A stretch of 64,000 bases of DNA, taken from the NCBI GenBank assembly GCA_029555965.1, contig JAKQHY010000206.1, positions 1-64,000 on the forward strand, written 5' to 3'. The notes beneath the pieces were generated by a model that was not told where the DNA came from, did not search any database, and saw only the letters and a list, made by a program, of their open reading frames with translations. The position numbers were made by a program, and so were the translations under genes. This document shows, in pieces, positions 1-64,000 of the stretch; position 1 is the stretch's first letter, and every line of letters begins with the position of its first letter. The stretch is from Chloroflexota bacterium (GTDB taxonomy: Bacteria > Chloroflexota > Anaerolineae > B4-G1 > SLSP01).

Positions 1-1
1 G

Positions 2-121
2 CCCACCGCTACGCCCACCCGGACGCCCACGCCCACCGCTACGCCTACCCGGACGCCCTCGCCCACCGCTACGCCCACCCGGACGCCCCCCCCCACTGCT
101 ACGCCCAGCCCGACGGTCACG
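2..121 (+). repeat. 30-bp tandem repeat, 4 units, coding for PTATPTRTP(T/S/P)
   Basis: cccaccgctacgcccacccggacgcccacg repeated at 2, 32, 62 and (degenerate) 92. Confidence 0.9.
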
Positions 122-1336
122 GAGACGCCTTCACCCGCGCCCACCCTGCCGCCCACCGCGCCACCGCCCTCCGCCACCCTTACCGTGACCGCGGCTGTGG
201 CTATAGTGGTCGAATCCTTGACGCTCCCACCGGAACCCACCGCCCTCAATGATCATTGGCTGATGCTGCCGCCGGCGCCCAATACCGCCTCCTATCCCAC
301 CCTGGCGGATTTTTGGGACGGCGCAGCCCAATTTGTTCTGGACGTATACAACACGGGATTGCCGATGGGGGAATCCGACACATTGGTGATGCGCAACGAG
401 GAACTCTGGGCCTATCTGCATACCAGCAGCGGCGCCAGCGGCGTGGTGGATCGTTGTGGAAATGCGGTTCCTTTCCCCGGCTGCACCGTCATCTACCGGA
501 GCCGAGACGGGGGGCGTTCGTTCTATCATGACGAACCGTTAACCTGCCAGTTTGAGTGCGCCGCGTGTCCGTGTGAAGCCGAGCGCGATCACGTCAACCA
601 GCAGCAATACCCACGGCTCGCCTACAATGGCAATACTCTCTTTCTGGTGTACGAATATCTGGGGCGAACGCGCTTGCGGCGTTCAGCGGATGGATTGGTA
701 TGGGGGCCTCCTGAGAAAGTGGCGGATACGGGGATCTGGAAACTGTGGTTGCGCAATTGCAATCCCGCCGAGCGTATCCACCCACATCCGTATGTGCCTT
801 ACGAGTATGAATGTCTCTCCGGGGGGCCGCCGGGAATTTTTACAATGGATGGGCGCGTCTACGTTTTTGTGGGGATGGGACAAAACCCCGGCGCGATGGG
901 CTGTTATGTCGGCCCGGCAACCGCTGCCGCCGAACAATTTGTGCGTTGCCAACACAACCCCTTGTTTGTCGGAGTGCCGGAATATGGGCCGCTGGAAGAA
1001 AAAGGCCCGCAGACCAATCCCTACTTCGACTTTCGCACCATCAGCTCGGCGGAAGTGCAACAGATTGGCGACCGCTTCTATATGCTTTACGAAGGCGTGC
1101 GCGGCCCCGGGCCGGGCGATGCCGGCGACACACAGTTTGGCCTGGGATTAGCCCGCAGCCACACTCATCAAATTGATGACGCCTGGGAAACTTACCCCCA
1201 CAATCCCATCCTGGTGGATTTGCCCGGCAATATTGGATTGGGACACGCTGACTTAATCGTCTGGCAGGGGCAGACGGTGTTATTCACTTCACTGGACGGG
1301 GCGGCGCGGAGTCGGCTGGTGCTGGTTTGGCAGTAG
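2..1336 (+). CDS. Secreted/surface protein, 5' truncated: Pro/Thr-rich linker followed by a beta-propeller (sialidase/GH43-like) domain
   Basis: Frame stays open from window base 2 ([20 protein letters not shown]...) into ORF 185-1336; repeated YRSRDGGRSF / RRSADGLVWG / LARSHTHQIDDAWETYPHNPIL strings are typical of five-bladed propellers. Confidence 0.7.
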   Translation, partial: PTATPTRTPTPTATPTRTPSPTATPTRTPPPTATPSPTVTETPSPAPTLPPTAPPPSATLTVTAAVAIVVESLTLPPEPTALNDHWLMLPPAPNTASYPTLADFWDGAAQFVLDVYNTGLPMGESDTLVMRNEELWAYLHTSSGASGVVDRCGNAVPFPGCTVIYRSRDGGRSFYHDEPLTCQFECAACPCEAERDHVNQQQYPRLAYNGNTLFLVYEYLGRTRLRRSADGLVWGPPEKVADTGIWKLWLRNCNPAERIHPHPYVPYEYECLSGGPPGIFTMDGRVYVFVGMGQNPGAMGCYVGPATAAAEQFVRCQHNPLFVGVPEYGPLEEKGPQTNPYFDFRTISSAEVQQIGDRFYMLYEGVRGPGPGDAGDTQFGLGLARSHTHQIDDAWETYPHNPILVDLPGNIGLGHADLIVWQGQTVLFTSLDGAARSRLVLVWQ

Positions 1337-1571
1337 GTCTGGCGGTCAAAAAGCGCGTAATGGCGCGCAGCGCCGAATGAAGTAGCACTTCCCCTAATGG
1401 CTCCATCTTGATGTCAATGAATAGATTTTCTTCAGGGATTTCATCATCCAAACGGTTTAGTTCATCCCGGAAAACTGCGATCAACTCTTCCTCATGTTCC
1501 TGCAAGAACAGCGCCACATCCTGACGCACCAGCTTGAAAATGCTTTCGCGAAGCCATCTACGCACACTCAC
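1284..1571 (-). CDS. Conserved hypothetical 95-aa protein
   Basis: ORF with balanced composition, MSVRRWLRESIFKLVRQDVALFLQEHEEELIAVFRDEL; overlaps the 3' end of the upstream CDS antisense. Confidence 0.55.
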   Translation of the reverse strand: MSVRRWLRESIFKLVRQDVALFLQEHEEELIAVFRDELNRLDDEIPEENLFIDIKMEPLGEVLLHSALRAITRFLTARPTAKPAPADSAPPRPVK

Positions 1572-1663
1572 ATGCCCTCCTCCGAAGATACTCTGATAGT
1601 CGTTAATCGGATAGTCTTACAGCCCAAAACCCTGCGGCTCTGGCGCCGCTGCTTGGTATTTGT

Positions 1664-1698
1664 CAAAAAACCGCCTGTGCAGTGATGACACAGGCGGT
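1664..1698 (-). terminator. Rho-independent terminator for the minus-strand operon
   Basis: 10-bp perfect inverted repeat accgcctgtg (1670-1679) / cacaggcggt (1689-1698), followed on the minus strand by a T-run (aaaaaa on +), 24 bp past the stop at 1722. Confidence 0.85.
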
Positions 1699-1721
1699 CT
1701 CAGATAATTTAGCAAGTGGTC

Positions 1722-2771
1722 TCAAAGCAGTCGTTCTAAATTCGCAAAGGGCACAAACGCCCGCTCTTTCCCCACATCAACATACACACCGGGCATCCGT
1801 GCGCCATTCTCCAACGGCACTGCCCCGGTCGGCATCTCAGCAATGATGCCGGAGGCGCTTGCATAAGGGCCACGCAGAACCCGCACGCGGTTCCCCACGG
1901 CCGGCGGCGATTCAGGGTCTACCGGGTTGCCGGCCTGCGTGGGCATGGGCGTCACAATATAGGGGCGTTTGAACGAGCTGCCGGCCTGCCACTGGCCGCT
2001 CACCGCAGCTTCGCGCCCATCAATCGAACGCAACAAATCAAAAATAGCCTGACACATAGGCATATCCCCAATACCCTCGGTGGCGATAACCGGAAACGTG
2101 ACGGTTTCTAACCGTTTCATCAAAGATGGCGGAATGCTGCCCACAATAATACCCCGCACTTGCATCTCAATCGCGTGCTCCAGCGTCTCCTCATCAATCT
2201 TCGAGCCGCCCACCAGAATTGCGCCCTGGGCGGAAGCATCAATATGTTTGGGGCGCATAGGATTTTTAGGCGCGCGCACCACCGCCCGCATCACCCCAAA
2301 CGCCTCACGCCCATTGCCCCAGGCTGCCTGGATGTGCGCCCCCACCGTCTCAATGACAACCCCTTCACCGGGAAGCACTGTTACCACCGTGCCGGGGACC
2401 AGCGCGTTGAGCCGGATCAACGTTGGCGGCGCTTCCAGCCATAAACGCCCGCGCCCCTTTCCTACAATGACGCCGCTAATGGGAGCGCGCACCGCCCGGG
2501 CGCCCAGGCCGCCCCTTGTCGCCAACACATCGCCTTCGTTGACGTTATCGCCATCTTTCACCCGGACACAGGTTGCCGTCTTTTTGACCGGCACATCCAA
2601 TTCCCGCGCCACATCAATAATGCGAAAATCCGGCGGCTCATTGGCTTGCGCCACAATGTGCGCCGGTTCCACCGGATCGCCAACCCGCGCCAGGACTTCC
2701 CCCTTACGGGGCAGACGCCGCGTCGTGCGAATAATCGTCAAGGGATTCACGATGGTGTAGGATACAAACAT
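1722..2771 (-). CDS. Uncharacterised protein with C-terminal KOW-like segment
   Basis: 349-aa ORF; N-terminal biotinyl/RnfC-like turn motifs (GDNVNEGDVLATRGGLGARAVRAPISGVIVGKG), C-terminal GNRVRVLRGPYASASGIIAEMP. Confidence 0.8.
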   Translation of the reverse strand: MFVSYTIVNPLTIIRTTRRLPRKGEVLARVGDPVEPAHIVAQANEPPDFRIIDVARELDVPVKKTATCVRVKDGDNVNEGDVLATRGGLGARAVRAPISGVIVGKGRGRLWLEAPPTLIRLNALVPGTVVTVLPGEGVVIETVGAHIQAAWGNGREAFGVMRAVVRAPKNPMRPKHIDASAQGAILVGGSKIDEETLEHAIEMQVRGIIVGSIPPSLMKRLETVTFPVIATEGIGDMPMCQAIFDLLRSIDGREAAVSGQWQAGSSFKRPYIVTPMPTQAGNPVDPESPPAVGNRVRVLRGPYASASGIIAEMPTGAVPLENGARMPGVYVDVGKERAFVPFANLERLL

Positions 2772-2772
2772 A

Positions 2773-4524
2773 TTAGCCCCCTACATCCCACAACCAGCGA
2801 TTGAGCAGCCGGTGGCGCTGATCGACATTGTCCGGCAGCACCAGGGGACGCCCGCGCGCATCCACAATCAACCCGACCAGGCCGCCAATCGCCTGGACGG
2901 CGCCGCCGCGCCCCGGCCCCAGCCCCACATCAAAGCGCCGGCTGGGACGGAGTTCCAATGTAGCGCGCTGTCCCGGCAGCAGCGGCCAGATTTCGATTTC
3001 GCCATAATGCGCCTCTACATCCAATTTACCACCATCTTCATACATAATACTCACCTTAAGGATCGTATCGCCATGATGCGCCCGTCCCAACGGAGAAAGC
3101 ACCGTTCCTAGCGAGACCAAAGTGCCGGCTTCTAGCGCGGAAGCCGCCGCCAAGGGTTTGACGCCGGCCACGGCGCCCAGGGCGGGAGTGGCCCGATTGA
3201 CATCCAACAGGACCGTTGAAATGCCAAGCGGCTGCAACCCATCCAGAACCGTCAGTAACGCCTGTCCCGGGCGCGGCATATGAACAATGCCCCCACCGGA
3301 AACCAGGATGGGGTCAAGGCGCGGCATCATGCCCGATACCTGGGTGGCCCGTCCGGTATCCCAGGTGGATTGAGCAACCGCCAGCGCGGAACGTAACATT
3401 TCGCGTACCACGGCCTGCTCCACCCACAATTCCCGCGGCTCCTGAGGAACCGTCCAGGGGCGCAGGGCGCGATTGTGCAGCAGCGTCAGCACCTCTTCTT
3501 CCTCGATGTCCTCCGGGATCCATTTCAGCAAGGGCGCGATCCCATGTTCCTGCACCCACGCCACCGGCCCATAGGCAATCCCCCGGCTATAAACGGTGAC
3601 ATACGGACGGCCATCAAACGTCGCAGCGACAATCGTATTAGCCGCTCCCAGGTCTACCCCCAAAACGCCCCGGTCGGGGTTCCCCTCGCGGCGCCACAGA
3701 AAATCCACTACACGGGAAAAAGCGGTGGCGGTGGGCTGCACCGGCAAGCGCGACCATTGGCTCAGTGTATCCACACCCGGCGCAGCCGTCAGACGTTTTT
3801 CCGCATAGATACGCTCCAATGCGACCTGAGCCGGGCCGAGATGCTCGACGCCAATGGCCGGATGCACGTTATCCACGACTTCGATGCGGGTAATATCCCC
3901 CATCAACTTCGTCACCCGCGCGCGCAACGCCGAATTCCCGGCATATAACACCATCGGGCGCTGTCCTTTTTCCAGCATGTAGGAAGCCAGCGCAATCGCA
4001 TCGGCCAGTTCCAGCACCGGGCGCGTCGCGCCGCCTTCCACGCCGCCCACCAATAAAATCACATCAGGTTCGCTATCGCGGATCACGCGCGCCCACATTT
4101 CTTGGGGGGAACGCATGTTGCCCTCACGGGAGAGGATTGCCTGAATGTTGGTGTACGTCGCCGTCGCCGTGCGGCGCGCACTTTCGAGGCTCATCTCCCG
4201 CACCAGGCCGGCCAGGATCAACCGCAACGGTTCTGGCGCGCTCATGATGACCACGAAAGCATCTACCCCCTGAAGGTTGTGGCGCGGGGTAAGCAAGCGC
4301 CCGTGCAGATAGAGGGGACGGCCGGTGATTTGCTCGATCTCGTTGATCGCATGGACGATACCCACGCTGATATCGCTCCAGGGTGGATTGAGAGTTGTGG
4401 GGGTCTCAGCTTGCGCCACAAACCGGTAATTGCCCTCAACCCTTTCCAGCAGCAGTAGTTTGGTGATGACCGTGCCACAATCGGCAATCAAAATAGATTC
4501 AATAGATGATTCTTCTGGCATCAA
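2773..4524 (-). CDS. Glutamate mutase MutL-family actin-fold ATPase-like protein
   Basis: 583 aa; N-terminal ILIADCGTVITKLLLLE phosphate-loop pattern, LLVGGVEGGATRPVLELADAIA and GVLGVDLGAANTIVAAT, typical of the MutL (glutamate mutase L) family. Confidence 0.8.
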   Translation of the reverse strand: MMPEESSIESILIADCGTVITKLLLLERVEGNYRFVAQAETPTTLNPPWSDISVGIVHAINEIEQITGRPLYLHGRLLTPRHNLQGVDAFVVIMSAPEPLRLILAGLVREMSLESARRTATATYTNIQAILSREGNMRSPQEMWARVIRDSEPDVILLVGGVEGGATRPVLELADAIALASYMLEKGQRPMVLYAGNSALRARVTKLMGDITRIEVVDNVHPAIGVEHLGPAQVALERIYAEKRLTAAPGVDTLSQWSRLPVQPTATAFSRVVDFLWRREGNPDRGVLGVDLGAANTIVAATFDGRPYVTVYSRGIAYGPVAWVQEHGIAPLLKWIPEDIEEEEVLTLLHNRALRPWTVPQEPRELWVEQAVVREMLRSALAVAQSTWDTGRATQVSGMMPRLDPILVSGGGIVHMPRPGQALLTVLDGLQPLGISTVLLDVNRATPALGAVAGVKPLAAASALEAGTLVSLGTVLSPLGRAHHGDTILKVSIMYEDGGKLDVEAHYGEIEIWPLLPGQRATLELRPSRRFDVGLGPGRGGAVQAIGGLVGLIVDARGRPLVLPDNVDQRHRLLNRWLWDVGG

Positions 4525-4531
4525 TACCCCC

Positions 4532-5206
4532 CTAGGCGGGGAAGATCAAGCGGAAAATGCGCCACACCTGAAGTACCAGTGTAGTGAGCGCCGTAGTGAG
4601 CGCGCCGGAGAAAAGCAACGCCAGAGCGCACAAAATGAAGAAATGTCCCAAGCGCTCCGTCCAACGCCACAACAGGCCGAAACGCCCACGCGGATTGCGC
4701 TCGCGCGGAGAAAAAACCAGCAGCGAAGTCCCCACACCAACCATCACCACCAGTCCCTGGAGCACTCCCCAAGGCGGCTTCCCCAGGGACAACGCGGCGC
4801 CGGTCGCCGTCATCTGCGGGATCAGCGTCCCCAGCAACGCGCCGGAGACGGCGACGGCCGCCCCCACCCCCAACAAGAAACCCATTGTGATATTTCCGAG
4901 CAAGCCCAGGTTTCCTTGAACTTTGGGGGATGCAAACCCCTTGAATATGAGCAACACCCCCAACAACAAGGGAATCACATAGATAAAACGCTCGCCTACC
5001 CTGGCGGAAGAATCCAACGCCACCAGGATCCATCCCCAAAGGACTTGCTTCAAAAGAACCCCCAAAAGGTAACCGGTACTGCCGCCAACCAATAGCGCCA
5101 ACGCCCAACGATAGAGGACATTGTCCCCAAACACATAACTAAATAGCATAAGCGTAAGCACGGCGCCGACAATCAGGCCAATCATCTCTAAATCTATCGG
5201 TATCAT
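4532..5206 (-). CDS. Polytopic membrane protein, unknown function
   Basis: 224 aa with several hydrophobic helices; overlapping shorter ORFs are frame artefacts. Confidence 0.8.
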   Translation of the reverse strand: MIPIDLEMIGLIVGAVLTLMLFSYVFGDNVLYRWALALLVGGSTGYLLGVLLKQVLWGWILVALDSSARVGERFIYVIPLLLGVLLIFKGFASPKVQGNLGLLGNITMGFLLGVGAAVAVSGALLGTLIPQMTATGAALSLGKPPWGVLQGLVVMVGVGTSLLVFSPRERNPRGRFGLLWRWTERLGHFFILCALALLFSGALTTALTTLVLQVWRIFRLIFPA

Positions 5207-5209
5207 AAA

Positions 5210-8200
5210 TTACTTGGCTCCCTTTTTCCCGGCTGCCACAGCATAAAGCAATCCGCACAACAACAACCCGGCAGCAACCCAGTGGGTCAGCAGCAGTGCA
5301 TTGAGTACCCGCGTCAGGTCCAATGTCCCCAGTTGCGCAAATTCACCTTGATAGAGCAATTGACGGTACGTCGCCAGATCGGCGAGACCCACCAACCAGC
5401 CGTTCAGGTCTCGAGTCTCAAAGTAAGGCATAATGAAGGCCCCATGGGCCGCATTGGTGCAAACGCCGATGGGCAGCGGACGACGCGCGGCGGCGTTCTG
5501 TTCGATCCAGCCGCGCAGAGGTTCAAGTCGCGCCGCCACCACCAGCATCCGGTCGGCCTCCAATGCCACATCGCGATTCAGAAAATCGGCAATTCCACTG
5601 GCAGCGCCAACCCGGTAAACGGACTCGGTAGAAGATAACGTGTTGGTCATTGCATGGCTGGTTAACAACGCCTGAATTAGCCCCGCGCCTTCAGGCAAAG
5701 TGCTGACCGCGATCACGTTAACCTGGCGCGCTGCCAATTGCTCCAACAAGGTGTCTACAATGGGCTGCATCTCGACAGCCTCCGCCGGGCCATATTCCAA
5801 AGCCAAAATGACCGAGTCTCCCGGCGACAGGGACTCTACATGGGCCTTGAGTTTCCCCAACCCCGGCCGGGCGTCCGGAGGTGGAGTCTGGCCCAAACTT
5901 TCGCCATCCCACCACAGCCCCACCACTGCCGCGACAAGCAACAGCAACGCCATCGCTATACGCAGCAACTGCGCGCCCAAGCCCGGTCGGCCGTGCTGCT
6001 GCGCGATGGGGCGCGCTTTGCCGCGCGGCTGTTCCAACAACTGCTGCCACAACTGCGCCTGCTGCACAATCACCTCCGGCGTCTGCGGCAGGGGAATGGG
6101 TGCAAAATTCTCCGGAATATCCACCGCCAGCAAGGGAGCGATAACGCCGGCCAAACCGGCCAGTGGGCCAGACTCTTCGGCAGGTCCTAGATATTTCTCT
6201 GAGACAACCTCTCCAGCGCTGGTGACGGTGGGACGCAATTGCTGCACCCATTCAGGAATTTCGGCGCGGGCTAACCCGGAGGCAGCGTCTACAGCCGGCG
6301 ATCCCTTGTCCAAAATTCCGGCGATTTCGGGCGGCAGCGCCGGTAAGGGGCCGGTGCCCGATGGTCGCAATTGCTGAAGCCATGTAGGGACATTGGCGCG
6401 CGCCAAATCCTCGCCGGCCGGGATTTCCGGGATATCGGGCGCTTCCTCTGCTTCCGCAGGAATCAATGCGTCCAGCCAACTCGGCGTCTCCTCCGTAGAT
6501 TCCACAGCCGCTTCCGGTTCCCGCGTGACGGGCCGACTCATAGCGCCGTCCAATGCGCCTGGGACAAAAGCCGGCGCGGCGGGTGTGGCGGCGGATTCCT
6601 CTTCTCCTATATTGGCTAACCAATCCGGCAACTCGGCCTCTTCCGACCGGTCTGTCGGGGCGACGCCTTGCAAACGACGCGCGGCAAGTTTCCCAGGCGC
6701 TGCCTGCGGCGTAGCCGGCTCTACCGTCTGAAGCCAATCCGGTATCTCGGCCATCTCTGGCGCTTCGGTGAAAACAGCGGTGGTCGAGGGCGCGCGGCCG
6801 GTCACGTCGGGCGCATCGGCAGGCTCTTGTTCAAAAATATCGGCAGCGGGCGGCGTTGCAGCTCCCCCTTCAGGTTGCTCGCCAGCGGCTAACCAGTCGG
6901 GGAGGTCTTCTTCAGCCTCGGCCTCAGCAACGATGTTCGCCAGCCAATCCGGCAGCGCGGCCTTCTCCGGTATGGAGGTGTTCGGGGGCGTCAGATCCTC
7001 GTCCTCTTCTGTCACAGCGCCAGCCAGCCAATCCGGCAATTCAGCAACGGGTTCAAGCAGTTGGTCCGGAGTCGTCAATTCCGCGACTGTCTCCGCTTCG
7101 GTTTCCTCAACCAATCCCGCGATCCAGTCCGGCAGTTCGACGGCGGGTTCGGTCACCGCGCCAGAGATGGGCGACTCCGCGGATGCCTCCGCTTCGGTTT
7201 CCTCGACCAATCCCGCGATCCAATCTGGCAGTTCGGCGGCGGGTTTGACCGGCTCCGCGAAAGCGTCTGGTTCCGCAACCTCCTCCGGTTCTGTTTCAGG
7301 AACGAGGCCCGCCAACCAATCCGAGGATTCCTCTGAAGCGGTCGGCTCTCTTCGAACCACAGGTGTCCCTGCCGAAGAAGCGCCCGAAGGCGCAGTAGGC
7401 GACGGCCTGGTCGGAGGCGCGTCGGCGTTGATCAGCAACCAGTTCGGGAGGGGCAGCAATCCAGCCGACGCCGGCGGCCCGCCTGGAACTGCGTATTGCA
7501 GCAGCCATGAAGGAATCTCTGCGGATCTGCTCCCCGGCGCAGCCGCATCAGGATCAGCCAGCGCCACCAACCAATCCGGTAAAGGACGGGCTGGCGCTAT
7601 TTCAATGGTATCGTCGCGCACAGCCTCCGGCGCGGCATCTTCTGAGAGTTCGGCAAACGCAAGGGGTGGGGAAATGGGCAGCGCCTCGGCAGTGGATTCT
7701 GCTTCAGAAAAACCCTGCGTCCAATCCAATTCCAAAACCTCTTCCTCTTCCTCTGCCCCTTCCGGCGCCCCCGCGCCCACCAGTCCGACGCGCCAATCAT
7801 CGGGGGCGGGTTCGGTAATCGGTTCCACCGCGTCCATGCTGCGCAACCAATCGGGGCCGCCAAGTTCCTCGTCCACCGGTTCTCCCACGCCCGTGTCGGA
7901 CAGCCAATCGGGCTGCTCGTCTGTTTCTTCCTCGGCGGAGGATCCGGTCAAACCAAAGTCGTCAAGCCAATCGGGCAATGGCGCCGCCTCTGCCGGATCC
8001 GCGAGCGGCAGGGCCGGCGGGGGAGCCGATTGGCGCGCGGCAGGGGATGGTTCGGGCGACATCAGCTCATGCAGCCAGTCGGGCGGGGCAGATTCTTCTG
8101 TAGGCTCCGATTCAGTCGCCACGGTAGGCTCCGGTTCAGTCGCCACCAAGCCCGACAGCCAGTCGGCTTCCTGTCCTGTGGGAGAAGGCGCAGGCGTTTG

Positions 8201-8839
8201 CTCCTCCTGATCGGAGAGCCAGTCGGCTAATACGGATGGGGCGGCGCCGGCGTCAGGTCCGGCAAGGCCCGATAGCCAATCAGGCAAGGCCGGTTCGGAT
8301 GACGGAGAAGCAGGGGGAGTGGGTTGCGCCGGCGAAGGTGATGGAGGGGCCGCTTCTTGCCCCAGACCCGCCAACCAATCGGGCAGTTCCGCCGGGGCAG
8401 GAGGCTCCGCCGAAGTTGCCGCGCCCGCCGGTTCCTCCCCTCCCAACCCGGCCAGCCAATCGGGCAAGACGCCTTCAGCGACAGCCGCTTCAGGTTGCCC
8501 CGATGCGGGAGAAGTGTCGCTTAATTCCAGCAGCCAATCGGGCAGTTCGGTATTCTCAGGGACCGCTTCAATGGAACGTGTTGGCAAAGAGATGCTCTTC
8601 AAACCCGACATGGTGGACTCGGTGCTGCTGGGCGCGGCGGGGCGCGACCGCAATCCAGCGGTAGGCATCAAACGAGCATGGCACTTGTCACAGAAAACGT
8701 TACCCACGGGATTCATGGCGCCGCAATTCGGGCAACGGATTTCCGTGTGCTGCAAAGCAGCGCCACATTCGTTACAAAAACGGCTATTATCTCGATTCAG
8801 CGTACCACATTTTGAACAGCGAATCATACGTAAACTCAC
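5210..8839 (-). CDS. Double zinc-ribbon membrane protein with about 26 LPDWLxxL motif repeats
   Basis: 1209 aa: N-terminal CSKCGTLNRDNSRFCNECG and CPNCGAMNPVGNVFCDKC; acidic/Pro-rich region with repeated LPDWLAGL; C-terminal TM helix (LLRIAMALLLLVAAVVGLWW), extracytoplasmic-type domain and second TM helix. Confidence 0.9.
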   Translation of the reverse strand: MSLRMIRCSKCGTLNRDNSRFCNECGAALQHTEIRCPNCGAMNPVGNVFCDKCHARLMPTAGLRSRPAAPSSTESTMSGLKSISLPTRSIEAVPENTELPDWLLELSDTSPASGQPEAAVAEGVLPDWLAGLGGEEPAGAATSAEPPAPAELPDWLAGLGQEAAPPSPSPAQPTPPASPSSEPALPDWLSGLAGPDAGAAPSVLADWLSDQEEQTPAPSPTGQEADWLSGLVATEPEPTVATESEPTEESAPPDWLHELMSPEPSPAARQSAPPPALPLADPAEAAPLPDWLDDFGLTGSSAEEETDEQPDWLSDTGVGEPVDEELGGPDWLRSMDAVEPITEPAPDDWRVGLVGAGAPEGAEEEEEVLELDWTQGFSEAESTAEALPISPPLAFAELSEDAAPEAVRDDTIEIAPARPLPDWLVALADPDAAAPGSRSAEIPSWLLQYAVPGGPPASAGLLPLPNWLLINADAPPTRPSPTAPSGASSAGTPVVRREPTASEESSDWLAGLVPETEPEEVAEPDAFAEPVKPAAELPDWIAGLVEETEAEASAESPISGAVTEPAVELPDWIAGLVEETEAETVAELTTPDQLLEPVAELPDWLAGAVTEEDEDLTPPNTSIPEKAALPDWLANIVAEAEAEEDLPDWLAAGEQPEGGAATPPAADIFEQEPADAPDVTGRAPSTTAVFTEAPEMAEIPDWLQTVEPATPQAAPGKLAARRLQGVAPTDRSEEAELPDWLANIGEEESAATPAAPAFVPGALDGAMSRPVTREPEAAVESTEETPSWLDALIPAEAEEAPDIPEIPAGEDLARANVPTWLQQLRPSGTGPLPALPPEIAGILDKGSPAVDAASGLARAEIPEWVQQLRPTVTSAGEVVSEKYLGPAEESGPLAGLAGVIAPLLAVDIPENFAPIPLPQTPEVIVQQAQLWQQLLEQPRGKARPIAQQHGRPGLGAQLLRIAMALLLLVAAVVGLWWDGESLGQTPPPDARPGLGKLKAHVESLSPGDSVILALEYGPAEAVEMQPIVDTLLEQLAARQVNVIAVSTLPEGAGLIQALLTSHAMTNTLSSTESVYRVGAASGIADFLNRDVALEADRMLVVAARLEPLRGWIEQNAAARRPLPIGVCTNAAHGAFIMPYFETRDLNGWLVGLADLATYRQLLYQGEFAQLGTLDLTRVLNALLLTHWVAAGLLLCGLLYAVAAGKKGAK
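5980..8560 (-). repeat. Array of LPDWLxxL-encoding motifs (about 26, irregular spacing)
   Basis: On the + strand seen as recurring cagccaatc(c/g)ggcaa/g blocks, e.g. 8453-8466, 8373-8386, 7128-7140, 6938-6950. Confidence 0.85.
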
Positions 8840-9444
8840 TCATCACTGTGCGGCCGGTCGGTTCCCAGGATGACGCGCAGGCCGGTTAGGGTAATGCCCA
8901 GGGCCACACCAATCGCCAGCCCTCGGGTGCCAGACATTGCCAGGGTATTCAATAATTGCAGGATAGTTTGGAGCAGCGGCGGATAAATATAAGGGATCGT
9001 GGCAAATAAAAACAAAATGGTCAAACCCACAAAGAGCAGCGTGCCGACGTTGCGGCGCGTTTGCATAGCACGTATGCCGGCCAACAGTAACGTGAGGCCG
9101 GTCAAGGCCAATAAGGCCGCCTCGCCAGGCACGAGCACGTAATGGAGGAAATATTGCGGCCATTCTCCCCCAGCACCTTGCCAAAGCACCAGACCCAGGC
9201 TGGCGAGAAAGGAGAGGATGATCAGCAGGCTGCCGATCTTATGTTTGCCATCCCGCAAGCGCCCCAGATGAACCCGCAGGAGGTTAATGGAGGCCAGCAG
9301 CAACGCAAACGCGCTGAGCAACACGGCCCAGCGGATTAAGACAAAACGAATGTCGCTCAACGGACGGACGGGAATCAGGGTTCCCAGCAATACCAGGATG
9401 CCTGCCAACATCGCGCTGGCCGTCGGGATTGTGCGTTTGAACAT
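8836..9444 (-). CDS. Polytopic membrane protein, unknown function
   Basis: 202 aa, about 6 hydrophobic segments; stop overlaps the start of the next gene (ATGA). Confidence 0.8.
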   Translation of the reverse strand: MFKRTIPTASAMLAGILVLLGTLIPVRPLSDIRFVLIRWAVLLSAFALLLASINLLRVHLGRLRDGKHKIGSLLIILSFLASLGLVLWQGAGGEWPQYFLHYVLVPGEAALLALTGLTLLLAGIRAMQTRRNVGTLLFVGLTILFLFATIPYIYPPLLQTILQLLNTLAMSGTRGLAIGVALGITLTGLRVILGTDRPHSDE

Positions 9445-9453
9445 ACCTTCAGC

Positions 9454-10200
9454 TCACCTTAACAGCGATAACACCGCAGTAATGAGGATACCGGCAATCA
9501 CCAACCACCGGAGCGTCTCTTGCGCGCTCAAACTGGCCCAAGAGACAGAACGTTCTTTGACAAGGGCGCCGCCGACGAACAATTCTTCACCAATGACCAA
9601 TTGCGTCTGCTCCAACGCCGGATAGAGCGCGCCAATCCCAGGCAAAGAAACGACGCCGCCCATTGAAGCGACGCCCCGCCGCCGGGCGGCCTCGGTCAGC
9701 AAACTCACTTCTTGATTGAAAGCCCCCAGCATCACATTGGCGCCGATCGGCGCGTCAAAAAGCTGCGTCGCGGCCATCGCGGCGTAGGTAGTGGGGGTGG
9801 GCGCGGCGAACTGCACCATAGTCGGGCGAAACAGGTCGCCCGCGCCGACGCGCGTGTAAGCCCGCCGCAGCCAATCGCTGGCGAGCAGATACAGGGTGGG
9901 ATCGCCCGTGGTGATCAGCGGGGGGGTGTCATAGGCCGCGGAAAGTTCTAACAGTGCGCGAACCCCTTCCAGAGCTGCCACCGAGGTCATAGCGTCGGCT
10001 GTCGCCAGGCCGCCATTGCCCAACGCCACGTGGATGGAGACGCCCTGCTCGGCAGCCCGGCCCACTTCTCCGGCAAGCGCCGAAAATACTGGGAAATGTC
10101 GAAAGGTAGGGGTCTTGTCACGGTAACGTATCCCGAAAACCGCCAGGGCAACGGCGCCGCTCAGCACCAACCCCAACGCGATCAAATGAGTACTGTTCAT
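9454..10200 (-). CDS. Membrane-anchored protein, possibly DUF6754-like
   Basis: Start re-assigned to ATG at 10200 (MNSTHLIALGLVLSGAVALAVFGIRYRDKTPTF) with 4-bp ATGA overlap to upstream gene; contains VALGNGGLATADAMTSVAALEGVRALLELSAAYDTPPLITTGDPTLYLLASDWLRRAY. Confidence 0.75.
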   Translation of the reverse strand: MNSTHLIALGLVLSGAVALAVFGIRYRDKTPTFRHFPVFSALAGEVGRAAEQGVSIHVALGNGGLATADAMTSVAALEGVRALLELSAAYDTPPLITTGDPTLYLLASDWLRRAYTRVGAGDLFRPTMVQFAAPTPTTYAAMAATQLFDAPIGANVMLGAFNQEVSLLTEAARRRGVASMGGVVSLPGIGALYPALEQTQLVIGEELFVGGALVKERSVSWASLSAQETLRWLVIAGILITAVLSLLR

Positions 10201-10445
10201 TGCGTGACTCCTTCTGCCAGATGCTGCCGAAATTGTTGCAGTAGCTCCGGCTGTTCCAACATGGTAGCGAGTGGGGCCAACCGTTGCCCCAGGAATGGCG
10301 CCAGCATCCACAAGCCCTGCGCGCCGACGAAACCCCACACTTGCAGCACATCCAGGAGCGGGAGGGCCAGATCAGTCAGCCCGCGCCGTTCGATGGCGGC
10401 AGCCCACTTGACCATATCAGCGGTGGACAAGGATTTTGATTGCAT
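10197..10445 (-). CDS. Small hypothetical protein, first gene of the operon
   Basis: ATG at 10445 preceded by GAGGA; ORF track start (TTG 10469) is upstream. Confidence 0.6.
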   Translation of the reverse strand: MQSKSLSTADMVKWAAAIERRGLTDLALPLLDVLQVWGFVGAQGLWMLAPFLGQRLAPLATMLEQPELLQQFRQHLAEGVTQ

Positions 10446-10486
10446 GGTTTTCCTCAACAGACTCCCCAACAGCGCTTACCACAATC

Positions 10487-10515
10487 ATTGTACTACGTTA
10501 AACTCTACGACGCAA
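10487..10515 (-). promoter_or_regulatory. Sigma70-type promoter for the seven-gene operon
   Basis: Minus strand TTGCGT - 17 nt - TACAAT, upstream of the 10445 ATG. Confidence 0.5.
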
Positions 10516-10544
10516 ACCCACAAAACCGACAAAACCAGAAATGA

Positions 10545-10572
10545 TTGACTCCCCTAGAGGGCATTGTACAAT
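10545..10572 (+). promoter_or_regulatory. Sigma70-type promoter, divergent
   Basis: TTGACT (10545-10550) - 16 nt - TACAAT (10567-10572). Confidence 0.5.
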
Positions 10573-10621
10573 GATGCGCGTCAAAAAGAAAGTGCTGTCT
10601 GGATTGTTCAGGAGTGAACCA

Positions 10622-11404
10622 ATGAAACTCGTTCTTTTGGGAAGCGGGGGGTTTTTGCCGACGGAGACGGCGCAAACGGCGTGTTATTGGCTGCCCGAAG
10701 CCGGTCTGTTGCTCGACGCGGGAAGCGGACTATATCGCCTGGCCGATTATATGCAAGGGGCGGAGTTGGATATTTACCTGAGCCACGCCCACGCGGATCA
10801 CACCAGCGGGTTGGATTATGTCTTCGCTTCCTTTTTCAAATGGGAAGTAAGCCGGGCCGCGCAACCCTTGAGTGAAGAAACCATTACCGGCCTGGTTGAA
10901 CGCGCCCACGCGGCCCGCGCTCAAACGCGCGTCCACGCCGATGAAGCGACGTTGCAGGTGGTGCAGTCCAAATACAGCCATTCGCCCTTTCAATGGCATC
11001 CGCTGCAAGCCGAGGAAACGGTAGGGGGGAACGGGCAGTTGACCCATTTTCTGATGGAAGGCGGGACGCAGGGCTTCCGACTGGATTGGCCCGGCCATGC
11101 GCTGGCATACATCACCGATACCGTTGGGACTCCCACTGCTGCTTATGTGGAGAAGATCGCCGGGGTGGATGTACTGCTGCACGATTGTCAAGGCGCGGAA
11201 AGACATGCCGGATTGCAGAGGAAAATTGGGCATAGTCATTTGACGGCGGTGGTGCAAGTTGCGGCCAGGGCGCAGGTGAAACGGCTGGTATTGATCCACC
11301 AAGCGCCGCTGAAAGAACTGGATTACCAGGACGAATTGGAACAGGCGCGCCAGACATTCCCTGCGGTAGAAGCGGGGTATGACAGGATGGAGATTGACTT
11401 TTAG
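10622..11404 (+). CDS. Metallo-beta-lactamase-fold hydrolase (RNase Z-like)
   Basis: MKLVLLGSGGFLPT..., SHAHADHTSGLDY metal motif; start moved to ATG 10622, downstream of the promoter. Confidence 0.85.
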   Translation: MKLVLLGSGGFLPTETAQTACYWLPEAGLLLDAGSGLYRLADYMQGAELDIYLSHAHADHTSGLDYVFASFFKWEVSRAAQPLSEETITGLVERAHAARAQTRVHADEATLQVVQSKYSHSPFQWHPLQAEETVGGNGQLTHFLMEGGTQGFRLDWPGHALAYITDTVGTPTAAYVEKIAGVDVLLHDCQGAERHAGLQRKIGHSHLTAVVQVAARAQVKRLVLIHQAPLKELDYQDELEQARQTFPAVEAGYDRMEIDF

Positions 11405-11412
11405 GGAACAGA

Positions 11413-12015
11413 ATGGACATAACGTATAGTGGAGTCATCCTGGCCGGCGGATCCGCCCGGCGGATGGGCAGCGACAAACGCTTCTTGCAAGTGCAGGGGC
11501 AATCCCTCGTGCGGCGGGTGCTGGAATGTCTGCGCCCGCTGGTCGCAGAGCTGATTGTGGCAACGCTGGAACCGGCGCTATTTGCCGACCTTCCCGCGCA
11601 GATTGTTACGGACGCCTATCCGGGAATGGGGGTGTTGGCCGGCGTTCACGCGGGATTGGCGGCTGCGCGGGGCGAGTGGGCCTGGGTGGTCGCCGGGGAC
11701 TTGCCTTTCTTGAATCCCGCGCTGTTACAGGCGATGATGCGCCTGACTCAAACTGCCGACGCCGATGTGATCGTCCCTCAACGCCAGGGCGAACTGGAAC
11801 CCCTGCACGCGCTCTACCGCCCCGCCGCCTGCGTTCCCGCCGCCGAAGCAGTCCTACAACGCAGCCAACGGCGGATCATCGCCTTCTACCCCGACGTGCG
11901 CGTCCATATTATACTGCCGGACGAAATCGCCCGCTATGACCCGGAAGGCCGCTCGTTCTTCAACATCAACACCCCAGAAGATTGGGCGCTGGCGCTACAA
12001 CAATTGGAAGAATAG
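11413..12015 (+). CDS. mobA: Molybdenum cofactor guanylyltransferase
   Basis: VILAGGSARRMGSDKRFL signature; GDLPFLNPALL. Confidence 0.9.
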   Translation: MDITYSGVILAGGSARRMGSDKRFLQVQGQSLVRRVLECLRPLVAELIVATLEPALFADLPAQIVTDAYPGMGVLAGVHAGLAAARGEWAWVVAGDLPFLNPALLQAMMRLTQTADADVIVPQRQGELEPLHALYRPAACVPAAEAVLQRSQRRIIAFYPDVRVHIILPDEIARYDPEGRSFFNINTPEDWALALQQLEE

Positions 12016-12060
12016 GGGGATATATTTTTGCGCGGCCCAGCCGCGCAAAAATATATCCCC
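12016..12060. terminator. Bidirectional terminator between mobA and fdhD
   Basis: Perfect 20-bp inverted repeat ggggatatatttttgcgcgg / ccgcgcaaaaatatatcccc with 5-nt loop, between convergent genes. Confidence 0.85.
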
Positions 12061-12066
12061 AGAATT

Positions 12067-12852
12067 TTAAATTCCCAACCGTTCTGGATGGGTGTGAACG
12101 ACCATCTGCTGCCCGCGCAGATAGCCGATGGTGGTAATACCCCACGTCGCGGCGAGCCTGACCGCCTTAGAAGTCACAGCCCGCAGCGTCGCCACAATGG
12201 GGACGCGCATCCGCGCCGCCTTGCTGACCATCTCGGAGGAAAGCCGCCCGGTCGTCAACAACACATCGCCCTCGGTGGAACGGCCGGCCATCAGGCAAAA
12301 GCCCAGGAGCTTATCAAGCGTGTTGTGCCGCCCCACGTCCGTCATAATAGCGATGGTTTCGCTGGCGGGCGCGAAGAGGATGCTGGTGTGGACGCCGTGG
12401 CTGTGGGGATTGCGAGCCGTGGCGTCTTGCAAGACCTGCGCCATTTCAAAGAGGCGCGCGGGCGGGAACACGGGCAATACGGGCAGCGGCGTCGGCGGCG
12501 CGTACAGATCGCCCAACACCACACCGCGTCCACAGCCGGACGTAAGGAGGGCATTGTGCGCCGCCAGGCGCGGCTCCACATCAGGCGCTTTGTCGGCGGT
12601 CAGCCATACATCCGCGCAGGTTTCCCCTGCGGAAAAATGCAGTTTGGCGATGTCGGACAGCGCATCAATGATGCCGGCGTAGGCCAGAAAACCGACCACC
12701 AGGGCTTCTCGATCCGGCGGCGAGGCCATCAGCCGCACCAGGGATTGCCCATTGACGTAGATACAAAATTCCTCTTCGCCGGGCAGTATGTAAGTCTGTG
12801 ATGTGACCTCACCCTGGCGCCAGACAGACACGGGATATTCAAAATCGCTCAC
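12067..12852 (-). CDS. fdhD: FdhD-family formate dehydrogenase sulfurtransferase
   Basis: MASPPDREALVVGFLAYAGII, SGCGRG, GVHTSILF...TDVGRHNTLDKLLG, LLTTGRLSSEMV. Confidence 0.9.
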   Translation of the reverse strand: MSDFEYPVSVWRQGEVTSQTYILPGEEEFCIYVNGQSLVRLMASPPDREALVVGFLAYAGIIDALSDIAKLHFSAGETCADVWLTADKAPDVEPRLAAHNALLTSGCGRGVVLGDLYAPPTPLPVLPVFPPARLFEMAQVLQDATARNPHSHGVHTSILFAPASETIAIMTDVGRHNTLDKLLGFCLMAGRSTEGDVLLTTGRLSSEMVSKAARMRVPIVATLRAVTSKAVRLAATWGITTIGYLRGQQMVVHTHPERLGI

Positions 12853-12984
12853 ATTCGCCCTCGTCTATGAGATTTGACAAACTCGCAAGATAAACCATTA
12901 TACTATAGTATCAATAGTAACAACGTCTCACAAAAGGGAATCGCCTGATCCGAGATCCCTAGGCGCATAAAGGAGAAATTGGTA

Positions 12985-13395
12985 ATGAACGAAAAAATAC
13001 AATATCTCAAGATTCTATCGGTGGCGTATTACGTGGTGGGGGCATTGGCCGGTTTGTTCGCCTGCTTCCCCATCATCCACCTGGTGGCGGGTCTGGGGAT
13101 GCTGTTGGCCGGAACAACGGGGGAGTTTGGTGAGGAGGGCTTACCCTTTTTGCTGGGCGGCGGGATGTTCACGCTGATTGCCGGGACGATCATTGTGCTC
13201 GGGTGGGCGTATGCAATTGGGCTGATCGTCACCGGGTATTTTCTAGGACGGCATACCCATCATCTCTTCTGCCTGGTAATGGGCGGGATCGCGTGTCTCT
13301 TTATGCCGTTTGGGACGGTGTTGGGCGTGCTGACGTTGGTGCTGCTCCTCAGCCCAGATGTCAAAGCGCTATTTGAGGCAGAAGAGGTCGTATGA
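12985..13395 (+). CDS. Small membrane protein
   Basis: RBS aaggag before ATG 12985; hydrophobic helices; stop overlaps next ATG. Confidence 0.7.
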   Translation: MNEKIQYLKILSVAYYVVGALAGLFACFPIIHLVAGLGMLLAGTTGEFGEEGLPFLLGGGMFTLIAGTIIVLGWAYAIGLIVTGYFLGRHTHHLFCLVMGGIACLFMPFGTVLGVLTLVLLLSPDVKALFEAEEVV

Positions 13396-14192
13396 ACGAC
13401 TCTCCTTACGCTATCCAGACCCAATCTCTCACCCGCCGCTTCGACGAAGTGGTGGCCGTCAACCAGTTGAACCTCACCGTGCCGCGCGGCGTCATCTTTG
13501 GCTTTTTGGGGCCGAATGGCGCGGGCAAGTCCACGACGATTAACATGCTCATCGGGGTGCTGCCGCCGACGCAGGGGAAGGCGTGGGTAGCCGGCTTCGA
13601 CGTGCGCGAGCAACCCATCGAGGTCAAACGACGCATCGGCGTCGTGCCGGAGTCGTTGGGGCTGTACCAGCGGCTCACAGCGGTCGAGCAGATCGAGTTG
13701 GTGGGGCGGCTGCACGGCCTGCGCGTGCCGGAGATTCGCGCCCGCATCCCCGCGTTGCTGGATTTGTTGGAGTTGGGCGACAAGGCCGACAAGATGATCC
13801 TGGATTACTCACAGGGGATGTTGAAGAAGACCGCCCTGGCCTGCGCCCTGATCCACGCGCCCGACATCCTGTTTATGGACGAGCCGTTTGAAAGCGTAGA
13901 CCCTATCTCCACCAAAGCCATCAAGGCGGTACTGCGGGATATGGTCCGGCAGCGCGGCACGACGGTGTTCTTCTCCACCCACGTGATGGAACTGGCCGAG
14001 CGCTTCTGCGATCAGGTGGGCATCATCCACCAGGGGAAGCTGGCTGCCGTCGGTGACATCCCGACGCTGCGGGCGCAGGCGGAATTGCCCCCCGATGCGC
14101 CGCTGGAAGACGTGTTCGTGCGCCTCGTCGGCGCGGAGACCGGCGCGGAATCCGGCCTGAACTGGCTAACCAATGCGCCGGCTCAATCCTGA
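13392..14192 (+). CDS. ABC transporter ATP-binding protein
   Basis: GPNGAGKSTT Walker A, DYSQGMLKK, ILFMDEP Walker B. Confidence 0.93.
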   Translation: MNDSPYAIQTQSLTRRFDEVVAVNQLNLTVPRGVIFGFLGPNGAGKSTTINMLIGVLPPTQGKAWVAGFDVREQPIEVKRRIGVVPESLGLYQRLTAVEQIELVGRLHGLRVPEIRARIPALLDLLELGDKADKMILDYSQGMLKKTALACALIHAPDILFMDEPFESVDPISTKAIKAVLRDMVRQRGTTVFFSTHVMELAERFCDQVGIIHQGKLAAVGDIPTLRAQAELPPDAPLEDVFVRLVGAETGAESGLNWLTNAPAQS

Positions 14193-14194
14193 AG

Positions 14195-14267
14195 TTTTGT
14201 CAGCAGATTGAGCAGATTAAGCAGATTTTCCATTGGCTCTTCCGTTGAATCCGCTAAATCCGTTGAG
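14195..14267. repeat. Intergenic degenerate tandem/palindromic repeat
   Basis: ttttgtcagcagattgagcagattaagcagatttt plus tccgttgaatccgctaaatccgttgag; relatives at 16643-16700 and 47865-47899. Confidence 0.75.
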
Positions 14268-14290
14268 CTATTCTTGGAGGGAGTCGCCTG

Positions 14291-15988
14291 ATGCACTCAT
14301 CGTTGTTCACTGAATTGAAAACGCTGTTCTGGCTCCAGGGCAAATTGACGTTGGCAATATTCCGCAGCCGCCGGGCCGCCGACTGGTTCTGGCTGCTGCG
14401 CCTGGGGCTGACGCTGCTGCAAGCCCTGTTCACGTTCCCCTTTTTCCTGCTGATGGGAGTGGGCGTGGCGGTAGGATTGGCGCTGCTGTCGCCGCGCGCG
14501 GCCTTTGAGGCTGTGGTGCTCGGGAACACCTTCATGACGGTCTTCTGGCTGATGGCGCCCAGTATGTACAGTTCGCAGTTGATGGAGCGGTTCGAGATGT
14601 CGCGGCTGTTTCCGCATCCCATCAGCTTCCGGGGGATGGTGCTGGGCAGCACGTTAATGGCCGCCCTGAACATGACCGGCCTGTGGACGTTCCCCATTCT
14701 GGCCGGCGAAGTCGTGGGGCTGGCATGGCACAAGCCGCTGGTCGCCCCATTGATCGCCCTCGGCGCGCTTCCGGCGTTTGTGTTGTTCACACTGGCCGGC
14801 CGCTTGATGGACGATTTCTTCGACCTGATTGCCAGCGACCGCCGCTTGCGCACGCTGGCGATCTTTCTCCTCACCGCGCCGTTTATGTTCTTGTGGGTCG
14901 GGCAGTATTACCTGCAATACATCAGTGACAATTTCGAGAAATTGCCGGCGTTCATTGATCCGGCGCTGGCGATGCAGTTGCAACAAGCGCAGGGACCCAG
15001 CGACGTGCTGGAAATCGTGCGACTCTCGCGTTTTCTCCTCTGGCTGCCGCCCGGTTGGGTGAGCGCGGGAATGGGGATGGTGGTGGCCGATTCCTGGGTT
15101 ACGGGGCTGTTGTTTCTGCTGCTGTCCTTTGCGACCATTGGCGGCTTGCTGTGGCTGCACGCCCACGTCACGCGCCGCCTGATGGAGGGCGCGGCCCTGA
15201 CGGTGGGCGTGGAGCGGGTGCGAACGCGCGGCCTGGGGTTCGTCTTCTCTCGCGCCCCGGTGTTTTGGGCGCTCGTCGCCAAAGATTGGCGCCACCTGTG
15301 GCGCAATCCGCTGCCCCGGCGGATGGTATTCGCGACGGTCCTCGTGCCGGCGGCCATGGCGTTTCCCTTGATAAATATTCCCACGGAGGAACTGCCGCCC
15401 GGCTGGGATCAATATATGACGGTGGTGTTCGGCCTGATCATGGTGTTTATGTTCAATATGATGTTCAACATCGCCCTTACCGGCAACTATTTCGGCGCGA
15501 TAGATCGCGAGGGGTTCGGCACGCTGGCGGCGGCGGTGGCCGATTGGCGGCCGGTGCTCCTGGCGGCCAACGGCGTCATGGCGGTCTTCACCGGCGCGCT
15601 GTCAGGGTTAGTATTGACGGTGCTGACGTTGCTGACCGGCGCCTGGGCTGCGCTGCCCCTCTTACTCTACATTCTATTGGCGCTCCAGGTCAGCACCACC
15701 CCGGTTTATACCTTCGCCGCGATCTGGGGGCCGTACCGCATGGAAATGAAATACGGGATGCAAAATCGCCAGGGCAACATTTGGAGCTTCCTGGCGTGGA
15801 TTTTGGGGACGCCGCCCGTGGCGCTGCTCATTTTGCTGCCCTACTTCCTGTGGAAACCAGGACTGTGGATCACGCTTCCTCTCAGCGCGCTGTACAGCGT
15901 CGGATTGTACTGGCTCACGCTCAAGCCGCTGGCAAAATTATTGCGGAACCGTCAGCACATCGTGTTGGAGCGGGTGACGAAGGATTGA
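14291..15988 (+). CDS. ABC-2-type transporter permease
   Basis: 565 aa, many TM helices, directly after the ATPase gene. Confidence 0.8.
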   Translation: MHSSLFTELKTLFWLQGKLTLAIFRSRRAADWFWLLRLGLTLLQALFTFPFFLLMGVGVAVGLALLSPRAAFEAVVLGNTFMTVFWLMAPSMYSSQLMERFEMSRLFPHPISFRGMVLGSTLMAALNMTGLWTFPILAGEVVGLAWHKPLVAPLIALGALPAFVLFTLAGRLMDDFFDLIASDRRLRTLAIFLLTAPFMFLWVGQYYLQYISDNFEKLPAFIDPALAMQLQQAQGPSDVLEIVRLSRFLLWLPPGWVSAGMGMVVADSWVTGLLFLLLSFATIGGLLWLHAHVTRRLMEGAALTVGVERVRTRGLGFVFSRAPVFWALVAKDWRHLWRNPLPRRMVFATVLVPAAMAFPLINIPTEELPPGWDQYMTVVFGLIMVFMFNMMFNIALTGNYFGAIDREGFGTLAAAVADWRPVLLAANGVMAVFTGALSGLVLTVLTLLTGAWAALPLLLYILLALQVSTTPVYTFAAIWGPYRMEMKYGMQNRQGNIWSFLAWILGTPPVALLILLPYFLWKPGLWITLPLSALYSVGLYWLTLKPLAKLLRNRQHIVLERVTKD

Positions 15989-16022
15989 GGACTGAGGACT
16001 GAGTGCTGAGTGCTGAGTGCTT
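15987..16022 (+). repeat. 7-bp tandem repeat gaggact/gagtgct
   Basis: gaggactgaggactgagtgctgagtgctgagtgct. Confidence 0.7.
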
Positions 16023-16068
16023 TCTCACTATCCATTGATTCGCTCATTCGTTGATCCGCTGATCCGTT

Positions 16069-16641
16069 ATGCATGCCCATACTCGCATTTCTAACGTGAT
16101 TGCTTTTGACGACGCGCCGTTTGTGCCGGACGCGATTGGACCAGTGGCGGTGGTCGGGGCGGTGTACGCGCGCTTGCGGCTGAACGGTGTGCTGGTGGGA
16201 GGCGTCGCCAGGGATGGCGACGATGCGGCGGAGGCGCTGGCGTGGCTGGTGGCCGGCTCCAAATTCGTGGAGAACCTGCACCTGGTCATGCTCCAGGGAA
16301 TCGCGCTGGCCGGCTTCAACGTGGTGGACGTGTTCACGCTGCATGAACGGCTGGCGTTGCCCATCCTCGTCGTGGCGCGGCGCGCGCCGGATATGGCCGC
16401 CATCCACGACGCGCTGCTGACGCAGGTGCGGGGCGGCGCGCAGAAGTGGGCACTGCTGGAACGCCTCGGGCCAATGGAACCGCTGCATCAAGTCTACGTG
16501 CAGCGCGTCGGCCTGACGTTGACGCAGGCCGAGGCGGTCCTCAAGGACTTCACCGTCGAGGGGCACATCCCGGAGCCGCTGCGCACGGCGCATCTCATCG
16601 CCGGCGCCATCGGCACCGGAGAAAGCCGTGGGCGCACGTAA
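16069..16641 (+). CDS. DUF99 family (endonuclease V-related fold)
   Basis: NVIAFDDAPF, VGAVYARLRLNGVLVGGVARDGDDA, NLHLVMLQGIALAGFNVVDVFTLHERLALPILVV. Confidence 0.8.
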   Translation: MHAHTRISNVIAFDDAPFVPDAIGPVAVVGAVYARLRLNGVLVGGVARDGDDAAEALAWLVAGSKFVENLHLVMLQGIALAGFNVVDVFTLHERLALPILVVARRAPDMAAIHDALLTQVRGGAQKWALLERLGPMEPLHQVYVQRVGLTLTQAEAVLKDFTVEGHIPEPLRTAHLIAGAIGTGESRGRT

Positions 16642-16642
16642 C

Positions 16643-16700
16643 CTCAACGGATTGAACGGATTGAACGGATTTTTCCGTTGAATCCATTCAATCCGTTGAG
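16643..16700. repeat. Intergenic palindromic repeat (27-bp arms, 4-nt loop)
   Basis: ctcaacggattgaacggattgaacgga / tccgttgaatccattcaatccgttgag, 2 mismatches between arms. Confidence 0.85.
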
Positions 16701-16721
16701 ATTTTTAAGGAATAACATCGG

Positions 16722-17054
16722 ATGCATGAACTGACCGTCACGGAGGAAATTCTCCGCATCGTGAAGGAGTACGCCGGGGAAACGCGCGTGACTGACATCT
16801 ATCTGGTTATCGGAGAGTTGACCAGCTTTATAGACGATTCCATCCAGTTTTACTTCGATCTGCTGTCGCCCGACACGGCGGCAGCGGGCGCGCGGCTGCA
16901 CTTTCACCGCATCCCCACGCGCTTTCGCTGCCGGCAATGCAGCGGCGAATTTGCGCCGTCAGACCATCGTTGGCATTGCCCGACGTGCGGCGCAATCGGC
17001 GGTGAGGTGATCGCCGGGAAAGAGTTTTATGTGGAAAGCATTGAAGTGGTGTGA
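16722..17054 (+). CDS. hypA: Hydrogenase nickel-incorporation protein HypA/HybF
   Basis: N-terminal MHEL (Ni ligand), CRQCSGEF...CPTCGA zinc motif. Confidence 0.9.
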   Translation: MHELTVTEEILRIVKEYAGETRVTDIYLVIGELTSFIDDSIQFYFDLLSPDTAAAGARLHFHRIPTRFRCRQCSGEFAPSDHRWHCPTCGAIGGEVIAGKEFYVESIEVV

Positions 17055-17141
17055 GAAGCGCTATGGATGGAATCGCCTGATAAACCGCATAGCGCAAGCC
17101 TCAAACGTGACAGGGCCGGTGTTTGAAACGGGTCCCCGCAC

Positions 17142-18467
17142 TCAGGACGCCGCCTGGTTGAAGGGCTTAAGATCGTTGAAAATATCGGTGGAAAATTCGG
17201 TGCGGGACACCGGCAGCACAATGTGGAATTCGCTGCCAGGGCAGGATTCCTCGTCATAGCCGGGGCTGTTGACCCAGATGCGGCCACCATGCGCCTCAAC
17301 AACGCCTTTGACGATAGCCAGCCCCAACCCAGGGCCGCCCCCCTTAAACTTCGTTTTCCCCGATGAGTGAAATGCCACGTCTCCCACATGGTAAAACTTG
17401 GTAAAAATCAATTCCTGCACTTCTGGGGCAATGCCGATACCGGTATCGGCAATGATCAGTTCGACAAATTCCACGGCCTCTTGCGACAAACTCAAGCATT
17501 GCCCAGAAATGCGAATGTGTCCACCATCAGGCGTATATTTGATGGCGTTGAACAGCAAGTGATTGAACATTTTGGTGAGCGCCTCAATGTCAGCCGTGAT
17601 GGTCGGGAGCGTGAGCAATGGGTCAACCGTCAGGGTAAGTTGCCGCTCCTGGAGCGATTTCGCCAGATTGGTCACGAGGGATTCCAAGATAAGCGGAATG
17701 GAGACGGGATGGAAATGCAATTGCAACGTGCGGTTGTCAATTTTCACGATGTCCAACATCCCGTCCACAATTTCATGAAGCCGCTGCGCGCCGCTGACAA
17801 TCCCCTCGGCCCGCTGCCGATGGATCTTATCTTCTTGCTTTTCCGCGTCACGCAATAACATCTGACTGTAGCCCTGAATTAAGGTCAACGGCGTTCGCAG
17901 TTCGTGGGAGATGACCTGGATGAAATCGGATTTGTTGCGGTCGAGCAATTCCAAAGATTGGTAGGCCCGTTCCAACTCAGCGGTGCGTTCCTGAACGCGG
18001 CGCTCTAATTCCTGGTTGAAGCGCGTAATTTCAACATTCGCAGTATTCAACTGCTGCACCAGGGTCTGCAACTGTTGACGTTGGTTGTAGAGGGCCAGGA
18101 AAATTTTGACCTTGCTCAACAGAATTTCGGGCACAAACGGCTTGGACAGAAAATCCACCGCGCCGGCATCGTACCCTTTGCGGTGATGATATTCGTCGGA
18201 ATAAATCGCGCTGACGAAAATAATGGGCAATGTGGCCGTGCTGGCATTGCCGCGCAACAGTTCCACCAACTCATACCCATCCATACCCGGCATCTGGACA
18301 TCCACAATCGCCATACAGAATTCATGCTCCACGGCCAGCCCCAGCGCATCCACCCCCGACGCGGTGGAGATGAGGGTCACTTCCAAGCTGCCCAAGAGCT
18401 GCTCCATCGCATACAGATTGGCCGGTTTATCATCCACCATTAAAATTTTAGGTTTGGAAGATGTCAT
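17142..18467 (-). CDS. Response regulator - histidine kinase
   Basis: Receiver KILMVDDKPANLYAM...IVDVQMPGMDGYE; HisKA VISHELRTPLTLIQGY; HATPase ADTGIGIAPE, GGPGLGLAIVKG. Confidence 0.93.
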   Translation of the reverse strand: MTSSKPKILMVDDKPANLYAMEQLLGSLEVTLISTASGVDALGLAVEHEFCMAIVDVQMPGMDGYELVELLRGNASTATLPIIFVSAIYSDEYHHRKGYDAGAVDFLSKPFVPEILLSKVKIFLALYNQRQQLQTLVQQLNTANVEITRFNQELERRVQERTAELERAYQSLELLDRNKSDFIQVISHELRTPLTLIQGYSQMLLRDAEKQEDKIHRQRAEGIVSGAQRLHEIVDGMLDIVKIDNRTLQLHFHPVSIPLILESLVTNLAKSLQERQLTLTVDPLLTLPTITADIEALTKMFNHLLFNAIKYTPDGGHIRISGQCLSLSQEAVEFVELIIADTGIGIAPEVQELIFTKFYHVGDVAFHSSGKTKFKGGGPGLGLAIVKGVVEAHGGRIWVNSPGYDEESCPGSEFHIVLPVSRTEFSTDIFNDLKPFNQAAS

Positions 18468-18568
18468 AGCTCCCTCGCTTTACTATTCAGGATTTACGCA
18501 ACCCTATCGCGCTTCCCCATGGAGGCGGGAGAGAACGCTGAGAAACCCCGCTGCGCCCCAGCATGGCA

Positions 18569-21500
18569 TCAATAGAGCCACACGCGCAGCATCGAAAGCA
18601 GTCTTTCCAGGTCCACCGGTTTCGAAAGATAGTCGTTGGCGCCGGCCGCAATACTTTTTTCCTGATCGCCCTTCATCGCCTTGGCCGTCAGCGCCAGGAT
18701 GGGCAGGGTGCGGCAGCGCGGCAGGGCGCGAATCCGCCGGATGGCCTCATACCCATCCATTTCAGGCATCATAATGTCCATCAACACCAGGTCAATCTTC
18801 GGCGCATCCTGGAGCAGGTCCAGCGCCTTTGCGCCGCTGCGCGCCAGGCTGACCTCCACCCCCTGCGCGCCAAGCGCCTTGGAGAGCGCATAGGCCCCGC
18901 GCATGTCGTCATCCACAATCAGGATATGTTTGCCCGCCAGGAGCATTTTTTTGTCGTGCAGGCGCCGGATGGTTTTTTGCTTCTCCTCCGGCATATCGGC
19001 CACAATACGATGCAGAAACAATGCCGTCTCATCCAGCAAGCGTTCTGAGGATCGCACACCTTTGATGATGACGCGCGGCGGTTGCGCCCCGACGTCGGTG
19101 TATCTCATCAACTCCAGGTTCTCTTCCTCGGTCAATGCCCGCCCGGTGTAGATGATCACAGGGCAACGCGGGATATCGTCGGCCGCGCCCAATAAATTCA
19201 ACAAGTCAAAGCCGCTCATATCGGGCAAACTCAAGTCCAGAATCATACAGTCAAAGGCTTGCGCGCGCAGGGCGGTCAGCGCCGCCTGCCCAGTTTCGGC
19301 CTCAACAATGGCGACATCATCCCCTTCCAACAATTTTTTGATGCTCCAGCGGAGGTTTGATTCATCTTCCACGACCAACAGGGTTTTGATATCGCGCGCG
19401 ATAAACTGTGTGATATGGTGAAAAGCCCCTTCAAGGGATTCGGGAGTGACCGGTTTGGTCAAAAAGCCCATGGCGCCGCGCCGGTAAGCATCACGGGGCG
19501 CGTCATCCACCGACATAATATGCACTGGGATGTGACGAGTGGTGGGGTCCTCCTTCAAGGTGTCCAAAACGGCCCAGCCGTTCATCACCGGCAGGTTCAA
19601 ATCCAGAATGATAGCGTCGGGAGGATACTGCTGCACCATATCCAGGCCGACGCGACCATCGAGGGCCACCACACATTTGAAACCTTGCCGGCGAGCAAAG
19701 TCGCGCGCAATCTTGGCAAAATGGGGGTCATCCTCTACAACGAGCAACACCCGATCACCCGGCTGGAGGTCGCTGCGGTCATCCGGGATTTGCATAACGG
19801 GACGAGAGGGGGCAGATGGCGGCGTAGATTGCAACCCAAGGTCTGTCGTCCCCAATCCAGGCGACGCGGCGACTCCCGGTGCCCTTTGTTCCGAGTCTTT
19901 ATCGCGCCCCAACTCGCCGGGCGGAGGCCCGGCAGCGACGCCCTCTAGCCCGTTCAGCGGTAGATAGAGTGTGAACGTGCTCCCCCGGCCATACTCGCTG
20001 TGGATAGTAATTTCGCCGCCCAGGTGCGCCGCCAGCAAACGGGAAATGGTAAGCCCCAGGCCAGTACCGCCATACTTGCGGCTGGTGCTGCCATCAGCCT
20101 GCTGGAACGCCTCAAAGATAATTTCCTGCTGCTCTGGCGTCAGGCCGATGCCGGTGTCGGTCACGTCAAAGGCAACGGCGCGCGTCGGCTCCAGCCCGCT
20201 GCGCGGCAAAGGCGCGCTCGCGGTCGGGCGGTAGACATGGCACAACACACTCCCCTTTTCGGTAAATTTCAGGGCGTTGGCGAGCAGGTTTTTGAGGATT
20301 TGTTCCACGCGCCGCCCATCGGTCATGATGCTCGGCGGGATAGAATCGTCCAGAGTAAAATCCAAAGTCAGGCCCTTCTCCTCCGCCACCGGCGCGAACT
20401 GCGCGCGCAGCGCGTCCAGCAAGTCCCGGCAGGAGACCTCTCCCAGGCGCAATTCCATCTTGCCTGCTTCCACTTTGGAAAGGTCCAGAATTTCGTTGAT
20501 CAGCTCAAGCAGGTCACTGCCGCTGTTATGGATAATATTGGCCGATTCAATTTGCTCCGGGGTGAGGTTGCCCTCCTCATTGTTCGCCAGCAGTCGCGCC
20601 AGGATCAGGAGTGAATTGAGGGGGGTGCGCAATTCGTGCGACATATTCGCCAGGAACTCCGACTTGTATTGGCTGGCGCGCGCCAATTCTTCCGCTTTGC
20701 GTTCCAGTTCAACTTGAGCAACGCGCAATTCCTGGTTCTGCCGATCCAACAACGCCTGTTGTTTCTGCTGGGCGACGGTCTTTTCTTCCAGTTCCGCGTT
20801 GGCGGTCTCCAGCGCCCCCTGTTGCTCGCGCAGACGGGCTTCAGACAGGCGCAAACTTTCCGTCTGCGCCTCCAATTCCTCATTGGCTGCGCGCAATTCT
20901 TCGCCCTGAATTTGCAACTCCTCGGCCTGCTCTTGCGTCTGGGTCAACAGTTGGTTGATCTGCCCGCGCGTCTGCGCCGTGTGAAACGCGATGGCGATAC
21001 TCTCCCCCACAGTTTGCAGAAATTGCAGTTGCTCCGGCGCAAAAGTGGTAAGGGTCGCCAGTTCGATGACGCCGATGACCCGGTCCATATACATAAAGGG
21101 CATGGCCAGGATATGGCGTGGGGCGGTCTCCCCCAGGCCAGAACGCACCACCACGTAATCCTCCGGCACGTGCTGGAGCAAGATAGGCTGCTTTTCCAGG
21201 GCCGCCTCGCCCACCAGACCCTCGCCCAGGCGAAAACCATTGGAGAGGTGTTTGCGGTGGACATACGCATAACTGCCAAGCAAGGTCAGATGATCCGATG
21301 TCAGGCCATAGAGCGCGCCCACTTGCGCGTTGAGGTATTGGCATAGTTGGCGAATAATGCGATGGGCCAACGTGGGCAGGTCTTGTTCGCCGCGCATCTG
21401 CTCGGCCAGTTGTGCCTGCCCGGCAATCAGCCAGACCTGGGTTTCTGTCACTTTTTGGGCGGTCTCGGCGGCGATGCGCGCCATTTCGGCGCGTTGCGTG

Positions 21501-22156
21501 CGCTCGGCGACCTGTGCTTCCAAAGAATTGCGCGCCTGTTCCAGCTCGAAATTGGTTTCACGCAAAGCCTTTTCATTGCGCCGCAGGCGCAACAAAGAGG
21601 CGCGCATCCGGTGATTGAGTAGCCACATAAAGGTGCCCGCAATGGTCAAAATAATGGCATGAAGCCGCCAGGACTGATAAGCGGGGGGGAGCACGGGCGG
21701 TATAGGAAGATAACCGAGATACTCCAGGAAAGCCAGGGACCCCAGGCCGATAATCCCAAACAGGGTATGTCTGACGATGTTGACGCCGCTGCCGAACAAG
21801 GCGCTGAGCAAGACACCCAATAAAAATGAGGACGCCATGGCGGACCGTACCGAGCCGGTAAAATAGGTGAGAAAAAAACACAGCAACCAGCTTTCAACGG
21901 GAAGCCATCTCTGCAAGGGGTATACATATCCCCGGCGCAGAACGATCAACAGTCCTATGTGCCACACAATGGCGCCCAGGATAATGGCGTGATTGGTCAG
22001 AATATTTTTCGTGAATTCGCGCCAGTCAATTAACAGCGTCGCTATCAACACCAGGGTCGTCGCCCAGAGAATGATGTTGATTAACCAGGCGAGAGTATTC
22101 TTTTCTTCGTCCTCAAAAACAGGGGGAGCAAAGATGGCTTTCAATACTTTGAACAT
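18569..22156 (-). CDS. Hybrid histidine kinase: N-terminal TM region, GAF, coiled coil, HisKA/HATPase, three receiver domains
   Basis: FLANMSHELRTPLNSLLIL; DTGIGLTPEQQEIIFEAFQQADGSTSRKYGGTGLGLTIS; receivers VLLVVEDD.., TLLVVEDE.., ILIVDDDM..MDIMMPEMDGYEA. Confidence 0.95.
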   Translation of the reverse strand: MFKVLKAIFAPPVFEDEEKNTLAWLINIILWATTLVLIATLLIDWREFTKNILTNHAIILGAIVWHIGLLIVLRRGYVYPLQRWLPVESWLLCFFLTYFTGSVRSAMASSFLLGVLLSALFGSGVNIVRHTLFGIIGLGSLAFLEYLGYLPIPPVLPPAYQSWRLHAIILTIAGTFMWLLNHRMRASLLRLRRNEKALRETNFELEQARNSLEAQVAERTQRAEMARIAAETAQKVTETQVWLIAGQAQLAEQMRGEQDLPTLAHRIIRQLCQYLNAQVGALYGLTSDHLTLLGSYAYVHRKHLSNGFRLGEGLVGEAALEKQPILLQHVPEDYVVVRSGLGETAPRHILAMPFMYMDRVIGVIELATLTTFAPEQLQFLQTVGESIAIAFHTAQTRGQINQLLTQTQEQAEELQIQGEELRAANEELEAQTESLRLSEARLREQQGALETANAELEEKTVAQQKQQALLDRQNQELRVAQVELERKAEELARASQYKSEFLANMSHELRTPLNSLLILARLLANNEEGNLTPEQIESANIIHNSGSDLLELINEILDLSKVEAGKMELRLGEVSCRDLLDALRAQFAPVAEEKGLTLDFTLDDSIPPSIMTDGRRVEQILKNLLANALKFTEKGSVLCHVYRPTASAPLPRSGLEPTRAVAFDVTDTGIGLTPEQQEIIFEAFQQADGSTSRKYGGTGLGLTISRLLAAHLGGEITIHSEYGRGSTFTLYLPLNGLEGVAAGPPPGELGRDKDSEQRAPGVAASPGLGTTDLGLQSTPPSAPSRPVMQIPDDRSDLQPGDRVLLVVEDDPHFAKIARDFARRQGFKCVVALDGRVGLDMVQQYPPDAIILDLNLPVMNGWAVLDTLKEDPTTRHIPVHIMSVDDAPRDAYRRGAMGFLTKPVTPESLEGAFHHITQFIARDIKTLLVVEDESNLRWSIKKLLEGDDVAIVEAETGQAALTALRAQAFDCMILDLSLPDMSGFDLLNLLGAADDIPRCPVIIYTGRALTEEENLELMRYTDVGAQPPRVIIKGVRSSERLLDETALFLHRIVADMPEEKQKTIRRLHDKKMLLAGKHILIVDDDMRGAYALSKALGAQGVEVSLARSGAKALDLLQDAPKIDLVLMDIMMPEMDGYEAIRRIRALPRCRTLPILALTAKAMKGDQEKSIAAGANDYLSKPVDLERLLSMLRVWLY

Positions 22157-22162
22157 AAGCCC

Positions 22163-23488
22163 TCATCCAGTTAGCGCAGGAGCTTGCGCCATATAGAATG
22201 TCATAGCAATAGATTCTGCCACAAGGGTGAGAAATTCCAGATGTGCCGAAGAAAATTCGTGCAGAGTCCCCAACTCCAAGGCCCCGACGACTTGCCGGTT
22301 GTAGAGAAACGGCGCAATAACCAACTGGCGCGGCGCTATCTGGCCCATCCCGGAAAGCACGGTCATATAATGATCGGGCAGGTCCTGTAATACCAGGGTC
22401 TGTTGATTCTGCGCGGCCTGCCCGATCAGACCTTCGCCCAGAGTAAAACACCAGGGGCCGGTCGCCGGAGGCCGGTAAGCATAGGAACCGGCCAATGTCA
22501 ACACCTGACCTTGCAGCAGGTAGAGCGCGCCGACCGAGGCATCGAGGTACAGGCACAGTTGCCGGATAACGTTGTGCGCCAAAGCGGGAATATCCTGTGT
22601 GGCGCGCAATTGCTGGCTCAACTGCGCCTGCCCGGCCACCAGCCAGATTTGGGCCTGAAGCGCCTGGTTCGCGGCTTCGGCGGACTGGCGAGCCTGCTCG
22701 GCTTCCGCGCGGGCGGCGTCACTTTGCGCGCTCTGGAGCGCCAGATCGGCATAGGCTTTTTCGAGGGCCGCAGTACGTTCGGCGACGCGCAGTTCCAGGT
22801 CGGTAGTCAGTTTTTGCAGCGGATTGAACAGTTGGTAATTCATCACCGTGTACCCTAACATCGCCATGCCACAGGCCGTCATTATCGAGAAGACCGGAAA
22901 CGGCCAGTTGGACAATCCCCCGAGCACCATGCCGAGCGCCAATATGAGGACGCTGCTCATCATCGCACGACTGCCCGGCGACTCTTTCCTACGCCAGAAC
23001 AGCACAGCTGCTCCAACCAAGCAAGCCAGCGGAATGATCGCCGCGCCCAATCCAAGGGGAGTAAAATCGTTGAGGGGGATCCCAGTAGGGGACAGGCCCA
23101 GACTGAGAACAATACGGTGTTGAAACAACGGCAGCGTGAGCATGATGCAGGCCACCAGGAAAATCGTACTGACGATCCGCGCAATGAGCAAAGTGCGTGG
23201 GGCAAACTCGAAATAACGAGCAGCGAACATCAGCAAAAATACACAGGCAAAACAGGCGCCTAACGTGTTCAATTCTACCGGCAACACGGGATCTCCGCGT
23301 TCCAGCCACAACATGAGGGCGCTCAAGGCAGCGCTGACCGCACTGAGCGCCTGCATCAAATTGAAGGTCACAAAGTAAAAATTGGAGACACGGCGCACAC
23401 CGGCGCTCAAAACGCTCAACACCAGAGCCAGGGCAAGGATGGTGACTATACCCCACGCGCCAATATTCACCCAAAACCAAAATGACAT
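22163..23488 (-). CDS. 7TM-GAF sensor protein without a kinase domain
   Basis: N-terminal hydrophobic segments, then AAEQAR coiled coil and GAF (QIWLVAGQAQLSQQLRATQDIPALAHNVIRQLCLYLDASVGALYLL); ends right after GAF. Confidence 0.85.
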   Translation of the reverse strand: MSFWFWVNIGAWGIVTILALALVLSVLSAGVRRVSNFYFVTFNLMQALSAVSAALSALMLWLERGDPVLPVELNTLGACFACVFLLMFAARYFEFAPRTLLIARIVSTIFLVACIMLTLPLFQHRIVLSLGLSPTGIPLNDFTPLGLGAAIIPLACLVGAAVLFWRRKESPGSRAMMSSVLILALGMVLGGLSNWPFPVFSIMTACGMAMLGYTVMNYQLFNPLQKLTTDLELRVAERTAALEKAYADLALQSAQSDAARAEAEQARQSAEAANQALQAQIWLVAGQAQLSQQLRATQDIPALAHNVIRQLCLYLDASVGALYLLQGQVLTLAGSYAYRPPATGPWCFTLGEGLIGQAAQNQQTLVLQDLPDHYMTVLSGMGQIAPRQLVIAPFLYNRQVVGALELGTLHEFSSAHLEFLTLVAESIAMTFYMAQAPALTG

Positions 23489-23629
23489 TCCACAACCTCG
23501 GCTTGCCGACTATTAGGTTATGTGTGTATTGTAGTGAGTTTATTCCAGGGCGTCAAGCGCGCCGCCTGCAAAATCGAAAGAAAGCAGAGGCCAACCCCTT
23601 CATTTTCTGAGACTCTCCTGATATTGTAT

Positions 23630-23657
23630 TTGACACAACTGAATATCTCAGTATACT
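23630..23657 (+). promoter_or_regulatory. Sigma70-type promoter
   Basis: TTGACA (23630-23635) - 16 nt - TATACT (23652-23657). Confidence 0.65.
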
Positions 23658-23743
23658 CAAAGAAAGCTAAGTTAGTGTAGACAATGTTTTTCAAACCCAG
23701 ACCTAACAGTACAATTTTGAGGATCAATGCTTCAGGAGGGACT

Positions 23744-24055
23744 ATGAACAAAATGATTGAAAGTCTTGGTACCACCCTGTCCCAGATGATCGGTAAGGAG
23801 GCGATAGCCTGCCGCGGCTTACTGCGTCTGGCCATCATTGATAGTGCGGAGCACCTGCGACAAACATCCGATTACAGTCAAACTATGGCTCATATAAAAA
23901 TGATGGGATATCAGGATTGGAAAGACATCGTCGAAGGGCCAGCGCTAGTTCAACGCTTAAAGGGTGTCGGGATCCAAGATCCTGCTCCCGTTGTGACCCA
24001 GTTGAGGCAGACTTTGATCGAGCACCAATCGCTATTTACCATGTCGGCTCACTAA
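23744..24055 (+). CDS. Hypothetical 103-aa protein
   Basis: RBS aggaggg then ATG 23744 (MNKMIESLGTTLSQMIGKEAIACRG). Confidence 0.65.
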   Translation: MNKMIESLGTTLSQMIGKEAIACRGLLRLAIIDSAEHLRQTSDYSQTMAHIKMMGYQDWKDIVEGPALVQRLKGVGIQDPAPVVTQLRQTLIEHQSLFTMSAH

Positions 24056-24095
24056 TATAAATCCCCTATTAACGTTAGTAAGAAAGGAAAGACTT

Positions 24096-24839
24096 ATGTT
24101 TCCAGTTGTAACAATGACTATCACGTGGATTCTGGTTGTGGCGCGGCTGATCATTGCCGTGCAATTGACGCGGGTAGCACGCCGGCAAAAACTGCCCAAC
24201 CTTTTATGGTTAGCGGCTTTCTTTTACCTCACCGGGATAGGGGACATTTTTGCAACGTTAGCGCCAGTCACCAACTTTAACCAACCGTTTCTTGTATTAG
24301 GGGGCGTGAGCGAACTAGCGATGGTTATGTTTATTCAGAAAACTTTCTATCAGGACCGCAAAAGCCCTTTTCCGATCTTTATGGGGCTGGCCCTCATCGT
24401 GCTGGCGGCTGACATACTCTATGCGGAGTTCCTCCCTTATCATAGCCCCTTCAACTGGCTCTGGCTCATTTGGGCAGGATACCAGGCATATCGGCGAATT
24501 GCTGACGACCAGGCCGTGGATGACTGGATCAAGGCGCGCTACAAGCTGGTGATCGCCTACTCAGGACTATCCTTGGTGGCTCCTCTCTGGACGATCTTAT
24601 TCCTCATAGCAATGGTAGTGCCGGCAGTAGCGGCCTTTATATACGCCCCCACCAATATCTTGATAGCGCAAGTGGGCATTTTGGCCTTTGTCACAGCCGG
24701 AATTGTGTTGCAATATTTGGCCTGGATCATGCCCGAAAAGTACCGAGAATGGCTGAATCGCAACTACCAGCCGCCCGCGAAAGAAGCGGCCGAGGCGGAT
24801 CTGACAGAAGAAGAGATTATGCGTCAGTTGACAGCTTGA
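24096..24839 (+). CDS. Polytopic (about 7 TM) membrane protein
   Basis: RBS aaggaaa; multiple hydrophobic helices, charged C-terminal tail. Confidence 0.8.
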   Translation: MFPVVTMTITWILVVARLIIAVQLTRVARRQKLPNLLWLAAFFYLTGIGDIFATLAPVTNFNQPFLVLGGVSELAMVMFIQKTFYQDRKSPFPIFMGLALIVLAADILYAEFLPYHSPFNWLWLIWAGYQAYRRIADDQAVDDWIKARYKLVIAYSGLSLVAPLWTILFLIAMVVPAVAAFIYAPTNILIAQVGILAFVTAGIVLQYLAWIMPEKYREWLNRNYQPPAKEAAEADLTEEEIMRQLTA

Positions 24840-24958
24840 GTGAAACGACTGCTACCTCTCACCGTGGCCCTAGCTCTGCACGCATAGCGCCAGACAGCGC
24901 TGGGGGATTGGGAGCATACATAGCGTCTGGTACGCATCGTTTCTTACCCTACATGGAA

Positions 24959-24987
24959 AACGCCCCCCGCAAACAATGGGGGGCGTT
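24959..24987 (+). terminator. GC-rich hairpin, probable terminator
   Basis: aacgcccccc / ggggggcgtt, 9-nt loop, partly extendable with catgg/ccatg. Confidence 0.55.
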
Positions 24988-25171
24988 CCACATGTACAGC
25001 CAAGGGCCAGTCACGGCGCCGAGAGGTCGTTGGCCTGTTTGTAAAACACACCCGGCCCCTATCCGCTCCTTGTTCCCGCCCATTTCCGTGCTAGAATAAA
25101 TTGAACCCGGTAACTGCCCGTTCAGTTACCCATTTCTCATTACCCTTTACGCTTTTCGAGGGGAGACACTT

Positions 25172-26803
25172 ATGAGCGAACTGCTCGATCAATTTTTCCC
25201 CCGCCCGCCGGCGGGGACGGCGACCCGCTTGGGAATTATCGTCAGCGGCAGCCTGGGTAAGGGGTTGGAGGCGCGCCTCGCGCCAGATCGCGTGATCGAG
25301 GGCCTGGCGGTGGGGCGCTACGTCGTCATCCGGGGGCAAACCGACCGCCGTTTCTTCGGTATGATCACGGACGTGGCCCTGGAAAGCCGCCATCCCGAAG
25401 TTGAACAAACGCCGCCGGAGGAACCGGACGGCTTCCTGGCGCAAGTCTATCGTGGCACGTTGACTTCCGGGCGGATGCACATCACCCCCATGCTGGTGAT
25501 CGAATCCGGCGAAGTCCGCCCGGCCAAAACCATCCCGGCGCATTTCACCCACGTCCACGAAGCCACCCCGGAGGATGTTTCTGAAGTATTTGGCGACCCA
25601 GAGGAGACAGGGCGTTTCCACATTGGCGACCCACTGGAAATGCCCGGCGTGCGTATTGCGTTGAATTTGCCGCGCTTCGTGGAGCGCTCCAGCGGCGTCT
25701 TCGGCAAAAGCGGTACGGGCAAGACTTTCCTGACGCGCATGTTGCTGGCCGGCATCATCCAGAAACGCGCCGCCGTCAATCTAATCTTCGATATGCACAA
25801 CGAATACGGCTGGAAAAGCCAGGACGAGAGCAAGCAGGACGTCAAAGGGCTGCGGCAACTTTTCTTCGACGGCCGGGTGAGCGTGTTCACACTAGACCCG
25901 GAATCCTCGCAGCGGCGGAACAGCAAAGTGGACTACACCGTGCGGATCGGCTATGAGCAAGTCGAACCGGAGGACGTAGAGATGTTGGCGCCGCTCTTCG
26001 GCTTCAGCGACGTGCAATCCAACGCGCTCTACATGCTACGGCGACGCCTGGGGGCAAGCTGGCTGCGCCGCCTGTTAGCCGAGGAGAGCGACCCCGACTT
26101 GACGGCCATCATTGAAGAGGGCAAAATCCACGAGGGCACCCTCGGCGCCATCCAGCGTAAGCTGGCGCAATTGCACCGCTTCGATTTTCTGGTGGACCGG
26201 GCGGACGACGACCCGATCAGGCGAATCCTGGACTACATCGAAAGTGGCGTCAGTGTCATTTTGGAGTTTGGCCGCTACGGCAACGCCCTGGAAGCCTACA
26301 TTTTAGTCGCCAATTACATCACCCGGCGCATCCACCGGGCGTATGTGGATCGGAAAGAGGCTTACCTCGGCGGACATGGCGCAGAACCCCGCCCCTTGAT
26401 TATCACCATTGAAGAAGCGCACAAATTCCTGGATCCGACCATCGCCCGGCACACCATCTTTGGGACCATCGCGCGGGAAATGCGCAAGTACAATGTCACC
26501 CTCTTGCTGGTGGATCAACGGCCCAGCGGCATTGACCCGGAAGTGATGAGCCAGATCGGCACGCGCGTCACCGCGCTGCTTGATGAAGAAAACGATATCC
26601 GCGCCGTCTTCTCCGGCATCGCCGGCACTGCGGCGCTGCGGGAAGTGCTGGCGCGCCTGGAAACCAAACAACAGGCGCTCATCCTGGGACACGCGGTTCC
26701 GATGCCCATCGTTGTGCGCACACGCGATTATCAGGACTTATACGGCGAGATTAGCGGTCACAAAGTGGATGTGACGGAAGCCAAATCAGCGTTGTACGGA
26801 TAA
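25172..26803 (+). CDS. HerA-like (DUF87) ATPase
   Basis: GVFGKSGTGKTFLTRMLLAGI Walker A; LIFDMHNEYGW; PLIITIEEAHKFL Walker B; LLLVDQRPSGIDPEVMSQIGTRV. Confidence 0.85.
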   Translation: MSELLDQFFPRPPAGTATRLGIIVSGSLGKGLEARLAPDRVIEGLAVGRYVVIRGQTDRRFFGMITDVALESRHPEVEQTPPEEPDGFLAQVYRGTLTSGRMHITPMLVIESGEVRPAKTIPAHFTHVHEATPEDVSEVFGDPEETGRFHIGDPLEMPGVRIALNLPRFVERSSGVFGKSGTGKTFLTRMLLAGIIQKRAAVNLIFDMHNEYGWKSQDESKQDVKGLRQLFFDGRVSVFTLDPESSQRRNSKVDYTVRIGYEQVEPEDVEMLAPLFGFSDVQSNALYMLRRRLGASWLRRLLAEESDPDLTAIIEEGKIHEGTLGAIQRKLAQLHRFDFLVDRADDDPIRRILDYIESGVSVILEFGRYGNALEAYILVANYITRRIHRAYVDRKEAYLGGHGAEPRPLIITIEEAHKFLDPTIARHTIFGTIAREMRKYNVTLLLVDQRPSGIDPEVMSQIGTRVTALLDEENDIRAVFSGIAGTAALREVLARLETKQQALILGHAVPMPIVVRTRDYQDLYGEISGHKVDVTEAKSALYG

Positions 26804-26808
26804 AGACG

Positions 26809-28527
26809 ATGAATCCAACCAGAGACTTATCGCGCCCGCAGATTATGGTGGTGGATGATGAGAAAGCCAACCTCCAGCTCTGGACGATGTTGTTAAGCAA
26901 AGAAGGCTTCACAGTCCACGCGGTGGAGGATGGCGCCGAGGTGCTGTCTCTCGCGCAAACCGATCCACCGGACCTGATCCTGCTGGATATCATGATGCCC
27001 CACGTCACCGGCTACGAAGTCTGTGAGTACCTCAAATCCGATCTGCGCACGCGCGACATCCCCGTGATATTTCTCAGCGCGCTGACCGATACAGTAGACA
27101 AAGTCCATGCGTTTGCCGTGGGTGCAGTGGATTACATCCCCAAGCCCTTCCAAGTGGAAGAAGTTTTGGCGCGGCTGAAAACCCACCTCTCGCTACGGCA
27201 ACTGCAACGGAATCTGGAACACAAAAACGAGCAATTGCAGCGGGAAATCGTGGAGCGACAACAGGCTGAGCAGCGTCTGGTCACCTATGCCGAGCGTTTA
27301 CGGACGCTCCATGAAATAGACCAATCCATCCTGGCCGCGCGCTCCCCCGAAACGATTGCCATTGCCGCCGCCGGGCGCATCCGCCGCCTGATCCCCTGCC
27401 AACGCGTGGTGATCATTGCCCGCGCCGCAGACAACCATTTAAAGACCCTGGCCGCCGATTCCAGCGGCGAAGTTTCGCTGGGCGCCTCGCCGGATATCTA
27501 TCAGGAATTGCTTGAAAACCTCACCCTGCACCATGGGCGGCCTTACGGCATCCAGGACTTGAGCCAGCAACCCGCTTTATCGCCCATGCAAGCGGCGTTG
27601 TATCGCGCCGGCATCCGGGCCTTCATCATCATCCCCTTGTTTATGCACAATGAGCTGCTCGGCACGCTGCATTTGGAATCCTTGTATCCCGGGGTCTTCG
27701 ACGCCGACCACGTCACGGCCGCCGCCGAAGTCGCCATTCTCCTGGCTATCGCCATCCGGCAGGTGCAATTGTACGATTTGGCCCAGCAGGAAATCACCGA
27801 CCGCAAGCTGGCCGAGGAGGCGCTCCGACGACAGACCGCGGAATTGGAGGCGCGCAACCAGGAACTCGATGCCTACGCCCACACGGTAGCGCACGACCTG
27901 AAATCGCCGCTGGCCTCACTGGTGGGCTTCAGCCATCTGCTACAACGCCGCCAAGCATCCCCGGAGAAGACCGCCGAGATGTTGAAGTTCATCAATGAGA
28001 GTGCGCGACGCATGACCAACATCATTGATGAGCTTCTCCTGTTAGCCAGCGTGCGCAAAATGGAAGAGATTCCCCTGGCACCGTTGGAAATGCAAAACGT
28101 ACTCGGAGAGGTGTTAAAGCGCCTGGCCGACATCATAGATGCCACCCATGCGACGCTCACGCTGCCCGATACCTGGTCGCTCGCCTGGGGCTACGGCCCG
28201 TGGGTGCAGGAAGTGTGGGTGAATTATCTCAGCAACGCCATCAAATACGGGGGCGCCCACCCGCAAATCGTTCTGGGCAGCGAGCAACTGCCGGATCATC
28301 ACGTGCGCTTCTGGGTGCGCGATCACGGACCGGGGATTCCGCCCGAAAAGCAAGCCCATTTATTCAGCGCCTTTATGCGGCTTGACCAGGCCCATGTGGA
28401 AGGTCATGGATTAGGGTTGTCCATCGTGCAACGGATCATCCACAAGCTAAACGGCGAAGTCGGCGTCCACAGCGCCGTGGGTCAGGGCAGCGAATTTTTC
28501 TTCACCTTGCCATGCTCGAAGGCCTAA
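26809..28527 (+). CDS. Response regulator - GAF - histidine kinase
   Basis: IMVVDDEKANLQL..ILLDIMMPHVTGYE; YAHTVAHDLKSPLASLVGFSHLL; RDHGPGIPPEKQAHLFSAF..GHGLGLSIVQRI. Confidence 0.93.
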   Translation: MNPTRDLSRPQIMVVDDEKANLQLWTMLLSKEGFTVHAVEDGAEVLSLAQTDPPDLILLDIMMPHVTGYEVCEYLKSDLRTRDIPVIFLSALTDTVDKVHAFAVGAVDYIPKPFQVEEVLARLKTHLSLRQLQRNLEHKNEQLQREIVERQQAEQRLVTYAERLRTLHEIDQSILAARSPETIAIAAAGRIRRLIPCQRVVIIARAADNHLKTLAADSSGEVSLGASPDIYQELLENLTLHHGRPYGIQDLSQQPALSPMQAALYRAGIRAFIIIPLFMHNELLGTLHLESLYPGVFDADHVTAAAEVAILLAIAIRQVQLYDLAQQEITDRKLAEEALRRQTAELEARNQELDAYAHTVAHDLKSPLASLVGFSHLLQRRQASPEKTAEMLKFINESARRMTNIIDELLLLASVRKMEEIPLAPLEMQNVLGEVLKRLADIIDATHATLTLPDTWSLAWGYGPWVQEVWVNYLSNAIKYGGAHPQIVLGSEQLPDHHVRFWVRDHGPGIPPEKQAHLFSAFMRLDQAHVEGHGLGLSIVQRIIHKLNGEVGVHSAVGQGSEFFFTLPCSKA

Positions 28528-28579
28528 GAATCTATCCGATAATTCGTTTTGGTCCACGACTTGCGCCTAAAGGCGCGGT

Positions 28580-29212
28580 TTGAAGGGTATTTTTCAGCAA
28601 ACAGGTTTTTTGGAGGTATTTTTGCAAGAAGCGGTTTTTGAAAAACATGATCAATTGCGCAAATTTCGCCCGGCGCAGTTGATATACATTTTTTATCGTC
28701 GGCTGGCGGAACAGGGCAGCCGGGTCACCTGGTTATGGTTGAAAGACAAAATTCAGCAGCGCACCCACGGTTTTTCGCTGCCAGAAGTGAGTCGGGTAGA
28801 ACCGCTGTTGTATGTGGGGGGTCAGCCGCGCCGGCGCGGACTGGCGCACATGCAACGGTTGGGCATCACCGCCAGTGTCAATATGCGCGAGGAAGTGGAC
28901 GATGCGCGTCGCGGCGTCGCGTTGGAGCATTACCTGTGGTTGCCCACTACCGATGATCGCCCCCCCACCCTGGAGATGTTGACGCGCGGCGTCGCCTTCA
29001 TCACAGCCCACATCGCCGCCGGGCGGGGCGTCTACATCCACTGCGCGGCGGGGGTGGGCCGCGCCCCCACTATGGCGGCCGCATACCTGGTCAGCAAGGG
29101 GCTGACGCCCTCCCTGGCATGGGAACGCATCCGCCGGGTGCGGCCCTTCATCCGCCCGACCCCCTGTCAGTTAGTCATAGTGGAAGATTTTGCCCGCCAA
29201 GTGCCGTTGTAA
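28580..29212 (+). CDS. Dual-specificity protein phosphatase
   Basis: HCAAGVGRAPT matches HCx5R(S/T) loop; preceded by TDDRPP. Confidence 0.8.
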   Translation: MKGIFQQTGFLEVFLQEAVFEKHDQLRKFRPAQLIYIFYRRLAEQGSRVTWLWLKDKIQQRTHGFSLPEVSRVEPLLYVGGQPRRRGLAHMQRLGITASVNMREEVDDARRGVALEHYLWLPTTDDRPPTLEMLTRGVAFITAHIAAGRGVYIHCAAGVGRAPTMAAAYLVSKGLTPSLAWERIRRVRPFIRPTPCQLVIVEDFARQVPL

Positions 29213-29241
29213 GGACATGCTAACGTAGCAGAGGGATACCC

Positions 29242-29757
29242 ATGGAAGATGAACTTTTACCCACAGAATTGCAAGCTCGCCTGGAAACGAGCTATGCGCG
29301 GATTGCGGAAGATGAAGGATTGACCAGCGATCTGACGGACGCGGAGGCGCGTGAATTGCTCGCCTGGGCGCAAGCGGAAGTGCGGCGACTGGTGCAACAG
29401 ACCGCCACGCTGGGCAATACCGATGCAGAGGCCGACCTGTCGGCCAAAGTGGCGCATCTGCGGCGCCACCTGCGGCGATTAGCCAAGGCCAGCGCAAACG
29501 AGGCCGACCCGGCGGACTACTTGCATACCCACCTCACCCCGCCCAATTATCCCGACGAGACGCCGGTGTCCGCCGCTCCAGACACCCCAGGCACGGTTTC
29601 ATCTCCCCTGACTGCCGCCCCGCAAATAGCGCCGGATTCCGGCTTGGAAACGCCGGCAATTCCCCCATCTCCCTTACCCGTGGACGAACGTCCCAAACCA
29701 CCCGCGTTTATTCCCGCTTTTTTCCGCCGCTGGTTTGGGAAAAAAGATCAGACATGA
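29242..29757 (+). CDS. Hypothetical protein, helical N-terminus and Pro-rich C-terminus
   Basis: 171-aa ORF, RBS-like gagg upstream. Confidence 0.65.
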   Translation: MEDELLPTELQARLETSYARIAEDEGLTSDLTDAEARELLAWAQAEVRRLVQQTATLGNTDAEADLSAKVAHLRRHLRRLAKASANEADPADYLHTHLTPPNYPDETPVSAAPDTPGTVSSPLTAAPQIAPDSGLETPAIPPSPLPVDERPKPPAFIPAFFRRWFGKKDQT

Positions 29758-29763
29758 AAATTT

Positions 29764-29830
29764 TCACCGCAGAGCCGCAGAGCGCGCAGAGGTTTTCGTT
29801 TTTTCTCTGCGGACGCTGTGTTCTCTGTGA
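29764..29830. repeat. Intergenic cgcagag-type palindromic repeat
   Basis: tcaccgcagagccgcagagcgcgcagagg ... ctctgcggacgctgtgttctctgtga. Confidence 0.7.
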
Positions 29831-29850
29831 TGATTGACAAGGAGAACACT

Positions 29851-30963
29851 ATGACCAAAAAACGCAGCACACAGAAGAAGAAAGGCCGAGAATTGGGCGT
29901 ACGAGAGTTTTTATTGGCCCTGCTCCTGATTGGCATAGTCTGGGTAGCCAATCAACTGACAGAGGGAGACGGGCCGTCCGACACGCCCATCGTCGAATCT
30001 GAACGGACCGGCGACGTCCAGGTGTTTTTTACCACACCGCGCTACCCGGAAACAGCACAGGATCGTCACGGCGGCATAGACGAAAAGCTGGCGGCCGCCA
30101 TTGATGCGGCGCAGAAGACTGTGGACGTGGCGGCGTTCGAGCTGGACCTGGAACGTGTCACCGACGCCCTGGTGCGCGCCGACAAACGCGGTGTGCGCGT
30201 GCGCCTCGTGACGGACAGCGACTATGAGGAAGATTATGGCCCGCAAACCTTGTTGGAAGCCGACATTCCGGTAGTGTTCGACAACCGCGAGCCGTTTATG
30301 CACAACAAGTTCGTGGTCATTGACGGGGCCACTGTGTGGGCCGGCTCCTGGAATCTGACCAACAACTGCACTTACCGCAACAACAACAACGCGCTCGTGA
30401 TCCAGTCCCAAAAGCTGGCCCAGAATTATACTGCCGAATTCGAGGAAATGTTCGTGGATGGAAAATTTGGCGCCTCGTCGCCGGATAACACACCCCATCC
30501 CCAGGTGGAAGTGGCCGGCCTGTTGCTCGAAAACTTCTTTGAGGCCGAAGGTGACGTGCGCGTGCGTATGATCGAGTTGCTTGAGCAAGCCGAAAGCAGC
30601 ATCTACTTCCTGGCTTTCTCCTTCACCGATGACGACATTGCCCAGGCCATGATCAAGCAACACCGGGCCGGACTGACCGTGCAGGGGGTCTTTGAGAAAC
30701 GCAATGCTGAGGGAACTGGCTCGGAGTTTGCGATTTTCCAGAAAGCCGGCATAGACGTTTTGGCGGATGGCAATCCTTACGTGATGCATCACAAAGTCAT
30801 CATCATTGACGAAGCAATCGTGATCACCGGCTCATACAACTTCAGCGCCAGCGCCGCGAACAATAATGATGAAAATGTTTTGATCGTGCATAGCGCCGAG
30901 GTTGCCGCGCAATATCTGGCGGAATTCAAGCGCGTCTATCAACGGGCGGAACAAGGCGAATAG
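29851..30963 (+). CDS. Membrane-anchored phospholipase D-family protein (two HKD motifs)
   Basis: RBS aaggag then ATG 29851; TM helix FLLALLLIGIVWVANQL; HNKFVVIDGATVWAGSWN and HHKVIIIDEAIVITGSYNFS. Confidence 0.88.
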   Translation: MTKKRSTQKKKGRELGVREFLLALLLIGIVWVANQLTEGDGPSDTPIVESERTGDVQVFFTTPRYPETAQDRHGGIDEKLAAAIDAAQKTVDVAAFELDLERVTDALVRADKRGVRVRLVTDSDYEEDYGPQTLLEADIPVVFDNREPFMHNKFVVIDGATVWAGSWNLTNNCTYRNNNNALVIQSQKLAQNYTAEFEEMFVDGKFGASSPDNTPHPQVEVAGLLLENFFEAEGDVRVRMIELLEQAESSIYFLAFSFTDDDIAQAMIKQHRAGLTVQGVFEKRNAEGTGSEFAIFQKAGIDVLADGNPYVMHHKVIIIDEAIVITGSYNFSASAANNNDENVLIVHSAEVAAQYLAEFKRVYQRAEQGE

Positions 30964-30975
30964 CAGCTCTCTCAC

Positions 30976-31016
30976 GCAAAAAACCGGGGGGTTTAGAAAA
31001 CCCCCGGTTTTTTTGC
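30976..31016. terminator. Bidirectional rho-independent terminator
   Basis: gcaaaaaaccggggg ... cccccggtttttttgc between convergent genes. Confidence 0.9.
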
Positions 31017-31036
31017 ATATAGGGCGGTTTCAAGGT

Positions 31037-32119
31037 TTAAACCACGCTTTGATAAATCTCCATCACCCGCTCGACCATACGTTCCTGGGTAAATTCGGCC
31101 TGCACACGCGCGTGGGCTGCGCGGCCCATCTCGGCCAAGTGCTGGGGGTCGGCCAACAATTCACGGATCGCCAGCGCCATGACGGTGGGGGCTTTGGGCG
31201 GCACAACACGCCCGGTCACGCCGTCTTGTACAACCCACGATGTGCCGCTGCCAACTTCCGTGCTGACACATGGCAGCCCGGCCGCCATCGCTTCCAGCAA
31301 AACCGTGCCGAAGGCCTCGGCACGCGCGTTGGCCGGAAGCACAAACAGGTGTGCGCGGCGATAGGCCTGCGGCAAATCGGCGTCGTCCACCTCCCCCAGG
31401 AAATGCACCCGATCTTCCAGTCCCAATGTGCTGGTGAGAGTTTGCCACACGGACTGCATTGGCCCTGTGCCGACCACGTTCAATTGCACCTCCGGCAGTT
31501 CAGTCAAAGCTTGCAGCAGGGTGTCCAATCCCTTGTAGTAACGCAGCCGCCCGACAAAGAGCAGCGTCGGCGGACCGTCGAAGGGCTGGCGGGGCGGCGC
31601 AAACCGATGGTGATCCACCCCCAACGGCGCGACTCGGCACTTAGCCTTGAGAGGGTTCAGCCAGGGCGACGTTTCGATGTAGCGCGGACTGGTCGCCAGG
31701 ATACAATCACTGGCGCGGAGGACGTGGCGCAGCAGCGGGGCATAGAGCTTCAGCCAGCCCTGTTGCCGCACGACATCAGAATGATAGGTGATGACAATGG
31801 GCGCGCGCCGTTGGAAGAACCACGTGCCCACCTCGCCGAGGGGATAGGGCGAGTGAACGTGAATCACGTCGGCTTTAGTCTGCGCCAGCGCCAGCGTATG
31901 CCGCAGGCTCAAAGGCATCGAAGAGACCGTCGCCAGTCGCCCGGACTTGATGATTTTGACGCCGTTCAACTCCTCAACGTGCGTATGGAAGCCGGGATCG
32001 CAGACGGCGACCGTGACCTCGTGCCCGGCCGCAGTATGCGCCTCGGCGAGGATGCGCATGTAGTTCTCGATGCCGCCTAAAACGGGATAGTAATCTTTGT
32101 AAACATGTAGAATTTTCAT
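31037..32119 (-). CDS. GT4-family glycosyltransferase
   Basis: GGIENYMRILAEA; LFVLPANARAEAFGTVLLEAMAAGLPCVSTEVG. Confidence 0.9.
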   Translation of the reverse strand: MKILHVYKDYYPVLGGIENYMRILAEAHTAAGHEVTVAVCDPGFHTHVEELNGVKIIKSGRLATVSSMPLSLRHTLALAQTKADVIHVHSPYPLGEVGTWFFQRRAPIVITYHSDVVRQQGWLKLYAPLLRHVLRASDCILATSPRYIETSPWLNPLKAKCRVAPLGVDHHRFAPPRQPFDGPPTLLFVGRLRYYKGLDTLLQALTELPEVQLNVVGTGPMQSVWQTLTSTLGLEDRVHFLGEVDDADLPQAYRRAHLFVLPANARAEAFGTVLLEAMAAGLPCVSTEVGSGTSWVVQDGVTGRVVPPKAPTVMALAIRELLADPQHLAEMGRAAHARVQAEFTQERMVERVMEIYQSVV

Positions 32120-33717
32120 TTTGGTAACTCGTATAATTGAACTAACAACTTATAGTGATAATCCTCACGCCTCAGTAATATCTGCTTGATCTGGCGATAG
32201 GTTTCATCTTGCGGCACATAACCTTGTTCCCAGAGCAGCCGAGCCGGTGGTTGTAGCAGCGAAGTCAACTCCTGGGGCAGTTCGTACCGGGTACGATCAC
32301 GCCCCATCATCAAAATGAACAACCGGCCATAGCCAGGCGCGCGCCCGGCAGCCCGATCTTGCTGCATTTTTTCGAGAATTGCGCGACTTTCTGGGCCGTT
32401 CAGCAAGTAATGGGAAGCCACGGGATTGGAAAGTTTGTCAAAATAATATCCAAAGCCGGCATCCAGATCGCTGAAAATCACATCATTGGGCTGCGCCTGC
32501 GCAAGGACATCGGCCACCACCTGTTCCGTAGGCACCGCATAAAACGGATTAAAGAAATGCCGGCCTACATAGTAATTGTAGTGACTATATCCCCATACAC
32601 AAGTCAGCAGGACGGCGGCAATGATGGCGCGGGAGCGCTTCAGGGCGCAGAATCCGCCGGCAAGCAACAACCCGATGAAGGGGTAGGCAAAAAAAGTGCG
32701 ATTGCCAACGCCGATAAAAGTGATGGTAGGCGTGACAAAAGTGATTACAGCGATAGTCCCTAACGTGGGAACCAGGGTGAACAGCAATACGAACGCCAAC
32801 CGGGAACCGCGCCACGGATAAGGCGAAGAGAGCCTGGCTAACGCGCGTAAACCGCCGATAAGCAATCCGGCAATCACAAGATAGCCAACTATCGCCGGGA
32901 GTTCCCAGGGAAATATCGTTTCACCGAGGGTAAAAGACAAGAGAGGAAAGGCAAACTTCAGGGCGATGCCCAGTAACCCGCGGGAGAGGTCTGCCTCAAA
33001 TAACCCGCTCATAGTTTGAGTTTGTCTATACCATGCCGGCAACCAGGGCAGATAGCTAATCCCCACCAGGATCATACTTAAACACCAGGTATATATCCAA
33101 CGTTTTTCTGGCCGCGCCCATAACAAATACAGACATTGGCAAATCAGCAAAGTCGCAGCCAGATAATCGGTGTACAACAGGAGGATATTGGTGACACAAT
33201 ATAGGCCCCAACGCGCGCGTGTGGGATGTTCCAATAGCTCCAAATAAAAGAAGACAGAGGCCAGGCCCAGCATAGCAGTAAGCGCATAATACCGCCCCAT
33301 ACGCGCATACATAAGCCAAAAAGGGGACAAACCAATAACCAAAATGATAACCACACCATATAACGGCCCGCCGATTTTACGTCCGATACGGTAAAGCCAG
33401 TATAACGCGATGAGGGCAAAAACCGCGTTGGGGAAGCGCACGGCGAAATCGCTGGTTCCGGCCAGCGCGATCCAAAAATGTTGAATCAGATGAAACAAGG
33501 GAGGATGGACATCTATATAAACCGGCTCGCCCGGAACCGCCCCCAAACTGGTCAAAATACCACGCACATCTTGTTGATCAATGTATACATTGATGATCTC
33601 ATCCCACCACAGCGCGCGCCCACCCAACCCTCCCAATAACAAAATGGCGGCAAGGAGCATAGCTGCCCAAACTCCCCAACGCTCAAATCCTTTGGCCGTC
33701 ACGGATGGTTGTTCCAT
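32116..33717 (-). CDS. GT39/PMT-like membrane glycosyltransferase
   Basis: ALWWDEIINVYID...VDVHPPLFHLIQHFW and many TM helices; start moved to ATG 33717 to clear the upstream gene. Confidence 0.8.
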   Translation of the reverse strand: MEQPSVTAKGFERWGVWAAMLLAAILLLGGLGGRALWWDEIINVYIDQQDVRGILTSLGAVPGEPVYIDVHPPLFHLIQHFWIALAGTSDFAVRFPNAVFALIALYWLYRIGRKIGGPLYGVVIILVIGLSPFWLMYARMGRYYALTAMLGLASVFFYLELLEHPTRARWGLYCVTNILLLYTDYLAATLLICQCLYLLWARPEKRWIYTWCLSMILVGISYLPWLPAWYRQTQTMSGLFEADLSRGLLGIALKFAFPLLSFTLGETIFPWELPAIVGYLVIAGLLIGGLRALARLSSPYPWRGSRLAFVLLFTLVPTLGTIAVITFVTPTITFIGVGNRTFFAYPFIGLLLAGGFCALKRSRAIIAAVLLTCVWGYSHYNYYVGRHFFNPFYAVPTEQVVADVLAQAQPNDVIFSDLDAGFGYYFDKLSNPVASHYLLNGPESRAILEKMQQDRAAGRAPGYGRLFILMMGRDRTRYELPQELTSLLQPPARLLWEQGYVPQDETYRQIKQILLRREDYHYKLLVQLYELPK

Positions 33718-33733
33718 AAAATACATTCCTCGT

Positions 33734-34456
33734 TTACAGGCTGGGCCGCAGCCAGGTTTTGACTCGATAGCCAAGAATCATACCGATCATTTGCAGGCCA
33801 ATGATGAGGGCCGTGAACTTATTGCCGGTCGCCATAGACTTTCCCACCCGACGCTGGTAATTGACGGGAATTTGAATCACCCGCAGGCGCTGCCGGAGCG
33901 CCAGGAGGATCATCTGAGGCCCAAAGTATGAGCCGCCAACAGTAAACTGCCCTTGGATGGCGCCCAACGCAGTGCGATGAATCAACCGCATCGTACACCC
34001 TACATCGGTAAGATTGGTGGTATTAAACAACATTTCGAGCAGTTTAGCGACGGCCCAATTGCCCCACCGCAGAAAACAACCCATGTTAGCATCTTTCCAG
34101 ATAAATCCCTTGGCAGTGCGGCTCCCTAAGACAAGATCAGCATCATCGGCATAGGCCAGGAGTTTAAGAATATCGGCCCCACGAAAGGTGCCATCCGGCT
34201 CCGAAAGAATCACATAGGTCCCGGTCGCTTCGCTTAACCCCCGCTGGCAGGCAAACCCATACCCCTGACGCGGCTCATGAATTTCGCGGGCGGAAGTTTG
34301 CGCCACTTCGTCCGAAGTGCCTGGGGCAGCATTGTTATTCACGACGATAATTTCATCTACATAGCCAGTTTCTTCCAACTCCTGAATACTTCGACGAATT
34401 GAGGCTTTTTCATTGTAAGTCGGTAAGACAACAGAAACAGTATGGTCTCTCCACAT
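33734..34456 (-). CDS. GT2-family glycosyltransferase
   Basis: VSVVLPTYNEKASIRRSIQELEETGYVDEIIVVNNNA. Confidence 0.9.
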   Translation of the reverse strand: MWRDHTVSVVLPTYNEKASIRRSIQELEETGYVDEIIVVNNNAAPGTSDEVAQTSAREIHEPRQGYGFACQRGLSEATGTYVILSEPDGTFRGADILKLLAYADDADLVLGSRTAKGFIWKDANMGCFLRWGNWAVAKLLEMLFNTTNLTDVGCTMRLIHRTALGAIQGQFTVGGSYFGPQMILLALRQRLRVIQIPVNYQRRVGKSMATGNKFTALIIGLQMIGMILGYRVKTWLRPSL

Positions 34457-34510
34457 ACATTCTCTCTCCCGGTGTAGGATAAGGAGGTTAAGTCAATGGA
34501 TGACACTTCC

Positions 34511-35203
34511 CTAATCTTTATGAACCACCATCACATTGTGCGCGCACAGAATACGCCGTACACCAGGAAGACGTTCGATCATCTGTTCCAACTTCCCAAA
34601 GACGCCCAACATCTGTGGGGGAATAAAATCGGGAATGAATCCGGTCTGATATGCCGTGATACTCACCGGCAAATCAGATAACGCCGCTGTGATCTCCCTC
34701 GCCGGGATCAAACGCTCCTCTCCGGTATCCTGGGGAACGCGCGCCATAATAATCGGCCAATAAGGGTTATAGGGATTATGATCCCAGTAAACAGTAACCC
34801 CGCCGCGGCGCGTCACCCGCGCCATCTCACGGACGGTCGCGCGCACCGCAAGCGGCTCGGCGACATGATGCAACATAGCCACACAGTAAACGACATCAAA
34901 ACTCTCATCAGGAAAGGGTAAGACCCCGCTGCTTCCCTGAACAGCGACCCCGCCTCGGCGTTGCATCACCCGCAACATCGAATAGGCCAGGTCCACCCCC
35001 GTCATTTGCCACCCCTGCGCCTGTAAGCGCTCGGCCAGTTTCCCCGTGCCGGCGCCTACATCCAGGGCACGCACCGGCGACTTGTTAGACTGCGCCAGCA
35101 AAAATCCCATCCGCTTTTGTACATAATGCTCTACGACATAAGCAGGTAAACTGTCATCATATTCGTCAGCGATTTCTTCAAATTGAATATTGCGTTTGTT
35201 CAC
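34511..35203 (-). CDS. Class I SAM-dependent methyltransferase
   Basis: RALDVGAGTGKLAERL; SFDVVYCVAMLHHV. Confidence 0.88.
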   Translation of the reverse strand: MNKRNIQFEEIADEYDDSLPAYVVEHYVQKRMGFLLAQSNKSPVRALDVGAGTGKLAERLQAQGWQMTGVDLAYSMLRVMQRRGGVAVQGSSGVLPFPDESFDVVYCVAMLHHVAEPLAVRATVREMARVTRRGGVTVYWDHNPYNPYWPIIMARVPQDTGEERLIPAREITAALSDLPVSITAYQTGFIPDFIPPQMLGVFGKLEQMIERLPGVRRILCAHNVMVVHKD

Positions 35204-35273
35204 GACAACCCACTTCCAGGTAATCTATCAAAAAGCCTAACATCCAATGCCCGCCATGCAAAAACCAGCAGAA

Positions 35274-36383
35274 TCAGGCCGTAGTGATGGCGCGGTAAAC
35301 TTCAAGGGTCTTCTGCGCAGTATACTCCCATGAAAAACGCGCCGCCTGCCGGAGACTACATTGCCGAAAATGCTCGCCAAGAGCCGGATCGTCAAGAAAC
35401 CGCGTGAGCGCAGCCACAATCGCAGCAGGATCGCGCGGGTCAAAACACATCGCGGCATCCCCCACCACCTCCGGCAGCGACGAAGTATTGGAACACGCCA
35501 CCGCCGTTCCACAGGCCATTGCTTCCAAAGGAGGCAACCCAAACCCCTCATACAGACTGGGAAAGATAAACAGCGAAGCCGCCGCGTAGAGCGCCGGCAG
35601 GTCGGCATTGGGGATGGCGCCCAACCAGCGCACCCGGCGTTCGTCCAGACCGAGCGCCGCCGCCCGTTGACGCGCTTCAGGATGTTCCGGAAGCCAAACC
35701 CCGGCAATGACCAGAGGCGGCGCAGATGCGCGCAACTGTGCGTAAGCCGCCACCAATCGTTCCAGGTTTTTGTGGGGTTTGTTGCTTCCCAGATACAACC
35801 AAAACACCTCCGGCAGATGATACCGCTGCCGCACTTCCGTCATCGCGGCCGCCGGCGGCGGACGAAACTGCGAGTCGGCAGCTTCAACAATCACGACAGG
35901 CGCGCGGCGAATATTTTTGAAATGTCTGACCAAATCCCGGCGCGTGGCTTCTGAGACGGCAATCGTCTGCGTGGCCGCGCGCAAAGCGAGGGCGGTCATC
36001 CAGTGAAACAACTGGTGCGCGCGGAATGTGCTTTGTTCAGGCAAAAGCAATGGAATGAGATCGTGAACCGTCAACACAGTAGGAACGCCAGGGCGGTAAG
36101 GCATCAGATAATAGGCGCTGTGATAAAGGTCGGCGTCCAGGCGGCGCAGAAGTTGCGGGATAACCCACTGCTGTTGTACAGAAAAAGGCGAGGCAGTAAG
36201 CGGTATCGCAGTTATGGCATGATGCGCGGGGAACGTCAACGGATAGGCCGGATCATAAAGAAGGGTAAGCCTTTCACCCTGGTTAAGCTGCGGAACCAGG
36301 GCGCGCATGAGATTCGTCACATAGCGCCCAATACCGGGGAAATGTGGCGTGGCGGTACGGGCGTCTAAAGCATAATGGACCAT
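35274..36383 (-). CDS. GT4-family glycosyltransferase (paralogue of next gene)
   Basis: [40 protein letters not shown]. Confidence 0.92.
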   Translation of the reverse strand: MVHYALDARTATPHFPGIGRYVTNLMRALVPQLNQGERLTLLYDPAYPLTFPAHHAITAIPLTASPFSVQQQWVIPQLLRRLDADLYHSAYYLMPYRPGVPTVLTVHDLIPLLLPEQSTFRAHQLFHWMTALALRAATQTIAVSEATRRDLVRHFKNIRRAPVVIVEAADSQFRPPPAAAMTEVRQRYHLPEVFWLYLGSNKPHKNLERLVAAYAQLRASAPPLVIAGVWLPEHPEARQRAAALGLDERRVRWLGAIPNADLPALYAAASLFIFPSLYEGFGLPPLEAMACGTAVACSNTSSLPEVVGDAAMCFDPRDPAAIVAALTRFLDDPALGEHFRQCSLRQAARFSWEYTAQKTLEVYRAITTA

Positions 36384-36386
36384 CGC

Positions 36387-37529
36387 CTACCACGAACTCT
36401 CAACGAAGTTCTGCTGCACCTTCACGTACAACTCCAGCGTCTCCTGCGCCGTCTGCGCCCATGAATATTTAGCGGCCTGCTGGAAACCGCGCGCGCGCAA
36501 TTCCGCCTGAAGCGCTTCGTCGTTCAAAATGCGCCGCAACGCCTCGGTCATCGCACTGATGTTGTTGGGATTGAAGGTCAACGCAGCATCCCCCACCACC
36601 TCCGGCAGGGATGAAGTGTTGGAACAAGCCACCGGCGCGCCACACGCCATCGCTTCCAGCGGAGGAAAACCAAAGCCCTCATACAGGCTCGGGAAGACGA
36701 AGGCGGTGGCGCCGGCATAGACAGCGGGCAAGTCTTCATCGTCCACGTAGCCGGTAAGCAGCACATGCTCCGGGTGCGTGCAGTTCTCCAACGCGACGAA
36801 GAAATCGCTGGCGAGCCACCCCTGCTTACCCACAATGACCAGCGGTGGCGCTTCGCCGGCGGCGTAGAGACACTCCCAGACATACAACAAGCGTGTCAGA
36901 TTCTTGCGCGGTTCAATGGTGCCCACATAGAGCAGATAACGCTCCGGCAACCGGTACCGCGCGCGCACATCCGCCACCACCTCCGGCGGTTGAGCGCAGA
37001 AGTGTGGGTCGGCAGCTTCGTAAATCACGGTGATTTTTTCCGGCGGCAGTCGGTAGAGCTTGAGCAGGTCGCGGCGCGTGGCCTCCGAGACGGCGATGAT
37101 GTGATCGGCGCGGCGGCAGAACAGCGGCATCGCCAGGTTGAGATACCACCGGTTCATCAGCTTGTGATGCTCCGGCAAGTGGTGGAAGATCAAATCGTGA
37201 ACGGTGAGAATGGTGGGAATGCCCCGCAATGGCAACAAAAGATGCTCGGTAGCGTGAAATAAACGCGCGTCGGGCAACATACGATTGAAAGGCGTCTGGG
37301 CCAGTTGCGCCATCCATACGATCAATCGCCAGGTTTTATAACTGAACTCCACTGTGCGCGAGGGCACATGCTCAAGACCAGCCAGCGGTTTAATCCCGGC
37401 TTCACGGTTATAAAACAGGGACATCACTTCGCCCAGGCGCGGCGCCAATGCGCGCGCCAAACACTCGGTGTAGCGGCCCAACCCGGCCCGACGATGCACT
37501 GCGGCGGAAACATCTACATAGATTGGCAT
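36387..37529 (-). CDS. GT4-family glycosyltransferase
   Basis: [40 protein letters not shown]; start moved to [20 protein letters not shown]. Confidence 0.9.
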
Positions 37530-37592
37530 ATCTCGATTATACGCAAGCCAGAGCAACGGGCAAGTCCCCATTGACTTCGTCAAGTTTTGCAC

Positions 37593-37621
37593 TTGCGACT
37601 TCCCCCGCCCCCTTGTATAAT
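37593..37621 (+). promoter_or_regulatory. mutS promoter, leaderless-type spacing
   Basis: TTGCGA - 17 nt - TATAAT, 7 nt, ATG 37629. Confidence 0.55.
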
Positions 37622-37628
37622 TCGCTCC

Positions 37629-40307
37629 ATGAGCGAAAAAGAAACTACCCCGTTACGTGAGCAATACCTCCAACTGAAGGCCCAATATCCCGACACGCTG
37701 CTCTTCTTCCGCCTGGGCGACTTTTACGAGACATTCGACGCCGACGCCGAAATCGCCGCCCGCGAATTGGACCTCGTGTTGACCTCCCGCCCCGTCTCCA
37801 AAGGCGAGCGCATCCCGATGGCCGGGGTGCCCCATCATGCCGTCGAGAACTACATCGCCCGCCTGATCGAGAAGGGCTATCGCGTCGCCATCGCCGAACA
37901 GATCGGCGAGCCGGGCGTGGGGCGCGGGCCGATGGAGCGCCGCGTCGAGCGCGTCGTCACCGCCGGCACCGTCACCGAGCCAACGATGCTGGACGAAAAG
38001 CGGCCCAACTACCTGGCCGCCGTCGTCATCGAGGGCGACCGGGCGGGCATCGCCTATGCCGAGCTTTCAACGGGCGAATTCGCCGCCACACAGTTGAGCG
38101 ACAGCGGCGACATCCTCAGCGCGGCGCGGCAGGAATTGGCCCGCCTGCATCCCCGCGAGCTGCTCTTCCCCAAAACCGGCGCGTGGAAAGAGCGCGATCC
38201 CGACCAACCGGCGACGCGCATTGAAGAAACGCTCATCTCCCTGGTGGACGCGCACTGCACACCCTGGGCCGCCTATCACTTTGAGGAAACCACCGCCCGC
38301 CAAACCCTGTCGGAGCATTTCGGCGTGCGCACCCTGGAAGGCTTCGGCTGCGAGGGCAAGCCTCTGGCGGCGCGCGCCGCCGGCGCCGTGCTGAAGTATT
38401 TGCAGGACACTCAGCAAGGCTTGCTGCCCCAGATCACCGGACTGCGCACGTATTCGACCGACCATTTTATGGCGCTCGATCCGGCGACGTGGCGCAACCT
38501 GGAAATCACCGAGACGCTGCGGCGGGAAAAGCGCGGCTCGCTGCTGGGCGTGCTGGACGCCACGCTCACGGCGATGGGCGGACGGCTGCTGCTCACCCGG
38601 CTGGCGCAACCGCTGGTGGACATTCCCGAACTCGAAGCGCGCCTCGATCAGGTGGCGGGCTGCGTGACGGAAGGCGTGCTGCGCGCCCAGGTACGCGCCG
38701 CCCTCCGGCGCGCGCCCGACTTGGAACGGATGACCAACCGCGTGCTGGCCGGCCGCGCCTCACCTCGCGATCTGACGGGAATCCGCGCCGCGCTGGAACT
38801 CGTGCCGGAGTTGCGGGAGAAGTTGGAGCAGGGGAGACAAGGAGAGGGGGAGAGGGAGAGAGAGGGAGAGTCGGAAGCGAAAGGATTCAGGCAATTATTG
38901 GATAGCCTGGAGCCGGTGACGGAGGTGGCGGCGTTGATTGCGGCGGCGCTGGTGGATGAGCCGCCCTCCCAACTGAGCGCGGGCGGGCTGATCCGCCCCG
39001 GTTTCTCCGCCGAGTTGGACGGCATCCTGCTGGCGACGCGCGACGCGCGCGAGTGGATCGCCGGGCTGGAAGGCAAAGAGCGCGACCGCACCGGCATCAA
39101 AAGCCTCAAAGTGGGCTACAACAAAGTCTTCGGCTACTACATCGAAGTGACGAAAGCCAACGCCGACCTGGTCCCCGCCTACTACATCCGCAAGCAAACC
39201 CTGGTCAACGCCGAGCGCTACATCACGCCGGAGCTGAAGGAGTACGAAAACCTCGTCCTCAACGCCGAGGAGCGCATCTCCGAACTGGAAACGCGGCTGT
39301 TCCGGGAGCTTTGCGGGCGCATTGCGGCACACGCGCGCGCCCTGCTCGCCACAGCGCACGCCCTGGCGCGGCTGGACGTGACCGCCGCCCTGGCGGACAT
39401 CGCCGCGCGCCAGCATTACGTTCGCCCCACGTTTGAGGCCGCGCCCGTGCTGCGCCTTACCGGCGCGCGGCACCCCGTGGTCGAACAGACGCTCAAGACC
39501 CCGTTTATTTCCAACGACCTGGACATGGACGCAGCGCAGCGCATCCACATCATCACCGGCCCCAATATGGCAGGCAAATCGGTATATTTAAGGCAAACGG
39601 CGTTGATCGTGCTGATGGCGCAAATCGGCAGCTTCGTCCCAGCAGAGGCGGCGCACATCGGCGTGGTGGATCGCATTTTCACCCGCATCGGCGCGTCGGA
39701 CGAATTGGCGGCGGGGCAGTCCACCTTTATGGTGGAGATGGTGGAGACAGCCAACATCCTCAACCACGCGACGCCGCAAAGCCTGCTCATCCTGGACGAA
39801 GTCGGGCGCGGCACCAGCACCTACGACGGCATGGCGATTGCCTGGGCCGTCATCGAATACCTGCACAACCACCCGGAGCGCCGGGCGCGCACGCTCTTTG
39901 CCACGCACTACCACGAACTGATCGAGATGGCGGAGCACCTGCCGCATGTCCGCAATTACAACCTGGCCGTGGCGGAAGAGGGCCACGAGGTCATCTTCCT
40001 ACACAAAGTCATCCCCGGCGGCGCGGATCGCTCCTACGGCATCCACGTCGCGCGGCTGGCGGGCATCCCCGCGCCCGTCGTCCACCGCGCCGAGGCGTTG
40101 CTGACCCAGCTCGAAAGCGGCGAATTTCGCCCCGGCGTCGCAATGCAAGAACCGGAGCCATTCCAGCCAATGCTGCTCGCCAAGGATCACCCCATCGTGG
40201 TCGAACTGCGCGAGTTGGACATCAACAGCCTCACGCCGCTGGACGCGCTGACCAGGCTCTATGCGTGGCAGAAACAGGCGACGGGGGAAAAGAAACGAAA
40301 GCACTAA
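37629..40307 (+). CDS. mutS: DNA mismatch repair protein MutS
   Basis: FFRLGDFYETF mismatch-binding motif; GPNMAGKSVYLRQTALIVLMAQIGSFVPA; DELAAGQSTFMVEM; DEVGRGTSTYDGMAIAWA. Confidence 0.97.
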   Translation: MSEKETTPLREQYLQLKAQYPDTLLFFRLGDFYETFDADAEIAARELDLVLTSRPVSKGERIPMAGVPHHAVENYIARLIEKGYRVAIAEQIGEPGVGRGPMERRVERVVTAGTVTEPTMLDEKRPNYLAAVVIEGDRAGIAYAELSTGEFAATQLSDSGDILSAARQELARLHPRELLFPKTGAWKERDPDQPATRIEETLISLVDAHCTPWAAYHFEETTARQTLSEHFGVRTLEGFGCEGKPLAARAAGAVLKYLQDTQQGLLPQITGLRTYSTDHFMALDPATWRNLEITETLRREKRGSLLGVLDATLTAMGGRLLLTRLAQPLVDIPELEARLDQVAGCVTEGVLRAQVRAALRRAPDLERMTNRVLAGRASPRDLTGIRAALELVPELREKLEQGRQGEGEREREGESEAKGFRQLLDSLEPVTEVAALIAAALVDEPPSQLSAGGLIRPGFSAELDGILLATRDAREWIAGLEGKERDRTGIKSLKVGYNKVFGYYIEVTKANADLVPAYYIRKQTLVNAERYITPELKEYENLVLNAEERISELETRLFRELCGRIAAHARALLATAHALARLDVTAALADIAARQHYVRPTFEAAPVLRLTGARHPVVEQTLKTPFISNDLDMDAAQRIHIITGPNMAGKSVYLRQTALIVLMAQIGSFVPAEAAHIGVVDRIFTRIGASDELAAGQSTFMVEMVETANILNHATPQSLLILDEVGRGTSTYDGMAIAWAVIEYLHNHPERRARTLFATHYHELIEMAEHLPHVRNYNLAVAEEGHEVIFLHKVIPGGADRSYGIHVARLAGIPAPVVHRAEALLTQLESGEFRPGVAMQEPEPFQPMLLAKDHPIVVELRELDINSLTPLDALTRLYAWQKQATGEKKRKH

Positions 40308-40324
40308 AAACGACCCGATTTGAC

Positions 40325-40353
40325 TTGACGTGATTTCGCTTCCTTTTTATAAT
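40325..40353 (+). promoter_or_regulatory. Sigma70-type promoter
   Basis: TTGACG (40325-40330) - 17 nt - TATAAT (40348-40353). Confidence 0.65.
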
Positions 40354-40408
40354 GAGAATAGTTTATCGGTACTGTAATGTTATTCTGTTGCGTCGGGAGG
40401 GGTGAAGC

Positions 40409-41266
40409 GTGGAAGGGCGTATTTTAATCATTGAGGATCATGAGGGAAATCGCAATCTGCTCGAAAAGCAGTTTGCTGATAAGGACATCGAACTTGCCAC
40501 CGCCGTCACCGGCGAGGAAGGTCTCACTAAAGCCATCAATTTTCTCCCCCAAGTTATTGTGTTAAGCGCAACGCTGCCCGATATGACCGGCGTGCAGGTT
40601 GCCAAACGCCTGCGCACCATCAAACGCACGCAGCATGTCCACCTGATTATGCTAGGCGACGAAGAAAACCGCCGCCAACGGTTGGTGAGCCTGGACGCCG
40701 GGGCCAACGACTTCATCGTCTGTCCCTTCGACCCAGAAGAGGTAGAATTGCGCATCGGCGCGGCGCTGCGCCGGGCAAATACTGCCAATCAAACTGACCC
40801 CACAACAGGCCTTCCCGCCGGCATCTTCGTGCAGGATCAACTACGTTCGCTGATGAAAGAGCCGGAAGGCGCGTGGGCCTTGCTGCGCTTCCGCATCATC
40901 AATATGGAGCCGTTCCGCGAGGTGTACGGCTTTATGGCCGGCGCCGACCTGCTGCGCGCCATTGCCCGCGTGCTGGCCGAAGCGCTGGGACGCGACGCGG
41001 TGGAGGAAGACTTTGTGGGCTATGGCGGACGCGATGACTTCATCGTCGTCACCCGCAAAGATCGCGCCGAATCCCTGCAAATAGAAGTAGAACAACAATT
41101 TGAGACCGAGATTGGCTCGCATTACGGCTTCTTCGAGCGACAGCGCGGCTCCATCGAATTTGAAGGTAAGGAGTATCCCCTGGCGGCGTTGCGCGTGCGC
41201 TGCATCAGCCCGGCCGATGGCCCCTTCTATGATATTCGCTCGCTGACTGAGGCATTGGCTGGCTAA
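40409..41266 (+). CDS. Response regulator with degenerate GGDEF-like C-terminal domain
   Basis: RILIIEDHEGNRNLLEKQF receiver; C-terminal VEEDFVGYGGRDDFIVV where GGDEF is expected; GTG start after gggagggg. Confidence 0.8.
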   Translation: MEGRILIIEDHEGNRNLLEKQFADKDIELATAVTGEEGLTKAINFLPQVIVLSATLPDMTGVQVAKRLRTIKRTQHVHLIMLGDEENRRQRLVSLDAGANDFIVCPFDPEEVELRIGAALRRANTANQTDPTTGLPAGIFVQDQLRSLMKEPEGAWALLRFRIINMEPFREVYGFMAGADLLRAIARVLAEALGRDAVEEDFVGYGGRDDFIVVTRKDRAESLQIEVEQQFETEIGSHYGFFERQRGSIEFEGKEYPLAALRVRCISPADGPFYDIRSLTEALAG

Positions 41267-41284
41267 CATCTCGGTTTTATCCCA

Positions 41285-43636
41285 ATGACGCGCCTCGTCT
41301 GTCTTACGTTGGCCTGGGCCGCGGGAATTCTCCTGGCAGCTCAGGCCATTTCTTTTTCCCCGGTCTGGTTCCTACTGACGATCCCCGTGGCGTTAGTGCT
41401 GCACTTTGGTTGGCGCGGCGCAAAATGGATGCCCAAGGCCAACTTCGCGCTGCTCGGCCTGCTGCTGGGCGTGGCGCGGATGACTTGGGCGCAGCCGGCC
41501 ATCACGCCCGACCACGTGGCCTGCTACAATGACACCGGCGTGGTCACGCTGGAAGGCATCATCCGGCGCGAGCCTGATCGCCGCGCCGCGCTCACCAACC
41601 TGTACGTAGACGTGGAAGCCCTCGCGCTCCCCACCGGCGAGACGCTCGCCGTGCGCGGCGTGGCGCTGCTCAAGGCGCCGCCCTACACCGCCGCGCGCTA
41701 CGGCGACCGCGTGCAGGCGACCGGCGCGCTGCAAACGCCGCCAGAATTTGAGGGCTTTTCGTACCGCGACTACCTGGCGCGGCGCAACGTCCACTCGCTG
41801 CTTCAACACGCCGACGTAACCGTGCTGGCATCCCACCAGGCCAGCCGATTCTGGGAAGCGCTCTTCGGCTTCAAAGCACACGTCCACGACGTGCTGCTCT
41901 CCCTGCTCCCCGAACCGCAAGCGTCGCTGCTCTCCGGCATCCTGCTGGGCATCGAATCCGGCATTCCCACCGACCTGAACGACGCTTTTGCCGCCACCGG
42001 CACGAGCCACATCGTAGCGATCTCCGGCTTCAACCTGTCCATCATCGCTGCGTTTTTTGTGGGCGCGGCGCGGCGGCTGACCCATGGACGCGGCGTGATG
42101 CCGGTGGCCGTCGGCGGCGTCTGGCTCTACACGCTTTTCGTCGGCGCATCGCCCGCCGTGGTGCGCGCCGCGGTGATGGCGACGGTCGCCATCACGGCCC
42201 GGCACAACATCGGGGTAGGTCGCGTCCACGGGCCGACCTCGCTGGCGACGGCGGCGTTCGTTATGTTGCTGGTAAATCCCCACAATCTGTGGGACGTGGG
42301 CTTTCAGCTCAGTGTGCTGGCGACATTGGGGTTGATCCTCTACACCAAGCCGTTGGAGGACGCCTTTGAGCGGGGCCTGTTGCACTGGTTAACGCCCGGC
42401 CAGACGCAATGGTTGATGTCCCTGCTCAGCGAGGCGCTCATCGTGACGCTGGCCGCGCAAATTACGACCACCGGTCTCATCGTGGGCGTGTTCCGCCGCC
42501 TGTCGGTGGTCACGCTGTTGACAAACCTGCTCATTTTGCCGGTCCAAAGCTACGTCATGTTCACCGGGGGCGCCGCCGTGCTCGTCGCCCTGATCGCGCC
42601 GCCGCTGGGCCGCCTGCTGGCGTGGCCCGCGTGGGGCTTCCTGACATGGACGATTCAGTGCGTCACCTGGACGGCGGCCATTCCGGGCGCATCGGTGGAA
42701 TTGGCGAACGTCACGCTGCCGCTGGTCTGGGGTTACTACGGGGTGCTGTTCACCGCAACATGGTGGTTTCAGCAGCCCGCTGAATCCCGGCGCGGCGCGT
42801 GGGGTTGGCTCAAACGGCGGAGCAAGGCGCAGGTCTTGCTGCCACTCGTCGTGTTGGCGGGGTTCTTCTTCTATCTTTACCGCTTGCCCGATGGACGATT
42901 GCACGTCCATATTTTGGATGTGGGCCACGGCAACGCCGTTTTCATCGAGACGCCCGGCGGGAAGCAACTGCTGATTGACGGCGGGCCGGACGCGCCGCGC
43001 ACGCTTTCGGCATTGGGGCGGGTGATGCCCTTCTGGGATCGTAGCCTGGACGCGGTCATTCTCACGTCGCCGGACAACGACCGGCTGAATGGGTTGGTGC
43101 CTGTGTTGGAACACTACGCGGTAGACGTGGTCATCCAGGGTACAGAAACGGGTGAGGGCAGCGTCTACGCGCGCTGGCAGGACTTGCTGGGCGCGCGTCC
43201 GCCGGAAACGGTGGGGACGCTGGCGTCCGGCGACGCGTTCACCCTGGACGGCGTGACGCTCACCGCGCTCTGGCCGGACGTGGGAACAACCGGCTCGCTG
43301 GCGTTGCGCCTGACCTACGGCGATACGTCCGTGCTGCTGATGGGCGACGCCACCACCCGTGTCGAGGAGATGCTCGTGGCGCGCTACGGGCGCGACCTGC
43401 GCAGCGACGCGCTCCTCGTCCCCCGGCACGGCGCGCAAACCGGCACGACCGCGCCGTTCCTGCAAGCTGTGCAGCCGAGCGTCGTCTTCATCAGTGCGAA
43501 CCGGACAGGTTATCCGGCGCCTGCGGTGTTGGCCCGTCTGCGGGATGTCGCTGTTTATCGCACCGACCAGCACGGGACGGTGGAGTTGGCGTCGGACGGG
43601 GCGGCGGTGCAGGTGCGGACGGAACGCAAGCCATAG
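41285..43636 (+). CDS. comEC: ComEC/Rec2 competence channel protein
   Basis: LSGILLGIESGIPTDLNDAFAATGTSHIVAISGFNLSII; C-terminal MBL-like LHVHILDVGHGNAVFIETPGGKQLLIDGG. Confidence 0.92.
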   Translation: MTRLVCLTLAWAAGILLAAQAISFSPVWFLLTIPVALVLHFGWRGAKWMPKANFALLGLLLGVARMTWAQPAITPDHVACYNDTGVVTLEGIIRREPDRRAALTNLYVDVEALALPTGETLAVRGVALLKAPPYTAARYGDRVQATGALQTPPEFEGFSYRDYLARRNVHSLLQHADVTVLASHQASRFWEALFGFKAHVHDVLLSLLPEPQASLLSGILLGIESGIPTDLNDAFAATGTSHIVAISGFNLSIIAAFFVGAARRLTHGRGVMPVAVGGVWLYTLFVGASPAVVRAAVMATVAITARHNIGVGRVHGPTSLATAAFVMLLVNPHNLWDVGFQLSVLATLGLILYTKPLEDAFERGLLHWLTPGQTQWLMSLLSEALIVTLAAQITTTGLIVGVFRRLSVVTLLTNLLILPVQSYVMFTGGAAVLVALIAPPLGRLLAWPAWGFLTWTIQCVTWTAAIPGASVELANVTLPLVWGYYGVLFTATWWFQQPAESRRGAWGWLKRRSKAQVLLPLVVLAGFFFYLYRLPDGRLHVHILDVGHGNAVFIETPGGKQLLIDGGPDAPRTLSALGRVMPFWDRSLDAVILTSPDNDRLNGLVPVLEHYAVDVVIQGTETGEGSVYARWQDLLGARPPETVGTLASGDAFTLDGVTLTALWPDVGTTGSLALRLTYGDTSVLLMGDATTRVEEMLVARYGRDLRSDALLVPRHGAQTGTTAPFLQAVQPSVVFISANRTGYPAPAVLARLRDVAVYRTDQHGTVELASDGAAVQVRTERKP

Positions 43637-43657
43637 TGAAAATGTTTTGTTTTTTCA

Positions 43658-43684
43658 CTTTGCGTCTTTGCGCCTTTGCGTGAA
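43658..43684. repeat. ctttgcg-type intergenic tandem repeat
   Basis: ctttgcgtctttgcgcctttgcgtgaa; related to 46993-47055. Confidence 0.7.
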
Positions 43685-43714
43685 ATAGACTCGTGTTTTC
43701 GGAGGAGGTGTCAG

Positions 43715-43945
43715 GTGTGGTCTGATTTTGTGTCCCTCGCGTTGATCGGTTTGGGGTTTAGTCTTTGCGTTCAGAGTATGCTGGGGTTGCGCGGGCGACT
43801 GACGCTGCGCGCCAGTTTTTGGGAACGTCCTTTTATCGCGCTTTGGGAAACGAAGGATAAGACTCGTGTCCCAAAGATTTTGGGGCGTATGCGCATCATT
43901 TACGGCGTGTTTTTCATCACCCTGGGTTTCTGGAGTTTGTTGTAA
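43715..43945 (+). CDS. Small membrane protein
   Basis: RBS ggaggagg, GTG start 43715 (VWSDFVSLALIGLGFSLCVQ). Confidence 0.6.
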   Translation: MWSDFVSLALIGLGFSLCVQSMLGLRGRLTLRASFWERPFIALWETKDKTRVPKILGRMRIIYGVFFITLGFWSLL

Positions 43946-43955
43946 GGAGAAACGG

Positions 43956-44169
43956 ATGAACGCCATGGAACGTACCCTGGTCGTCATCAGCCACCACCAG
44001 CCCGACCGCCTGCCGGTGGATTTTGCACAACTTTCAACCCGCTGCCGCGCGGCTGGGTCGGCCGCTGCAAGAAGTCTTCAAGAACGGCGCTCTGATCGCC
44101 GAGTCGCAGTTCAAACCCGGCTTCATCCTCGGCCCCGGCTGCGCGCTGGTGGAAGCGGCGAAGAAGTAG
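43956..44169 (+). pseudogene. Remnant of a uroporphyrinogen decarboxylase (URO-D/MtaA-family) gene
   Basis: N-terminal MNAMERTLVVISHHQPDRLPVDF in one frame and C-terminal LQEVFKNGALIAESQFKPGFILGPGCALVEAAKK-stop in another, with the catalytic middle missing. Confidence 0.6.
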
Positions 44170-44189
44170 AGGAGAATAAATAATCGGCG

Positions 44190-45113
44190 ATGTCTTTTGA
44201 AGCAGATGCCTTAGCTGAACTTAAAAAACCTCGCACGAAAGAGAGTACACTGGCCAAAAAGCTCGCCTTGTTTTTGGGGTCGTTGGCGGCGTTCTTGTTG
44301 TTGGGACTGCTCGCAACCAGCTCTTCAAGTAAGGTAGGGATTGTTGATTTGTTAGGGATTGTCCTGATTTTGTTTGTCCACGAATCGGGGCATTATCTCA
44401 GCATGCGTTGGTTAGGATACCGGAATGTCCAGATGTTTTTCATTCCATTTTTCGGGGCAGCCGTTTCTGGTTACTCCACCCCCATGCCCATCTTTCACCA
44501 GGCTTTTGTCATCCTCGCCGGCCCTATCCCAGGTATCTTTATCGGGTTCCTGTGCCTGGCGTTTTATCTCACATCCGGCAACGACATGTGGCAAAAAATG
44601 GCCAATTGGTTCATTTTGCTTAATGGGCTGAATCTCATCCCCTGGTATCCGCTTGATGGGGGACGATTTGTGGACTATGTAGTGTCCAACCGCCATGCTT
44701 TATCCAAAACATTTTTTCAACTATTTGTCATTGGATTAGGATTTTATGCTTATACCAAATTGAACTTAAGTATTCTCATATACCTTGGCATACATACACT
44801 TTTTCGCATAAAACGATATTACTTCGTTAATCGGACGGCGTATGAACTGCGCGTTCAACGCGCCAAGGAGGGACTTTCTAAAAGCGAAGACGTGCCTGAT
44901 GAAATCGCCACGGCCACTATTGCGAAACTGACTAAAGCACTGCCGCTCGTAGGCACCGGGGGAGTTGTTGCCGAATATGTCAGAGATATTTGGATACAGG
45001 CCAATTCAGAGCGCCCCAGCCCATTTGAGGTAGTCATTATGGGGCTAACTTATCTCACAGCTATCGCTTTATTCTGCCTTTACCAGTTCTTGTATTTGCC
45101 CCTGATCAAGTAA
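44190..45113 (+). CDS. M50-family site-2-type intramembrane metalloprotease
   Basis: LFVHESGHYLSMRWLGY (HExxH) and NLIPWYPLDGGRFVDY. Confidence 0.85.
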   Translation: MSFEADALAELKKPRTKESTLAKKLALFLGSLAAFLLLGLLATSSSSKVGIVDLLGIVLILFVHESGHYLSMRWLGYRNVQMFFIPFFGAAVSGYSTPMPIFHQAFVILAGPIPGIFIGFLCLAFYLTSGNDMWQKMANWFILLNGLNLIPWYPLDGGRFVDYVVSNRHALSKTFFQLFVIGLGFYAYTKLNLSILIYLGIHTLFRIKRYYFVNRTAYELRVQRAKEGLSKSEDVPDEIATATIAKLTKALPLVGTGGVVAEYVRDIWIQANSERPSPFEVVIMGLTYLTAIALFCLYQFLYLPLIK

Positions 45114-45129
45114 GCCGGCCAATGTTGAA

Positions 45130-46032
45130 TCAATCACTCGTCCGCAGCGTTCTCTCCAATCCCCCCGTCGCCAACGACAGGCTGAGCGTCAGCACCATAT
45201 ACAGCGCCGCCACAGTGATCCACGTCTCGAAGATGTAGCGCGTCGCTACCACGACTTGCCGTCCCATAAAGGTCAGCTCCTGGATGGAGACGATTGACGC
45301 GATGGCCGAGTATTTGATCGTGTTGATGAACTCGTTTGCCAGCGCGGGCAGCACCCGCTTGACGACCTGCGGCAGCACCACAAAGCGCATTTCGTCCGCC
45401 CACGATAGCCCCAACGAGTAGGCGGCCTCGCGCTGACCCCGTTCAATGGATTCGATCCCCGCCCGGATGATCTCGGCCATGTACGCTCCCTCGAAAAAGG
45501 CGAGGGTGAGGACGCCGGAGACAAACTGCACAAAGAGCGATTTCTCAGCGAACAGGATCGCCAACACCGTCTGCGCGCCGATTGACCGACTGCGGATAAA
45601 CGCCTCGATACCCAACAGGGGCATAAGTTGGTCAATGACGAAGAAGTAAAAGATGAAAATCAACACCAGCGGCGGGAGGTTGCGGATCAACTCGACGTAG
45701 GTTCTGCCGACCATGCGGAGAAACAGATTGCGGCTGGTGCGAAACAGGGCGACGACCAGCCCCATCCCCAGCGCCGGAAGCGTGGCCCAGAACGACAGTT
45801 TCAGCGTGGTAACGAGACCCTGCAACAGGTAGTTGGGAACCCATCGGCCCGTTGCAGGGTCACGATGAAACAGAAATTGGGGAATGGCGCCCCAATCGCT
45901 CCGGTATTCCAGCCCATACTTGACGCGATAAGCGACATACACCCCGGCGGCAAGGCAGAGGAGAATCAAAACGGCATCTATGGGACGGAACTTTGGCTTT
46001 CGGGTGAACAAACTATGACTCCCAAAGGGCAC
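45130..46032 (-). CDS. Amino-acid ABC transporter permease
   Basis: RTYVELIRNLPPLVLIFIFYF; GAYMAEIIRAGIESIERGQREAAYSLGL. Confidence 0.93.
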   Translation of the reverse strand: MPFGSHSLFTRKPKFRPIDAVLILLCLAAGVYVAYRVKYGLEYRSDWGAIPQFLFHRDPATGRWVPNYLLQGLVTTLKLSFWATLPALGMGLVVALFRTSRNLFLRMVGRTYVELIRNLPPLVLIFIFYFFVIDQLMPLLGIEAFIRSRSIGAQTVLAILFAEKSLFVQFVSGVLTLAFFEGAYMAEIIRAGIESIERGQREAAYSLGLSWADEMRFVVLPQVVKRVLPALANEFINTIKYSAIASIVSIQELTFMGRQVVVATRYIFETWITVAALYMVLTLSLSLATGGLERTLRTSD

Positions 46033-46048
46033 GGATGAAGACGTATTC

Positions 46049-46090
46049 CGTAGTGCGTATTCCGTTACGGACTACGGAATACGCACTACG
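46049..46090. repeat. Intergenic inverted repeat, 17-bp arms
   Basis: cgtagtgcgtattccgt / acggaatacgcactacg. Confidence 0.85.
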
Positions 46091-46118
46091 TTAGCAACAT
46101 TCAACGCATTTGAAATGA

Positions 46119-46964
46119 CTATTCCCCTAACAGGGATTCCCAATCCTTCGTGCCATACCAGTAGTCGGCGCGCTCTTTGAGCCAATCCTCGTTGATCAGA
46201 ATCCACGAATTGAAGAACGCGAGGGTATCCGGATCGCCCTTGCGGACGGCGAAGGCGCTCGGTTGAAGGTACAGCAGCTCGCCGCCCAGGGGGCGGTACA
46301 GCGTGTCGGGATAGTCAGCGGCCCAAAACGCGGGGGTGGGCGATGAGGAGAAAGCCGCGTGCGCGTTCCCGTTGAGCACATCCTGGATGACGGCCTCGTC
46401 GGTGTCGAATTGGTGCAGTTGCGCTTTGGGCGCGTATTTCTTGGCCGCCTCCACCGGCGTGGCGCCCAGCCGCACGGCGATGACGACATCCTCGCGGTTC
46501 AGGCCTTCCAGGTCGGTCAGCCCCGGCAGCAGCGTCTGGTTGACCACGACATCAATGCCGCTCCACTCGTAAGCGTCCGAGAAGTTGACCTTGAGCGCGC
46601 GCTCTGCTGTGACGCCCATCCCGCCGATGATCACGTCGAACTTGCCGGTGAGCAGCGCGGGGATGATGCCCGACCACTCCGTCGGCACAAACTCCACTTC
46701 GACGCCCATATCCGCGGCCAGCTTCTTGGCGACATCCACCTCGAAGCCGACCAGGTTCCCGTCCTTGTCCTTGAAGGCCCAGGGCACGAAAATATCCAGC
46801 CCCACCTTCAAGACGCCGCGCTTCAGCATCTCATCCACCTGACTCTGCGTCTCTCCGGCGGCGCCTCCACCCGACGCGCCGGAGCAGCCCGCCAACAATC
46901 CGGCGAGCAGCACGATGACGGTCACAATCCCTGCCACTTTCCTCAAACTACGTAAGTTCCTCAT
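46119..46964 (-). CDS. Amino-acid ABC transporter substrate-binding lipoprotein
   Basis: Lipobox VLLAGLLAGCSG; VGFEVDVAKKLAADMGVEVEFVPTEWSGIIPALLTGKFDVIIGGMGVTAER. Confidence 0.95.
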   Translation of the reverse strand: MRNLRSLRKVAGIVTVIVLLAGLLAGCSGASGGGAAGETQSQVDEMLKRGVLKVGLDIFVPWAFKDKDGNLVGFEVDVAKKLAADMGVEVEFVPTEWSGIIPALLTGKFDVIIGGMGVTAERALKVNFSDAYEWSGIDVVVNQTLLPGLTDLEGLNREDVVIAVRLGATPVEAAKKYAPKAQLHQFDTDEAVIQDVLNGNAHAAFSSSPTPAFWAADYPDTLYRPLGGELLYLQPSAFAVRKGDPDTLAFFNSWILINEDWLKERADYWYGTKDWESLLGE

Positions 46965-46992
46965 GTCTCCCTCCTGTGAGATATAACTTGTC

Positions 46993-47055
46993 TCACGCCA
47001 AGGCGCAAAGACGCAAAGAATAGGAAAAACTTAGCGACTTGGCGCCTTTGCGTGA
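46993..47055. repeat. Intergenic palindromic cgcaaag repeat
   Basis: tcacgccaaggcgcaaag (46993-47010) vs cttggcgcctttgcgtga (47038-47055), 2 mismatches. Confidence 0.8.
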
Positions 47056-47068
47056 AACTTTCCCTTGT

Positions 47069-47818
47069 TCACAAAATCTGGCTCAAGAAGCGTTGGGTGC
47101 GCTCTTCCTGTGGGTTCGTGAAGATGCACTCCGGCGTCCCGGTTTCCACGATCTGCCCGCCATCCATAAAGATCACCCAATCGCTGACCTCGCGCGCGAA
47201 ACCCATCTCGTGCGTCACCACCACCATCGTCATCCCCGACCGGGCCAGGACTTTCATCACGTCGAGCACCTCGTTGATCATCTCCGGGTCCAACGCGCTG
47301 GTCGGCTCGTCGAAGAGCATCACTTTGGGAGCCATCGCCAGGGCGCGCGCGATGGCGACGCGCTGCTGCTGCCCGCCGGAAAGCTGCGCCGGGTAAGCGT
47401 TGACCTTGTCGGCGATCCCCACCATTTGCAGCAGTTCCGTACTGCGCTGCGTGGCCGCCGCTTTGTCCTTTTTGCGCACCCGCATCTGCGCCAGATTCAC
47501 GTTCTCCAACACAGTGAGGTGGGGGAAAAGGTTGAACGACTGAAACACCATCCCCACTTCCTTGCGGATTTCCAGCCGGTGATGCTTGTCGTCGTCCAGA
47601 GGGATGCCGTCCACCACAATCGCGCCGTTGTCGGGCGTCTCCAGCCCGTTGAGACAGCGCAGCAGCGTGGACTTCCCCGATCCCGACGGCCCCATAATCA
47701 CCACCACCTGCTGCCGCCGGATTTTCGCCGAAAAGTCCCGCACCGCCTCCACCCCGCCGGTGAACGTCTTGCTCACGTTCTCAATTTCGATGATGTAGTC
47801 GTATTCTGTCTTGTTCAT
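47069..47818 (-). CDS. Amino-acid ABC transporter ATP-binding protein (GlnQ-type)
   Basis: [48 protein letters not shown]. Confidence 0.96.
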
Positions 47819-47833
47819 TCCCTACCCGCATGA

Positions 47834-47899
47834 TTGGACAGGATTAACAGGATTTTCAGGATTAAAAATCTGCTAAATCCGCTTAATCTGCTGACAAAA
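47834..47899. repeat. Intergenic repeat, inverted copy of the 14195 element
   Basis: Reverse complement ttttgtcagcagattaagcggatttagcagatttt matches 14195-14229 at 32/35 positions. Confidence 0.8.
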
Positions 47900-47913
47900 T
47901 TTTTGCCCTTCAA

Positions 47914-48705
47914 TCAGGTCAAGACCTTAAACCGTTTTTCCAGGGCGTGAACAGCAACGGATAATGGCACGGTGATCGCCAGGTAGATGACCGCGGTGGT
48001 GAACCACACCTCGAAGGTGAGGAAGGTGTCGGCGGCGACCACCCGCGCCTGCAAGGCCAGATCGCTCAGCGCGACCAGGCTGACCAGAGACGTGTTCTTG
48101 ATCAGGCTGATGACTTCGCCGGTCAGCGGCGGCAGAATCCGCCGGATGGCCTGCGGCAAAATCACGTCGCGGTACGTGTCGAAGCGACTCAGCCCCAGAC
48201 TGTAGGTGGCTTCCCATTGCCCTTTATGCAGCGAGACAATGCCGGCCCGAAAAATCTCTGAGATGTACGAGCCTTCAAACAGGCTCAGCGCCATCACCGC
48301 CGAAGCAAACCGCCCTAGTCCCAGAATCGGCCCGATGACGAAATAGACCAGGTAGATTTGGACGACCAGCGGTGTGTTGCGGATGACTTCCAGGTAGAGC
48401 CGGGTAAGAATCCGCCCCATGAACGAGTCCGACAGCCGCAGCAACGCCGTCGCCAGCCCCAATGCCAGCGCCAGCACGAGGCTGACGCCCGAAATCTTGA
48501 AGGTGAACAACAGCCCTTCGATTAGCTCCCCCGCCACCAGCCGACCATCTACCACCCGGAACAAATAGCGCGGGATGCGATACCACTGCCAGTAGTACCC
48601 CAGTCGGGCGGTGCTAAGCGACAACAGCCAGACCGCGACAATGATCAGTAGGGCAAACTGGGCGATGTCTTTCCAGGGCGAGCGAAAAATGGCGCGGCGT
48701 TTCAT
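47914..48705 (-). CDS. Amino-acid ABC transporter permease
   Basis: LYLEVIRNTPLVVQIYLVYF; EGSYISEIFRAGIVSLHKGQWEATYSLGL. Confidence 0.93.
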   Translation of the reverse strand: MKRRAIFRSPWKDIAQFALLIIVAVWLLSLSTARLGYYWQWYRIPRYLFRVVDGRLVAGELIEGLLFTFKISGVSLVLALALGLATALLRLSDSFMGRILTRLYLEVIRNTPLVVQIYLVYFVIGPILGLGRFASAVMALSLFEGSYISEIFRAGIVSLHKGQWEATYSLGLSRFDTYRDVILPQAIRRILPPLTGEVISLIKNTSLVSLVALSDLALQARVVAADTFLTFEVWFTTAVIYLAITVPLSVAVHALEKRFKVLT

Positions 48706-49148
48706 CCCGATAACGGCTCCGAGCGCGCCAGCTCTCGCTGCGAGACTTGCAAAATGATGTCGGCAAGCGTGATTTTACTAAACGCCACTTCGACCAGTTG
48801 GTCCATTTCCTCAAACACCCCGGTCAGCACCGCCTGAATATTGCGTCCCACCGGGCAATACGGATTTGGCTCGTTGGGGTGCAATCCAAAGAACGTCTCT
48901 TTTTTCGTCAGTTGGTAAACCTCATTGAGAGTAATCTGCTCCGGGCTTCTGCTCAAAACGCTTCCCCCCGCGCTCCCGGAGAGGGTCTCTACCAGCGCAG
49001 CGTCCCGCAGCCGCCCCACGATCTGGCGAATCATCACCGGGTTCGTATTCACACTCCCGGCGATGAACTTCGAGGATACCGGCCCGTTGACTTTGCCTAA
49101 CAACGTCAGCACATGAACCATTATCGTAAACTGACTACTTTCGCGCAT
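48702..49148 (-). CDS. Rrf2-family transcriptional regulator
   Basis: MRESSQFTIMVHVLTLLG..., NPVMIRQIVGRLRDAALVETLSGSAGGSVLSRSPEQITLNEVY; overlaps the permease start. Confidence 0.88.
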   Translation of the reverse strand: MRESSQFTIMVHVLTLLGKVNGPVSSKFIAGSVNTNPVMIRQIVGRLRDAALVETLSGSAGGSVLSRSPEQITLNEVYQLTKKETFFGLHPNEPNPYCPVGRNIQAVLTGVFEEMDQLVEVAFSKITLADIILQVSQRELARSEPLSG

Positions 49149-49186
49149 ATATGTAAGTATTTTAATTACATATTATAAGTTGTCAA
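49149..49186 (-). promoter_or_regulatory. Promoter and operator-like inverted repeat upstream of the Rrf2 operon
   Basis: Minus strand TTGACA - 16 nt - TAAAAT; inverted repeat atatgtaa (49149-49156) / ttacatat (49166-49173) overlaps the -10. Confidence 0.6.
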
Positions 49187-49311
49187 GGGGGGAATTTGTT
49201 GACAATTGGACCATTACTTCGATTTGCTGCCGGGGAGAGTCAGGAGGTGGTGATTGTGGGCCAACCATTCCTGGAGCGGAGAGCATTGGCGTGGTATGTA
49301 TCAATAGAATG

Positions 49312-49381
49312 GGACGCAGATAAACGCTGATGAACGCTGATTTTTGAATTTATCTGCGTGCATCCGCGTCAATCTGCGTCC
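49312..49381. repeat. Intergenic ggacgcagat palindromic repeat
   Basis: ggacgcagataaacgctgatgaacgctgat ... atctgcgtgcatccgcgtcaatctgcgtcc. Confidence 0.8.
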
Positions 49382-49409
49382 TAATTCTTGTTGCTGTTGC
49401 GGAATACCA

Positions 49410-50426
49410 CTATGGCACAGACGTCAGCGCCACCGCTTGCCGAAAACTCACCATTTTCCGGCGCTCCTCATCCCAAAGGTTGTACCCCAACGACTTGAGG
49501 CTACTGGGGATGGTCAGCGGCGTGATGGCGCGGACTTCGGGCACTTCGTCGTAGCAGCGTTGTAGGTTGTAGTTGGGGATGCGCGCCCGCAGGTGATGGA
49601 TGTGGTGCAGGCCGATGTCCCCGGAAAACCAGCGCAGCGCCGCCGGCAACTTGTAATAGGAACAGCCCTTGAGCGCGGCCTCGATGCGATCCCATGCGTC
49701 GTTCCGCGCCCAGTAAACGTCGGCGAATTGGTGCTGCACGTAGAACAGCCACAGTCCCAACGTCGCGGCAATGATGATGATGGGGAACTGCACCAGGAAG
49801 TAGGTCTTGAAGCCAATGGTCAGGCTGGCGACGATGATGATCGTCAGCAAGGCCAGGTTGGTGATGATGACGCTCACCCGTTCCTGCATTCGGGCATCCT
49901 TCTTCACCAGGCGATGCATCACCAGGAACATGAATCCCGGCCCCAGGCCGAACATCACCAGCGGGTTGCGCACCAGCCGGTATGCCAGCCGTTTCCCTTT
50001 GGAGGCGGCGCGGTACTCATCCACCGTCATCGTCCACACGTCCCCCACGCCCCGGCGATCCAGATTACCCGCCGTGGCGTGGTGAACGATGTGGGAATGC
50101 CGCCACTCCTCGTAGGGCGTGAATGTGAGCACCCCCAAAATGTAGCCCACGATGGTATTGGCGCGGTCAGACGCGAAGAACGAGCGGTGGGTGCAATCGT
50201 GGAAAAAGATGAACAGGCGCACCAGAAACCCGGCGGCCAGGACGGCCAACGCCAGCGTCAGCCAGTAGGTGAACCCCGCCTGCACGGTGCGCACCATCAG
50301 ATAAACGGTGGCGAAGTAGAGCAGCAGCGTGTGGGTGAGCTGCCACACGGATTTTTTGAGATCCGGCTGCTCATAACGCGCCAGCGCCTTATACCACTCC
50401 GGTTTTGCTTCAGATTTTACAGACAT
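49410..50426 (-). CDS. Fatty acid desaturase
   Basis: Histidine boxes HDCTHRS, HSHIVHH, HHIHH; start re-assigned to ATG 50426 (MSVKSEAKPEWYKAL). Confidence 0.9.
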   Translation of the reverse strand: MSVKSEAKPEWYKALARYEQPDLKKSVWQLTHTLLLYFATVYLMVRTVQAGFTYWLTLALAVLAAGFLVRLFIFFHDCTHRSFFASDRANTIVGYILGVLTFTPYEEWRHSHIVHHATAGNLDRRGVGDVWTMTVDEYRAASKGKRLAYRLVRNPLVMFGLGPGFMFLVMHRLVKKDARMQERVSVIITNLALLTIIIVASLTIGFKTYFLVQFPIIIIAATLGLWLFYVQHQFADVYWARNDAWDRIEAALKGCSYYKLPAALRWFSGDIGLHHIHHLRARIPNYNLQRCYDEVPEVRAITPLTIPSSLKSLGYNLWDEERRKMVSFRQAVALTSVP

Positions 50427-50564
50427 AGGCCCCCTCCTCAGAACTCTTATGGACAACAAAAATAATAGCATCAATAACGGGGCCGGTTGTTTTTGATGAG
50501 CGAGCCTATGGAGTGCGCCGGGCTTACTCCTATTATAATGCGGTTTTTGTGATAGACTCAGAAG

Positions 50565-51152
50565 ATGTTCAACCAACAGATTCGGACCGCCTACGATCAA
50601 ATCGCTGTGTCCTTTGCGGAAGTCAATGCGGCAATGCCGGCGCCAGTTGCGGATGCCGCCGATCACTTCTTGCAAATGCTCCCTTCCGCCCCGCGCCTCC
50701 TCGACGTGGGCTGCGGCGCCGGGCGCGACGCGGCCTGGTTTGAAGTGCGCGGCTGTACCGTCGTCGGCGCAGAGCTTTCCCGTGGGATGTTGACGCAGGC
50801 GCGGCATGTCGTTCAAGGGCCGTTGACCCAGGCGGACATGACATGCCTGCCCTTTCAGGGCGCCGCCTTCGATGGGCTTTGGTGCAATGCCGCCCTCTTG
50901 CACCTGCCCAAGCGCGACGCTCCCTGCGCGCTGGCGGAATTTCACCGCGTCCTGAAACCTGGCGGCGCGCTCTTCATTTCACTCCAGGTTGGGGAAGGCG
51001 AAGTCTGGGAATCGCAATCCTACGGGCACGACGCTCCGCGCTTCTTTGCCCGTTACGCACTTGAGGAAGCCGCTGCGCTGCTGGCCGGCGTTGGCTTTAG
51101 CATCCACCGGCAAGAGCTTTCGCGGTATTGGCTACACTTTTTTGCCAGATAA
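50565..51152 (+). CDS. Class I SAM-dependent methyltransferase
   Basis: RLLDVGCGAGRDAAWFEVRGCTVVGAELSRGM. Confidence 0.9.
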   Translation: MFNQQIRTAYDQIAVSFAEVNAAMPAPVADAADHFLQMLPSAPRLLDVGCGAGRDAAWFEVRGCTVVGAELSRGMLTQARHVVQGPLTQADMTCLPFQGAAFDGLWCNAALLHLPKRDAPCALAEFHRVLKPGGALFISLQVGEGEVWESQSYGHDAPRFFARYALEEAAALLAGVGFSIHRQELSRYWLHFFAR

Positions 51153-51238
51153 AGAAGACAACAGTGTTATGCAGGCATAAACTGGTGCTATAATTGTTAT
51201 ACATAAGAGGTACAATTGTGTAACATTGGAGGTATAAA

Positions 51239-51517
51239 ATGACAATGATTGGAGTGCGCGAGTTACGCCAACAAACAACCGAGGTGTTGCGACGGATTCG
51301 TGAAGAGAAAATAGAATATATCATTACCTACCAGGGACAACCAGTGGCGGTGATGTTGCCCTTGGATACTGCCGCTGTGGAACAAGCAATTTTGGATATT
51401 GGCAAACAAGGGGCTGCGCAAGGGTGGGACGCTTACGCCCAAATCGCAGACACTGTGCGCCAACGCTGGCCCCAGGCTACGACGACACAATCTCTGCTGG
51501 ATGAAATCCGGCGCTAG
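51239..51517 (+). CDS. Phd/YefM-type antitoxin
   Basis: MIGVRELRQQTTEVLRRIREEKIEYIITYQGQPVAVMLPL. Confidence 0.85.
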   Translation: MTMIGVRELRQQTTEVLRRIREEKIEYIITYQGQPVAVMLPLDTAAVEQAILDIGKQGAAQGWDAYAQIADTVRQRWPQATTTQSLLDEIRR

Positions 51518-51526
51518 GTGCGAGTG

Positions 51527-51958
51527 ATGTTCACAATAGATGCCAGTGTTCACATCAACGCACTTAATCCGAGGGAGGCCGGCAGTGCAGAAAGTCAATT
51601 ATGTCTGCAACGCTTGGTGGCTACCCGACAACCATTCGTCTCACCCACTTTGTTATTGGTTGAGGTTGCGGCGGCTATTGCGCGCGTTCTGGACGATGCT
51701 GATGTGGCCCTGGAATTGACTCGTGGAATCCAGGCATTACCGCGGCAACTATGGGTGCCTCTGAACGATGAGGTGGCCGAAATGGCAGCTCGACTAGGGG
51801 CGCAGGCTCGCCTTCGCGGCGCGGACGCGGTCTATGCCGCTGTAGCACGACGTCATGGCGCGATCTTGATCGCTCGTGATCAACAACAATTGGAACGATT
51901 GTCGGCTTTAGTCCGGGTTATGACGCCTGAAGAAGTGCTAGCTAACCTAGTGGGGTGA
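51527..51958 (+). CDS. PIN-domain (VapC-like) toxin
   Basis: MFTIDASVHINALNP; LRGADAVYAAVARRHGAILIARDQQQLERL. Confidence 0.88.
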   Translation: MFTIDASVHINALNPREAGSAESQLCLQRLVATRQPFVSPTLLLVEVAAAIARVLDDADVALELTRGIQALPRQLWVPLNDEVAEMAARLGAQARLRGADAVYAAVARRHGAILIARDQQQLERLSALVRVMTPEEVLANLVG

Positions 51959-51961
51959 TGT

Positions 51962-52345
51962 ATGAGCGAGATAAATGTTATGAAAATGTCGTCCCAGACG
52001 GATTTGCAAACCGCAGTAAGCCGCAAACGCCGCCTGGAACAAGAACTGGCGCGCTATGTACAACTCCTGATTCAACACCATGCTCCAGAAAAGATCATTG
52101 TGTTTGGCTCCATGGCCATTGGGAATATCCATCCCTGGTCAGATATTGATCTGGTGGTGATTGAACATACCCAATTACCCTTTTTACGCCGTCTACACCA
52201 AGTGCGCCAATTGTTGCAACCCACTGTCGGTACTGATATTTTGGTTTATACCCCTGAAGAATTTGAGCAACTATGTCGTGCGCGTCCATTTTTTTCAGAA
52301 GAAATCGTAGGGAAAGGAATTGTGGTCTATGAACGAAGTGGCTAA
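51962..52345 (+). CDS. MNT-type nucleotidyltransferase
   Basis: IIVFGSMAIGNIHPWSDIDLVVIE. Confidence 0.88.
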   Translation: MSEINVMKMSSQTDLQTAVSRKRRLEQELARYVQLLIQHHAPEKIIVFGSMAIGNIHPWSDIDLVVIEHTQLPFLRRLHQVRQLLQPTVGTDILVYTPEEFEQLCRARPFFSEEIVGKGIVVYERSG

Positions 52346-52715
52346 TCGCTGGTTGGCGTTTGCCGCAGAAGATTTGCAGGTGGCCGAGGTGGTATTTGCC
52401 GAGGCGCTTTACAATCAGGTCTGTTTTCACGCACAACAGTGCGTGGAAAAAGCCCTCAAGGGTGTTTTGCTTACTCTGAATATTCAGCCGCCCCGTACCC
52501 ATTCTATTACGGATTTACTGGCTTTGTTACCTGCGGATTGGTTAACGGATTTACGGCCTGAAATTGTCCAGTTGGATGATTTTTATATTCCGACCCGTTA
52601 TCCCGATGCGCTGCCGGGTATGTTGCCGGGTAGTCTGCCGGGAAGGGATGATGCGGAAGAGTCGCTAGGATGGGCGCGCGCCGTCTTGGGATGGGCGACT
52701 GCATTGCGACCATAA
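52329..52715 (+). CDS. HEPN-domain protein
   Basis: NRWLAFAAEDLQVAEVVF...VCFHAQQCVEKALKGVLL...THSITDLLAL; overlaps MNT gene by 17 bp. Confidence 0.88.
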   Translation: MNEVANRWLAFAAEDLQVAEVVFAEALYNQVCFHAQQCVEKALKGVLLTLNIQPPRTHSITDLLALLPADWLTDLRPEIVQLDDFYIPTRYPDALPGMLPGSLPGRDDAEESLGWARAVLGWATALRP

Positions 52716-52728
52716 ATAAAGGAGCCCC

Positions 52729-53337
52729 ATGATTACACAAATTCTTATTACCCTCCTTATCGGCTACCTCTTCGGCTGCATCCAAACCGCCTACATCCTC
52801 GGCAAGCTCGTCCGCCACACAGACATCCGTCAGGAAGGCTCTGGCAATGCAGGCGCGTCCAACGTGATCACGGTGCTCGGCTTGAAGTATGGCCTACTCA
52901 CCGGCGCGGTGGACATCCTCAAGGGCCTCTTGCCGGTTGTCATCGTCCGCGCGCTGTATCCCGCAACGCCGGCGCTGGCCTACGCCGCCGGGATGGTGGC
53001 CATCGCCGGCCACATCTTCCCCTTCTACCTCGGCTTTCGCGGCGGGAAAGGCGTCGCCACCCTGATGGGGATGCTGCTCGCCTACGACTTGCGCCTCGGC
53101 GCGCTGTTCGTCGTCGTGATGGCGGCGCTGGCCTTCGGCGTGGATTACGTCGCAGTCGGCTCCGTCACCGTCTTCACGATGCTCCCCATCGCCACCTACC
53201 TCCTCAGCCTCCCCCTCGCCTGCCAGATCGCCGCTCTGGCCCTCGCCGTCATCGCCTGGATCAAACACGCCGAAAACCTCCAACGCATCCGCAACGGCAC
53301 CGAACTCCACGTCCGGGCCGCGTTCAAGAAGAAGTGA
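52729..53337 (+). CDS. plsY: Glycerol-3-phosphate acyltransferase PlsY
   Basis: GYLFGCIQTAYILGKL..DIRQEGSGNAGASNV; FPFYLGFRGGKGVAT. Confidence 0.95.
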   Translation: MITQILITLLIGYLFGCIQTAYILGKLVRHTDIRQEGSGNAGASNVITVLGLKYGLLTGAVDILKGLLPVVIVRALYPATPALAYAAGMVAIAGHIFPFYLGFRGGKGVATLMGMLLAYDLRLGALFVVVMAALAFGVDYVAVGSVTVFTMLPIATYLLSLPLACQIAALALAVIAWIKHAENLQRIRNGTELHVRAAFKKK

Positions 53338-53358
53338 CCCAACGGATGTGAGCCGCCA

Positions 53359-53811
53359 ATGAACCGCCGCGCTTTCTACCGCCTGAGCCACCTCCCGCCC
53401 CGCATCGCCTACGCGCTGGGGTTGGGGCCGATCATTGGACGATTCGTCCTGCTGCTGACCACCACGGGACGCAAATCGGGATTGCCTCGTGTGACGCCGT
53501 TGCAGTATGAAGACATTGACGGCGACCTTTACGTGGGATCGGCGCGCGGATTGAAGTCGGACTGGGTGCGCAACATCCAGGCGAATCCCACGGTTGCAGT
53601 CCGCGTCAAATCCGAGCGTTTCCAGGGCACAGCCCACCTCGTCACCGACCCGGCGCGCATCGCCGACTTCCTCGAAGTGCGCCTGCAACGGCATCCCCGG
53701 ATGATTGCCGCCATTTTGCGCTCCGACAACGTATCCACCCCTCCCACACGCGCCGATTTAGAGCATTATGCCGCCCACCTAGCCCTGGTCATCATTACCC
53801 GTAATTCGTAA
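53359..53811 (+). CDS. F420H2-dependent nitroreductase/quinone reductase (DUF385) family
   Basis: LLLTTTGRKSGLPRVTPLQY..DGDLYVGSARGLKSDWVRNIQANPTVAVRV. Confidence 0.88.
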   Translation: MNRRAFYRLSHLPPRIAYALGLGPIIGRFVLLLTTTGRKSGLPRVTPLQYEDIDGDLYVGSARGLKSDWVRNIQANPTVAVRVKSERFQGTAHLVTDPARIADFLEVRLQRHPRMIAAILRSDNVSTPPTRADLEHYAAHLALVIITRNS

Positions 53812-53839
53812 TTCGTAATTCGCTATTCAAGGAGCCCCT

Positions 53840-56551
53840 ATGAACCCCGAAACCTTTTCCATCCTCCATCACTCCCACGACCTGCGCCTGTCGGCGTGGG
53901 GGCCGTACACCAAACGCTACATGGGCATTTCCCACATTCCCGACGTGAGCGCGGGCCTGCGCTTCGACCTGAGCGTGTTCCCCGGCCTGTACCGGCGCGG
54001 CGTCCAGCCGCCCAACGTTCTCTGGGAGTCGGGCTACCACCCGTGGGAAGCCGCGCCCGACCTCTCGTACTTCCGCCACCGCCACGAGGTCATCTGGAAA
54101 GATCAGGTTTATTGCAACATAGACTTCTGCCGCCTGGACGAATCCGCCGCCCTCATCCGCACCGAGTGCGTGAACCGCACCGACGGCCCGCAGAGCCTCT
54201 CCCTCTACTGGGTAGCGTCGCTGAACTTCCCGCCGCTGCGCACCTATTCGAGCGTCCCGCTGCAAATGAGCCGGGCCAGCGTGCCGGAAGGCGGCGTCTG
54301 GGTCGAGGCGCTCGACTACGCTGACGTGACCCTCGGCTTCGAGCCGCACCGCGCGACCCTCTCCTACGACGGCCTGCTGCGCGGCGAAATCCGCGCGCAC
54401 GGTTTCACCGGCGGCCTGGGATTGGGACAGGGCTTCGGGATGACGCCGGGCGACAGCGTGACGTACCGCATCGCGTTGCCCGCCCCCTTAACCGACGCCG
54501 CGCTCGTCTTGCGCTACCGGCTGCCCACCGGCGACCGGCTGCCCCTCGCGCTCTCCGGCGATGTAAGCGGCGACGTAACATTGGCTGGCAGCGGCGACCT
54601 CATCGTGCAGACGATCCCGCTCGGCGCGATACCTGCCGGGATGTTGACGCTCACCCTCACGCCGCAGGGCCGCGCCGCGTTGGAACTGGATGGCTTCGCC
54701 ATCGTCCCCCAGGCTGCTGCCGATCAGGTACGCTTCGCGCCGGCCCCCTGGAATCCTGTCCCGGAGCGCCTCCCCGACCCCCGCGACGACACACTGCTGC
54801 TCCGCTACGAGCACATCCCCAACGTCTACGGGCTGGCGTGGGATGGCTCCGTCTCCTTCAAGGTGCGCGAGTTCTACTGCGACGACCTCGACACGACGCT
54901 GCGCCACAAAGTCCACGAACATGTCCAGCTCACCCTCACCGGGCCGGGCGAAGGGCACTATACCAACATCTTCAGCCGCCCCGTCTTCGTGGAGGCGGGC
55001 GCGACGCGCGTCCTCTACGGCCTGGTCTGCACGGGCGACGCCGACACCGTCTCCGCGCGGCTCGCCGCCTTCGACCCTGCATCGCCGGAATGGGACGCCG
55101 TGGCCGCCGTCGCCCGCGCCCGCGCCGTGGACTTCGCGCCCAATCCCTCCGGCGAGCCATACCGCTTCGGCCAGGAGCGTATGGCCGCGACGCTGCTCAC
55201 CAACATTGTCTATCCGGTGCGCACGCGCGGCGCGTGGATTCGCCACAGCACGCCGGGCCGCTGGTGGGACTGCCTCTACACCTGGGATTCCGGTTTCATC
55301 GGCCTGGGGCTGGCGGAACTCGACCTCGACCGCGCCCTCGACAACCTCAACGCCTACACCACCGAGCCGGGGACGAAGGACGCGGCCTTCATCCACCACG
55401 GTAGCGCCGTCCCCACCCAGTTCTATGGCTTCCTGGAACTCTGGCAGCGCACGCAATCCCGCGATTTTCTGGCCTACTTCTACCCCCGGATGCAGCAGTA
55501 CCACCGCTTTATGGCCGGGCGGTTGGGCAGTTCGACCACGCGCAGCTTCAAATCCAACCTGCTCCGCACCTGGGATTACTTTTACAACTCCGGCGGCTGG
55601 GACGATTACCCGCCGCAGGTCTACATCCACGCCAAAGGGCTGGAAAGCGCTGTGACGCCGGTGATCACCACAGCGCAGGTCATTCGCACGGCCAAGATCA
55701 TGCGGATGGCGGCGCTGGCCCTGGGCGAAGACCCCGCCGAATACGACGCCGACATCGCCGCGCTCTCCCACGATTTGCAAACCTACGCCTGGGACGAGGA
55801 AGCCGGCTACTTCAGTTATGTTTTGCACGATACAGACGGTCATCCGACAGAGATTTTGCGCCACGAATCCGGTGCGAATTTCAACATGGGGCTGGACGGC
55901 GCGTCGCCGTTGACGGCGGGGATTTGCACGCCGGAGCAGGAAGCGTGCCTGGTCGCCGCACTGATGTCGCCGGAGCGGATGTGGTGCCGCTACGGGCTTT
56001 CGACCGTGGATCAGTCCGCGCCCTACTACCGCGACGACGGATACTGGAACGGCGCGGTGTGGATGGCGCACCAGTGGTTCGTCTGGAAGGCGCTGCTCGA
56101 CCTGGGCCGCGCCGCCGAAGCGCACCGCATCGCCAAAACCGCACTCGACGTGTGGCAGGCCGAAGTCGCCGACTCGTACAACTGCTTCGAGCACTTCATC
56201 GTGCAGACCGGGCGCGGCGCCGGGTGGCATCACTTTGGCGGACTGTCGGCCCCGGTGCTGAATTGGTACGGCGCGTACCACCGCCCCGGCCGGCTCACGG
56301 TGGGCTTCGATACGTGGATCGAGGCGCTAACCGTTGCTCCGGACGCCACCGCGCTCTCGGCCCGCCTGCGGCATTTCGGCGCGCCGCATCACGCCCCCGT
56401 CGCCCTCGTTACCCTCAAGCCGGGGGCGTACACCGCGACGTGGAACGGGCAAGTTCTCCCATCCGCCGCGCGTTACCCCGGTACGTTAGAAGTGCAGTTG
56501 CCTGCCGGCGCCGCAGTGGGGGAATTGGCAATCATTCAAAATCGTGTATAA
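53840..56551 (+). CDS. Alpha/alpha-barrel glycoside hydrolase (GH63/trehalase-like)
   Basis: WWDCLYTWDSGFIGLGLAELD, NSGGWDDYPPQVYIH, ESGANFNMGLDGASPL. Confidence 0.78.
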   Translation: MNPETFSILHHSHDLRLSAWGPYTKRYMGISHIPDVSAGLRFDLSVFPGLYRRGVQPPNVLWESGYHPWEAAPDLSYFRHRHEVIWKDQVYCNIDFCRLDESAALIRTECVNRTDGPQSLSLYWVASLNFPPLRTYSSVPLQMSRASVPEGGVWVEALDYADVTLGFEPHRATLSYDGLLRGEIRAHGFTGGLGLGQGFGMTPGDSVTYRIALPAPLTDAALVLRYRLPTGDRLPLALSGDVSGDVTLAGSGDLIVQTIPLGAIPAGMLTLTLTPQGRAALELDGFAIVPQAAADQVRFAPAPWNPVPERLPDPRDDTLLLRYEHIPNVYGLAWDGSVSFKVREFYCDDLDTTLRHKVHEHVQLTLTGPGEGHYTNIFSRPVFVEAGATRVLYGLVCTGDADTVSARLAAFDPASPEWDAVAAVARARAVDFAPNPSGEPYRFGQERMAATLLTNIVYPVRTRGAWIRHSTPGRWWDCLYTWDSGFIGLGLAELDLDRALDNLNAYTTEPGTKDAAFIHHGSAVPTQFYGFLELWQRTQSRDFLAYFYPRMQQYHRFMAGRLGSSTTRSFKSNLLRTWDYFYNSGGWDDYPPQVYIHAKGLESAVTPVITTAQVIRTAKIMRMAALALGEDPAEYDADIAALSHDLQTYAWDEEAGYFSYVLHDTDGHPTEILRHESGANFNMGLDGASPLTAGICTPEQEACLVAALMSPERMWCRYGLSTVDQSAPYYRDDGYWNGAVWMAHQWFVWKALLDLGRAAEAHRIAKTALDVWQAEVADSYNCFEHFIVQTGRGAGWHHFGGLSAPVLNWYGAYHRPGRLTVGFDTWIEALTVAPDATALSARLRHFGAPHHAPVALVTLKPGAYTATWNGQVLPSAARYPGTLEVQLPAGAAVGELAIIQNRV

Positions 56552-56608
56552 ATTGAACGGATTTTTGATCCTAACATTCCGTAATCCTGCTATTCTCTGG
56601 AGGTGCTG

Positions 56609-57607
56609 ATGATACCCAATCAATGGTACGTGGTCATGGATTCTGATCAGGTGAAAGATGAACCGGTGGGCGTCACCCGGATGGGCGAAAAGCTGGTTTT
56701 CTGGCGGGACAACGCCGGCAAAGTCAGTTGCCTGTACGACCGGTGCGTCCATCGCGGCGTCGCGCTCAGCAAGGGGAAGAAAGTGGAGGGCTACCTGCAA
56801 TGCCCGTTTCACGGCTTTCTCTACAACCCATCGGGCGCGGTAGTGCGGATTCCGGCCAACGGGAAGAACGCGCCGGTGCCCGAACGCTTCAAAGTCCGCA
56901 GCTACCCCACCTACGAAGCGCACGGCTTCATCTGGATCTGGTGGGGCGAGACCCCGCCGGAGAATTTAGCGCCACCGCGTTTCTTCGACGACCTGGACGA
57001 CGGCTTCACCTACGGGCGAGCGTATGATCCCTGGGACGCCCACTACTCCCGCGTGATCGAAAACCAACTTGACGTCGTCCACCTGCCGTTCGTCCACTAC
57101 AACAGCATCGGTCGCGGCAACAAGACGCTGGTGGACGGCCCCATCGTCCAGTGGGCGGACGAAGAGGAGCATTTCTGCTTCTACGTCTACAACCGGGTGG
57201 ACGACGGCACGCCGCCGCGCCGCCCGGAGGACATGCCGCCGCCCGATCCGGGGCGCGTTCACCTGTGCTTCATCTACCCCAACCTGTGGCAGAACCACAT
57301 CAGCGACAAGGTGCGGGTGATGGCGGCCTTCGTGCCGGTGGACGCCGAACACACCCTGCTCTACCTGCGCTTCTACCAGCGGTTCCTCAAAGTGCCGATC
57401 CTGCGTGAGTTGGTCAACACGCTGGCGATGCCGTTCAACGTCTACGTAGCCCACCAGGATCGCCGCGTCGTCGTGACGCAGCAGCCCAAGCCCTCGGCCC
57501 TGCGGATGGACGAGAAGCTGATCCAGGGCGACCGCCCCATCCTCGAATACCGGCGCGGACGGCAGAAATTGCTGGACGCCGCCCGCCCCGAAGAAAAGCA
57601 GGATTAG
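56609..57607 (+). CDS. Rieske [2Fe-2S] non-heme iron oxygenase
   Basis: CLYDRCVHRGVALSKGKKVEGYLQCPFHGFLY; ENQLDVVHLPFVHYNSIG; ATG 56609 after ggagg. Confidence 0.9.
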   Translation: MIPNQWYVVMDSDQVKDEPVGVTRMGEKLVFWRDNAGKVSCLYDRCVHRGVALSKGKKVEGYLQCPFHGFLYNPSGAVVRIPANGKNAPVPERFKVRSYPTYEAHGFIWIWWGETPPENLAPPRFFDDLDDGFTYGRAYDPWDAHYSRVIENQLDVVHLPFVHYNSIGRGNKTLVDGPIVQWADEEEHFCFYVYNRVDDGTPPRRPEDMPPPDPGRVHLCFIYPNLWQNHISDKVRVMAAFVPVDAEHTLLYLRFYQRFLKVPILRELVNTLAMPFNVYVAHQDRRVVVTQQPKPSALRMDEKLIQGDRPILEYRRGRQKLLDAARPEEKQD

Positions 57608-57619
57608 TAAACCGTGAAC

Positions 57620-57662
57620 CGTGAAACGTGAGGCTCTCATTGTAAAAGCCTCACGTTTCACG
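57620..57662. terminator. Palindromic element / probable bidirectional terminator
   Basis: cgtgaaacgtgaggct / agcctcacgtttcacg, perfect 16-bp arms between convergent genes. Confidence 0.6.
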
Positions 57663-57693
57663 TTTTACGTTTCATACCGATAGAGAACCAGCC

Positions 57694-58128
57694 TTATTCT
57701 ATCGGCTCCTCATCATGACTCGCGTGCATTTCCATCATCGCCTCCCACGTCGCCGTTTCCCAACGGCTTTTTTGCTCGCGGAGTTTTTCCAATAACAACC
57801 TCTGCGTATTTTGGGTGTCTTCAAACCTTACCCCCTGGACGTACTTGATCAGTTCGTCCATCTGACGCAGGCAGTGCTTTTGTGCTCCCCGTTGAATCTG
57901 CGTGATGCGAGCAGCGCTGCTGCCGCGTTGTTGTTCCCTGGCGATGCGGGACTGAAACGGCGCGCTCCATGCCGCCGGAACTTTTTCCTCTTCAGTGACC
58001 TCGCGCAGCGCATCCAATCGTTCCTCTAAGAATTTTTGCACGTACTGTGTAGCCCAACGGTTCGCCCAGTACATCAACCATGTTAACGCCGCCACGATAG
58101 CTACAAAAATCAAAACCATCCATCCCAT
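57694..58128 (-). CDS. Hypothetical membrane-anchored protein
   Basis: N-terminal TM MGWMVLIFVAIVAALTWLMYWANRW then charged region. Confidence 0.7.
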   Translation of the reverse strand: MGWMVLIFVAIVAALTWLMYWANRWATQYVQKFLEERLDALREVTEEEKVPAAWSAPFQSRIAREQQRGSSAARITQIQRGAQKHCLRQMDELIKYVQGVRFEDTQNTQRLLLEKLREQKSRWETATWEAMMEMHASHDEEPIE

Positions 58129-58220
58129 AGGTTTTCTCCCTCAAAATGATTATGTAATGCATCCCAAGATGCGTTAAACAACCGCCCATCCGCCATTTGA
58201 ATACATAGTTAGAAAACGGT

Positions 58221-58238
58221 ATAGTACCAAGGTACTAT
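58221..58238. promoter_or_regulatory. Perfect palindromic operator-like site
   Basis: atagtacc-aa-ggtactat upstream of the subtilase and of the divergent gene. Confidence 0.5.
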
Positions 58239-58315
58239 TTACCAAATTCTATCCTTATGTTATTATTTGGTTAGAAAGTATATAATTTTTATAACCTTTA
58301 GCAGGAGTAGACACA

Positions 58316-59674
58316 ATGGGCGGGAGCAAATGGGCGGGAATGGCCTTCACAGGCGCAGTTGTAGTTTTGTTAGCCCTCCTCTTTTCGTCCCCCGCCGTCG
58401 CGTCACCTTTGCACACTTCCCCTGAGAGCAATTTCGAAACCTTCTTGACCTTTATACCACTAGTAGCCAAAAATCACACCCCCACAGAGACCCTGCACCC
58501 CAACGATCCCTATTACCCCAATCAATGGGCCATACAAAAAGCCAACATGCTCGCAGCCTGGAATCACTCACACGGCGATCAAATTCTCATTGCCACCTTA
58601 GATACCGGCGTGGATTTTGAGCACGCTGATTTGGTATCAAAGCTGCGCGGTGACATTGACTGGGATTTCGTCAACGACGACGATAACGCGCAAGACGATT
58701 ATGGACACGGCACCCACGTCGCCGGGATTGCAGCGGCGACTACAAACAACGGGCAAGGTGTAGTGGGGGTCGGTTGGGGCGCCGATATCCTCCCCCTAAA
58801 GGTCCTCAACAACAAAGGCAACGGTTCCATAACCAACATCATCATGGCACTCTACTACGCAACCGATCATGGAGCGCGCATCATCAACATGAGTTTGAGC
58901 ACCGGTCCAGAATACAACCTGCAATGCTCGCAAGTGCCGGCCTTGGAGGAAGCGTTAGAATACGCCTACCAACACGGCGTCTTGACAGTGGTATCGGCCG
59001 GCAACCACAGCACGGATGCAAGTAAAGTCATCCCGGCCAATTGTCCCTACGTCATAACGGTCGCGGCCACCGACGCACAAGACGCCATCGCAGCTTTCAG
59101 CAACTATGGAAGCGTCATAGACATCGCCGCTCCCGGCAAATCTATTTACAGCACCGACCTCGGCAATCACTACAGTGTTAAAAGTGGCACCTCGATGGCC
59201 GCGCCCTTCGTCTCCGGCGTTGCTTCCCTGGTGTGGGCAGCGCAGCCGACCTACACTGTCACCCAAGTCGCGGCAGCGCTGATACACCAAACAATAGACC
59301 TGGGCAACCAGGGTTGGGACCCGATTTTTGGTTACGGGCGGGTGGACGCGGCGCAGGCCGTGTGGCTAGGCACACTCCCGGGCCAATCAGGCGGCGAGGA
59401 AGCGCTACTGCCCCGGCCCACGTTGACCCAAATGAGTCTTTCACAACCCGACCCACACAGTTACGTCCCCCAGCATTTGCTGGTTCGCTTCACTACAGAA
59501 CAGGTCGCCACAACTTTCATGGCCCGTCACCAGATCGCTGAGGCAAGGCCACTAGGAAATGGCCTTCATCTTCTATCTGTCGCTGAAGGCGCCGAATGGG
59601 AAACCGCTCAACAACTGCTGGCAAGCGGAGCAGTGACGTATGCGCAACCGGATTTCGTGGTATCAGTTCACTGA
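58316..59674 (+). CDS. Secreted S8 (subtilisin-family) protease with C-terminal propeptide-like domain
   Basis: TLDTGVDFEHADL, GHGTHVAGIAAA, SGTSMAAPFVSGVASL; C-terminal HLLVRFTTEQVATTFMARHQIAEARPLGNGLHLLSVAEGAEWETAQQLLASGAVTYAQPDFVVS. Confidence 0.93.
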   Translation: MGGSKWAGMAFTGAVVVLLALLFSSPAVASPLHTSPESNFETFLTFIPLVAKNHTPTETLHPNDPYYPNQWAIQKANMLAAWNHSHGDQILIATLDTGVDFEHADLVSKLRGDIDWDFVNDDDNAQDDYGHGTHVAGIAAATTNNGQGVVGVGWGADILPLKVLNNKGNGSITNIIMALYYATDHGARIINMSLSTGPEYNLQCSQVPALEEALEYAYQHGVLTVVSAGNHSTDASKVIPANCPYVITVAATDAQDAIAAFSNYGSVIDIAAPGKSIYSTDLGNHYSVKSGTSMAAPFVSGVASLVWAAQPTYTVTQVAAALIHQTIDLGNQGWDPIFGYGRVDAAQAVWLGTLPGQSGGEEALLPRPTLTQMSLSQPDPHSYVPQHLLVRFTTEQVATTFMARHQIAEARPLGNGLHLLSVAEGAEWETAQQLLASGAVTYAQPDFVVSVH

Positions 59675-59689
59675 GTAAGCTATAACATT

Positions 59690-59722
59690 AAGCGGGGAGT
59701 GAAGTTCACTCCCCGCTTTATA
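59690..59722 (+). terminator. Rho-independent terminator after subtilase
   Basis: aagcggggagtga - agt - tcactccccgctt, then tata. Confidence 0.85.
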
Positions 59723-59740
59723 TTGCCTGACTTCAAAAGG

Positions 59741-60000
59741 GGTAGCCCCAAGAAGATTAAGTTTTTCTTACAGTTTTGACAACTTACTTACTTCTACTTG
59801 TTTTTGTAGAAGACCCCTTGTTTGGTTTGCAATAGATTGAGTATCTCTTTCAATGTATTGTTTGTCAGTTTCCCGGTATTGCTACCTTTTCACTAACTTA
59901 CGGTTTCCTTCTAACTTGGTGTTAGATTTCTACCGCTTACCAACTTGGGTTATTTTTCTGTTGTCTCTCTTGTAAGGTCTCTTTCTGTCTTGGGGCTACC
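59741..60000. other. 260-bp AT-rich noncoding element bounded by 13-bp inverted repeats
   Basis: ggtagccccaaga (59741-59753) and tcttggggctacc (59988-60000); no ORF in this interval in the track; strong pyrimidine bias on +. Confidence 0.6.
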
Positions 60001-60073
60001 TTTACTATAAGGCATTTTTAGGCTTTTGTCAACTCATTTATGACAAACTTCTTTAAAAAGCCGTCACTTGTCA

Positions 60074-60607
60074 CTAATTAAAAATTTGATCTTCGCACAG
60101 GGCGGCAATAAACAGGAAAGAAGAAAGCCGGTTGACGTAGGCCAGATTGACGCCGCCGATGTCGGCTTCGGCGGCCATCAGCGTGACCAGATGACGCTCG
60201 GCGCGGCGGACAACGGCGCGCGCCAGATGGCAGGCGGCGCCGGCAGGAGAGTCGCCGGGCAGTACAAATTCGTGCAAGGGTGGCAAATCTTGCGCCAACA
60301 CGGAGATGAGGCTTTCTAACCATTGTAGGTCGCCCTCCTCCAGGCCAGGGTAGCGGGTGCGGATACAGGAAGTCGCCGAGAGATGCGTCATCAACCGGGA
60401 AAGATGACGTTGGATGGTCGGCAAAGCCTGGCGCAAGTCTTCTGACCGAACGGCCGCGCGGGCCATCCCGATGGCGCAGGTGGCCTCGTCCACCGCACCG
60501 AGGACTTCCATCAACAGGCCGTCTTTGGGCATCCGGGCGGACTCACCCAATCGGACGGTGTTGCCAGTATCGCCTTTGCCGGTATAGAAAGAGGATTTGG
60601 GTCTCAC
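60074..60607 (-). CDS. PduO-type cob(I)alamin adenosyltransferase
   Basis: FYTGKGDTGNTVRLG..., AVDEATCAIGMARA, HLARAVVRRAERHLV, AYVNRLSSFLFIAA. Confidence 0.85.
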   Translation of the reverse strand: MRPKSSFYTGKGDTGNTVRLGESARMPKDGLLMEVLGAVDEATCAIGMARAAVRSEDLRQALPTIQRHLSRLMTHLSATSCIRTRYPGLEEGDLQWLESLISVLAQDLPPLHEFVLPGDSPAGAACHLARAVVRRAERHLVTLMAAEADIGGVNLAYVNRLSSFLFIAALCEDQIFN

Positions 60608-60610
60608 GGC

Positions 60611-61597
60611 CTACTGCCCGATCAATTTGACGTAGTTTGCCCGCTCGTAGGCCGCCGGGCTAGGGCTGTTCCGCAAGCTCAGCAATCCCCTGATCTGCCC
60701 CAGGTCAGTGTACCCGTGCTCATCCAGCCACATGGCCGTGCCGGCTATCAGCTCGCCGATCTTCTCGATCCCCCCGTTCAGCAACACGGAACACACCTGC
60801 ACCACATCCGCCCCGACCATCACCGCCTTGATGACGTCTGCCGGTGTATGTACGCCAGTGCTGAGCGCCAGGGAGGCGGCGATTTGCCCATGGAGGATGG
60901 CGACCCAACGCAGCGGGAGACGAATTTCGGCGGAGGTGCTCAGGGTGATGCTGCGCCGCGTGGTCATGCCCTCGATGTCGAGGTCGGGTTCATAGAAGCG
61001 GTTGAAAAGCACCAGCCCGTTCGCGCCTGCACAGTCCAACATTTGGGCCATGTGTGGGATAGCGGTGATAAACGGATGCAATTTGACCGCAATGGGGAGC
61101 GAGACTTGCCTGCGTATATCGTGAAGCACAGAAAAGTACATGGACTCAATTTGCGCACCGGTCAATCGGTGGGAAGTGGGCAAGTAGTAGAGATTTAATT
61201 CGAGCGCGTCGGCCCCGGCTTCCTGCAACTGTCTGGCATACCGGACCCAACTACCTTCGCTGTGGCCGTTCAGACTGGCGATGATGGGGATGTCTATAGC
61301 GGCTTTGGCTTTGTAGATCAAATCTAGGTATTGCGTTTCGTTGCAGCGGTACGCGCCCAGCTCAGGGAAAAAGTCAATGGACTCGGCGTAACGGTATCGG
61401 GTGTCTTCGATGATGTCATCCAACAAAGGGGCGCCCTCTGCCATTTGTTCCTCGAACAGCGAAAACAGGACGATGGCCCCTGCCCCGGCGTCGGCCATCT
61501 TTTGGATGTCATCGAGTTTACAGGAAAGGGGCGAAGCGGAAGGCACGATAGGGTTTTTAAGGGTAAGCCCCATATACGTCGTCGCTAAATCACTCAT
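60611..61597 (-). CDS. Dihydroorotate dehydrogenase-like protein
   Basis: MSDLATTYMGLTLKNPIVPSASPLS; LYYLPTSHRLTGAQIE; VMVGADVVQVCSVLLNGG. Confidence 0.9.
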   Translation of the reverse strand: MSDLATTYMGLTLKNPIVPSASPLSCKLDDIQKMADAGAGAIVLFSLFEEQMAEGAPLLDDIIEDTRYRYAESIDFFPELGAYRCNETQYLDLIYKAKAAIDIPIIASLNGHSEGSWVRYARQLQEAGADALELNLYYLPTSHRLTGAQIESMYFSVLHDIRRQVSLPIAVKLHPFITAIPHMAQMLDCAGANGLVLFNRFYEPDLDIEGMTTRRSITLSTSAEIRLPLRWVAILHGQIAASLALSTGVHTPADVIKAVMVGADVVQVCSVLLNGGIEKIGELIAGTAMWLDEHGYTDLGQIRGLLSLRNSPSPAAYERANYVKLIGQ

Positions 61598-61616
61598 CGC
61601 GGCTCCTTTTCTCATC

Positions 61617-61736
61617 AGGACTTACGCGAAGCAGTGCAAATTTACCGCAGAGTACGCAGAGATCGCAGAGGTTTTTATAGCGTCTCAGCGCCCTCAGCGT
61701 GCTCTGCGGTGCAAGAACCGTCCTTGCGTAAGTCCT
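61617..61736. mobile_element. MITE-like element with aggacttacgc terminal inverted repeats
   Basis: aggacttacgc (61617-61627) and gcgtaagtcct (61726-61736) flank ttaccgcagagtacgcagagatcgcagagg; about 120 bp, noncoding. Confidence 0.6.
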
Positions 61737-61831
61737 ACTCATAAATGATTCAATCTGTGCGGACTTAATTTTTATGATAAAGTAACTTGCAGAAAATAGC
61801 AAGTGTTGACAGCCGGTTACTTTGCCTCATA

Positions 61832-64000
61832 ATGACGCCTATGAAACTACGATACTTTGCCATAGTGCTCATAGGATTGCTGCTGACCGGCTGTGACGCC
61901 GAAGCTTTGCCGGTGGAGTTACCCTTCCTCCCTTCGCCCACGCCCACCCCCACCGCCACGCCCACCCCCACCGCCACGCCCTCCCCAACGCCCACCCCTT
62001 CTCCTACCCCCACCCCCACGCCGACGCCCCTGCCCCACGAGGTGCTGGAAGCGGCGCAGCAGGCTTACTTCAACGGAGATTGGGGCGCCGCTGAAACGCA
62101 CTACGCCCAATTGCTGGCGCTGCCGGCCCTCACCCAAGATGAAATGGAACAGGCGCGGTTGGGATTGGGGCAAACCCTTCTGGCGGACGACAAGCCGGCC
62201 GACGCCATCCCGCTCCTGCAAGAATTCATCACGCAGGGCGGGCAGAGCGCGCGCGTAAGCGAAGCGCAGCTCTACCTGGCCGATGCGCTGGTGGCCTCCG
62301 GCGATGCGGCTGGCGCCGTGGCGCACTATCGCGCCGTGGCGGAAGCGTACCCGCTGCTCGCGCTCTACGCCCGGCAGTGGGAGGGTGACGCCGCTTACGC
62401 CGCCGGGGACTATCCCACGGCGTTGACGGCTTACGCCGCCGCCCTGGAGCAGGCCGGAACGGCCAGCGCGCAAGTCTATCTGTGGGAGAAGATCGCCCTC
62501 ACGCACGCCGCTTCCGGCGCCTACGCCGACTCCCTGGCCGCCTACGACGCCATTCTCGCCATCGCGCGCATCGCCGCGTATCGGGCGCGAATTATGTATC
62601 AGGCCGCGCAGACCGCGTTGGCCTTCGGCGACACGGAGACGGCCTACGCGCGGATGCAGGAACTCGTGGGCGCGTACCCCGCCGAATCTTACGCCTATCA
62701 AGCCCTGATCAAGCTGGTGGAGGCCGGGATTCCCGTGGATGAGCGGCTGCGCGGGCTGGTGGATTACTACGCCGAGGCGTATGGCCCGGCGGTCGAAGCA
62801 TTCTATCGCATCATCAACGCCGACCCGGCGCACGGCGGCGAGCCGCACTACTACATCGGCCTCTCGTATCTGGGGGCCGGCAGTGCGGACCTGGCCCTGC
62901 GCGAGTTCCAGACCTTGCTCGACACGCACCCCGAAAGCGACTATTGGGGCAGCGCGTGGATCGGCAAGGGGCGGGCGCTGGCGGATTCAGGGCGGACGGA
63001 AGAAGCCATCGCCGCGTACCGCGCCCTCGTTGACGAGTTGCCCGACCACGCCCGCGCCGCCGAAGCCCTGTGGAGCGCGGCGGAGTTGCAGCAGAGCGCC
63101 GGGCAATTCGCCGAGGCCGCCGATGCCTTCCTCGATCTGGCCGACCGCTATCCCAACGCCGAAGACGCGCCGGAAGCGCGCTTCCGCGCCGGGCTGCTGC
63201 GCTATCGCGCCGCCGACCTGCCGGGCGCACAGGCGGCCTGGCGCGGGCTGACAGGCTGGTATCCCTACGCGGAGCGGGCGCAGGCAACGTATTTTTGGTT
63301 AGGGAAGACGTATCTGCAATCTGGCAACACCGTCAGCGCGACGGCGGCGTTGAGTCAGGCTATCGCCTTCGACGCCTGGAGCTACTACGGGCTGCGGGCG
63401 GGCGACATGCTGGCCGGACGCCCGCCGTTTGCTGTCACCGACACCGCGTACCGGCCCTGCAATTTGCCGGAGGAGCAACGCGCCGCCGAGGTGTGGTTGG
63501 CGGCCCAGCTTGGGTTGGAGAGCGCGGAGGGCCTGGGAACGCTGCCGGCCGATCTGCTGGCGAACCCCACGTTGCAGCGCGGGACGCTGTTGCTGCGCCT
63601 GGGTCACTTCGACGAGGGGCGCGCGGAGTTGGAGGCGTTGCGCGACGCCACGGTCAGCGACATGTTGACGCAGTACCGGCTGGCGCTCTACTTCCGCGAC
63701 ATCGGGCTGTACCGCTCGTCCATCGTCGCCGCCGCGAGCGTCTGGCGGCTCTCCGGCGCGGGCACGATCCGCGACCTGCCGCGCTTCATAGGCTGCCTCG
63801 CCTATCCCACGTATTACGGCGATCTGGTAGATCAGGAATCGGCGCGGTTGGGACTGGACCCGCTCTTCACGTATGCGCTACTGCGACAGGAAAGCCTGTT
63901 CGAGGGGTATGCCACCTCCTATGCGGCGGCGCACGGGCTGATGCAGGTGATCCCGCCGACCGGCGCGCAAATCGCCGCCGAGTTGGACTGGCCGCCGGAC
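61832..64000 (+). CDS. Lipoprotein soluble lytic transglycosylase (SLT70-like), 3' truncated by window
   Basis: Open frame absent from the ORF track because it has no stop in the window: [25 protein letters not shown] lipobox, (TP)n linker, TPR-like helices, [34 protein letters not shown] motif. Confidence 0.88.

Follow-up and report, generated by a model that had tools for sequence, protein, structure and literature searches.

The gene studied here, on the reverse strand of the window (the whole 64,000-nucleotide stretch of a Chloroflexota contig that was analysed), encodes a membrane protein in which selection on the protein sequence maintains a short motif, Ø-P-D/S/T/E-W-L-x-x-Ø, while the spacers between its copies vary freely. 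We consider it somewhat probable that this array protein serves as docking arm to a conserved membrane complex, i.e. as a multivalent docking scaffold, and the recurrence of the motif in a second, TPR-containing protein suggests an undescribed bacterial docking code.

Results

The open reading frame gives 1209 residues from its GTG codon, but the ATG at 8825-8827, which would give 1205 residues, is the likelier start because the homologues begin 'MIRCPKCG'. An earlier note, made from the DNA letters alone, had described two Cys4 ribbons at the N-terminus and a transmembrane helix, soluble domain, transmembrane helix arrangement at the C-terminus, and both descriptions held: the ribbons were matched by the Pfam families Zn_Ribbon_1 (1.2e-12) and DZR (1.1e-9), and hydropathy and the AlphaFold model agreed on the two helices, with the C-terminal domain (CTD) between them modelled at >90 pLDDT (Table 1). 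From the ribbons to the first membrane helix runs a disordered-looking stretch of 863 residues (63-925), with 15% Pro, 17% Ala, 13% Glu, no Cys and a strongly acidic balance (168 D+E vs 28 K+R). Its composition is disorder-like, and the C-terminal part of it, where the array was modelled, had low pLDDT.

Table 1. Features of the array protein and of its gene cluster in the window; residue numbers refer to the array protein
Feature	Position	Strand	Basis
Barrel-sandwich/KOW protein, weak RnfC_N/biotin-lipoyl-like and KOW-like matches	1722..2771	-	Pfam, loci comparison
MutL/GlmL-type ASKHA ATPase	2773..4524	-	Pfam PF13941, 3.7e-63
Membrane protein M4, 6 hydrophobic segments, always adjoins array gene	4532..5206	-	Hydropathy, loci comparison
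Array protein (double zinc ribbon, disordered-looking 26-copy motif array, TM, predicted extracytoplasmic domain, TM)	5210..8839	-	ORF, Pfam
TM2, residues 1181-1203, basic C-tail GKKGAK	5231..5299	-	Hydropathy, AlphaFold model
CTD, predicted extracytoplasmic Rossmann-like alpha/beta domain, residues 992-1162, no family	5354..5866	-	AlphaFold model, Foldseek, PDB search
TM1, residues 954-976, basic on N-terminal side	5912..5980	-	Hydropathy, AlphaFold model
Conserved helix QAQLWQxLLExP directly before TM1, residues 922-936	6032..6076	-	Alignment, AlphaFold model
Conserved segment GPLxGLxGVLPAxxxVDxP, residues 890-908	6116..6172	-	Homologue alignment
Motif array, 26 copies of Ø-P-[DSTE]-W-L-x-x-Ø, acidic, Pro/Ala/Glu-rich, residues 99-868	6236..8545	-	Motif count, alignment
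Two Cys4 zinc ribbons, residues 8-53	8681..8818	-	Pfam PF13240/PF12773
Membrane protein M2, 6 hydrophobic segments, always adjoins array gene	8836..9444	-	Hydropathy, loci comparison
DUF6754 protein: TM, predicted cytoplasmic Rossmann-like domain, TM	9454..10338	-	Pfam PF20539, 3.9e-21

The residues flanking the membrane helices carry a net charge of +2.4 before TM1 and +2.2 after TM2, which would put the zinc ribbons and the array in the cytoplasm and the CTD outside; the domain of the DUF6754 protein is predicted to lie inside. The membrane tethering that the earlier note had proposed is supported. In the AlphaFold models both the CTD and the DUF6754 domain are Rossmann-like, and the two proteins have a like layout of a domain between two membrane helices. 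Homology between the two domains was considered and rejected (hhalign probability 0.9%). Against known structures, Foldseek returned for the CTD only generic Rossmann-like folds with TM-scores of about 0.2 and a PDB sequence search returned nothing, and no specific PDB relative of the DUF6754 domain was found.

The estimate of about 26 motif copies proved exact, as the array region contains exactly 26 Trp residues and all of them belong to the motif family, Ø-P-[D/S/T/E/N]-W-[L/I/V]-x-x-Ø, with some copies degenerate at -2 or -3 (single-copy examples are AELPDWLAGLG and ARAEIPEWVQQLRP). The strict form [LIVMAP]P[DESTN]W[LIV] occurs 18 times in the array, against a mean of 0.12 and a maximum of 3 in 5000 residue shuffles. 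At the DNA level the core CCNGAYTGGYT is found 14 times in the window, always inside the array gene (against 0.52 expected and at most 3 in 100 shuffles), while elsewhere in the genome it stays at control level, with 63 occurrences, the array gene's 14 included, against 61 of the reversed pattern. The copies are irregularly spaced, at 17-53 residues, i.e. one aromatic per about 33 residues, and a Pfam scan placed no named domain over the array, which argues against a folded tandem repeat such as a TPR or solenoid.

That selection acts on a repeated short linear motif, as the earlier note had argued, is borne out by the turnover of synonymous codons and by where conservation ends. Over all repeat pairs, the motif codons at -2, -1 and +1 differ by 389 synonymous vs 342 non-synonymous changes, whereas the flank codons differ by 80 vs 827 and 89 vs 837, about 1:10. 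Every codon for Pro (four), Leu (six) and Asp (two) occurs in the motif, and Tandem Repeats Finder detected in the array DNA of this genome one 24-bp unit present twice and nothing else, so the repeats are not DNA duplicates. In the relative G020, the array contains 10.8 copies of a 69-bp unit, which shows a route by which copy number turns over. A motif logo was built from 567 W-centred segments with dissimilar flanks, taken from 42 distinct homologues; its relative entropy is 1.4 bits at P(-2), 0.9 at -1 and 2.0 at L(+1), and falls to about 0.1 beyond -6/+5. Across these homologues conservation rises above background only from W-4 to W+4, the spacers being at background, and the Trp is almost never replaced by Phe or Tyr. 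In the alignment, the two copies nearest the membrane keep almost the same position throughout. In the model of the array part, short helices were predicted with low confidence at model residues 13-16 and 57-60, and the preference for D or S/T at -1, where these modelled helices start, would fit a helix N-cap.

A match to the full array protein was found in 38 of 40 relatives. In a sample of 301 Chloroflexota genomes the CTD is encoded in 64, DUF6754 in 67 and both in 62, and direct reading found the CTD in two of the five genomes that had scored for DUF6754 only; homologues occur in genomes labelled as Anaerolineae, Thermoflexales, Thermoflexus or unclassified Chloroflexi MAGs. Wherever contigs reach, the genes follow the order DUF6754, M2, array protein, M4, MutL, barrel-sandwich/KOW, save that in families f25, f35, f61 and f64 the barrel-sandwich/KOW gene lies away from the cluster. 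Loss of this gene in some families was entertained and rejected, as the gene is unlinked but present. At the unlinked loci inspected (L126-L129) it sits beside response-regulator-like genes, and three loci have ATP synthase-like genes within about 7 kb.

Homologues carry 0 to 60 motif copies, and 3 to 60 where an array exists. Some lineages (f21, f11, f9 and f29) show this cluster, entire or as far as the contig covers it, with zero copies, and the f21 homologues consist of just 290-310 residues in a TM-domain-TM layout. The presence of the array changes at least 4 times on a concatenated tree, and since lineages with the cluster and no array exist, the array is best seen as an accessory of a core complex. 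The earlier note had held that homologues lacking the motif would count against it; such homologues do exist, but in them the entire array is missing, and the spacers with it.

The motif recurs in other proteins. A second protein, present in 31 of 40 relatives, has a TPR domain, then a long low-complexity tail, with more TPR in its complete copies, and in most of the array-bearing Anaerolineae examined its tail contains 2-14 motif copies. At the loci read (contig C207 of G014, L156, L160 and L224) it has its own PDWL array together with repeated DALAWLESLAAGKEEELRAQAEAEAQARVAEILG modules. The orthologue in the genome under study (L224, G000:C42:9875-10810) is cut by the contig end at 'LESQIEIPDW', which is the start of the first, position-conserved copy. 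TPR orthologue tails in families f25, f35, f61 and f64 are free of the motif, and the one f35 tail read (G149 C1:5377000-5385500) has TPFSLxxLGLxxxE repeats and no PDWL. In genome G278, the membrane array and the TPR tail are both degenerate, with D-x-x-W-L mostly without Pro.

The TPR domain was detected in 23 of 24 array-bearing genomes, G094 being the array-bearing genome in which the protein was not detected, vs 3 of 9 array-less cluster genomes, or 4 of 18 when cluster-less genomes are added (Fisher p 7.5e-7, a value that ignores shared ancestry). The phylogenetically independent pairs number 2-4, all in one direction or neutral, too few for significance. Between the two array proteins of a genome, the motif letters show no co-variation at -1 (rho 0.07), and their correlation at -3 is no greater than that of spacer composition.

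In family f35 the MutL protein also carries the motif, with two copies on a disordered C-terminal tail (six loci, one of them L076:11071-13272). The tails of genus g70 have IPDWLREE plus LPDWLGGM or LPDWLSGL in all five complete MutLs read, and those of genus g91 a related form, MPEWLRQD plus VPSWMLDA. The f35 tails end in basic and aromatic residues, e.g. KRGFFRRK, reminiscent of a membrane-targeting tail.

Discussion

The ribbons and the array may be envisioned as a long, flexible, negatively charged cytoplasmic tether, on which each motif copy would form a helix-capped amphipathic turn, bound weakly in the groove of a partner. Many such copies would give avidity and could gather several partner molecules at the membrane, while copy number would change through duplication and loss of units and selection would hold the motif core. 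The anchor, i.e. the two membrane helices with the outer Rossmann-like domain, would join the array to DUF6754, the two 6-TM proteins, the MutL-type ATPase and the barrel-sandwich/KOW protein.

The earlier note had also proposed such a docking scaffold, with its partner possibly in the same operon. The repeated motif and the membrane tethering stand, but the placing of the partner is not supported in that form: the f35 MutL carries the motif itself and the operon is intact in array-less lineages, which makes an outside reader no less likely than one from the operon. That the reader is an operon protein such as DUF6754 appears unlikely to us. TPR domains commonly bind short peptides, and since this TPR domain also tracks the array, it is the leading candidate, although its being the reader can be put forward only tentatively; it is nearly an even matter whether some other protein reads the motif. 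The zinc ribbon was rejected as reader, since several f25-type proteins with 15-60 copies have no ribbon. More speculatively, one could imagine a phylum-specific docking code in which a dedicated TPR reader recognizes Ø-P-(D/E)-W-L-x-x-Ø, cross-linking TPR-array chains in the cytosol with the membrane array to form a tunable network that sits on a six-protein complex with an actin-fold (ASKHA) ATPase; we regard this fuller picture as rather doubtful.

The presence of the motif in both the MutL tails and the TPR protein favours either one common reader or contacts between the motifs themselves, and argues against MutL as the sole reader. If the contacts were between motifs, the copies would be homotypic stickers in a sticker-and-spacer arrangement, and the membrane protein, the TPR protein and the MutL tails would co-condense without a reader pocket. 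The acidic Pro/Ala/Glu spacers, the irregular spacing with one aromatic per about 33 residues and the sharing of one motif by two or three proteins per genome speak for such an arrangement, but the motif is over-specific for a sticker, as it keeps Pro(-2), Asp/Ser/Thr(-1) and a Trp that hardly ever gives way to another aromatic even though the spacers are Glu-rich, and we find this explanation improbable. Still less probable is that the array acts as a membrane-binding device, its amphipathic turns laying the acidic tether along the inner leaflet. While Trp and Leu do fall on one helical turn, the excess of acidic residues given above, with mostly Asp at -1, would be unfavourable at an anionic leaflet, and the motif occurs also in the TPR protein, in which no TM is evident by eye; we would give this very little credence.

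FtsA reads the tail of FtsZ and PilM reads the tail of PilN, and by analogy the array might recruit the ASKHA ATPase of its own operon, MutL, which is the cytoplasmic ATPase of the cluster. The FtsZ tails in the studied genomes, IEIPAFLRR and LDIPPFLRNR, follow a like pattern, Ø-P-x-aromatic-L, and the array shares with the FtsZ and PilN peptides an Ø-P-x-aromatic-Ø motif that sits in a disordered tail close to an ASKHA ATPase. However, the array differs from these peptides in having up to 60 copies, and it has Trp where FtsZ has Phe followed by Arg, with no interchange between the two; the Phe and subsequent basic residues expected of a mimic of the FtsZ C-terminal peptide are absent from the array motif. 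The two copies on the f35 ATPase itself and the retention of MutL in array-less lineages also weigh against recruitment of MutL, which we judge quite unlikely. FtsZ (PF00091) was not found in the genome under study, which is 84.7% complete, whereas it is present in 20 of the 21 further genomes tested that have the array or the cluster; its absence probably reflects incompleteness of the assembly.

Returning to the docking scaffold, we file the protein as a short-linear-motif scaffold, which is a known kind, inside an undescribed membrane system. CsoS2-type scaffolds likewise consist of a disordered chain with repeated short docking motifs; compared by description, the array protein differs from them in being membrane-anchored, in its motif and in having no carboxysome genes among the six of its cluster. 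To our knowledge, bacterial proteins in which one short docking motif is repeated tens of times have rarely been described. Another likeness is to the polar landmark proteins HubP/FimV, membrane proteins with an outer domain and a long acidic, largely unstructured cytoplasmic part, whose repeats differ in number and length from species to species, and with a connection to client binding by TPR (PMC12918733). The array protein was found to have the same kind of acidic, variable, repeat-bearing cytoplasmic region. It differs in that a Pfam scan found neither a LysM-like nor a C-terminal FimV/TPR domain in it, the TPR being on a separate protein, and in having zinc ribbons, an N-terminal array and hence a reversed order, a fixed operon, and a short, sharply conserved Trp motif instead of long acidic repeats.

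No named family covering the array or the CTD was found, and the Pfam families DUF6754 and MutL name neighbours in the cluster, not the array gene. In the one paper collection searched, we found no literature on DUF6754, LPDWL-type motifs, the gene cluster or the PilM/PilN peptide, and the few papers containing the letters LPDWL concerned unrelated proteins.

The array protein spans many Chloroflexota families, within an invariant cluster and with a motif common to at least one other protein, and this makes a search for the reader feasible. Success would at once give a function to DUF6754, to a new MutL context and to a TPR family, and the natural copy numbers, from 0 to 60, would constitute a ready-made avidity series.
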